The notes beneath the pieces were generated by a model. The model ran no database searches. It was given only the letters and a program-made list of their open reading frames with translations, and was not told the DNA's origin. From assembly GCA_020247545.1 (NCBI GenBank), contig JADCIX010000073.1, positions 1-37,013 on the forward strand: DNA of 37,013 bases, in the 5' to 3' direction. Shown here in pieces: positions 1-37,013 of this stretch. The stretch is from Rhodocyclaceae bacterium (GTDB lineage Bacteria > Pseudomonadota > Gammaproteobacteria > Burkholderiales > Usitatibacteraceae). The stretch's first letter is position 1. Every line of letters starts with the position of its first letter. A program made the position numbers and the translations under genes.

Positions 1-170
1 GGGTGACTGGCGCGATTCGGGTTTTACCCGAGTAGGCAGCCAATGTATCGAAGAAACGGATGTGATGAAGAAACTTGGAACAGGAGCGGTATCTGAATCA
101 ACCTGATCGCATCAACAGCGAGAAATTCGTTCGCTTACTTGACACGGGCCAGCTAATGGGTGACCCCTGA
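1..170 (+). pseudogene. Possible 3' end of an unidentified gene, perhaps frameshifted
   Basis: One frame is open from the left edge to a TGA at 104-106. A second, overlapping frame is open from 69 to a TGA at 168-170 and encodes a tail that looks protein-like (it includes NSEKFVRLLDTGQLMGDP). Neither has a visible start, and no family is recognised. The two frames together could be the end of one gene broken by a frameshift, or only one could be real. The window cuts the upstream part off, so this is a weak call. Confidence 0.2.
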
Positions 171-188
171 TGTTGGACCCCTGATGTT
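162..188. repeat. Short direct repeat, 13 bp twice
   Basis: GACCCCTGATGTT occurs at 162-174 and again at 176-188, with a period of 14 bp. It lies just at the end of the possible partial reading frame at the left edge. It could be a local slippage duplication; no function is apparent. Confidence 0.6.
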
Positions 189-216
189 CGGCCTACGCAG
201 AAAGTACGCCTACTAA

Positions 217-287
217 ATGCCTAAGGCATCATCGGTAAGTTCGGCGGAAGGTTTTGTGATCCAAGCGGGCCTGGCCCACTTGCCGAA
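217..287. repeat. Two inverted repeats in the gap left of the TetR gene
   Basis: ATGCCT-A-AGGCAT at 217-229 is a perfect dyad. A second structure runs from TTCGGC at 240-245 to GCCGAA at 282-287, with an inner pairing of CAAG and GGGCC against GGCCC and CTTG (262-282). No T-tract follows on either strand, so a classic terminator is not supported. The rest of 189-424 shows nothing recognisable. Confidence 0.4.
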
Positions 288-424
288 TTGTATTGGCCAA
301 GAGCGTTCCAAGTAGAAACGAATTCTCTGGTAACGGAGACAGTCTCGGGGTTTATCCGACTGCCAGTGTTATTGTCAAACATCAACCAGCAAATCGGCAG
401 CTCTTCAATTCTGAGCGAGTAAGC

Positions 425-1057
425 TCATTGAATCGCTCGAGACATAATCGTTGCGATCCTTCGATTTCGAATGTTGGCCGGCAGCGTGCCCAGTGTATTC
501 AGCCTTCCGGCTGCCAGTAAATCCGCCAGACCATGCGCTGTTGCCCACGCTGCTGCGACGTCAATCATCATGGCACCATCCCGCTTTGGTGAACCCTGAT
601 CGTTGGTCACTGCTCTGACAAGCGATACCAATTCATCGAATGCCGACTCCGCTATGCGCTGAAGGTCGGCGCTGCCGAAGTGAGGTCGATCCGACCCGAA
701 CATCAAACGAAACAAGGCAGGATTCTCCAACGCGAATACGACGTAGCCGACGCCCGAGGCCTCGATTTGTTTGCGCGCATTGGAGGGAGCACGCCGGCGA
801 AAATCTCGCTGCGTTTGAATCAAGCGCTCAAATCCTCTGGCCGCCAGAGCGGTCAGCAGCCCGTTCGCATCGCCAAAATGATGCGCCGGGGCGGCATGAC
901 TCACTCCCGCACGTTTGGTGACCCCCCGCATTGAGAATCCCTCAATGCCGCGCTGCTTCAGCTCTTCTTCAGCGGCATCTATCAGTGCTGAGGACAAATC
1001 TCCATGGTGGTAGGGACGCCCAGCGGGGCTCTTATCGTCCTTCATGGGCGCAAGCAT
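425..1057 (-). CDS. TetR/AcrR family transcriptional regulator
   Basis: A 210-residue DNA-binding repressor-type protein. The N-terminus has the PYHHGDL signature of one TetR branch, followed by the helix-turn-helix (FSMRGVTKRAGVS, about residues 41-53) and the usual HHFGDANGLLTALA stretch. The C-terminal ligand/dimer domain resembles the WHG-type TetR C-terminal domain. Two in-frame ATGs (1057 and 1045) can start the protein; the first is used here. It is divergent from the DUF2141/SDR gene pair, with only 119 bp between, and that gap holds repeated TTGACACTGC motifs. By the usual TetR arrangement it probably represses the neighbouring pair and itself. The ligand is unknown. Confidence 0.9.
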   Translation of the reverse strand: MLAPMKDDKSPAGRPYHHGDLSSALIDAAEEELKQRGIEGFSMRGVTKRAGVSHAAPAHHFGDANGLLTALAARGFERLIQTQRDFRRRAPSNARKQIEASGVGYVVFALENPALFRLMFGSDRPHFGSADLQRIAESAFDELVSLVRAVTNDQGSPKRDGAMMIDVAAAWATAHGLADLLAAGRLNTLGTLPANIRNRRIATIMSRAIQ

Positions 1058-1072
1058 CGCCTACTTTCATGA

Positions 1073-1128
1073 CAGCGTCAAGATTAATGTTGACACTGCC
1101 TAGATATACGGTATTATCTTGACACTGC
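1073..1128 (+). promoter_or_regulatory. Sigma70-like promoter with repeated operator-like motifs
   Basis: TTGACA (1090-1095) and TATTAT (1112-1117) are spaced by 16 bp and face the DUF2141 gene. TTGACACTGC occurs twice in direct orientation (1090-1099 and 1119-1128). An inverted copy with one mismatch, CAGCGTCAAGAT, lies at 1073-1084 and pairs in dyad fashion with ATCTTGACACTG at 1116-1127. The repeated motif overlaps the -35 box and lies just past the -10 box, which suits binding by the divergent TetR protein. Assignment to that regulator is inference. Confidence 0.6.
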
Positions 1129-1176
1129 AAAGTTAAGCGGTTCCCATCCTTCCCCCTACAAACGCTGAGGTCTGCC

Positions 1177-1641
1177 ATGAATAAACAACACCACACTTTC
1201 CGCATGCTGTTCAGCCGGTTACTGGCCGTGCTGCTCACACTGATCACGGTGCCATTAACAGCGCTCGCCCAATCGGACGCCACGCTGCGGCTGGAGGTTG
1301 GTGATTTTCGTAACAACATCGGCACGCTCCAGTGCCGACTATTTGCACGGGCAGCGGACTTTCCCGACGGTGAAGGTGTGCTGACAGTTCGCGTACCGAT
1401 CAACGGTCGCAAGGCAGCCTGCGCGTTTCCCAACATCGAGGCGGGCACCTATGCAGTAGCCGTCGTGCACGATGAAAACAACAACGGGCGCGTCGATAAG
1501 AACTTTCTGGGCGTTCCCACCGAGGGCTATGGCGCATCGAACAACCGCACCTATGCTCTTTCAAGTCCCAAGTGGGAGGAGTCTAAGCTCGTACTCAAGC
1601 CAAGTGAAACCTTGATGCTGCAAGTCAACCTCAGGTACTGA
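1177..1641 (+). CDS. Secreted DUF2141 domain protein
   Basis: A 154-residue protein with a clear Sec signal peptide: basic N-terminus, a hydrophobic run of about residues 11-29, and a likely cleavage after ALA at about residue 31. The mature part matches the DUF2141 family, including the HDENNNGRVDKNFLGVPTEGYG-type calcium-loop-like block around residues 98-119. The family is small, exported and beta-rich, and its function is not established. The start is supported by GAGGT five bases upstream of the ATG. It sits 68 bp upstream of the SDR gene on the same strand, so the two probably form a transcription unit under the divergent TetR regulator. Confidence 0.85.
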   Translation: MNKQHHTFRMLFSRLLAVLLTLITVPLTALAQSDATLRLEVGDFRNNIGTLQCRLFARAADFPDGEGVLTVRVPINGRKAACAFPNIEAGTYAVAVVHDENNNGRVDKNFLGVPTEGYGASNNRTYALSSPKWEESKLVLKPSETLMLQVNLRY

Positions 1642-1709
1642 TCTCAGCGACGAGCGCCAGTTACCGGCGTGATTATCCATGACGATTAAACGAACAAAGG
1701 AAAACCACA

Positions 1710-2519
1710 ATGAACCAGATCAAAACGATCCTGCTGACAGGCGCGACCAGTGGTATCGGGCTGGAAATGGCCCGGCTGCTTGCGGCGCGCGGCCACCGGC
1801 TAGTATTGGCAAGCCGAAGCGCCGATAGACTTGAGATCGTGGCCGATGAACTTCGGTGTGCCAAGGCAGCAGATGTGCTTGTATGTCCTATCGACCTAAG
1901 CTCGCCGCAATCCGCCGAACAGCTCTTCGCTTTCTCCGAGGCGCGGCAGCTACAGATCGATGTATTGATCAATAACGCCGGGTTCGGCATCCTTGAAGAG
2001 CACGTCGCGATTAATCCAGAAAGGCTGCGGCGTATGCTACAGCTCAACGTCATCGCAGTTGCGGAGCTGTGCCAACGATATGGCGCAGAAATGAAGCGCC
2101 GCCGACAAGGCTCGATACTCAACGTCGCCTCGACGGCTGCTTTTCAACCGACACCCTATTTTGCGGCATACGGTGCTTCAAAGTCTTTTGTTCTCTGCTT
2201 TTCCGAGGCCCTGGCCAAGGAGCTTGAGGATTATGGTGTAAGTGTGGGTTGCCTAGCGCCGGGGCCGACCGATACCGCGTTCTTCGACGGCATCGACCCA
2301 AGGCGCATTGCCGGCGGACATTTCTTCCGTAAGGCCGGTCGCACTGACCCACGCGATGTTGCCGCTGCTGGCGTGGAACTTCTCGAACACGGCGGTATGA
2401 CAAAAGTAGTCGGCCTGACCAACCAGCTCGCGATCTTGGGTAATCGCTTGACACCAAGGGGAGTCGTAGCGGCCGTGTCGAAGCGGCTAATCAAACCTAA
2501 GGCGCTCGACACCGCGTGA
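1710..2519 (+). CDS. Short-chain dehydrogenase/reductase (SDR)
   Basis: A 269-residue classical SDR oxidoreductase, predicted cytoplasmic and NAD(P)-dependent. The cofactor motif TGATSGIG is at residues 10-17, NNAG is at about 90-93, the catalytic Ser lies in the NVASTAA segment, and the YGASK active-site motif is at about 154-158. AAGGA eight bases before the ATG supports the start. The sequence resembles the DltE/YqjQ-like SDR group, but the substrate cannot be read from sequence. It is the second gene of the pair that starts with the DUF2141 protein. What follows for about 750 bp is non-coding by appearance. Confidence 0.88.
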   Translation: MNQIKTILLTGATSGIGLEMARLLAARGHRLVLASRSADRLEIVADELRCAKAADVLVCPIDLSSPQSAEQLFAFSEARQLQIDVLINNAGFGILEEHVAINPERLRRMLQLNVIAVAELCQRYGAEMKRRRQGSILNVASTAAFQPTPYFAAYGASKSFVLCFSEALAKELEDYGVSVGCLAPGPTDTAFFDGIDPRRIAGGHFFRKAGRTDPRDVAAAGVELLEHGGMTKVVGLTNQLAILGNRLTPRGVVAAVSKRLIKPKALDTA

Positions 2520-3274
2520 GCTCGACAAACATCCAGGGTCTATAAAGTTAAACATTGCCGCATTATTACCCTCTAGCCGTTTTGGGGATGCTGCGCGTAT
2601 TCGTAAAAGTCCTGCATCCAAGTCTGTTTCCAGACATCAGCAGATCGTCTTCAACCAGCATCGCCTGCAACGTCGGCACATCGTACGGCGGGCATGAAAC
2701 AGCAAACGGCGGGCCGCAATCCCACGGCACTACCTTAAGCGAAATTCTGGCCGCGTGCCTTGAGCGTCAAGGCCACACTTCAGCTTTGGCACGTCTTTAG
2801 CCAGCAATGGCGCTGGCATCTTGGTGGGGCCACATAATCCATCGTGACGGCAGTGCTTCGTGCAATTTCGACGAGGATCATTACGCATCGACTAGACCGA
2901 ATAGAGCCTCATGCCATCAAGCGACGACCAACAACGCGCCCACTTAACAGTGCTACGTGATCAAGCCCGAGCCGCTATCCTGACCTGAATATTTCATGGG
3001 TCGCCCGTTGCTAGAAGAACATTGCCTCTGGGCGATTGGCAAACCAATTTGGCTCGTTTCTCTCTTGCTGTGGATGCGGGCTGTAGGTTCGCTCGCGGGC
3101 GATTGCACGGCGATTTTGCACCTTCCTGCCGAAGCATAGCCCGCTATGCTGCGCTCAGTCAGGCAAAAAATCGCTCGCCCACTTTCGAACACGCCCCCAT
3201 GAAATGTTCCAGCTAAACGCACAAAAATCGCTTAAGGTAGTGCCATGAGGGGTGCCCACGGTGCCTTATCGATC
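2520..3274. other. Long stretch without a convincing gene
   Basis: About 755 bp separate the SDR stop from the prpE stop. Short open frames of 60-90 codons exist on both strands, but none has a recognisable domain, ribosome site or protein-like composition. The only clear structure is the palindromic element at 3097-3180. The stretch may contain decayed genes; none could be identified. Confidence 0.5.
3097..3180. repeat. 84-bp imperfect palindrome (REP or miniature-element-like)
   Basis: Nested arms pair around a perfect central hairpin. GGGCGA (3097-3102) pairs with TCGCCC (3175-3180). GCGATTTTGC (3110-3119) pairs with GCAAAAAATCGC (3163-3174), with two extra A. CCTG (3125-3128) pairs with CAGG (3160-3163). 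AGCATAG (3133-3139) pairs with CTATGCT (3144-3150) over a CCCG loop. The size, nesting and intergenic position fit a REP/BIME-type or MITE-type element. No second copy was seen in the window. Confidence 0.5.
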
Positions 3275-5167
3275 TCACGCCACCGCGTTGCGCACTTGTT
3301 CCAGCGCACTCGGATCTTCAATGGTGGTGAGGTCACCCGGATCACGTGACTCACAAAGCGCTTGAATCGCCCGCCGCAGCAACTTTCCCGACCGGGTTTT
3401 CGGCAAGGCCGTCACAAAATGCACGCGTGCTGGGCGACCAATCGCGCCGAGTTCGTGATCCACGGTGGCCATGACTTCCTTCTCGTGTACCGCGACCAGC
3501 GCAGCTGTTGCCACTAGGCTTGTATCTTTCACCACCGCAAAGGCCACCGGCACCTGCCCCTTGAGTGCATCGGCCACGCCGACTACCGCGACCTCGGCGA
3601 TGTTCTTATGCGCTTGGATCGCCTCTTCGATTTCGCGCGTGCCGAGGCGGTGCCCGGCAACGTTGATCACATCATCGGTGCGGCCCATGATGTAGTAGTA
3701 ACCATCCGCATCGCGGGTCGCCCAATCAAACGTGGTGTAGACCTGCTCGTCCTTGAACATTACGAAATAGGTTTTGATAAATCGCTCATCGTCGCCCCAG
3801 ATAGTTGACATACAGCCCGGCGGTAGCGGCGGCACGATACACAACACACCTTTTTCGTCCGGCCCAACGGCGGCACCTGTTTCGTCGTGTTTGAGCTTGA
3901 CGTTGTAGCCGTACACCGGAAAACTCGGGCTGCCGAGTTTGCGTGGCGTGTCTTCTATGCCGGGTTGCGCAGACAAAATCGGCCAGCCTGTTTCAGTTTG
4001 CCAATAGTTGTCGATTACCTTAACACCGACGCCATTTTCAATCCACTCACTTGTCGGCTGATCAAGCGGTTCGCCGGCGAGGTAGAGATAGCGCAGTGTT
4101 GACGTATCGTACTTGGTGAGATAACTGGTGTCTTGCTTCTTCAACACGCGTACCGCCGTCGGGGAAGAAAACATCGCGACCACCTTGTACTGCTCAACGA
4201 GTTTCCACCAGATACCTGGATCCGGCCTGACCGGTAAGCCTTCATACATGATCGTCGTGGATCCGTTAATCAATGGCCCGTAAACAATATAGGAATGTCC
4301 CACCACCCAACCGATGTCCGAGGTGCAAAAGAACGCCTCGCCCGGCTGAGTTGCATAAATGTTGGGCATTGATGCGGCGAGTGCGACAGCATAACCGCCC
4401 GTGTCCCGCTGCACACCTTTCGGCTTCCCAGTCGTGCCGCTGGTATACAAGACATACGACGGGTGGCTGGAATCAACCCATTCGCAAGCAACAATCTCGC
4501 CCTTGTGTCGCGGTGCAAGCACAGCGTAATCCATATCGCGGCCCGGCAGCGTTTGCATCGAAGCGTCCAGATGCCGGTTGATAACAACAACCTGTTTCGG
4601 CGGATGTTGGGCCAGACTGATTGCCTCATCTGCGAGCGGCTTTAGCGGAATGATCTTTCCCGCACGCGAGCCAGCGTCGGCCACGATCATCACCCGTGGT
4701 TTTGCGTCGTCTATCCTTGCCGCCAAAGACGCTGCGGCAAATCCGCCAAACACTACCGAATGAATTGCACCAATCCGAACAGTCGCCAGCATGGCAAAAA
4801 CTGCCTCTGGCACCATCGGCATATAGATCAGCACACGGTCGCCTTTGCCGATACCAAGGGACTTCAACACCGCTGCAAAGCAGTTCACCTCTTCCCATAA
4901 TTGCCGGTAAGTGAAAGTGAGCGTTTGTTCAGTCTCCGAGGAAATCCAAACAAGGGCTGCCTGATTCGGGCGCGTCGCGAGATGACGGTCGATTGCGTTG
5001 TAACAGAGATTGGTTTCGCCTCCGACAAACCATTTTGCAAATGGTGGCTTGCTGAAGTCACAGACCTGCTCGAACGGCCGAACCCAATCAATCCTTGAGG
5101 CTTGCTTTGTCCAGAAAGAAGATGCCGCAGTAATCGATGAGGTATGCGTGATTTTGTAGGTGGTCAT
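3275..5167 (-). CDS. prpE: Propionyl-CoA synthetase (propionate-CoA ligase)
   Basis: An AMP-forming acyl-CoA synthetase of 630 residues from the ATG at 5167, the length usual for PrpE (Salmonella PrpE is close to 628). An upstream in-frame TTG at 5212 would add 15 residues that look non-conserved. Motifs seen: the P-loop-like YTSGTTGKPKG followed by VQRDTGGY, which is typical of PrpE rather than acetyl-CoA synthetase; YWQTETGWP; the YYIMGRTDD hinge; and the acetylatable lysine in KTRSGKLLRR near the C-terminus. It converts propionate, ATP and CoA to propionyl-CoA, the entry substrate for the methylcitrate genes encoded about 20 kb away on the other strand. It lies downstream of the response-regulator gene (59 bp gap) and is probably the last gene of the minus-strand cluster. 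Confidence 0.92.
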   Translation of the reverse strand: MTTYKITHTSSITAASSFWTKQASRIDWVRPFEQVCDFSKPPFAKWFVGGETNLCYNAIDRHLATRPNQAALVWISSETEQTLTFTYRQLWEEVNCFAAVLKSLGIGKGDRVLIYMPMVPEAVFAMLATVRIGAIHSVVFGGFAAASLAARIDDAKPRVMIVADAGSRAGKIIPLKPLADEAISLAQHPPKQVVVINRHLDASMQTLPGRDMDYAVLAPRHKGEIVACEWVDSSHPSYVLYTSGTTGKPKGVQRDTGGYAVALAASMPNIYATQPGEAFFCTSDIGWVVGHSYIVYGPLINGSTTIMYEGLPVRPDPGIWWKLVEQYKVVAMFSSPTAVRVLKKQDTSYLTKYDTSTLRYLYLAGEPLDQPTSEWIENGVGVKVIDNYWQTETGWPILSAQPGIEDTPRKLGSPSFPVYGYNVKLKHDETGAAVGPDEKGVLCIVPPLPPGCMSTIWGDDERFIKTYFVMFKDEQVYTTFDWATRDADGYYYIMGRTDDVINVAGHRLGTREIEEAIQAHKNIAEVAVVGVADALKGQVPVAFAVVKDTSLVATAALVAVHEKEVMATVDHELGAIGRPARVHFVTALPKTRSGKLLRRAIQALCESRDPGDLTTIEDPSALEQVRNAVA

Positions 5168-5226
5168 AGTTGTCTGCCGTCTCGAGATGTTCGAATTGAC
5201 AAGTCCAAGCAAACTCCAGCCACGCG

Positions 5227-5787
5227 TTACTTGAACATCACTTCTTCAATAGCATTCAGTAGTGCCTTTGCTCTGGCGGGCTTGGTAAGGTACCCGTTCG
5301 CCCCCATCTTCAACCCCTTAACGATGTCTTCCAAAGACCCGAGACCAGACAACATCAGCACCGGCAGAGTGCGCAAACTACCACTCGAACGTATACGATT
5401 GAGAATGTCAAAACCATTCGCGTCGGGCAGAAGAATATCCAAGATGACAAGATCTGGCTTAGCCTTCATCGCCGCTATGATTCCCGCGCGGTTTGCCGCA
5501 GTAAAAGCCTGGTAGCCTGCCTTCTTTAGAATACGCGTCAACAGCGCCGAAGTGACTTCGTCGTCCTCGATGACCAATATCTTCAGCGGCGCGGAAGCAG
5601 GCGCGCGGCGCGGCGCATCTGGAAACAGCCGGACAAAAAATCCATTGCTAGCGAGCTTCGATTCGCCAATGACTGCCTCATCATTCAGGGCCGCTTCCTG
5701 CCGGCTCGTTGCAGCCGGTTCAGGCACGACAGTCGCTGGATCTAGTAGCGAGGTGAAGTCAAGATCGAAGTCGTCTGAGCCTGCCAT
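5227..5787 (-). CDS. Receiver-only response regulator
   Basis: A 186-residue protein: an N-terminal segment of about 65 residues rich in Ala/Pro and acidic residues and probably disordered, then one CheY-like receiver domain. Acidic pocket residues are in IEDDE (about 74-77), the phosphoacceptor is D117 in LVILDILLP, the switch Ser is about 147 (LMLSG) and the conserved Lys is 169 (YLTKPA). There is no output domain. The partner histidine kinase is not in the window. It sits directly upstream of prpE on the same strand and downstream of acuI after a 149-bp gap, where a weak promoter could lie. A role in propionate metabolism is only suggested by position. Confidence 0.88.
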   Translation of the reverse strand: MAGSDDFDLDFTSLLDPATVVPEPAATSRQEAALNDEAVIGESKLASNGFFVRLFPDAPRRAPASAPLKILVIEDDEVTSALLTRILKKAGYQAFTAANRAGIIAAMKAKPDLVILDILLPDANGFDILNRIRSSGSLRTLPVLMLSGLGSLEDIVKGLKMGANGYLTKPARAKALLNAIEEVMFK

Positions 5788-5936
5788 TCCAGATATGCCT
5801 GTCCTTAATCTAGCGATGCCACGGATCGGGGGTCGATCACTGCTGCGAGATAAGGCCGTAGTTTAGCAAAGGGTGGACCCCGGCGCGAGTACACGACACC
5901 GTGCGGAGGTATTCCCAAGTTTGCGGCCAGGGAGCG

Positions 5937-6923
5937 TCAGAGCTTGACCACCACGCGCCCTCGCAGCGTTCCCGCCATGATCTCGGCAGCTGCGGCGAAT
6001 GTCTCGTCCAGGGAAATCTCTCGGCTGATCGCCTGCAGTTTTGCGCCGTCTATTTCCGTCGCCAGCCTACGCCAGGCCGTTTCGCGAAGCGCGAGGGGCG
6101 CCATGACGCTGTCTACACCGGCGAGCGTAATCCCGCGCAAAATGAACGGTGCGACACTGGCCGGAAAATCCATCCCTTGGGCGAGGCCACACGCGGCGAC
6201 GACTCCGCCGTAGCAGGTTTGCGCACAGGCATTTGCGAGGGTAAACGAACCCACGGAATCTACTACACCTGCCCAACGTTCTTTCTGTAGCGGTTTTCCC
6301 GGTGCGCAGAGTGTTGCTCGGTCGATGACGTCATTCGCCCCTAACGTCTTCAGAAATGACGCTTCGCTCAGTTTTCCGGTCGACGCTACTACGTTAAATC
6401 CAAGACTCGATAACAAGCTGATCGCAATGCTTCCAACGCCACCGGATGCGCCAGTCACCAGTATTTCCCCGCTGGCCGGGGAAACCCCATGTTTTTCCAG
6501 CGCCATCAAACACAACATGGCAGTGTACCCAGCAGTGCCGATGGCCATTGATTGTTTGGCGGTGAGTCCCGCAGGCAATGGCACCAACCAGTCGCCCTTG
6601 AGTTTGGCAGTCTCTGCAAGACAGCCCCAGTAGGTTTCACCGACACCAAAGCCGTTCAGGATAAATCTGTCGCCCGTCTTCCAGGCAGGATGACTGCTTA
6701 GCACGACGGTTCCTGCCCCGTCTATTCCGGGCACCATTGGCCAGCGACGGACTACCGGTGCGGTGTTGGTCAGCGCAAGTGCGTCCTTGTAATTGATTGT
6801 TGAGTACTCGATCGCAACTTCAACGTCCCCCTCTACCGGCAAGGATGCATGGTCAATTGCATTCACACTGGCAGAGAAGACCTCATCGGTTTTGGTGAGT
6901 AAGATTCCGCGAAATGTCGGCAT
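5937..6923 (-). CDS. acuI: Acrylyl-CoA reductase (AcuI/YhdH family, MDR superfamily)
   Basis: A 328-residue zinc-independent medium-chain dehydrogenase/reductase. It starts with a groES-like domain (YSTINYKDALALT at about 40-52, PGIDGAGTV at about 65-73) and continues with a Rossmann domain carrying VTGASGGVGS at about 156-165. The length and the NYKDAL and GPGGVG-type blocks fit the AcuI/YhdH family, which reduces acrylyl-CoA to propionyl-CoA with NADPH. GAGGT about eight bases upstream supports the ATG. It follows zapE after 68 bp on the same strand. Next to PrpE and the methylcitrate cluster, a role in channelling C3 acyl-CoA into propionyl-CoA is reasonable, though the substrate was not tested. 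Confidence 0.85.
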   Translation of the reverse strand: MPTFRGILLTKTDEVFSASVNAIDHASLPVEGDVEVAIEYSTINYKDALALTNTAPVVRRWPMVPGIDGAGTVVLSSHPAWKTGDRFILNGFGVGETYWGCLAETAKLKGDWLVPLPAGLTAKQSMAIGTAGYTAMLCLMALEKHGVSPASGEILVTGASGGVGSIAISLLSSLGFNVVASTGKLSEASFLKTLGANDVIDRATLCAPGKPLQKERWAGVVDSVGSFTLANACAQTCYGGVVAACGLAQGMDFPASVAPFILRGITLAGVDSVMAPLALRETAWRRLATEIDGAKLQAISREISLDETFAAAAEIMAGTLRGRVVVKL

Positions 6924-6991
6924 AAGTATTGACCTCAGTCAAAGAAGTAGCGTACGCCGAGGCCGTACCTGCCATCAGCCTCGGTTGGCGG

Positions 6992-8245
6992 TTAGTTGGT
7001 CTGCAAGACCTGTGGATTATCGGCGGACGCGTGTTTACGCGAGAAATACTCTTTGGATTGCATCTCGCGAAGTCGCGACGCAGTGCGAGCAAATTCTGCC
7101 GACACCATCATGCTGGCGTCAGTGGCTGTCGTTGCCCCCAACGAAGCATTAGCACCAACAACACGATCATCAACCACCAACCATTCGGGCGTGGCGTTGG
7201 CCGAACAAATCAACTTGACACGCTGGTCGTAAAACACGTCGACTAGCCAGGTAAACCGCCGCACCACGTCCGCACTGTTCTTGGCATGGAGCTGCGGGAT
7301 GTTTGAGATAAGTACCGTATGGTATTGGCTGGCGATTTCCAAATAGTCCATCTGGCTACGCGGCTTCACACACAATTCTTTGAAGTCAAACCACACGACA
7401 CCTTTTGCACGCCGGATGAAGCCCATCGGACGATTACCGATTGTCAGGCTGCCGCCCGCGGCAAAGCCGGACTTGGACATCGCCGAAAACGCTCTGCCCA
7501 GCGCTTGTTCGGCGGCGGCATCTGGCGGCGTGTGATAGACCGGGATCGACTCGAGGATACGTCGACGATGGTCGCGTTCCCCGCCGATTTCAAGCACTTC
7601 TAAATCGCGCTTTAGCAGCTCGATGGCCGGAAGAAAACGGGCACGCTGCAAGCCGCTGGGATAGAGGTCGTCGGGTCTATAGTTTGAGGTCATGACCAAT
7701 ACCACGCCCTTCGCCGTCAACAACTCAAGCAAACGTCCGAGGATCATCGCATCAGCGATATCAGAAACATGGAACTCATCAAAACACAAGAGACGTAACT
7801 GTTTGGCGATGGTGTTGGACACTGCATCCAACGGATCTTCTTCACCTGAATGCGCCCGCATTTCGGCGTGGACTTCCCGCATGAATTCATGGAAGTGAAC
7901 ACGCCGCTTGCGTTTGAGCGTGGAGACGTTAAAGAACGCATCCATCATCAATGATTTACCACGCCCGACTCTTCCCCAAATGTACAACCCGCGGGGCGGC
8001 TTCTTGCCGCCGCCAAAGTTGGTCACCAGTCGGTTGATTTTGCCTTGACGGTACTGACGGTAGTTTTCAATTTCACCGTGCAGCCGATCGAGGTGATTAA
8101 GCACGGCGATTTGCGCAGGATCTGACTCAAAGTCGTGATTCTGCGAAAACTTCCAATACCACTCCAACGGCGAACCCGCCTCGATATCAGCGGCCTCACC
8201 AGTTTCGCCGGAGATATTGGGTAGGTCTTCAGCGGTCGCTTTCAT
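6992..8245 (-). CDS. zapE: Cell division protein ZapE (AFG1-family ATPase)
   Basis: A 417-residue P-loop ATPase of the AFG1/LACE1/ZapE family. The Walker A GRVGRGKS is at residues 91-98, Walker B LLCFDEFHV at 152-160, and the TSNYRPDDLYPSGLQR block (sensor region) is typical of the family. ZapE binds FtsZ and acts at the division site in E. coli; the mitochondrial homologue has roles in protein quality control. The C-terminal 40 residues after the conserved fold are not recognised. In betaproteobacteria this gene commonly follows odhL, as here. The intervening 222 bp carry a dispersed repeat and a 10-bp tandem repeat. Confidence 0.93.
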   Translation of the reverse strand: MKATAEDLPNISGETGEAADIEAGSPLEWYWKFSQNHDFESDPAQIAVLNHLDRLHGEIENYRQYRQGKINRLVTNFGGGKKPPRGLYIWGRVGRGKSLMMDAFFNVSTLKRKRRVHFHEFMREVHAEMRAHSGEEDPLDAVSNTIAKQLRLLCFDEFHVSDIADAMILGRLLELLTAKGVVLVMTSNYRPDDLYPSGLQRARFLPAIELLKRDLEVLEIGGERDHRRRILESIPVYHTPPDAAAEQALGRAFSAMSKSGFAAGGSLTIGNRPMGFIRRAKGVVWFDFKELCVKPRSQMDYLEIASQYHTVLISNIPQLHAKNSADVVRRFTWLVDVFYDQRVKLICSANATPEWLVVDDRVVGANASLGATTATDASMMVSAEFARTASRLREMQSKEYFSRKHASADNPQVLQTN

Positions 8246-8310
8246 GGACGAGTTTTGACGCGCGCCGACGCTTGGACCAGCAACAGGAGATGGACTACCA
8301 TGAAGGCAAA

Positions 8311-8380
8311 CAAAAGCCTAGCAGTCGCGGGCGTTTCCAAGCACAAATTGCCGAAGACTCCCGTAAATCCTAGGCTTTTG
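8311..8380 (+). repeat. Dispersed intergenic repeat, copy 1
   Basis: This 70-bp element lies between the zapE start and the lpd stop. It is bounded by a perfect 11-bp inverted repeat: CAAAAGCCTAG at 8311-8321 and CTAGGCTTTTG at 8370-8380. The core shares CGGGC-TTTCCAAGCA, TGCCG, CCCG and CTAGG blocks with elements at 24073-24149 and 31566-31635. All three read the same way on the plus strand, but this copy is antisense to its flanking genes. That argues for a dispersed REP-like element more than a conserved leader RNA. Confidence 0.6.
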
Positions 8381-8390
8381 TCTTTGTATT

Positions 8391-8420
8391 TATCTGCGTT
8401 CATCTGCGTCTATCTGCGGC
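8391..8420. repeat. Three 10-bp tandem units
   Basis: TATCTGCGTT, CATCTGCGTC and TATCTGCGGC follow one another directly between the dispersed repeat and the lpd stop. Tandem TCTGCG units of this type are met as intergenic repeats in diverse bacteria. No function is assigned. Confidence 0.6.
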
Positions 8421-8467
8421 TGCATGGCAATTGCCGCTACGCTGTTGGCGCGCGAATTGCCGGGTCA

Positions 8468-9898
8468 TTACATATTCAACGTACGTTTATCCACCGCCAG
8501 AGCCGCCTCGCGCACGGCCTCAGATAGTGTTGGATGGCCGTGGACGATTCGCGCAATATCCTCCGAAGCCGCCCTAAACTCCATCGCGGTGACGAGCTCC
8601 TGGATCAACTCCGAAGCATGTGCATGGATGATATGGCCGCCTAAAATTCGATCCGTTCTTGCATCTGCGATGACCTTTACAAACCCGCCGCCTTCCCCTT
8701 GACCCAATGCACGACCGTTTGCCGCAAACGGAAACTGCCCTACTTTGACTTCGACGCCCTCGGCCCTCAACTGTTGCTCGGTCTTGCCCACCCACGCCAC
8801 CTCCGGCGAAGTGTAGATGATCCAAGGGATGGTGTTGAAGTCGATGTGTGGTTGCTGGCCAGCGATACGCTCTGCAACAGCCACACCCTCATCTTCCGCC
8901 TTGTGCGCCAACATCGGCCCGCGCACGACATCGCCAATCGCGTAGACGTTTGGCAAATTGGTTGCACAATGATCATCAACTTCGATCAGGCCGCGATCAG
9001 TCATTTTCAAGCCAACGTTGCTTGCACCCAAACCATCGGTATTGGGCTCACGGCCAACCGAGACGATCAATTTGTCGCAGTCGAGCTTTTGCACCAAGCC
9101 TTTGTCATCGGTGTAATCGATTGAAACGCCGGTCTTTTTCGTTGCGACCTTATCAATCGTTACGCCGAGTTTGATGTTGAGGCCCTGTTCTTTGGTGAAG
9201 ACCTTCCACGCTTCTTTCTGCACCGATTCGTCGACCGCCGCAAGAAAAGTGGGCATCGCCTCCAACACCGTCACCTCGGCACCAAGACGACGCCAGACAC
9301 TACCCAGTTCCAATCCAATCACGCCCGCGCCAATCACACCCAATCGTTTCGGCACCGACGTAAAGGCAAGCGCCCCCTCGTTATCACAGATGCTTATGTT
9401 GTCCACAGCGATGCCAGGCAGGTGACGTGCCTTCGAACCCGTTGCGATGATGACGTATTTGGCAGTGACCCGTTCCTTCGACTCGCCATTCTTGACTTCG
9501 ATTGTGTAGTTTTCCCCACTGTTGACAAATGCACCAAAACCCTTCAGCCAGGTAATTTTGTTTTTGCGAAACAGGAACTCAATACCCTTCGTCATCTTGC
9601 TGACGATCGTATCCTTGCGGCTTTGCATTTTGTTCAGGTCGACTTTCAACCCGGAAATACTGATGCCGTGGTCGCCAAATTTGTGCTCGATCTTTTCAAC
9701 ATTTTCGGAAGATTCCAACAACGCTTTCGAAGGGATACAGCCAATGTTGAGACAGGTGCCCCCAAGCGCCATTTCACCCTTGGGATTTTTCCAGCCCTCA
9801 ACACAGGCAACACTAAAGCCCAACTGGGCGGCACGAATTGACGCAATGTAGCCGCCAGGCCCGGCACCAATAACAACAACGTCGAATGATTTAGACAT
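8468..9898 (-). CDS. lpd: Dihydrolipoamide dehydrogenase (E3 of 2-oxoglutarate dehydrogenase)
   Basis: A 476-residue flavoprotein disulfide reductase that reoxidises the lipoyl group of the complex and passes electrons to NAD+. The FAD dinucleotide motif GAGPGG is at 11-16, the redox disulfide is C49/C54 in GGTCLNIGC, the NAD motif GAGVIGLE lies at about 191-198, and the C-terminal HPTLSE block holds the active-site base H455 and E460. AGGAAATC close to the ATG is a good ribosome site. In this cluster it is the E3 partner of OdhA and OdhB (often called odhL in this class), separated from odhB by a small membrane protein gene. Confidence 0.96.
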   Translation of the reverse strand: MSKSFDVVVIGAGPGGYIASIRAAQLGFSVACVEGWKNPKGEMALGGTCLNIGCIPSKALLESSENVEKIEHKFGDHGISISGLKVDLNKMQSRKDTIVSKMTKGIEFLFRKNKITWLKGFGAFVNSGENYTIEVKNGESKERVTAKYVIIATGSKARHLPGIAVDNISICDNEGALAFTSVPKRLGVIGAGVIGLELGSVWRRLGAEVTVLEAMPTFLAAVDESVQKEAWKVFTKEQGLNIKLGVTIDKVATKKTGVSIDYTDDKGLVQKLDCDKLIVSVGREPNTDGLGASNVGLKMTDRGLIEVDDHCATNLPNVYAIGDVVRGPMLAHKAEDEGVAVAERIAGQQPHIDFNTIPWIIYTSPEVAWVGKTEQQLRAEGVEVKVGQFPFAANGRALGQGEGGGFVKVIADARTDRILGGHIIHAHASELIQELVTAMEFRAASEDIARIVHGHPTLSEAVREAALAVDKRTLNM

Positions 9899-9943
9899 GA
9901 TGATTTCCTATAGAAAGAAACGCCGCGACCAAGACCCGTCGCA

Positions 9944-10234
9944 TCAAAGCCAAACTCTCGATACATGAACGCCAAGGCCAGCAAAAAAACCCGCTACCAG
10001 CGGAGAAGTACCGGATAACATAAAGGGCGGTTGCTTCAATAGCTGGGTAAACCAAAGCGTCAGGCAAACTGCCAGCCCCACCCCTACCGGCACTGCAACG
10101 ACGCTGCCAACATAGTGGCCAAGAAACTTGGCAAAAAACACCGTGAAGAATCCGGTTAACAACGCTCCGACCACAAAAAACGCGAGCGGTGTAACCAGAC
10201 GTGCGACGAGGCGGGATGGTCGAGCCTTGGTCAT
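9944..10234 (-). CDS. Small predicted membrane protein, unknown function
   Basis: A 96-residue protein with three hydrophobic segments (about residues 13-36, 42-64 and 74-93) and a basic N-terminus, consistent with a small integral inner-membrane protein. No family is recognised. It lies between odhB (65 bp upstream) and lpd (45 bp downstream) on the same strand, so it is probably co-transcribed with the 2-oxoglutarate dehydrogenase genes. No strong Shine-Dalgarno sequence is seen before its ATG, which lowers confidence. It could be an accessory protein of unknown role or a passenger gene. Confidence 0.6.
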   Translation of the reverse strand: MTKARPSRLVARLVTPLAFFVVGALLTGFFTVFFAKFLGHYVGSVVAVPVGVGLAVCLTLWFTQLLKQPPFMLSGTSPLVAGFFAGLGVHVSRVWL

Positions 10235-10299
10235 TTCAATAAGCGTTTCGAGCGGTCGCGCTGATCCCTTGTGATTGTCAAAGCCACCAGATTGCTTGC

Positions 10300-11502
10300 C
10301 TAAATATCAAGTAACAACCTCGCCGGGTCTTCCAGCGCTTCCTTCATGGCAACCAGAGAAAGTACCGCTTCACGGCCATCGATAATACGGTGGTCATAAC
10401 TCATGGCCAGATAGTTCATCGGTCGGATAACGATCTGGCCGTTCTCCACCACTGGACGTTCTTTGGTCGCATGGACGCCGAGGATCGCCGACTGCGGCGG
10501 GTTGATGATCGGTGTGGACAACATTGAGCCAAACACACCACCGTTGGAGATGGAAAAGGTACCGCCGGTCAAGTCCTCAATGGTCAACTTGCCGTCTTTG
10601 GCCTTCTGGCCGAACTCGGCGATCTTCTTCTCGATATCAGCAATCGACATCTGATCCGCGTCTCGCAGAATCGGCACCACCAAACCACGCTCGGTGCCAA
10701 CAGCAATACCGATATCGTAGTAGCCGTGATAGACAATGTCGTTGCCGTCAACGGAGGCATTGACGACCGGATATTTTTTCAGCGCGTGAACCGCCGCTTT
10801 TACAAAAAACGACATGAAGCCGAGCTTCACGCCATGTTGTTTCTCAAATTTATCTTTGTAGGTATTACGTAATGCCATTACCGGCGCCATGTTTACCTCG
10901 TTGAAGGTGGTAAGGATGGCGGCGGTCGATTGAGACTGCACCAAACGCTCGGCGATTCGCGCGCGCAGGCGCGACATCGGCACACGCTGCTCGGTGCGCT
11001 CCCCCATCGGCACGACTACTGCCGAGGCCGCCGACTTGGTCGGCGCGACTTCCCCCTGAGCAGCGGACAGCTTGTTCACAACATCTTCCTTGGTGATCCG
11101 CCCACCGCGACCAGTGCCCACGACTTCAGTCACGTTGTTTTCGACTGCAATTTTGGCGGCTGCCGGACTCATCGGTGCGGCGGCTGCCGTGGAAGCCGCG
11201 GGGGCTTTAGCAGGCACCGATCCGGCAGGTGCAGCCGGCGCAGGCGCGGTGGCAGTAGCCGCTGCCGTGGTGTCAATGGTCGCGATCACTTCACCAGAGG
11301 TTACCGTGCCACCATCGGCTTTAATGATTCTTGCCAACACTCCGTCGGCCGGTGCCGGCAGCTCCATAACCACTTTGTCAGTCTCGATATCAATCAGATT
11401 TTCATCTCGCTTGACCGCCTGTCCTTCGCGCTTGTGCCAGGACACAAGTGTGGCCTCTGCAACGGATTCCGATAGCTGGGGGATTTTGACTTCGATCTGC
11501 AT
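10300..11502 (-). CDS. odhB: 2-oxoglutarate dehydrogenase E2, dihydrolipoyl succinyltransferase
   Basis: A 400-residue E2 core protein (SucB). Domains in order: one lipoyl domain (1-77) with the lipoylated K43 in ETDKV; an Ala/Pro-rich linker (about 78-108); a peripheral subunit-binding domain (about 110-148, [12 protein letters not shown] and [12 protein letters not shown]); and a catalytic domain to the end with SYDHRIIDG (H371, D375). It transfers the succinyl group from the lipoyl arm to CoA. AAGGACAC upstream of the ATG is a good ribosome site. The gene follows odhA after 61 bp. The single lipoyl domain is the normal SucB architecture. Confidence 0.97.
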
Positions 11503-11563
11503 TATTAGTGTCCTTGTGTCTGTACCGATGCCGCGCCGCCCACGAGCGCGCGCGGTATCTCGT

Positions 11564-14458
11564 CTAAATAGATGACTTCTTTGCGGCAGTCTTTGCGGCC
11601 GGCTCCCAACTCAACGCCGCGTCCACCAGCTCTTTTTGCTGCTCGTTGTGTTTTGCTAGGTAACCCACCGCTGGCGATGCGGATGAAGCGCGACCGGCGT
11701 AGCCAAGGGTCTGGTCGGCACGCATATTGCGTTTCAGGTAATGCTGGATGCGGTGCCAAGCACCTTGATTGGCCGGCTCCTCCTGCGCCCAAACGACCGA
11801 TTTTGCTGCCGGAAAGGCGGCAATTTGCTCTGCAAACTCTTCATGCGGGAACGGATACAGCTGTTCAACACGAATGACCGCAATGTCGTCGATTGCGCGT
11901 TTTTCGCGCTCGGCAACAATGTCGTAGTACACCTTGCCAGAGCACACGACTACCCTTTTCACTTTCTTCGCATTCAGCTTGGCGGTCTCGCCGATGACCA
12001 CTTCAAACTTGCCGTTGGCAAGTTCTTCCAGTGATGAAGTCGCTTCTTTCTTCCTCAATAAAGACTTTGGCATCATCACGACCAGCGGCTTGCGCGCCGG
12101 TCGCAGCGCCTGTCGGCGAATCATGTGGTAGTGCTGCGCTGCGGTGGAAGGCACTACAACTTGAATATTGTGTTCCGCGCAGAGCTGTAGAAAGCGCTCC
12201 AAGCGCGCCGATGAATGCTCTGGACCCTGGCCTTCGTAACCATGCGGCAAGAACAGACTCAGGCCGCACAAGCGCCCCCACTTCGATTCACCCGAAGAGA
12301 TGAACTGGTCGATCACCACTTGTGCACCGTTGGCAAAATCGCCAAACTGGGCTTCCCAAATCACCAACTCAAACGGTTGCGCAGATGCATAACCATATTC
12401 AAAACCCAGCACCGCCTCTTCCGAGAGCAGCGAATCGATCACCAAAAAGCTACCCTGATTTTCGACGATGTTCTGTAACGGAACGTATGTCCCCGAATCC
12501 CACTTCTCACGATTCTGATCGTGCATCACGGCATGCCGGTGGGCAAACGTGCCGCGTCCACAATCTTGCCCGCTGATCCGCACCGGAACACTGGTCGCCA
12601 CTAGCGTTGCGTAAGCTAGGTTTTCTGCCATACCCCAATCGAGCGGCTGCTCCCCCTTGCCCATCTTGCGTCGCGCCTCAAGCAACTTTTCAACCGAGGT
12701 ATGGCACTTGAAGTCGGATGGGATCAGCGTGAGGCGCTCGGCATATGCCTGCAACTTCTGCATCGGCACTTTCGATTTGTAGGAGGCGCGCCAGTCCTGT
12801 CCGATGTAAGGTGCCCAATCTACCGCCAGGGGCGGCTTGATACCATACAAGATTCTGGTGTTGGTACTCTTCCCTGCATCTAGGCGCGAGCGAATGTTTG
12901 TTACCAAGTCGTCGCCATAGGTCGGCCCCACCGTACCCTCGGCCGCAAGTTTGTCCGCATAGAGCTTGCGCGTACCTGGGTGCTGCGCAATCTTCTTGTA
13001 CATCAGCGGCTGGGTGACAAACGGCTCGTCTTGTTCATTGTGGCCGAGCTTGCGGAAGCAAACCATATCAATCACAACGTCCTTGTGGAACTTCATACGA
13101 TATTCCAACGCAATGCGACCGACCATAATGACCGCCTCGGGGTCATCCGCGTTAACATGGAATACCGGCGCTTCGATCATCTTGGCAATATCGGTGCAGT
13201 ACAAGGACGAGCGAGAATCGCGCGTATCAGAAGTGGTGAAACCAACCTGATTGTTGACGACGATATGCACCGTGCCACCGGTCTTAAACCCGCGCGTTTG
13301 TGATAACGCCATCGTTTCCATGATGACACCTTGGCCGGCAAAAGCGGCATCGCCGTGAATCAACAGCGGAATGACTTCGTCACCCGTAACGTCGTGGCGG
13401 CGCTGCTGACGCGCGCGAACCGAACCTTCCACAACCGGATTGACGATCTCCAGATGCGACGGATTAAAGGCAAGTGTCAGATGAACTGCACCACCTTTGG
13501 TTTGGATGTCCGATGAAAATCCCTGGTGATACTTAACGTCACCGGAACCAATGTTGTGCGCGTGTTTGCCCTCAAACTCGGCGAACAAATCAGCGGGCAG
13601 CTTGCCTAGTGAATTCACGAGAATGTTCAATCGCCCTCGATGCGCCATGCCAAGCACAACCTCCTTGACACCTTTTGCGCCAGCACATTGAATAATGTCA
13701 TCGACTAGTGGAATCAAACTCTCACCACCCTCAAGCGAAAAACGCTTCTGCCCGACGTACCGCGTGTGCAGATACTTCTCCAGCGTCTCGGCAGCAGTGA
13801 GCCGGTCAAGCAAAAACTGCTTCTCATCTTTGTTGAGAGACGCCTGTGATTGAATTGACTCGAACTGGCCTTGGATCCAGCGCTTCTGCTCGGTCTGGGA
13901 AATGTACATGTACTCGGTGCCGACCGTACCGCAGTATGTGCGCTTCACCGCGCTGACAATATCCTTCAGTTTTGCACGCTCGGTATTGCCGCCGATAGTT
14001 CCCTGCCAAGAACCGAATCCGAACTCCAACTCTAGATCGGCATCAGTCAAACCGTAGTAGCTCAATTCGAGTTCGGGAACCTGCATACGCTCCATTCGCT
14101 TCAGAGGATCGAGCGACGAATTGCGCGCGCCCAAAACGCGATGTGCGCGGATGTACTGCAGAACCTTAAACGACTTCTTGCTGTCGCCGAGGTCTGGCAA
14201 GCCTGCACCCCCGCCGACGTTGACATAAGCAATACGTTTTGCACCGCCCTGGGCCGCAAGCTGCTCAAACGCGGCAATCACCGGTGAATGCGGAACGTCT
14301 TTGTGCGCCTGGCCGGCAACGTTCGGCAGACTATCGAACTGTTTGCGCCAGTTTTCAGGTACCGATGCGGGATCCGCCAAATACTGTTCGTACAACTCCT
14401 CAATGTAAGGCGCGTTAGCGCCGAAGAACAAAGAGGACTGCTGATAGTCTCGCATCAT
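11564..14458 (-). CDS. odhA: 2-oxoglutarate dehydrogenase E1
   Basis: A 964-residue thiamine-diphosphate-dependent decarboxylase (SucA), close to the usual 930-960. The N-terminal segment contains the [23 protein letters not shown] motif region that binds E2. The ThDP/Mg motif includes [11 protein letters not shown] and VNNQVGFTT. The C-terminal transketolase-like domain has the [16 protein letters not shown] block. It decarboxylates 2-oxoglutarate and succinylates the lipoyl arm of OdhB. The start is ATGATG at 14458 with AGGTGAGGT upstream. Only 42 bp separate it from gltA, which implies co-transcription. Confidence 0.97.
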
Positions 14459-14500
14459 AATGATTACCTCACCTGCGGGTTCTGTGAACTGACGAATCGA

Positions 14501-15790
14501 TTACTTGACGTCGCGGCGCTGCGCACCGACGTACAACTGCCGTGGACGGCCAATCTTGTATTCCGGGTCGGCGATCATCTCGTTCAACTGTGCAATCCAC
14601 CCGACGGTCCGCGCCAGCGCGAAGATAGCGGTGAAGAGCGGCACTGGGATACCGATCGCCTTCTGTACGATACCGGAATAGAAATCAACGTTTGGATAGA
14701 GCTTGCGGCTCACAAAGTAATCGTCTTCGAGCGCGATCTTTTCGAGTGCCATCGCGAGCTTGAATAGCGGATCGTCTTGCAGCCCCAATTCGTTCAACAC
14801 CTCGTAGCAGGTTTCGCGCATCAGCTTCGCACGCGGGTCGTAGTTCTTGTAGACCCGATGACCGAATCCCATTAAACGCACACTGGAGTTCTTATCTTTG
14901 ACCTGCGCGATGAAATCACCGATTTTCTCGATCCCGCCGTTACGCTGAATATCGTAGAGCATATTCAGCGCCGCTTCGTTTGCGCCGCCATGCGCCGGCC
15001 CCCACAAACAGGCCACACCTGCTGCGATCGCGGCAAACGGGTTTGTGCCCGACGAAGCGCAAAGCCGTACCGTGGAGGTTGAGGCGTTCTGCTCATGATC
15101 CGCATGCAAGATAAAAATGCGATCCAGCGCACGTACCAGCACGTCATTGATCTTGTATTCTTCGGCCGGCACGGCAAACATCATGCGCATAAAGTTTGCC
15201 GTGTAGCCCAAGTCGTTTCGTGGATAAATCAGCGGCTGACCCACCGTGTACTTGTATGCCATTGCGGTCAGCGTTGGCAGCTTGGCGATCAAACGAATCG
15301 CGGAAATCTCACGCTGCTCTTTGTCGTGCAGATTGATTGAGTCGGGATAGAACGCCGACATTGCGCCGAGTAAACCCGTCATGACGGACATCGGATGCGC
15401 GTCGCGGCGGAAGCCACGCAGGAAAAACTGCATCTGCTCGTGCACCATCGTGTGATTAGTGACACGGCTGACGAAATCCTTGCGGCCAGCGTCGTTAGGC
15501 AAATCGCCGTACAAAAGCAGATAACAGACTTGCAGAAAATCACACTTTGTTGCGAGCTGTTCGATCGGATAACCGCGATACAACAACTCGCCTTTGTCGC
15601 CATCAATAAAGGTGATAGTGGAGTTGCAGGACGCTGTCGACATAAAGCCGGGATCGTAGGTAAACATTCCCGTCTGCCCGTAAAGCTTGCGGATATCAAT
15701 TACATCGGGGCCGTGAGATCCACCGTACACCGGCAACTCGATTGCGTTACCGTTTTGAAGCGTCAAAGTTGCTTTACCGTTGGCATTCAT
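14501..15790 (-). CDS. gltA: Citrate synthase (type II)
   Basis: A 429-residue enzyme from the ATG at 15790 (MNANGKATL), which has AAGGATC upstream and gives the length normal for hexameric type II citrate synthases. An open frame extends 31 codons further upstream but shows no conservation. Catalytic residues: H267 in GPAHGGAN, H311 in [13 protein letters not shown], and the C-terminal Asp in the NVDFYSG block. It condenses acetyl-CoA and oxaloacetate. The N-terminal beta domain ([11 protein letters not shown]) typical of the allosteric gram-negative enzyme is present. It follows sdhE after 49 bp. It is distinct from the methylcitrate synthase gene prpC in the same window. Confidence 0.97.
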
Positions 15791-15839
15791 TGTCTTTGAT
15801 CCTTTATACATCGCTACACCGCGCATCAGATTATTGGCG

Positions 15840-16118
15840 TTAAGCGTTTTGTATCCGCAAAACCAGTGTGGCGGTTGAAACATCAGCCACTGGCTTGCGC
15901 CCCATCAATACGTCCAGCAAATCGTTGTCACTTAACAGCAACAGCTTATCCAGTGCTTGCAGATCCTCTGCGCTGAGACCTTCCAAAGCATCCTGCAAAA
16001 ATTTTCGCAACAGCAGGTCGTTTTCCAGCAAACCCCGCCTTGCGCGCCAGCGGATGCGGTCAAGTATTCGACCGTCCCTCACCACGCCCTGCTGTACTAC
16101 CTCCGCTTGACCTTCCAT
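15840..16118 (-). CDS. sdhE: FAD assembly factor SdhE
   Basis: A 92-residue SdhE/YgfY-family protein that promotes covalent flavinylation of SdhA. The [15 protein letters not shown] segment contains the conserved RGxxE flavinylation motif. The ATG at 16118-16116 shares its A with the sdhB stop (TGATG), so translational coupling is likely; the in-frame TTG at 16121 is not needed. Position between sdhB and gltA is the standard betaproteobacterial arrangement. Confidence 0.93.
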
Positions 16119-16813
16119 CAAACCGCCCGCTTAACCATCATCTCCTTGATCTTGCCGATGGCCAAAGATGGGTTTAATCCCTTAGGGCATACGTCCACGC
16201 AGTTCATGATGGTGTGGCAACGGAACAATCGATATGGGTCTTCAAGGTTATCGAGCCGGTCGTTGGTCGCCTGATCGCGGCTATCGGCAATAAACCGATA
16301 GGCGGCAAGCAGCCCGGCGGGCCCGACGAATTTGTCCGGATTCCACCAAAACGATGGACACGACGTTGAGCAACATGCGCAGAGGATGCACTCGTACAAA
16401 CCATCCAGCTCAAGGCGATCTTGCGGGGACTGTAGCCGCTCTTTCTCCGGCGCAGGATCATTGTTGATGACGTAGGGGGTAATGGAATGATACTGTTGGA
16501 AAAACTGCGTCATATCGACGATGAGGTCACGAATAATCGGCAGCCCCGGAAGTGGCTTCAATACCACCGGCTCTTTGAGCTCGGAGACCTTGGTGATACA
16601 GGCGAGGCCGTTTTTGCCATTGATATTCATGGCGTCTGAACCACACACGCCTTCACGACAAGAACGGCGCAACGCCAGCGTATCGTCGATCGACTTGATG
16701 CGAATTAGCGCATCGAGCAACATCCGGTCTGAGGGCTCGAGCGCAATATCGTACTCCTTGAAGTACGGCTTCTGGTCAACATCTGGATCAAAGCGAAGAA
16801 TCTGAAATTTCAT
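16118..16813 (-). CDS. sdhB: Succinate dehydrogenase iron-sulfur subunit
   Basis: A 231-residue subunit from the ATG at 16813 (MKFQILRF, with GGATAAAAGAA upstream); an extension of six codons is possible but not conserved. The [2Fe-2S] domain has C52, C57, D60 and C72 in CREGVCGSD and GLAC, with the Asp ligand as in E. coli. The C-terminal ferredoxin domain has CILCACCSTSCP and CHTIMNCVDVCPKG for the [4Fe-4S] and [3Fe-4S] clusters. It carries electrons from SdhA FAD to the membrane quinone site. It lies 18 bp after sdhA. Confidence 0.97.
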   Translation of the reverse strand: MKFQILRFDPDVDQKPYFKEYDIALEPSDRMLLDALIRIKSIDDTLALRRSCREGVCGSDAMNINGKNGLACITKVSELKEPVVLKPLPGLPIIRDLIVDMTQFFQQYHSITPYVINNDPAPEKERLQSPQDRLELDGLYECILCACCSTSCPSFWWNPDKFVGPAGLLAAYRFIADSRDQATNDRLDNLEDPYRLFRCHTIMNCVDVCPKGLNPSLAIGKIKEMMVKRAV

Positions 16814-16831
16814 TTCTTTTATCCGTCTCAC

Positions 16832-18628
16832 TTAGTAGGTGCGCGCTTTGGGTGCAAACGACGGAACCGTCAGCGGCTGCAGGTTTACCGGCTTGTAATC
16901 AAGCCGGTTACCTTGTTTGTACCAAAGGGTGTGTTTGAGCCAGTTGTCGTCGTCCCGACCATTGACAAAACCCGGACGATCGTGGAAGTCGGCGCGATCA
17001 TGCGCACCACGCGTTTCTTTGCGCGCTTCCGCCGAGACCATCGTCGACACTGCCACCTCGATGAGGTTCTGTAGCTCGAGTGCCTCAATACGTGCAGTGT
17101 TGAAAACCTTCGACTTATCTTTGATTTCCAAGTGCTCGGCGCGCTCGGCAACTTGCTTGATTTTTGTCACGCCCTTTTCAAGCATGTCCGGGAAGCGGAA
17201 TACACCGCAGTGCGCCTGCATGGTCTGGCGCATGGCATCTCCCACGGCATGCACCGACTCGCCGCCCGTCTTGGCGTCGAGTGCCGCAATCCGCGCGACC
17301 GAAATTTCGCCAGCGTCGGTCGGCAGTGGCTTGTGCGTGTTGTTTTCACGAATGAACTTGATCATCGAGTCGCCGGCCGATTTGCCCATCACCAGCAAGT
17401 CGGTCAGCGAATTGGTGCCAAGCCGGTTCGCACCGTGGATCGACGCACACCCCACTTCGCCGGCAGCATAAAAACCCGGAACGACGGTATTTGGATTGCC
17501 GTTCTGCGGGATCACCACTTCTGCGAGGTAATTGGTTGGGATACCGCCCATTTGGTAGTGGCAGGTCGGCACCACCGGGATAGGCTCTTTGGTGCAATCG
17601 ACGTTGCCAAACTTGAGTGCGATTTCGCGGATGCCCGGCAGCCTTTTGTTGATGACGTCGGGCCCAAGGTGATCAAGTTTCAGCAAGATGTAATCTTTGT
17701 TGGGCCCAGCACCGCGACCGTCCTTGATTTCGGTCGCCATGGCGCGCGAAACGACATCGCGCGAAGCAAGATCTTTCATGGTCGGCGCGTAACGTTCCAT
17801 AAAACGTTCGCCGTCTTTATTCAGCAGAATGCCACCTTCACCGCGTACGCCCTCGGTGATCAGCACACCGGCGCCGGCGACCCCGGTTGGATGAAACTGC
17901 CAGAACTCCATATCTTCCAGCGGAATACCCGCACGCGCTGCCATGCCTAGACCGTCACCCGTGTTGATAAATGCATTCGTTGAAGAGGCATAGATCCGGC
18001 CAGCACCCCCCGTGGCAAACAACGTAGCCTTGGCATGGAAAATCATTGCCTCGCCGGTTTCCATCTCAAGCGCGGTGACGCCAACCACATCGCCGGCAGC
18101 GTCGCGAATCAGATCAAGCGCCATCCATTCGACGAAGAACTGCGTATTGGCGAAAACATTGCGCTGATAGAGCGTGTGCAACATGGCGTGCCCGGTACGA
18201 TCCGCTGCACAGCAAGAACGCTGAACCGGCTTCTCACCAAAATTTTGCGAGTGTCCACCGAACGGACGCTGGTATATCGTGCCATTGTCATTACGGTCGA
18301 ACGGCATCCCAAAATGCTCAAGCTCGATGACGGCCTCGGGAGCGGCTTTACACATGAACTCAATGGCGTCTTGGTCACCAAGCCAGTCGGATCCCTTGAC
18401 TGTGTCATACATATGCCAGTGCCAGTTATCTTCGCCCATGTTGCCCAACGATGCACCAACACCGCCCTGCGCTGCGACGGTATGCGAGCGCGTGGGAAAC
18501 ACCTTGGACAGCACCGCAACCGTTAGCCCTGCGGTTGAAAGCTGTAACGCGGCGCGCAAGCCGGAGCCGCCCGCACCCACAACGACGGCATCGAATTTGC
18601 GAACCGGAAGTGATGAAACTGAAGCCAT
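16832..18628 (-). CDS. sdhA: Succinate dehydrogenase flavoprotein subunit
   Basis: A 598-residue catalytic subunit, the standard length. The Rossmann motif VVGAGGSG is at about 16-23. The covalent FAD histidine is H49 in RSHTVAAQGG. Active-site blocks are FHPTG, RGEGG, TCHYQMGGIPTN and GANRLGTNSL. It oxidises succinate to fumarate, including the succinate released by PrpB in the methylcitrate cycle. GGAG upstream of the ATG supports the start, and the sdhD stop lies three bases before it. SdhE, which flavinylates it, is encoded just downstream of sdhB. Confidence 0.98.
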   Translation of the reverse strand: MASVSSLPVRKFDAVVVGAGGSGLRAALQLSTAGLTVAVLSKVFPTRSHTVAAQGGVGASLGNMGEDNWHWHMYDTVKGSDWLGDQDAIEFMCKAAPEAVIELEHFGMPFDRNDNGTIYQRPFGGHSQNFGEKPVQRSCCAADRTGHAMLHTLYQRNVFANTQFFVEWMALDLIRDAAGDVVGVTALEMETGEAMIFHAKATLFATGGAGRIYASSTNAFINTGDGLGMAARAGIPLEDMEFWQFHPTGVAGAGVLITEGVRGEGGILLNKDGERFMERYAPTMKDLASRDVVSRAMATEIKDGRGAGPNKDYILLKLDHLGPDVINKRLPGIREIALKFGNVDCTKEPIPVVPTCHYQMGGIPTNYLAEVVIPQNGNPNTVVPGFYAAGEVGCASIHGANRLGTNSLTDLLVMGKSAGDSMIKFIRENNTHKPLPTDAGEISVARIAALDAKTGGESVHAVGDAMRQTMQAHCGVFRFPDMLEKGVTKIKQVAERAEHLEIKDKSKVFNTARIEALELQNLIEVAVSTMVSAEARKETRGAHDRADFHDRPGFVNGRDDDNWLKHTLWYKQGNRLDYKPVNLQPLTVPSFAPKARTY

Positions 18629-18631
18629 TGT

Positions 18632-18982
18632 CTAATTGCTCCACAGAATAGAGACGGTCCAGATCGAACATACGATCAGGAACAAACAAACCGCTACTTG
18701 CAACGAAAGCCGGATGAAAAACGGTTTGATGTAGTCCATCAGCACATCTCTGACCCCAATCCAGGCGTGGTAGAAAACCGCGAAAAAAAACAGCAGCGAG
18801 AGAATCCGCACAAGCTGGCTCTGGAACAGTTGTTTCCAATCGGCAAAAGCAACTGTACCGTGCACCAAGAAGAAGCCAAGTATCAAAACGCTGTACACCA
18901 ACATGACTGCGGCGGTAACACGCTGGATCATCCAATCTTTCCAGCCATAGTGGGCACCGACCGGTTGTTTACTGTTTTTCAT
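18632..18982 (-). CDS. sdhD: Succinate dehydrogenase membrane anchor subunit D
   Basis: A 116-residue membrane anchor from the ATG at 18982, which has AGAGG directly upstream; longer in-frame extensions overlap sdhC and are not conserved. Three transmembrane segments are visible (about residues 21-41, 55-75 and 88-112). The YHAWIGVRDVLMDYI block contains the haem-ligand histidine and the conserved DY near the quinone site. It anchors SdhAB to the inner membrane together with SdhC, which ends seven bases before it. Confidence 0.94.
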   Translation of the reverse strand: MKNSKQPVGAHYGWKDWMIQRVTAAVMLVYSVLILGFFLVHGTVAFADWKQLFQSQLVRILSLLFFFAVFYHAWIGVRDVLMDYIKPFFIRLSLQVAVCLFLIVCSIWTVSILWSN

Positions 18983-18989
18983 TTCGCCT

Positions 18990-19388
18990 CTACCAGATGC
19001 GTGCGGCAAAAACTGCGGTTGCGACGAGGCCGGCGACAAGCACAACCCGCGCGGAACTCTGCGCCGGTGCCTTGGCAATACCGATGTGCAAATCAATCAG
19101 AAGGTAGCGGACGCCAGCAAACAAGTGGTGCATAAATGACCAGACGAAGCCGACCACAATCAGCTTCACCAGCGGGTGGGCGAAATACCCCTTCCAAGAA
19201 GCAAAGCCCGCCTCCGAAGAGAGCGTCGTTTGCAAGATGAACAGCGCCATAGGAATCAGAAACAGGAACATCGCCACCCCCGTGATTCGGTGAAAGATGG
19301 ACACCAATCCCGGCGTCGGTAGATTCCGCAGGTTCAAGTCGTAATACTTGGGGCGATTCTTGGGGGACGAGACGGTATGAGGGGACAT
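18990..19388 (-). CDS. sdhC: Succinate dehydrogenase cytochrome b556 subunit
   Basis: A 132-residue cytochrome b subunit. The SIFHRITG block (about 30-37) holds the quinone-site Ser and Arg. MHHLFAGVRYLLID (about 86-99) holds the haem-ligand histidine. Three transmembrane segments are evident. It is the first gene of the minus-strand TCA operon; AAGG lies eight bases before the ATG. The promoter should lie in the 385 bp up to the HicB gene. Confidence 0.94.
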   Translation of the reverse strand: MSPHTVSSPKNRPKYYDLNLRNLPTPGLVSIFHRITGVAMFLFLIPMALFILQTTLSSEAGFASWKGYFAHPLVKLIVVGFVWSFMHHLFAGVRYLLIDLHIGIAKAPAQSSARVVLVAGLVATAVFAARIW

Positions 19389-19773
19389 ATTGTTACCTTG
19401 CGGAGTTCAATAGGGATGGGGATAGAAATTAGGGAAGACATTCACCGGACAGCAAACACCAGTCACCGGCCAAACTCGGCTTGTCACGCCGCCTTATACC
19501 CGATCCCGAGATTCTACCCACAACACAATCTTCGGCGACAACAACGCCTTGCCGAAAATTACCCCTCTTCTCCACGCCCAATCCTGCAAAACCGTGTCAC
19601 TTAGGAACTTAAACATTTGTTTTTTAATGCATTTTCCGCCCTCATTCGGGACTCCAACCGAATTGAGCAAGCCGAAGATGCTACCAAAAAATCTTTTAGT
19701 ATCAGTTTCTGATATCATGCAACGATGTTGTTTTAAGCCATCGTATCGCGCACTACATGCGCCAACCGTCACT
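19389..19773. promoter_or_regulatory. Divergent control region between sdhC and the hicB-like gene
   Basis: No gene is convincing here. On the minus strand, towards sdhC, weak -10-like boxes (TAGAAT and TATAAG, near 19500-19515) occur, but no clean -35/-10 pair. A dyad TTCGGC (19531-19536) and GCCGAA (19551-19556) could form a hairpin in the sdh leader. On the plus strand the sequence turns AT-rich at 19610-19720, ahead of the hicB-like gene. A full HicA toxin gene was looked for and not found. Confidence 0.4.
19700..19714. promoter_or_regulatory. Palindrome upstream of the hicB-like gene
   Basis: TATCAG-TTT-CTGATA is a perfect dyad about 60 bp before the ATG, within AT-rich sequence. HicB proteins with a DNA-binding C-terminus commonly bind such palindromes to repress their own gene. 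Its use here is inferred from position. Confidence 0.45.
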
Positions 19774-20109
19774 ATGAAAAACATCATGCGCTACAAAGGC
19801 TATCTTGCGCGCATTGATTACGATGAAGCGGATCGCGTGTTCGCCGGAAATGTGCTCGGGCTCGCCGAACGCATCTCGTTCCACGGCGCGAGTGTGGATG
19901 AACTGCGCGGCGATTTTGAATTCGCCATTGACCATTACCTATCGGTGTGCCGAGAGGCTGGAGTCGCGCCGCAGAAACAAGCCGGCGGAAGAATATTGCT
20001 TCGCCTGCCTGCGGAAACACATGCCGAAGCGCTAATCGCGGCACAAGCCGCCGGCCTTAGCTTAAATGGCTGGCTGCAAAATGCAGTGCGTCAACAACTC
20101 AATACCTAA
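19774..20109 (+). CDS. hicB: Solitary HicB-family antitoxin-like protein
   Basis: A 111-residue protein from the ATG at 19774 (an alternative ATG is at 19786). The N-terminal half has the HicB partial RNase-H fold: MRYKGYLARIDYDEADRVF, then GNVLGL and the SVDELRGDFEFAIDHYL helix. The C-terminal half has the LLRLPAETHAEALIAAQAAGLSLNGWL block, a ribbon-helix-helix or HicB DNA-binding tail. In type II systems HicB neutralises the RNase HicA, usually encoded immediately next to it. No hicA is visible on either side, where the sdh leader and the gntR stop lie, so this is an orphan. It may act as a transcriptional regulator or be a remnant. Confidence 0.8.
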   Translation: MKNIMRYKGYLARIDYDEADRVFAGNVLGLAERISFHGASVDELRGDFEFAIDHYLSVCREAGVAPQKQAGGRILLRLPAETHAEALIAAQAAGLSLNGWLQNAVRQQLNT

Positions 20110-20122
20110 CGCCAGCGACTGG

Positions 20123-20911
20123 CTAAGCCAGATCGTTGTAGTACGAGTAGCCGTCGGTCAGACAAAGGCCACGACGCCACTCGACTGGTTTATCACCATA
20201 GCTATAGGCCACGCGGTCGACATGGAGGAGAGGCGTCCCCACCGGCACACCGAGGTGTTTAGCGGCAAGTTTGTTCGCACCGACCGCCTTGATACTCTCT
20301 TCAGCCCGTACCATGCGAGTACCGTACGCCGTCTCAAGGAAGCTGTAGATCGATCCCTGTGACGCGACCAGCTTTTCCATGCTCAGGTTGGGAAACCCAG
20401 ACTGCGCCAACACAATTTCGTCAAAAATCAGCGGGCGATCGTCGAACACGAGAAGTCGGGTAATCACCCACACCGATTGGTTGAGCCTGAGGGCGAGCTT
20501 GGCGGCACTGGTGCTATCGGCCTTGGCTTTTTGCAGGCCGACAAAAATCGTCTGCGGATGATGTTTGGCGCTGTCGAGATCGGCACCGTCGGCGCGTATG
20601 CGCAGAAACCGGTACTGGTGCGTCGGTGCAGTATGCGTTGCGACAAACGTGCCCTTGCCCTGGCGGCGCACCACGATGAATTCCGCCGCCAGCGCGTCGA
20701 TCGCCTTGCGCACAGTACCCTGGCTGACGCCGAACCTTCTTGCCAGTTCAAACTCTGATGGGATCAACTCACCCGGCCCCCACTCTCCAACGACCAAGCT
20801 GCGCGTAATCAACGCCTTTATCTGCTCGTAGAGCGGCTGAAACGTGGCCCCGCCGCCGAGCGGCTGACCGACAGCATTGTTCGCAGAGTTCGGGGGTTGT
20901 TGATTTTCCAT
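20123..20911 (-). CDS. GntR-family (HutC subfamily) transcriptional regulator
   Basis: A 262-residue regulator from the ATG at 20911 (MENQQPP). It has an N-terminal winged helix-turn-helix (about 28-95, with LIPSEFELARRFGVSQGTVRKAIDAL and RRQGKGTFV) and a C-terminal UTRA ligand domain ending in GYSYYNDLA. It is divergent from the plus-strand operon that begins with the CitE-like gene and convergent with the hicB-like gene. A TCTTATATAAGA palindrome lies in the divergent gap. GntR-type regulators are known or predicted for propionate catabolism in some proteobacteria, and a homologue next to sdhC is common in betaproteobacteria. Regulation of the methylcitrate operon and of itself is a reasonable inference. 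No sigma54-type PrpR is present. Confidence 0.9.
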   Translation of the reverse strand: MENQQPPNSANNAVGQPLGGGATFQPLYEQIKALITRSLVVGEWGPGELIPSEFELARRFGVSQGTVRKAIDALAAEFIVVRRQGKGTFVATHTAPTHQYRFLRIRADGADLDSAKHHPQTIFVGLQKAKADSTSAAKLALRLNQSVWVITRLLVFDDRPLIFDEIVLAQSGFPNLSMEKLVASQGSIYSFLETAYGTRMVRAEESIKAVGANKLAAKHLGVPVGTPLLHVDRVAYSYGDKPVEWRRGLCLTDGYSYYNDLA

Positions 20912-20941
20912 ACGCAAATTTTATCATCTGAGCCGAACCAT

Positions 20942-20962
20942 GTCTTATATAAGATATAAGTC
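20942..20962. promoter_or_regulatory. Probable GntR operator
   Basis: TCTTATATAAGA (20943-20954) is a perfect 12-bp palindrome. It overlaps a second dyad, CTTATAT-AAG-ATATAAG (20944-20960). It sits about 30 bp upstream of the GntR start and immediately before the -35 box of the plus-strand operon. No other copy of this palindrome was seen in the window. Confidence 0.65.
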
Positions 20963-20965
20963 TGA

Positions 20966-20993
20966 TTGACTTTTTGTTGCATCGTCGTAAAAT
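20966..20993 (+). promoter_or_regulatory. Sigma70-like promoter of the lyase/methylcitrate operon
   Basis: TTGACT (20966-20971) and TAAAAT (20988-20993) are spaced by 16 bp and lie about 110 bp before the first gene. The palindrome at 20942-20962 adjoins the -35 box. TTGTTGCA is repeated at 20974-20981 and 20993-21000. Confidence 0.5.
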
Positions 20994-21102
20994 TGTTGCA
21001 ACGCAAAAACTCAATACCGACTTACCTACCGCCACGACTCGGCCGGTCCAAATCAGATTCACCTAGCACCAGTCGCCATCATCAAATCTCTACTTTCTCC
21101 CA

Positions 21103-21978
21103 ATGACCCCCTTCCTTCGCCCACGCCGCTCCATGCTTTACGTTCCCGGCTGCTTTACGCGATTTTTGAACAAAGCCCGCAGCTTAAAGGTCGACTCGGT
21201 CATTTTTGACTTGGGCGATTCCGTTCTCGTTGAGAACAAAGAACTGTCCCGTACTCAAGTCGTCGAGGCGATTCTGAGTGGCGGTTATGGTCGGCGTGAA
21301 TTAGTCGTGCGGGTGAACGACCTCGACTCCCCTTGGGGGCAGGACGATGTCAAGGCGATCGCAAAGATCGGTGTTGACGCGGTGCTGTTTCCAAACATTG
21401 AGTCCAAACAGGATGTGCTCGATGCGCTCGACGCGTTAGACGCCGCTGGTGGTTCGCACCTGCCGATTATGGTCATGATCGAGAGTCCGCTGGCAGTGCT
21501 TCGCGCCGAAGACATTGCTTCCGCCTCTAACCGCATTGCCTGCCTGATCCTTGCTACGTCCGACCTCATCACCCAGCTCCATGGCCGCAAGACGCCGGAC
21601 CGAATACCATTGCAGTATTCACTCGCCCATGTGCTGCTGGTAGGACGCGCTTACAAACGCGCCGTAGTCGACGGCATTAGTATCGACATCAAAGACATGC
21701 ATTCCTTCGAAATGGCTTGCCGCCTCACGCGGGATCTTGGTTTCGACGGCAAGTCATTGGTCCACCCCAACCAGCTCGCCTATTGCAATGATGCGTTCAC
21801 GCCCAAAGCAACCGAAATTGCGTTTGCGTATGAGGTGATCCAGGCACTCGACAATGCCCATCAAGCCGGACGCGGCACCATCATGCTGAACGGACGCCTA
21901 GTTGAGCAGCACCATGTTGCCGCATCCAAAAGAACCATCGCGCTGGCACAAATGATTAAGGAACTGGAAACGGCCTAG
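21103..21978 (+). CDS. CitE-like CoA-ester lyase (HpcH/HpaI aldolase family)
   Basis: A 291-residue TIM-barrel protein. RRSMLYVPG near the N-terminus, the IESPLAVL block with the metal-binding Glu (about 127-134) and SLVHPNQL near the C-terminus are hallmarks of the CitE/malyl-CoA/citramalyl-CoA lyase group. Such enzymes split or form acetyl- or propionyl-CoA adducts of glyoxylate or pyruvate. The usual DLED motif reads DLGD (about 37-40), an unusual replacement. No Shine-Dalgarno sequence is seen. It is the first gene of the plus-strand operon, followed by mch after 24 bp, so beta-methylmalyl-CoA or citramalyl-CoA chemistry is likely. The exact substrate is not readable. Confidence 0.82.
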   Translation: MTPFLRPRRSMLYVPGCFTRFLNKARSLKVDSVIFDLGDSVLVENKELSRTQVVEAILSGGYGRRELVVRVNDLDSPWGQDDVKAIAKIGVDAVLFPNIESKQDVLDALDALDAAGGSHLPIMVMIESPLAVLRAEDIASASNRIACLILATSDLITQLHGRKTPDRIPLQYSLAHVLLVGRAYKRAVVDGISIDIKDMHSFEMACRLTRDLGFDGKSLVHPNQLAYCNDAFTPKATEIAFAYEVIQALDNAHQAGRGTIMLNGRLVEQHHVAASKRTIALAQMIKELETA

Positions 21979-22002
21979 CCTGCTTTCCAATCGCCACCAA
22001 CC

Positions 22003-23067
22003 ATGCGACCTGCGACCGGCTATTTTTTTGAGGACTACGCGGTAGGACAAAAATTTGTCCACGCGATTCCACGCACGATCACGCATGGCGACACCGCGCT
22101 TTATCAAGCGCTGACCGGTTCGCGCAACCCGTTGCATTGCAGTGAACCATTCGCACAATTGCTCGGCTATCGCACGACCCCGGTTGATGATCTGTTCGTG
22201 TTTCACATTGCTTTTGGCAAGACAGTGCCGGACATTTCCTACAATGCCGTTGCAAACCTTGGCTATGCGGAATGCCGCTTTGTACAGCCGGTTTATGTCG
22301 GCGATACACTCCACGCCGTGTCGGATGTGATCGGACTGAAGGGCAATAGCAACGGCACCACCGGTGTTGTTTACGTGCGCTCGAATTGCTTCAACCAGCG
22401 CGACGAGTTGGTGCTGACGTGGGTACGCTGGGTGATGGTGCATCGACGGAAAGCGCTGGCACCCGATGCGATTGCACCTGCTTCCGGACAGCGCGATTTT
22501 CAACCAACGCCCGAGCGTAACGTGGTTGGCACCAACCTCAATTTCTTGGCATCCAACCACGACGTTTCGTTGGCAACCGGGGGCCACCAGTTTTGGGACG
22601 ACTACGTTGTCGACGACGGCGTATCACTGAAAACCATTACACACCCCGCAGGCATCACCATCGATGAAACCGACCATACCCTTGCCACCAAGCTGTACCA
22701 AAACACGGCTCGTGTTCATTTTGATTTGCACCACATGGCGGGTAGCCGCTTTGGCAGGCGTTTGATCTACGGCGGGCAGCTTATCTCACTGGCTCGCGCG
22801 TTGAGCTTTGACGGACTTGAAAATGCGCTGACCATCGCAGCCATCAACGGCGGCTCGCATCTCAACCCCACGTTTGCCGGCGATACCGTTTATGCGACGT
22901 CGACGCCATTGGCAAGCTGGCCGGTCAACGAATACATTGGCGCGCTACAAATTGAGCTCGCCGCCTATAAAAATATCGACCCCAGCAGCCCCACATTCGC
23001 CTCCGCGCCACCCGACAGCAAAGTACTGTCGATGGACCTCACCCTAATTGTTCCGCGCCGACGTTAA
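22003..23067 (+). CDS. mch: Mesaconyl-CoA hydratase / beta-methylmalyl-CoA dehydratase (double MaoC)
   Basis: A 354-residue protein with two MaoC-like hotdog halves. FFEDYAVGQKFVHAIPRTIT opens the N-terminal half, with PVDDLFVFHIAFGKTVPDIS and ANLGYAECRF following. The C-terminal half has LYQNTARVHFDLH and GRRLIYGGQLISLARALSF. These blocks closely resemble, from memory, the Mch of Chloroflexus and Rhodobacter, which interconverts (2R,3S)-beta-methylmalyl-CoA and mesaconyl-C1-CoA. The length is also right. It is encoded between two lyases of the family that supplies its substrate. Related MaoC hydratases act on itaconyl-CoA, so that alternative remains. Confidence 0.85.
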   Translation: MRPATGYFFEDYAVGQKFVHAIPRTITHGDTALYQALTGSRNPLHCSEPFAQLLGYRTTPVDDLFVFHIAFGKTVPDISYNAVANLGYAECRFVQPVYVGDTLHAVSDVIGLKGNSNGTTGVVYVRSNCFNQRDELVLTWVRWVMVHRRKALAPDAIAPASGQRDFQPTPERNVVGTNLNFLASNHDVSLATGGHQFWDDYVVDDGVSLKTITHPAGITIDETDHTLATKLYQNTARVHFDLHHMAGSRFGRRLIYGGQLISLARALSFDGLENALTIAAINGGSHLNPTFAGDTVYATSTPLASWPVNEYIGALQIELAAYKNIDPSSPTFASAPPDSKVLSMDLTLIVPRRR

Positions 23068-23080
23068 TTCTAAGGACATC

Positions 23081-24070
23081 ATGTCAAACGTTCATCCCAC
23101 CCAAGCCCTGTTTGCCGGAGAAAAACCGTTCCCGGTCATCCCGTCTTGTGAACACTTTGCCGGCAGCGAAAAACTCATCGGCAAGGCCCTCGCGCTACAA
23201 GACACACTCGGACCGATTTTTGACATTACCTGTGACTGCGAAGACGGCGCACCGGCGGGCCAGGAAAAGGCCCACGCAGAAATGATTGTGCGGATGGTCA
23301 ACAGCGCCGAGAACAAACACAAGATGGCTGGTGCGCGGATTCACGACTACTCTAACCCGTACTGGAGGCAGGACGTCGATATCCTTGTTGGCGGCGCAGG
23401 CAAATTGCTGCGTTACATCACCATCCCGAAATCGACTTCATACGCCGAAGTCAAAGAAATGATCGAGTACGTGCGCGCGGTGTCGGCGAAAGACAACACT
23501 GGACGCGAAATTGCGATTCACGTGCTGATCGAAACGCACGGCGCGCTCCGCGACATTCACCAAATTGCCACCCTGCCGAATATCGAGGTTCTCGACTTTG
23601 GCCTGATGGATTTTGTCTCTGCACACCATGGCGCGATTCCGGCATCGGCGATGCGCTCGCCCGGACAGTTCGAGCATCGCTTAATCGCGCGCGGCAAAGC
23701 CGAACTGGTTGCGGCGGCACTGGCGAACGGCATCGTGCCCGCGCACAACGTTTGCCTCGATCTGAAAAATCCCGAAGTGGTCAGCGGCGATGCGCGCCGC
23801 GCGCGCAACGAGTTTGGGTTCCTGCGGATGTGGTCGATCTATCCCGCGCAAATCCAACCAATTGTGGATGCGATGAAGCCCGACCATTCCGAAGTTGAAG
23901 ATGCGGCCAATATCCTGCTCGCGGCGCGGGCGGTCGATTGGGGCCCCATTCAGTACAAAGGGGAGCTGCACGACCGCGCAACCTATCGCTACTTCTGGGA
24001 ACTGTTAGAAAAAGCCAGAGTCACGGGCGTTAAAATCCCGGACGTCGCAACGCAGGCGTTCTTCAACTAA
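23081..24070 (+). CDS. HpcH/CitE-family lyase, malyl-CoA-lyase-like
   Basis: A 329-residue protein from the ATG at 23081, with AAGGA just upstream and 13 bp after the mch stop; an 11-codon upstream extension overlaps mch and is unlikely. It is a different branch from the first lyase, with CDCEDGAPAGQEKAHAEM in place of the DLED region, IHVLIETHGALRD with the metal-binding Glu, VLDFGLMDFVSAHHG with the metal-binding Asp, and MWSIYPAQIQPI near the end. The group is usually annotated only as HpcH/HpaI aldolase/citrate lyase family and is common in betaproteobacteria near TCA genes. With Mch beside it, cleavage or formation of (beta-methyl)malyl-CoA is the best guess. The repeat and terminator-like hairpin directly after its stop may separate it from prpB. 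Confidence 0.8.
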   Translation: MSNVHPTQALFAGEKPFPVIPSCEHFAGSEKLIGKALALQDTLGPIFDITCDCEDGAPAGQEKAHAEMIVRMVNSAENKHKMAGARIHDYSNPYWRQDVDILVGGAGKLLRYITIPKSTSYAEVKEMIEYVRAVSAKDNTGREIAIHVLIETHGALRDIHQIATLPNIEVLDFGLMDFVSAHHGAIPASAMRSPGQFEHRLIARGKAELVAAALANGIVPAHNVCLDLKNPEVVSGDARRARNEFGFLRMWSIYPAQIQPIVDAMKPDHSEVEDAANILLAARAVDWGPIQYKGELHDRATYRYFWELLEKARVTGVKIPDVATQAFFN

Positions 24071-24072
24071 AA

Positions 24073-24149
24073 CGAAAACTCGCCTATTGACGGGCTTTTC
24101 CAAGCAAAACTGCCGTGGAATTCCCGCCAATACTAGGGTTTCACTTTCG
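24073..24149 (+). repeat. Dispersed intergenic repeat, copy 2, with terminator-like half
   Basis: The element directly follows the lyase stop. CGAAAACTCGCC...CGGGCTTTTCC gives a short stem followed by T residues, like a weak intrinsic terminator. The second half, CCAAGCA...TGCCG...TTCCCG...ACTAGGG, aligns with copies at 8311-8380 and 31566-31635 over about 47 bp at roughly three-quarters identity by eye. It ends 17 bp before the prpB ATG and may reduce read-through into the prp genes. Confidence 0.6.
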
Positions 24150-24166
24150 GAAAATAAGGAAACATC

Positions 24167-25048
24167 ATGGTCACCTCCGCCGGCGCAAAATTTCGCCAAG
24201 CCCTAAAGGACGAATCGCCGCTGCAAGTTATCGGCACCATCAACGCCAACCACGCTCTTCTGGCAAAACGCGCGGGCTATCGGGCGATTTACTTGTCCGG
24301 CGGCGGTGTCGCGGCCGGTTCACTCGGCATGCCGGATCTGGGTATTAACAATCTCGACGACGTGCTGACCGACATTCGCCGCATCACCGACGCGTGTGAC
24401 CTGCCGCTGCTTGTCGATATCGATACCGGCTTCGGTGCCTCGGCGTTCAACATCGCCCGCACGGTGAAGTCTCTGATCAAGTTCGGTGCAGCGGCTTGCC
24501 ATATTGAAGACCAGGTCGGCGCGAAGCGCTGCGGCCACCGTCCGGGCAAAGAAGTCGTCACCAAGCAAGAAATGGTTGACCGCGTCAAAGCGGCAGTTGA
24601 TGCCAAAACCGACCCCGACTTCTTTTTGATCGCGCGCACCGATGCTTTCCAAAACGAGGGGGCAGACGGTGCGATCGACCGACTGGTCGCCTGTGCCGAA
24701 GCCGGCGCGGACGGTGTATTCGCCGACGCTGTTGTGGATATAGCGACCTACAAACGCATGGTCGAAGCCACCAAGGTGCCGGTACTTTGCAACATCACTG
24801 AATTCGGCAAGACGCCGTTCTTCACGGTCGATGAATGCCGCGACGCTGGCATTGGCATGATTCTCTACCCGCTGTCGGCATTCCGCGCGATGAACAAAGC
24901 CGCAGAAAATGTTTATAAGGCGATCCGCCGCGACGGCACGCAAAAAAATGTCGTCGACACCATGCAAACGCGTGAAGAACTCTACGAAGTCATCAATTAC
25001 CACGCCTACGAGCAGTCGCTCGACAAGCTCTTCGCAACAAAAAAGTAA
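24167..25048 (+). CDS. prpB: 2-methylisocitrate lyase
   Basis: A 293-residue enzyme of the isocitrate lyase/PEP mutase superfamily that splits 2-methylisocitrate into pyruvate and succinate. SGG at 44-46 and the Mg-binding D84 and D86 in VDIDTGFG are present. The catalytic Cys is C122 in KRCGHRPGK, the form typical of PrpB. The length equals that of enterobacterial PrpB (about 295). AAGGA precedes the ATG. The stop codon overlaps the start of the GNAT gene (TAATG). Succinate released here can feed the Sdh complex encoded nearby. Confidence 0.97.
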
Positions 25049-25668
25049 TGCCCGATCACAGCCCAATCAAGAATGTTCGTAGCTTGGTGCTGCGGACGTT
25101 CGCGTCGCCGGTCGAAATTCGCACGCAGCGCGTGCTGCTGCGTCAGTGGAAAGATAGCGACCTCGATGCTTGGGCTGAAATGAATGCCGACCCCGAGGTC
25201 CGCAAATACTTTCCAAAAGTTCTCGATCGGGCAGAGGCGGACGGCGAAGCTAGCCGAATTCGCGGCGGCATCGCGCAACGCGGTTGGGGCATGTGGGCCA
25301 TCGAAATTCCGGGCATTCTGCCGTTTGCCGGCTTGGTTGGATTGAACCTGCCTGCGTTTCAGGCACCTTGGATGCCCGCCGTCGAAATTGGTTGGCGACT
25401 TTCACGCGATGCGTGGCACAAAGGCTACGCTACCGAGGGGGCGGTCGCGGCGATGAACTTTGCATTCGACGAACTACACTTGCCGGAAGTCGTGGCAATG
25501 TCAGTCAAGACAAATACGCCTTCGCACCAAGTCATGCAACGGCTCGGCATGACGCATGACCCCTCGGCCGATTTTGACCATCCACGCGTACCCGCCGACT
25601 GGCCGCTCAAGACGCACATCTTGCATCGCATTTCACCGGCAACATGGAAGGCGCGGCGTTCAACATGA
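25048..25668 (+). CDS. GNAT N-acetyltransferase, RimJ/RimL-like
   Basis: A 206-residue acetyltransferase of the Acetyltransf_3 type. RTQRVLLRQWKDSDLDAWAEMNADPEV is the usual opening, WRLSRDAWHKGYATEGAVAAMNFAF contains the acetyl-CoA-binding R/Q-x-x-G-x-A-like loop (KGYATEG), and TNTPSHQVMQRLGM is the family C-terminal block. The start overlaps the prpB stop by one base, and its stop overlaps the next gene (ATGA), so it is translated within the prp operon. Its substrate is unknown. PrpE-type synthetases can be inactivated by lysine acetylation, and a link to that control is a possibility, not a reading. Confidence 0.85.
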   Translation: MPDHSPIKNVRSLVLRTFASPVEIRTQRVLLRQWKDSDLDAWAEMNADPEVRKYFPKVLDRAEADGEASRIRGGIAQRGWGMWAIEIPGILPFAGLVGLNLPAFQAPWMPAVEIGWRLSRDAWHKGYATEGAVAAMNFAFDELHLPEVVAMSVKTNTPSHQVMQRLGMTHDPSADFDHPRVPADWPLKTHILHRISPATWKARRST

Positions 25669-26033
25669 TCTCTTCGTTTGATCACGTACAGGTTTCAATT
25701 GAACCCGGTCGGCTCGACGAGGCACTCGCGTTTTATGTCGATTTCCTCGGCTTCGCCCGTGTGCCGAAGCCCGCCGACATGCGCCAGAGCGGTGCCTGGC
25801 TGACGTCGGGCACCGTCAATTTGCATCTCGGCGAGGACATCAATCCCGGTGTCGCGTTCACGCCATCGCCGCACGCGCATCCCGCCATGCGTGTTGATAA
25901 CTTCGACGCGTTGTTCGCGCAGGCCGGAACAAGAGGATTCAAAGCCCGCATCGACAAAGGCCCCGCAGGGTTCAAGCGCGGCTCGATTTGGGACCCGTTT
26001 GGTAATCGCATCGAATTGATGCAAAAACTGTAA
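25665..26033 (+). CDS. Glyoxalase/VOC superfamily protein
   Basis: A 122-residue single-domain vicinal-oxygen-chelate protein from the ATG at 25665 (MISSFDHVQV), which overlaps the GNAT stop by ATGA; a start at 25644 is also open. Blocks seen: FDHVQVSIEPG, FYVDFLGFARVPKP, NLHLGEDINPG and the C-terminal WDPFGNRIELMQ with the metal-binding Glu typical of the fold. The substrate is unknown. Methylmalonyl-CoA epimerases and glyoxalases share the fold, but specific signatures are not seen. prpC begins nine bases downstream, so it belongs to the same operon. Confidence 0.85.
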   Translation: MISSFDHVQVSIEPGRLDEALAFYVDFLGFARVPKPADMRQSGAWLTSGTVNLHLGEDINPGVAFTPSPHAHPAMRVDNFDALFAQAGTRGFKARIDKGPAGFKRGSIWDPFGNRIELMQKL

Positions 26034-26042
26034 GGAGCAGCA

Positions 26043-27215
26043 ATGTCTGACGTTTCTGACAACACCGCCGCAGCAAGCGCGGCACCCAAAGTCAAAAAAT
26101 CCGTCGCGCTGTCCGGCGTGGTTGCCGGTAATACCGCTATCTGCACGGTTGGACTCACCGGCAATGATTTGCACTATCGCGGTTACGATATTCTTGATGT
26201 CGCCAACACCTGCGAATTTGAAGAGATTGCGCATCTTTTGGTACACGGCAAGCTGCCGAATGTGGCCGAACTCGCTGCCTACAAAACAAAACTGAAGTCA
26301 ATGCGTGGCATTCCGATGGCGGTGCAAGATGTGCTCGAATGCCTCCCCGCATCAACACACCCGATGGACGTATTGCGCACCGCCTGCTCCGTGCTTGGCT
26401 GTACCTTGCCAGAGAAAGACGACCACAACATTCAAGGCGCGCGCGACATCGCCGACCGCATGATGGCATCGTTTGGTGGGATGCTGCTGTACTGGTATCA
26501 CTTTGCGGTCAACGGCAAGCGCATCGACGTCGAAACTGATGATGACTCCATTGGCGGCCACTTCCTGCACTTGTTGCACGGCAAGCCGCCCTCACGCGAG
26601 TGGGTCCGCGCGATGCACACCTCCCTTGTTTTGTACGCCGAGCATGAATTCAATGCATCAACATTCACCGCGCGTGTCGTGGCGGGCACCATGTCCGATA
26701 TGCACTCTGCGATCACGGCCGCCATCGGTGCGCTGCGTGGGCCCAAGCACGGTGGCGCAAACGAGGCTGCATTTGACATTCAGTCGCGCTATGACAATCC
26801 TGACGAAGCAGAAGCCGACATTGTCAAACGTGTCGCGGAAAAGCAAGTCATCATCGGCTTCGGCCATCCGGTCTACACCGTGTCCGATCCGCGCAACGTG
26901 GTCATTAAGGAAGTGGCACGCAGTTTGTCGAAGCAAACCGGCAATATGAAGCTGTTTGATATCGCCGAGCGTCTTGAGACCGTCATGTGGCGCGAGAAAA
27001 AAATGTTCCCGAACCTTGATTGGTTCAGCGCCTGCTCGTATCACATGATGGGTGTGCCGACCTCGATGTTCACGCCACTATTCATCATCAGCCGCACATC
27101 GGGTTGGGCGGCACACGTGATTGAGCAGCGTATCGACAACAAGATCATTCGACCGAGTGCGAACTACGTCGGTCCGGACGACATGAAGTTTGTGCCGCTG
27201 AAAGATCGCAAGTAG
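26043..27215 (+). CDS. prpC: 2-methylcitrate synthase
   Basis: A 390-residue citrate-synthase-family enzyme that condenses propionyl-CoA with oxaloacetate. [14 protein letters not shown] near residue 24 and LHYRGYDI at 43-50 are typical of PrpC. The substrate and catalytic histidines are H201 ([10 protein letters not shown]), H236 ([10 protein letters not shown]) and H275 ([13 protein letters not shown]), with the catalytic Asp in FPNLDWFSA. It lacks the N-terminal domain of GltA, as methylcitrate synthases do. AAGGAG just before the ATG is a strong ribosome site. Position between prpB and acnD is standard for the operon. Confidence 0.97.
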
Positions 27216-27229
27216 TCAATCGACATCAC

Positions 27230-27580
27230 ATGAACCTCGTTTTGATCAAGCTACTCGTATCGGCGGCGATCATCGCCGCGGCGAGCGAACTTGCAAAGCG
27301 GGTTCCCGCGCTGGCGGCTCTGATTGTATCGCTACCGCTGATATCGGTCCTTGTGATGATCTGGATGCAAGTTGAAACTCAGGACGCAGCAAAAATTGCC
27401 AGCCATGCAGAGGCAACGTTTTGGTACGTGCTCCCATCAATGCCGATGTTTCTCATCCTGCCGGCCATGTTGCGTGGCGGTATGAATTTCTGGCTAGCCC
27501 TCGCCGCGTGTTGCAGCATCACGGCGCTGCTGTATCTCGCCGCCATCCAGCTCGCGGCGCGTTTTGGCGTATCGCTCTAG
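27230..27580 (+). CDS. DUF3147 family membrane protein
   Basis: A 116-residue hydrophobic protein with four predicted transmembrane segments (about residues 4-21, 27-46, 65-82 and 88-110). The ELAKRVPALAALIVSLPL and TFWYVLPSMPMFLILPA blocks match the DUF3147 family as remembered. The function is unknown. It lies 14 bp after prpC and 39 bp before acnD on the same strand, so it is in the prp operon, but members of this family occur in many contexts and a role in propionate uptake is not shown. Confidence 0.75.
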   Translation: MNLVLIKLLVSAAIIAAASELAKRVPALAALIVSLPLISVLVMIWMQVETQDAAKIASHAEATFWYVLPSMPMFLILPAMLRGGMNFWLALAACCSITALLYLAAIQLAARFGVSL

Positions 27581-27619
27581 CACCATTCCCTGTCAATTGC
27601 CTGCATTACCCAGAACACC

Positions 27620-30250
27620 ATGAACACCGCACATCGCAAACCCCTACATTTTACTCACGCCGGCTCCGCACTCGAATACTTCGACGTTCATGGCGCGGTT
27701 GATGCCATCAAACCCGACGCATTTGCCAGGCTTCCCTATACCTCGCGCGTTCATGCTGAGAACATCATCCGCCGCGCCGATCCTGCAATCATCGATGAGT
27801 GTTTAAAGCAGATCATTGAAGTCAAGCGTGACCGTGACTTTCCGTGGTTCCCCGCCCGCGTGGTGTGTCACGACATCTTGGGACAGACTGCGCTGGTGGA
27901 TCTGGCTGGGCTGCGTGACGCCATCGCCGATCAAGGAGGCGACCCGGCGAAGGTCAATCCAGTCGTGCCGGTGCAATTGATTGTTGACCATTCACTCGCG
28001 GTTGAGTGCGGTGGATTTGATCCGGACGCGTTCGAAAAAAACCGCGCGATCGAAGATCGGCGCAATGAAGATCGCTTCCATTTCATCGAATGGACCAAGA
28101 ACGCGTTCAACAATGTTGACGTGATCCCTGCGGGCAACGGCATCATGCACCAGATTAATCTGGAAAAGATGTCGCCGGTGATTCACGCGCAAAACGGCGT
28201 TGCGTTTCCCGATACCTGTATTGGCACCGATAGCCACACGCCGCACGTCGATGCGCTCGGTGTGATTGCCGTTGGTGTCGGTGGCCTTGAGGCTGAAAAC
28301 GTCATGCTTGGCCGCGCATCGTGGATGCGCCTGCCCGAAATTGTCGGCGTACACTTGACCGGCAAACGCCAACCCGGCATTACCGCGACCGATATCGTTC
28401 TCGCGCTGACCGAGTTCTTGCGCAAGTCAAAAGTGGTTGGCGCATATTTGGAGTTCTACGGCGACGGTGCCGCCTCGCTCACGCTCGGTGACCGTGCGAC
28501 GATTTCCAACATGGCGCCGGAGTATGGTGCAACCGCCGCCCTGTTTGCGATTGATCAGCAAACCATCGATTACCTCAAGCTCACCGGGCGCGACGAGCAA
28601 CAGGTGAAGTTGGTCGAAACCTATGCGCGTGTCGCGGGCCTGTGGTCTGGCGCTGACCAAAATACTCTCAAAGATGTGGTGTACGAACGCGTGTTGTCGT
28701 TTGACCTCTCCACTGTGGTGCGAACCATGGCGGGCCCGTCGAATCCTCATGCGCGGGTATCGACCACTGACCTTGCCAGCAAAGGCATTGCAGCACCTTG
28801 GACAGAAACTCCCGGCCAAATGCCAGATGGTGCGGTGATTATCGCCGCGATTACCTCATGCACGAATACGTCCAATCCCCGCAACGTCATCGCGGCAGGC
28901 TTGCTCGCGCGCAACGCCAACCGCGCTGGATTGACGCGCAAGCCGTGGGTGAAATCTTCCCTCGCCCCTGGATCGAAAACGGTTGCACTGTATTTGGACG
29001 AAGCGGGTCTGATGCCGGAGTTGGAGAAACTTGGCTTTGGCATCGTCGCCTTCGCCTGCACGACCTGTAACGGCATGTCCGGTGCGCTCGACCCCGCGAT
29101 CCAAAAGGAAATCATCGACCGTGATTTGTATGCAACGGCTGTTCTATCGGGCAACCGCAATTTCGACGGACGTATTCACCCCTACGCCAAACAAGCGTTC
29201 CTCGCGTCGCCGCCACTAGTGGTCGCGTACGCCATCGCGGGCACGATTCGTTTTGATATTGAGCGTGACAGTTTCGGCATCGACCGCAACGGCAAACCAA
29301 TCACGCTGAAAGATTTGTGGCCGACTGATCAAGAGATCGATGCGATTGTCGCGAAGGCAGTGAAGCCGGAGCAATTCCGCAAGGTCTACATACCGATGTT
29401 CGAGGGTCGTGCAAGTTCCGCAGCCAAAGTCACGCCGCTTTACGATTGGCGCCCACAAAGCACCTACATTCGTCGTCCACCGTATTGGGACACCACTGGC
29501 GACGGTGCGATTGGAGGCGAACGTACATTGAGAGGGATGCGGCCCCTCGCACTGCTCGGTGACAACATCACCACGGATCATTTGTCGCCATCGAATGCCA
29601 TCATGGCTAACAGCGCGGCGGGCGAGTATCTCGCCAAAATGGGTTTGCCCGAAGAAGACTTCAACTCTTACGCGACCCATCGCGGCGACCACCTCACCGC
29701 GCAACGCGCGACGTTTGCCAACCCAACGTTGATGAACGAAATGGTCGTCGTCGATGGAAAGGTAAAGAAAGGATCCTTGGCGCGCATTGAGCCAGAGGGC
29801 AGGGTCACGCGTATGTGGGAGGCGATCGAGACCTATATGCAGCGCAAACAACCACTCATCATCGTCGCCGGTGCGGATTACGGCCAGGGCTCGTCGCGCG
29901 ATTGGGCCGCCAAAGGGGTGCGCCTCGCCGGCGTGGAAGCGATCGCCGCTGAAGGCTTTGAACGCATTCACCGCACCAACTTGATTGGCATGGGGGTGAT
30001 GCCGCTAGAGTTTATGCCCGGCACCAATCGCACCACGCTTGGAATTGATGGCTCTGAAACGTTTGACGTTATTGGTGACCGTACACCGCGTGCGACCTTA
30101 ACCCTAGTGATTCATCGCAAGACTGGCGAACGTGTGGACGTGCCGATGTTGTGCCGACTCGATACGGCGGAGGAGGTTTCGGTGTATGAGGCCGGTGGGG
30201 TGTTGCAGCGATTTGCGAAAGATTTTTTAGCGTCAGCACAAGCCAACTAA
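27620..30250 (+). CDS. acnD: Fe/S-dependent 2-methylisocitrate dehydratase AcnD
   Basis: An 876-residue aconitase-superfamily protein, the usual AcnD length. The [4Fe-4S] ligands are C414 in ITSCTNTSNP and C480/C483 in ACTTCNG. The swivel domain at the C-terminus has GADYGQGSSRDWAAKG. The N-terminal HAENIIRRAD and VVPVQLIVDHS blocks are of the AcnA/AcnD type. With PrpF it replaces PrpD in converting 2-methylcitrate to 2-methylaconitate. The ribosome site before the ATG is weak. It is followed after 59 bp by tandem hairpins and then prpF. Confidence 0.95.
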   Translation: MNTAHRKPLHFTHAGSALEYFDVHGAVDAIKPDAFARLPYTSRVHAENIIRRADPAIIDECLKQIIEVKRDRDFPWFPARVVCHDILGQTALVDLAGLRDAIADQGGDPAKVNPVVPVQLIVDHSLAVECGGFDPDAFEKNRAIEDRRNEDRFHFIEWTKNAFNNVDVIPAGNGIMHQINLEKMSPVIHAQNGVAFPDTCIGTDSHTPHVDALGVIAVGVGGLEAENVMLGRASWMRLPEIVGVHLTGKRQPGITATDIVLALTEFLRKSKVVGAYLEFYGDGAASLTLGDRATISNMAPEYGATAALFAIDQQTIDYLKLTGRDEQQVKLVETYARVAGLWSGADQNTLKDVVYERVLSFDLSTVVRTMAGPSNPHARVSTTDLASKGIAAPWTETPGQMPDGAVIIAAITSCTNTSNPRNVIAAGLLARNANRAGLTRKPWVKSSLAPGSKTVALYLDEAGLMPELEKLGFGIVAFACTTCNGMSGALDPAIQKEIIDRDLYATAVLSGNRNFDGRIHPYAKQAFLASPPLVVAYAIAGTIRFDIERDSFGIDRNGKPITLKDLWPTDQEIDAIVAKAVKPEQFRKVYIPMFEGRASSAAKVTPLYDWRPQSTYIRRPPYWDTTGDGAIGGERTLRGMRPLALLGDNITTDHLSPSNAIMANSAAGEYLAKMGLPEEDFNSYATHRGDHLTAQRATFANPTLMNEMVVVDGKVKKGSLARIEPEGRVTRMWEAIETYMQRKQPLIIVAGADYGQGSSRDWAAKGVRLAGVEAIAAEGFERIHRTNLIGMGVMPLEFMPGTNRTTLGIDGSETFDVIGDRTPRATLTLVIHRKTGERVDVPMLCRLDTAEEVSVYEAGGVLQRFAKDFLASAQAN

Positions 30251-30309
30251 CGCGGTCTGCCCGGACAGCGTGGCGCGAACATCGGTCAGATAGTCGGGGC
30301 CTAATTTCA

Positions 30310-30356
30310 CCAAGTTAAACTTGGGGCCCCGGACTAAATCCGGGGCGATATTTTTT
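30310..30356 (+). terminator. Tandem hairpins with T-tract between acnD and prpF
   Basis: CCAAGTT-A-AACTTGG (30310-30324) is followed at once by GCCCCGGA (30326-30333), loop CTAAA, and TCCGGGGC (30339-30346), a perfect 8-bp GC-rich stem. GATATTTTTT then follows (30347-30356). The second hairpin plus T-tract is terminator-like. GGGGCCCC at 30323-30330 is itself self-complementary and would compete with both hairpins, so an attenuator is conceivable. prpF starts 17 bp after the T-tract. Confidence 0.65.
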
Positions 30357-30372
30357 GAGAGTAACCAGAATC

Positions 30373-31563
30373 ATGAGCACTGCACCACAAACGAAGGTTC
30401 CGTGTGTTTACATGCGTGGCGGCACCTCCAAAGGTGCATTCTTCAAACTCACCGACCTCCCCCCGAGTACGCAAGTGCCGGGCGCCGTACGAGATGCGTT
30501 TTTACTTCGTGTCATCGGCTCACCTGACCCCTACGGCAAACAAATCGACGGCATGGGGAACGGGACCTCCAGCACCAGCAAGAGCGTGATCCTCTCCAAA
30601 AGCAGCAAACCAGATCATGACGTGGATTATTTGTTTGGGCAAGTCGCCATCGACAAACCGTTTGTTGACTGGAGCGGGAATTGTGGCAACCTCAGCGCGG
30701 CGGTCGGCCCGTTTGCGGTGGCCAATGGTTTGGTCGATCCATCGCGCATCCCGCAAAATGGCATCGCGATTGTGCGCATCTGGCAGGCCAATATTCAGAA
30801 AACCATCATCTCTCATGTGCCGATCACCAACGGCGAAGTGCAAGAGACGGGCGACTTCGAACTTGACGGTGTGACCTTCCCCGCCGCCGAGGTGCAGCTG
30901 GAATTCATGGACCCGGCTGCAGAAGAGGAAGGTGGCAGCGGGGCCATGTTCCCGACCGGCAATCTCGTCGACGATTTGTTAGTGCCCGAGGTAGGAATGC
31001 TGAAAGCTACCATGATCACCGCCGGCATTCCCACCATCTTCATTAACGCGGATGCCATCGGTTACAACGGCACAGAGTTGCAAGACCACATCAATGGCGA
31101 CGCAAAAGCGCTGTCAATGTTTGAAACCATCCGTGCTCACGGCGCGATGAAGATGGGCTTGATCAAATCGCTCGATGAAGCGAAAACGCGCCAACACACA
31201 CCGAAGATTGCGTTTGTTGCCGCGCCGACCGACTACGTATCGTCAAGCGGAAAAAAAGTGAGTGCGGGTGAGGTCGACTTACTCGTGCGTGCAATGTCGA
31301 TGGGCAAACTACATCACGCCATGATGGGTACGGCAGCGGTGGCGATTGGTGCAGCAGCCGCGATTCCCGGCACGTTGGTAAATCTTGCCGCCGGTGGTGG
31401 TAACAAGACAGCAGTGCGCTTCGGTCACCCATCCGGCACCTTGCGTGTTGGCGCAGAGGCAGCGCAGGTGGATGGTGAGTGGGTGGTCAAAAAAGCCGTG
31501 ATGAGCCGCAGCGCGCGGGTGCTAATGGAGGGTTTTGTGCGGGTGCCGGGCGACGCGTTTTAA
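30373..31563 (+). CDS. prpF: 2-methylaconitate cis-trans isomerase PrpF
   Basis: A 396-residue PrpF-family protein (diaminopimelate-epimerase-like fold). YMRGGTSKGAFF at 14-25 and the GIGNGTSSTSKSVI-like region GMGNGTSSTSKS are family hallmarks, as are DWSGNCGNLSAAVG and GHPSGTLRVG. It isomerises the 2-methylaconitate made by AcnD, and the two genes always travel together. The start is placed at the ATG at 30373; an in-frame TTG at 30355 lies inside the T-tract of the preceding hairpin. A terminator-like repeat follows the stop, so this is the last gene of the operon. Confidence 0.95.
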   Translation: MSTAPQTKVPCVYMRGGTSKGAFFKLTDLPPSTQVPGAVRDAFLLRVIGSPDPYGKQIDGMGNGTSSTSKSVILSKSSKPDHDVDYLFGQVAIDKPFVDWSGNCGNLSAAVGPFAVANGLVDPSRIPQNGIAIVRIWQANIQKTIISHVPITNGEVQETGDFELDGVTFPAAEVQLEFMDPAAEEEGGSGAMFPTGNLVDDLLVPEVGMLKATMITAGIPTIFINADAIGYNGTELQDHINGDAKALSMFETIRAHGAMKMGLIKSLDEAKTRQHTPKIAFVAAPTDYVSSSGKKVSAGEVDLLVRAMSMGKLHHAMMGTAAVAIGAAAAIPGTLVNLAAGGGNKTAVRFGHPSGTLRVGAEAAQVDGEWVVKKAVMSRSARVLMEGFVRVPGDAF

Positions 31564-31565
31564 TC

Positions 31566-31635
31566 CGAAAAACTCGCCATTCGGCGGGCATTTTCAAGCA
31601 TTATTGGCTGGAAATACCCGAAAATAGGCGCTCGA
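31566..31635 (+). repeat. Dispersed intergenic repeat, copy 3, with terminator-like half
   Basis: It directly follows the prpF stop. GAAAAACTCGCC-ATTC-GGCGGGCATTTT makes a 6-bp stem (one T.G pair) flanked by A and T runs, a plausible prpF terminator. It then runs into TCAAGCA...TTGG...ACCCG...ATAGG, matching the other two copies. The left arm is most similar to copy 2 (CGAAAA, CTCGCC, CGGGC shared). The stretch from 31636 to 31735 shows nothing further. Confidence 0.6.
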
Positions 31636-31735
31636 TTCAAACGGGTGATTTGACCTGCCTGTGTTTCTTTCTGCGCCGCGCCCATGTTTGCTTCCGGTTC
31701 TGCTTCCCCCCTCCACCACATAGTATTGTTGTCCG

Positions 31736-34700
31736 ATGCCAAGCAAGCCAATAAATCACGAGCCCGATCGCCTCGGCATGCGAGTGGTGATGAACGAAAT
31801 CCGCGAAGTGTTCGGCAACACGACCACTGCACGCGCCTTCGGTATCGAACGCGACAAACACGATATTTTGTGGCTGGCGGCAGATGAGGTCGACGAAGAT
31901 GTTTGGCACGTCCATGGCGAAGTGCAGGGCTCGGCTGACGAGCCCTACGCGACCGATATCGAAGTTGTGGTGAGCCTTGATGATGGCGAGTTCACTGTGC
32001 TCGATGCCGACTGTAGCTGCCCGGTCGGGAACAACTGCAAACACGCTGCTGCGCTGCTTATGCGCTGGGTCGGTAAATGGGGCTTAGAGGATGGCGGGCC
32101 AGCGTTTGCGTCGATTACCGCCATCGAGGACCGACGGCTAACTGCCGCGCCTCCAGCATCACATGCCGAGAAGGGAACACCAACAAGCGGCACCGGCAGT
32201 CCAAGGAATACATCGACGCGAAAGCCGCCGAAGGAAGTGGAGATTCCCAAGCCCGTTACCCAAAAGACTGGCCTGCCTGCGCCGTTGGCATCTTGGCTTG
32301 AGACCACCATTCGTGTCGGTACCGGTAGTGGCACCGGCGGCGCCGCACCATCCGCCAAGAAAAAGCCCTCGCCCACCACGCGTAAGCCTTGTATCTTTTA
32401 CCTGCTGACTGATGATGGTGTGTTACACGCGCTGCGCGGACGGCGACGCCCCGACGGCAGCGAACCCGAGTTGACGGGCGAATACGCCACGACCGCCTGG
32501 CTGGGTACTGGGCGCGATCTGCCAAGTTATGCCGATGAAAACGATATTGCCGTCCTGACGCTGATGGCTACTAAACGCGAATACGCCTATGGCAACTTAT
32601 CGACGCGAATCAACGGAGTACAAGGATATCAACTGCTGCAATTGGCGCAGCATACGGGCCGCCTGCATGCATTACGCCACAGTTCGCTCGCGGCGGCCCT
32701 GTCTAAATCCGCACTCCCCTCAGAACGCAGCCTGCTCGATGCGCTGGTATTCGGCGAGCCACGAGCCGCCTCGCTGACGTGGCGCGCCAATGATGCCGAT
32801 CCCGCGAACAAGATGCGGCTTGCTGCCAGCATCGAAGGTATGCCCGTCGTACTAATTGCCAGCGATCCGCCCTACGCGCTTGATCTGCCGCAGCACCGGT
32901 TAGTGCCGGTGAGTGTTGCGATCAGCACGCCGACATTGATGCGCCTCACCGCCCTGCCGGCGATCAAGCCCGACGACGACTTGGCTTGGGCCTACGTGCG
33001 CGACGCCATTGAAGCCTTACCCGACGCCGTAAACGTGCCGCCCGTGCCGACGGCCAATGCCGCGCGACTTCTCATCCCCAAAGCCGTGCTTAGTTTTGTG
33101 CTGATTGAATACGATGCCGTAAAGGTCTGGGGACGCAAAACAACTGTAGAACCGCGCAGCTTTCCCGCCGTACAACTACTATTCGACTACGACGGTGAAC
33201 GTCGCCCCGCCGAGGCACAGGGCTTCAGTACTGCGGTAGAAATTGAAAAATTGGGTAACTTGGTACAGGCCACGCGCCTGCGCAACGTACGTGCAGAAAC
33301 CGATTGGCAGCGCAGGCTCCCAACACAACTGGTGCGCGCCCTACAGGTGGAGTACAGCATTGCGCACGCCGCGCTCGACGGCAATCTGACCTCACAATCG
33401 TTATGGATGCTACCGTCCCACGATTGGGCGGGCAAAGGCACCGAAGTCTTGGCCGACGCGCAGGCCGCAGGTTTTGCGATCGAAATTGACCCATCGTTTC
33501 CGCTATCGCTTGAAGACATTCCCACACCAGAACTGGAGCTAGCCGCCGCGCCGGAAAATGGCTGGTATCGCATTGCATTGGGTGTTAACGTCAATGGCGA
33601 ACGCGTAGACCTGGCCCCGGCACTGGCAAAGCTGATCGGCGCGCAACACGACCCGGAGGCATGGCTCGCGGCGCTGCCGAGCGTGCCGACCGTATTGTTG
33701 TCGGTGCCGCCGAAAAAGGGAAAGCACGCTGCCATCGTGGTACGGCTGCCGGGAGAGCGTGTACACGCCTTACTGGCACCGGTGTTTGACTGGTTTCGCG
33801 GCGGTGAGCTCACCCCAATCTCTGGATTGCAGGCGGCGATGGTAGCCGACCTCCCGCCTGCGGCGGTACGTTACCTCGGGCGCGACGATCCGCGCTGGCT
33901 GAATATGCGGGCGGCCATCGCCGAAGGCGCGATACTCACTGCCACCACACCGCACCCGGCATTTCAAGCAAGCTTGCGTGCCTATCAATTGCACGGGCTC
34001 GCATGGCTGAGCCACTTGCGCGCGTTATCAATGGCTGGCGTGTTGGCCGACGACATGGGGCTCGGCAAAACCGTGCAGACGCTCGCGTTCTTGCACCAGC
34101 GCGCACAGTCAGCATCAGCCAACCGCAGGCCAAGCTTGATTGTCGCGCCAACCTCGGTCACGGTGAATTGGTTAGCCGAAATCCGCCGCTTCGCGCCAAC
34201 CCTTCGCGTCATCTCTCACTACGGCGCGTCGCGTCTACTCGATGATGCTGCCATGGCGAATGCGGATCTGGTGCTGACCAGCTATCCAATCTTGCAGCGT
34301 GATGAAAAGCGCCTCAGCGAAATCAAATGGGATGTGGTGGTGTTTGACGAGGCACAAACCATCAAGAACGCCAAGGCCAAAACCTATCAAGCGGCGCAGT
34401 CGTTGTCCGCCGAACTGCGGCTCGCGCTAACCGGCACGCCGATGGAAAATCATCTCGGCGAATTGTGGGCGCTGTTTAATCTGCTGCTACCCGGTTTGCT
34501 CGGTGATTTAGAAACCTTTAACCGTGTGTTTCGCCATCCGATTGAACTGCGTGCAGCGACCGAGCAGATGCAAAAGTTACGCGCTCGCATACGGCCATTT
34601 ATGCTCCGCCGCACGCGCGAACAAGTGCTCGCGGATTTACCGGAAAAAACCGAATACACCCGCTGGATTGAGCTACAGCCGCTGCAAGCCGATTTGTACG

Positions 34701-35413
34701 AGAGTCTGCGTACCGCGATTCACGACGACATCCGCAAAGTGATCGACAAAAAAGGCTTAAAACAAAGCACCATTCATATCCTTGATGCGCTGCTCAAGCT
34801 GCGCCAGGTTTGTTGCGATCCACGCTTGGTGAATTTACCTTCGGCGAACAAACGCTTCAGCGGTGCTGGGTCGGCGAAACTCGAGTGGCTGATGGGACAC
34901 ATGCCGGAATTGCTCGAGGAAGGTCGGCAAATTCTCGTGTTCTCGCAATTCACGAGTATGTTGGCGCTGATCGCCGAGGGGCTAACCGCACAGGGTATTG
35001 AATTTGTCACGTTGACCGGCGAGACCGTCGACCGCGAAACGCCGATTAACCAATTTCAGTCTGGTGCCGTACGGGTATTTTTGTTGAGCCTCAAAGCCGG
35101 CGGCGTTGGTCTGAACCTCACCGCTGCGGATACTGTCATTCACTACGACCCGTGGTGGAACCCGGCGGTGGAAGCGCAAGCCACTGCTCGCGCGCACCGT
35201 ATCGGCCAAACCAAGCCGGTGTTTGTGACCCGCCTTGTGACACAAGGTACGCTGGAGGAGCGCATGATGACGCTGTTGGCACGCAAACGCGAGTTAGCTG
35301 CGGCATTGCTAGAGGGCGGGGGTAGCGCACTGACCGGCATCACGCTGGCCGATGTGGAGTCGCTGTTGGCACCGCTGAACTCATTGGCAGCCACACCATC
35401 CCAGCCGCAGTAA
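31736..35413 (+). CDS. SWIM zinc-finger SNF2/HepA-type helicase
   Basis: A 1225-residue superfamily 2 protein. An N-terminal SWIM zinc finger has the CxC...CxH pattern (DCSCPVGNNCKHA, about 92-104). A long middle region (about 200-730) has a Pro/Ala/Ser-rich linker and a bacterial SNF2-associated domain. The ATPase core has DDMGLGKT (about 772), VVFDEAQTIKN (Walker B DEAQ, about 871), LTGTPMENHLGELW, SLKAGGVGLNLTAAD and ARAHRIGQ (about 1152). Such proteins move along or remodel nucleic acid or nucleoprotein; a specific role is not known. No Shine-Dalgarno sequence is seen at the ATG used, and an ATG at 31778 is an alternative. It has no defence-system neighbours. Confidence 0.9.
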   Translation: MPSKPINHEPDRLGMRVVMNEIREVFGNTTTARAFGIERDKHDILWLAADEVDEDVWHVHGEVQGSADEPYATDIEVVVSLDDGEFTVLDADCSCPVGNNCKHAAALLMRWVGKWGLEDGGPAFASITAIEDRRLTAAPPASHAEKGTPTSGTGSPRNTSTRKPPKEVEIPKPVTQKTGLPAPLASWLETTIRVGTGSGTGGAAPSAKKKPSPTTRKPCIFYLLTDDGVLHALRGRRRPDGSEPELTGEYATTAWLGTGRDLPSYADENDIAVLTLMATKREYAYGNLSTRINGVQGYQLLQLAQHTGRLHALRHSSLAAALSKSALPSERSLLDALVFGEPRAASLTWRANDADPANKMRLAASIEGMPVVLIASDPPYALDLPQHRLVPVSVAISTPTLMRLTALPAIKPDDDLAWAYVRDAIEALPDAVNVPPVPTANAARLLIPKAVLSFVLIEYDAVKVWGRKTTVEPRSFPAVQLLFDYDGERRPAEAQGFSTAVEIEKLGNLVQATRLRNVRAETDWQRRLPTQLVRALQVEYSIAHAALDGNLTSQSLWMLPSHDWAGKGTEVLADAQAAGFAIEIDPSFPLSLEDIPTPELELAAAPENGWYRIALGVNVNGERVDLAPALAKLIGAQHDPEAWLAALPSVPTVLLSVPPKKGKHAAIVVRLPGERVHALLAPVFDWFRGGELTPISGLQAAMVADLPPAAVRYLGRDDPRWLNMRAAIAEGAILTATTPHPAFQASLRAYQLHGLAWLSHLRALSMAGVLADDMGLGKTVQTLAFLHQRAQSASANRRPSLIVAPTSVTVNWLAEIRRFAPTLRVISHYGASRLLDDAAMANADLVLTSYPILQRDEKRLSEIKWDVVVFDEAQTIKNAKAKTYQAAQSLSAELRLALTGTPMENHLGELWALFNLLLPGLLGDLETFNRVFRHPIELRAATEQMQKLRARIRPFMLRRTREQVLADLPEKTEYTRWIELQPLQADLYESLRTAIHDDIRKVIDKKGLKQSTIHILDALLKLRQVCCDPRLVNLPSANKRFSGAGSAKLEWLMGHMPELLEEGRQILVFSQFTSMLALIAEGLTAQGIEFVTLTGETVDRETPINQFQSGAVRVFLLSLKAGGVGLNLTAADTVIHYDPWWNPAVEAQATARAHRIGQTKPVFVTRLVTQGTLEERMMTLLARKRELAAALLEGGGSALTGITLADVESLLAPLNSLAATPSQPQ

Positions 35414-35845
35414 CGCGATAGAAGTCACGCGTACGATCAAACCGGCGTTTCTCGCAGACGACCCGAAAGCTTATCTGTGAGAAACGCACAAGATAATTGC
35501 GCATGCACTTTACGCTGCGGGACTGACAGGATGTCCGATGGGAGCTGAAGAGCCAGTTTGGTATCGAAGTGCTGGTTCGAATTGACGGGGGACCTGCCTC
35601 AATCAGCTGATCGATCTATCCGCGTACGGGTAGACTCTCGTAGAAGGCAATTCCAAGCACCAGAGGCAAGATGAGGACGATCCAGCACGGTCGAAGGGGA
35701 TTGGAATTCATGACAAGAGAAAAGGTTGATCTCACTATACAAGGAGGCTATCAAGCAGCCTGCCTAAGCCGGGTCCGGTTAAATAGCAGGTTAAGCTGAA
35801 CGCGCGAGTAATGCCAGCGTTGCGCGTCTCGACGGGCGAACGCCA
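35414..35845. other. Non-coding gap with one strong hairpin
   Basis: No gene is supported in these 432 bp. GCGTTTCTCGCAGA (35445-35458) pairs with TCTGTGAGAAACGC (35474-35487) over a 15-nt loop, with one G.T pair. It lies 32 bp after the helicase stop and may end its transcript, though no T-tract follows. AGGCT/AGCCT at 35745-35761 is a minor hairpin. A cassette recombination site was sought near 35770-35845 for the PilZ gene and not found. Confidence 0.45.
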
Positions 35846-36190
35846 CTATCCTACATATTGGGCGATTGACGATACAGCCTCAGGCTCCAACTTCAGAAAT
35901 CGCAGGCCTATCTTGAAATTTCGTTCAGCGGTACCATAAATACTGTGGGCAACTTTCACCGTTGCTTCAACCGTTGTTCTTCCTCCGGACTTCACCGGGA
36001 TACCAAAGCGAATAAAGAGTGTCTCCCCGATTTTTGGATTTATTGCTCCAATAATAGCAAGCCCCCCCGCGCTAATATCAGTAGTACGAACCTCAACAAC
36101 CTGACTATCCGGTAGCGCGACATGGGCTGTAGTATGGAGGTGCCTGCGTTTATGTTGCCTCAGCTCAATACCGGGGACGGGAGTATTCAT
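35846..36190 (-). CDS. PilZ domain protein, possibly an integron cassette gene
   Basis: A 114-residue single-domain PilZ protein. The c-di-GMP-binding RxxxR motif is RQHKR (residues 11-15) and the second motif is DISAGGLAI (about 38-46), close to the D/NxSxxG consensus. It would be a cytoplasmic c-di-GMP effector. The ATG lies ten bases after GTTAGGC (36207-36201, minus strand), the commonest form of an attC R' core, which suggests it entered as a gene cassette. A matching attC after its stop is not recognisable, so it may be the terminal cassette with a decayed site, or a resident gene. Confidence 0.85.
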   Translation of the reverse strand: MNTPVPGIELRQHKRRHLHTTAHVALPDSQVVEVRTTDISAGGLAIIGAINPKIGETLFIRFGIPVKSGGRTTVEATVKVAHSIYGTAERNFKIGLRFLKLEPEAVSSIAQYVG

Positions 36191-36200
36191 ATTAGTTGCA

Positions 36201-36305
36201 GCCTAACGAAGCTGTAGAAAAACCCAATCGTACCGCGAACTCGCGTGACGTCGGTGAGCCGATTATAAAATATCAAACTCGCATGGGTCGAACGCTACGT
36301 TACGC
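36201..36305 (-). mobile_element. Probable attC recombination site upstream of the PilZ gene
   Basis: On the minus strand, R''/L'' GCGTAACGTAGC (from 36305) can pair with L'/R' GCTTCGTTAGGC (ending at 36201) at 10 of 12 positions. R' is the canonical GTTAGGC. The length of about 105 bp is within the attC range. It abuts the neighbouring site with a one-base overlap, so the DNA between would be an ORF-less cassette. This is the least certain of the three sites. Confidence 0.5.
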
Positions 36306-36418
36306 TACAACGCAGAGTTGAGCGGACGGAGCCAGCGGCGGCCGGCAGGACGGAGAATATCGGAGTCCTAGCTCGCGGGGTGACGATGGTGTCGGTACGC
36401 TCGAACGCCGGGTTGGAC
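36305..36418 (-). mobile_element. attC recombination site after the TPR cassette gene
   Basis: On the minus strand R'' GTCCAAC (36418-36412) begins one base after the TPR-gene stop, followed by L'' CCGGCGTTCGAGCG. L' CGCTCAACTCTGC leads into R' GTTGTAG (36311-36305). The two ends pair at about 15 of 20 positions with one extrahelical C in L'', as expected for attC. The R' core departs from GTTRRRY at two positions, so activity may be reduced. Confidence 0.7.
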
Positions 36419-36419
36419 C

Positions 36420-36863
36420 TCACCACTGCTCCGGTAGCAGTGACTTCGTTCGTTTCAGAACGAACTCTATGTACTTTGGGTCTTCATCCTGAAAGATGTC
36501 ATCGCCCTCGCGTTCGTACGCCTGAATCAGGTGCTCCGCAGCAAAGTCGAGATCTCCCAGCTCGAACTCGCACTGACCGATTCGAAGATGGATGAAACCA
36601 TCGCCAAGCCCGCCTGGGCATAGCAACGCCTCGCTGAGAGCTTCAACGGCTGTCTCGAAAGCTCCAGTCAGGAAGTGCGTGTCCCCAATGGCCGCAAGCA
36701 CCCGCCTGCTGGCTTCCCACTCGTCCTTGGGCTCAGGAATCAGAGACCACGCCTCCTTATAGCGGGAGAGCGCCTCTTCGTACCTCAACTCGTGAGCCAA
36801 CGCATCACCACTGGCCACGAGACTCTCAATGTCCTCTTCCAGCGCGCTAGGGAACGGTTGCAT
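36420..36863 (-). CDS. TPR-like protein carried on an integron gene cassette
   Basis: A 147-residue acidic, helical protein from the ATG at 36863; the longer in-frame TTG at 36899 lies inside attC and is rejected. Helical repeats include ALAHELRYEEALSRYKEAW, FLTGAFETAVEALSEAL and FELGDLDFAAEHLIQAY, of TPR type, ending in IFQDEDPKYIEFVL. A family of small TPR proteins with this ending is familiar, sometimes near toxin genes, but immunity is not shown here. The ATG lies five bases after an attC R' core and the stop lies one base before the next attC R'', the exact anatomy of an integron cassette. No ribosome site is evident, which is common for cassette ORFs. Confidence 0.8.
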   Translation of the reverse strand: MQPFPSALEEDIESLVASGDALAHELRYEEALSRYKEAWSLIPEPKDEWEASRRVLAAIGDTHFLTGAFETAVEALSEALLCPGGLGDGFIHLRIGQCEFELGDLDFAAEHLIQAYEREGDDIFQDEDPKYIEFVLKRTKSLLPEQW

Positions 36864-36868
36864 GTTAT

Positions 36869-36926
36869 ATCCAACGTTTGAATTCAGCGGCGGCTGCAAG
36901 CCGTCCGCTGGAATGAATTGTTATGC
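36869..36926 (-). mobile_element. attC recombination site, 58 bp
   Basis: On the minus strand: R'' GCATAAC (36926-36920), then AATTCATTC as in many attC sites, then CAGCGG-A-CGGCT, loop TGC, AGCCG-CCGCTG, and L' leading into R' GTTGGAT (36875-36869), which fits GTTRRRY. The 11-bp stem is perfect apart from one extrahelical A. This is the clearest attC in the window and precedes the TPR cassette gene by five bases. Confidence 0.85.
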
Positions 36927-37013
36927 ACGGCAGCATGGTGGCCGGAACATGGAGAACAACTGCGCAAGGTAAGAGCTCGTTGAAGGGTAGTGCGCCTTCG
37001 ACGACGAAAACAA
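36921..37013 (-). CDS. Possible 3' end of a further cassette gene
   Basis: A minus-strand frame is open from the right edge to a TAA at 36923-36921, which lies inside the R'' core of the 58-bp attC. Stops inside or next to R'' are usual for cassette genes. Only 30 residues are visible and no family is recognised. Confidence 0.3.
   Translation of the reverse strand: MFSSSKAHYPSTSSYLAQLFSMFRPPCCRA

Follow-up and report, generated by a model that had tools for sequence, protein, structure and literature searches.

The right end of a Rhodocyclaceae contig as the probable integrase-distal end of a chromosomal integron

The stretch of DNA analysed here (37,013 nucleotides, hereafter the window) is contig C71 of a 3.54-Mb draft genome in 95 contigs. 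At its right end, on the minus strand, a chromosomal PilZ-domain gene is followed by one complete cassette and the last part of another, with an attC site belonging to each:

35846..36190, minus strand: PilZ-domain gene, the first gene outside the array (Pfam PilZ, E 8.9e-12)
36201..36207, minus strand: R'-like core GTTAGGC, ten bases before the PilZ start codon
36305..36418, minus strand: site 2, attC of the TPR cassette (114 bases; covariance model 37.6 bits, E 2.8e-7)
36420..36863, minus strand: ORF of the TPR cassette (147 aa; Pfam TPR_12 E 1.4e-9, TPR_2 E 4e-8)
36869..36926, minus strand: site 1, attC of the fatty-acid-hydroxylase-like cassette (58 bases; covariance model 53.7 bits, E 2.9e-11)
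36921..37013, minus strand: 3' end of the next cassette ORF, fatty-acid-hydroxylase-like (full ORF of 291 aa at C18:49-924)

The stretches 36305-36418 and 36869-36926 are attC sites. Read on the minus strand, site 1 (36926-36869) consists of R'' GCATAAC, a 5-base spacer, L'' ATT[C]CAGCG, L' CGCTGAAT, a 6-base spacer and R' GTTGGAT, and site 2 (36418-36305) of R'' GTCCAAC, a 5-base spacer, L'' GTT[C]GAGCG, L' CGCTCAAC, a 5-base spacer and R' GTTGTAG, the last of which deviates from GTTRRRY. In each site L'' and L' form eight pairs with one extrahelical C. The R' of site 1 (36875-36869) forms the junction with the TPR cassette, whose ORF has its ATG at 36863 and its stop at 36420. A preliminary description of this DNA, made from the letters alone, had proposed two R''-L''-L'-R' sites of 58 and 114 bases on the same strand, with extrahelical bases, that bracket one ORF in the fashion of a cassette, R' lying five bases before the ATG and R'' one base after the stop; the coordinates and architecture are exact in the sequence, and the spacing of the bracketed ORF is as it had been given. 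An alternative TTG start of the TPR ORF, at 36899, would fall within attC.

TPR domains usually bind other proteins. The TPR protein of this cassette has no match in NCBIfam at E<=0.001, and relatives of 40-49% identity occur in 17 of 300 genomes of the order (E<=1e-25, own genome included). We considered whether this family travels as cassettes; the idea is unsupported, no attC being found at E<=0.1 at the relative loci searched, which came from 11 of the 16 other genomes.

Motif scans by themselves do not establish the two sites as beyond chance. A loose scan gave 11 matches over both strands of the window, set against a shuffle control of 0.75 matches on a single strand; nine of the 11 do not lie at sites 1 and 2, and several of these outscore the two sites, which sit at the threshold. 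A strict scan kept site 1 and one other match (17606-17705), with 0.55 matches in shuffles of both strands, and did not pick up site 2 in the window. Simple hairpin scanners were likewise dropped as evidence for the window sites, being not discriminating.

The decisive evidence that the sites exceed chance is a covariance model (R1), which we built ourselves from 45 attC sites, none of them from the window's genome. For training, a strict pattern was run on 20 intI-adjacent regions from other genomes of the order, 13 of which gave sites on the array strand. These regions yielded 174 sites on the array strand vs 4 on the opposite strand, and the split in three complete genomes was 35:0, 0:34 and 44:0. 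From the 174 sites, 49 were picked and aligned, and four were then dropped (one misaligned, three long or irregular). Because the sites were selected by pairing, pair counts on the training alignment are not independent support for attC. When the window was searched with filters off (E<=10), the third-best match had an E-value of only 0.56 and the eight matches other than sites 1 and 2 ranged from 0.56 to 6.8; these E-values are rough, the model calibration having been short. Rfam returned nothing at E<=1 for 35000-37013. In single-stranded DNA folds, site 2 forms a long hairpin on the bottom strand of the cassette, at -25.4 kcal/mol (z -2.3) vs -13.8 kcal/mol (z +0.65) for the top strand; the two strands of site 1 are near equal, at -13.3 and -13.2 kcal/mol (z -3.0 and -3.2).

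The last 141 bases of the window (36873-37013) are identical to C18:1-141. Read leftward towards the window, C18 carries an attI-like junction, the 291-aa ORF of which the window holds the 3' end, and the attC of that ORF, which is the window's 36869-36926. The full 291-aa protein matches Pfam FA_hydroxylase (E 2.1e-27); an identity as OlsE is not claimed, the model giving 169 bits vs a cut-off of 475. An integrase gene, intI, lies at C18:1171-2115 on the plus strand, divergent from the cassettes, and starts about 0.9-1.0 kb beyond the window end. Its reading frame is intact, its product scores 445.7 bits with TIGR02249 (cut-off 265) and 486.8 bits with NF011946 (cut-off 435), and it aligns over its full length (E 4.3e-81) with 2a3v, a solved integron integrase. 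From cassette polarity the preliminary description had predicted an integrase to the right of the window; a full intI is indeed present there, on a contig that overlaps the window's last 141 bases, and the TPR cassette, the further cassette, the attI-like site and the divergent intI lie where the polarity rule places them. The attC covariance search that it had put forward as a check also bore it out, since with our self-built model the window gives two significant minus-strand matches, accompanied by an intI to the right in divergent orientation.

An (A/G)AGTT core lies at the first cassette junction on C18, on a second integron contig of the same genome (C44) and in two sister genomes, G003 and G008, the attI-like cores being AAGTTATGC on C18, GAGTTAGGC on C44 and in G003, and GAGTTGGGC in G008. 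A LexA-like box on C18 (CTGTATTAATGCACAG, 1055-1070) overlaps the probable ATG of intI, and another on C44 (CTGTACATGTATACAG, 7094-7109) has the same layout at the probable start of the second intI. Boxes equally loose arise in 31/200 and 25/200 shuffles of the C18 and C44 loci, respectively; therefore it is their position, and not the match itself, that carries weight. So placed, the boxes point to possible SOS control of both genes, and induction of intI by the SOS response is given in the figure legend of a review (PMC8618304).

The second full intI, on C44, scores 457.7 bits with TIGR02249 and is also above the NF011946 cut-off. Both integrase frames are full and free of stops, and both products align with 2a3v. 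C44 also has an attI-like site, two cassettes, one DUF998 and one esterase-like, and the beginning of a third, with vapBC and acnA alongside. Across the genome the covariance model gave 32 matches at E<=10, of which 28, on 11 contigs, reach E<=0.001; the count is a lower bound, as the fast first pass scored 150 of 1,959 candidates, and it includes one site twice, in its C18 and C71 copies. The attC sites are of mixed length (about 57-130 bases) and the arrays are broken across contigs. Further cassette clusters lie on C47, C64, C31, C62, C90 and C66, some of their cassettes being diverged copies, and stretches are shared between C31 and C62 (558 bases at 90%) and between C31 and C47 (140 bases at 95%). 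On C25, a short partial integrase-like match (15393-15611, 24 bits) lies about 0.8 kb from a lone attC match (C25:16407-16475). A repeat around GGTCAACTTGGGTCCCCGCCTGCGCGG is found near contig ends in two genomes of the genus (L012 1-80, L012 being C44, and L065 100-700).

As a second test, independent of the first, the R boxes were compared between cassettes. The R'' of the fatty-acid-hydroxylase-like cassette (GCATAAC) pairs at 7/7 positions with its own start, GTTATGC, at the C18 attI-like site, and that of the TPR cassette (GTCCAAC) pairs with its own start, GTTGGAT, through six Watson-Crick pairs and one G-T; against the R' that follow them here the same two boxes reach 3/7 and 5/7, respectively, in strict counts. 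Over 15 cassettes of C47, C64, C31 and C44, namely those with their start on the contig (C62, C90 and C66 were left unscored), R'' pairing averages 6.5 with the cassette's own start vs 5.7 with the R' that follows, and the latter pairs better in just one of the 15. Such pairing with the own start is as expected if each cassette was inserted as a unit.

In a quick tree, the C18 and C44 integrases cluster with those of G002, G008, G010 and G011 in a genus clade (support 0.991) that holds five genomes of the genus, a fragment from G006 having been left out; the C18 integrase is sister to that of G002 (0.925), and the G001 integrase falls outside the clade. An attC match at E<=0.001 is present in 12 of the 13 genus genomes, and an integrase above the cut-off in 28 of 61 genomes of the wider group, own genome included.

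The sister genomes show where this integron sits. In G008, a single contig carries prpF, SNF2, PilZ, minus-strand cassettes, intI, vapBC, acnA and DUF885, its left part being 83.9% identical in nucleotides to the window over 5.1 kb and its right part 86.8% identical to C44 over 4.7 kb. Since the window flank and the C44 flank enclose one integron in G008, the integron locus is older than this genome. The array ends beside TCA/propionate genes because the integron sits between prpF-SNF2-PilZ and vapBC-acnA in G008; this end of the array had been named as a puzzle in the preliminary description, and it is accounted for by the same-genus layout around prpF-PilZ and vapBC-acnA. Signs of an integron at the locus were found in the window's own genome (G000), G008, G012 and G003, which agrees with a chromosomal locus kept by vertical descent. 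In G012, four attC-like sites (E 1.8e-9 to 0.0045) precede vapBC-acnA on the same strand; this genome, which is 80% complete, gave no full intI. G003, a complete genome, retains vapCB with an intI-start-like stretch and an attI-like stretch (L054 1900-2260), and has five scattered attC matches at E<=0.001.

Not all genomes of the genus carry the integron at this locus. In G002, prpF, vapBC and acnA are adjacent, and neither cassettes nor intI were found in the 582 bases between prpF and vapB. The acnA-upstream stretches searched in G001, G002, G004 and G011 yielded no attC, that of G010 being too short to judge, and G011:C99 and G012:C161, two contigs that break off shortly past SNF2, yielded none at E<=1. 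The G008 intI (L044 9472-10497) has in-frame stops, and stops are also present in the intI of G010 and G011; they represent integrase decay in sister genomes.

On the chromosome side the array is bounded by the PilZ gene, which is present in two of the 13 genus genomes (own genome included), the G008 copy being 81% identical. PilZ was considered as the last cassette and rejected, the covariance model placing no attC after the gene. In G008, too, GTTAGGC lies ten bases ahead of the PilZ ATG, although DNA similarity between the window and G008 ends at window position 36186, at the start of PilZ. The GTTAGGC before PilZ may be a remnant of the array's old chromosomal edge. Site 2 is the last recognisable attC on this side; a third site at 36201-36323, suggested by the first scanner, was not retained, the covariance model giving only 0.8 bits for 36201-36305. 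The 97 bases between site 2 and GTTAGGC (36208-36304) hold no convincing ORF and are possibly a worn-out cassette or attC.

We read the window end as the integrase-distal end of a chromosomal integron, with a probability of about 0.96, and none of the tests made yielded evidence against an integron. In integrons, IntI binds the folded bottom strand of attC and swaps strands at the G^TT cutting point; because new cassettes enter at attI, the oldest lie farthest from it. The extrahelical base and the fixed polarity of cassettes are likewise general features of integrons. Here, IntI, a tyrosine recombinase whose gene lies about 1 kb beyond the window, would act on the folded bottom strand of attC, cut R' between G and TT and insert circular cassettes at attI. 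The product would be a fatty-acid-hydroxylase-like and then a TPR cassette, each an ORF with its own attC, set up against chromosomal PilZ, and the TPR cassette, lying against PilZ, would be an old one. The cassettes may be read from an upstream promoter or from promoters of their own, and expression of intI would rise in the SOS response.

The integrase of the window cassettes may be that of C18, to which the overlap ties the window, or that of C44, to which synteny ties it; the two readings below are sub-readings of the integron explanation, not alternatives to it. The first, to which we give even odds, places the window array under the C44 integrase, in the order PilZ, TPR cassette, a copy of the fatty-acid-hydroxylase cassette, further cassettes, attI, intI (C44), vapBC and acnA, with C18 a separate integron elsewhere that shares the fatty-acid-hydroxylase cassette. 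The single G008 contig with PilZ, array, intI, vapBC, acnA and DUF885 argues for this arrangement, as do the adjacent prpF-vapBC-acnA of G002, the worn integron remains beside vapBC-acnA in G003 and G012, and the flank of C18, native but of another locus (89% identity with G008:C48, 81% with G003). A second copy of the fatty-acid-hydroxylase cassette should, however, have made the assembly branch where this cassette begins on C18, yet the contig runs on there without a break; moreover, among the array-bearing ends compared, C71 overlaps C18 only and none overlaps C44 end to end. We also tried to place the C18 locus through its neighbour in G003, a TonB-receptor-like ORF, but the best match in the own genome lay elsewhere on C18, at 52%, and was uninformative.

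The second reading, which we would put a little short of an even chance, is that C71 and C18 are truly adjacent, the C18 integron lying beside PilZ and the flanks having been swapped between two integron loci in the lineage. It draws on the exact 141-base end overlap and on a query of the last 764 window bases against the own genome, which matched the window and C18 only. Yet it calls for a rearrangement with respect to G008, in which one contig shows the other arrangement (G002 agrees with this in part), and the 141-base overlap does not phase C71 with C18 past 141 bases. The choice is between a fatty-acid-hydroxylase cassette common to the two integrons and an exchange of their flanks; true adjacency of C71 and C18 would mean that the integrons had also served as a site for swaps of chromosome flanks.

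A more distant reading takes the window sites as a CALIN, i.e. attC left without a working integrase. The genome does have attC clusters on contigs without a full intI (C47, C64, C31, C62 and C90), and intI is broken, partial or absent in some genomes of the genus, but this genome has two full stop-free intI frames, including the one on the overlapping contig C18, which make this reading very improbable. That the sites merely look like attC and are inverted repeats of another kind (terminator or REP-like) would fit the like patterns, some of them higher-scoring, that the loose scan finds elsewhere in the window, but is contradicted by the covariance search and hardly credible given the model scores, the self-consistency of the cassettes, their polarity and intI.

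Like C71 and C18, which overlap by exactly 141 bases, C44 and C90 share their terminal 141 bases, and such ends would fit assembly at k=141. In eight of ten array-adjacent contig ends (C44, C90, C66, C18, C71 at window 36873, C47, C64 and C31) the terminal 141-mer starts 0-3 bases before the G of R' or ends 2-6 bases after it, fitting a break at G^TT, and the ends of C62 and C25 do not fit; as two pairs of ends share a 141-mer, this amounts to six of eight distinct 141-mers, and for C18 and C47, where the contig begins inside attC, the cut-off site was placed by eye. At window 36872/36873, C18 stops right after GTT. The 141-mer common to C18 and C71 includes 87 bases preceding attC; therefore attC similarity alone is not the cause of the break there. 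The simplest reading is that at each such place a cassette end is followed, or preceded, by different neighbours, because cassettes recur, because the population is mixed, or for both reasons; the pattern of breaks suggests cassettes that recur in various contexts or were reshuffled within the population sampled.

In literature on integrons and assembly graphs, none of the titles among the matches listed concerned breaks at the recombination point. Both the breaks that mark such junctions and the pair of related integrases in one genome are leads and not results. We tentatively propose, at rather less than even odds, that one environmental betaproteobacterial genome carries two SOS-linked integrases of the same lineage, which draw on a common cassette pool whose order was changing in the sampled population. 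If this is true, recent recombination junctions could be read directly off the contig ends, with no need for amplicons or long reads, and the G^TT break pattern may give a cheap look at cassette shuffling in short-read metagenomes.

To conclude, the kind of system is already known, an integron, and the window adds a new example of it, placing a chromosomal integron in a betaproteobacterial genus that, judged by the named relatives of the integrase, seems uncultured. The locus is intact, broken or absent across sister genomes, so that its gain and decay can be traced, and its cassettes (a TPR protein, a fatty-acid-hydroxylase-like enzyme, DUF998 and an esterase-like protein) are of the usual, poorly understood environmental type. 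The system resembles the sedentary chromosomal integrons of Vibrio, Xanthomonas and others in its chromosomal intI divergent from the array, its attI-like site, its attC-bounded ORFs and the LexA-like box at intI. It differs from them in the locus, prp/sdh - PilZ - array - intI - vapBC - acnA, in the presence of two integron loci in one genome, and in the mixed attC lengths (about 57-130 bases). The Xanthomonas ilvD locus is described as a genus-shared integron with intI broken or missing in some members (PMC12444791), and the locus here is likewise shared in the genus, with intI broken or missing in some members. As in CALIN, several attC clusters elsewhere in the draft have no intI on their contig; unlike CALIN, these may be split pieces of two integrons, and draft genomes tend to inflate CALIN counts according to the IntegronFinder 2.0 paper (PMC9024848). 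The window itself falls outside the CALIN definition of at least two attC with no nearby intI, as intI lies on the overlapping contig. Finally, large arrays of the same family (G015, G017 and G019), which helped to train the model, have the same attC plan; in those complete genomes 34-44 strict-pattern sites lie on one strand within 20 kb, whereas the window holds two attC.
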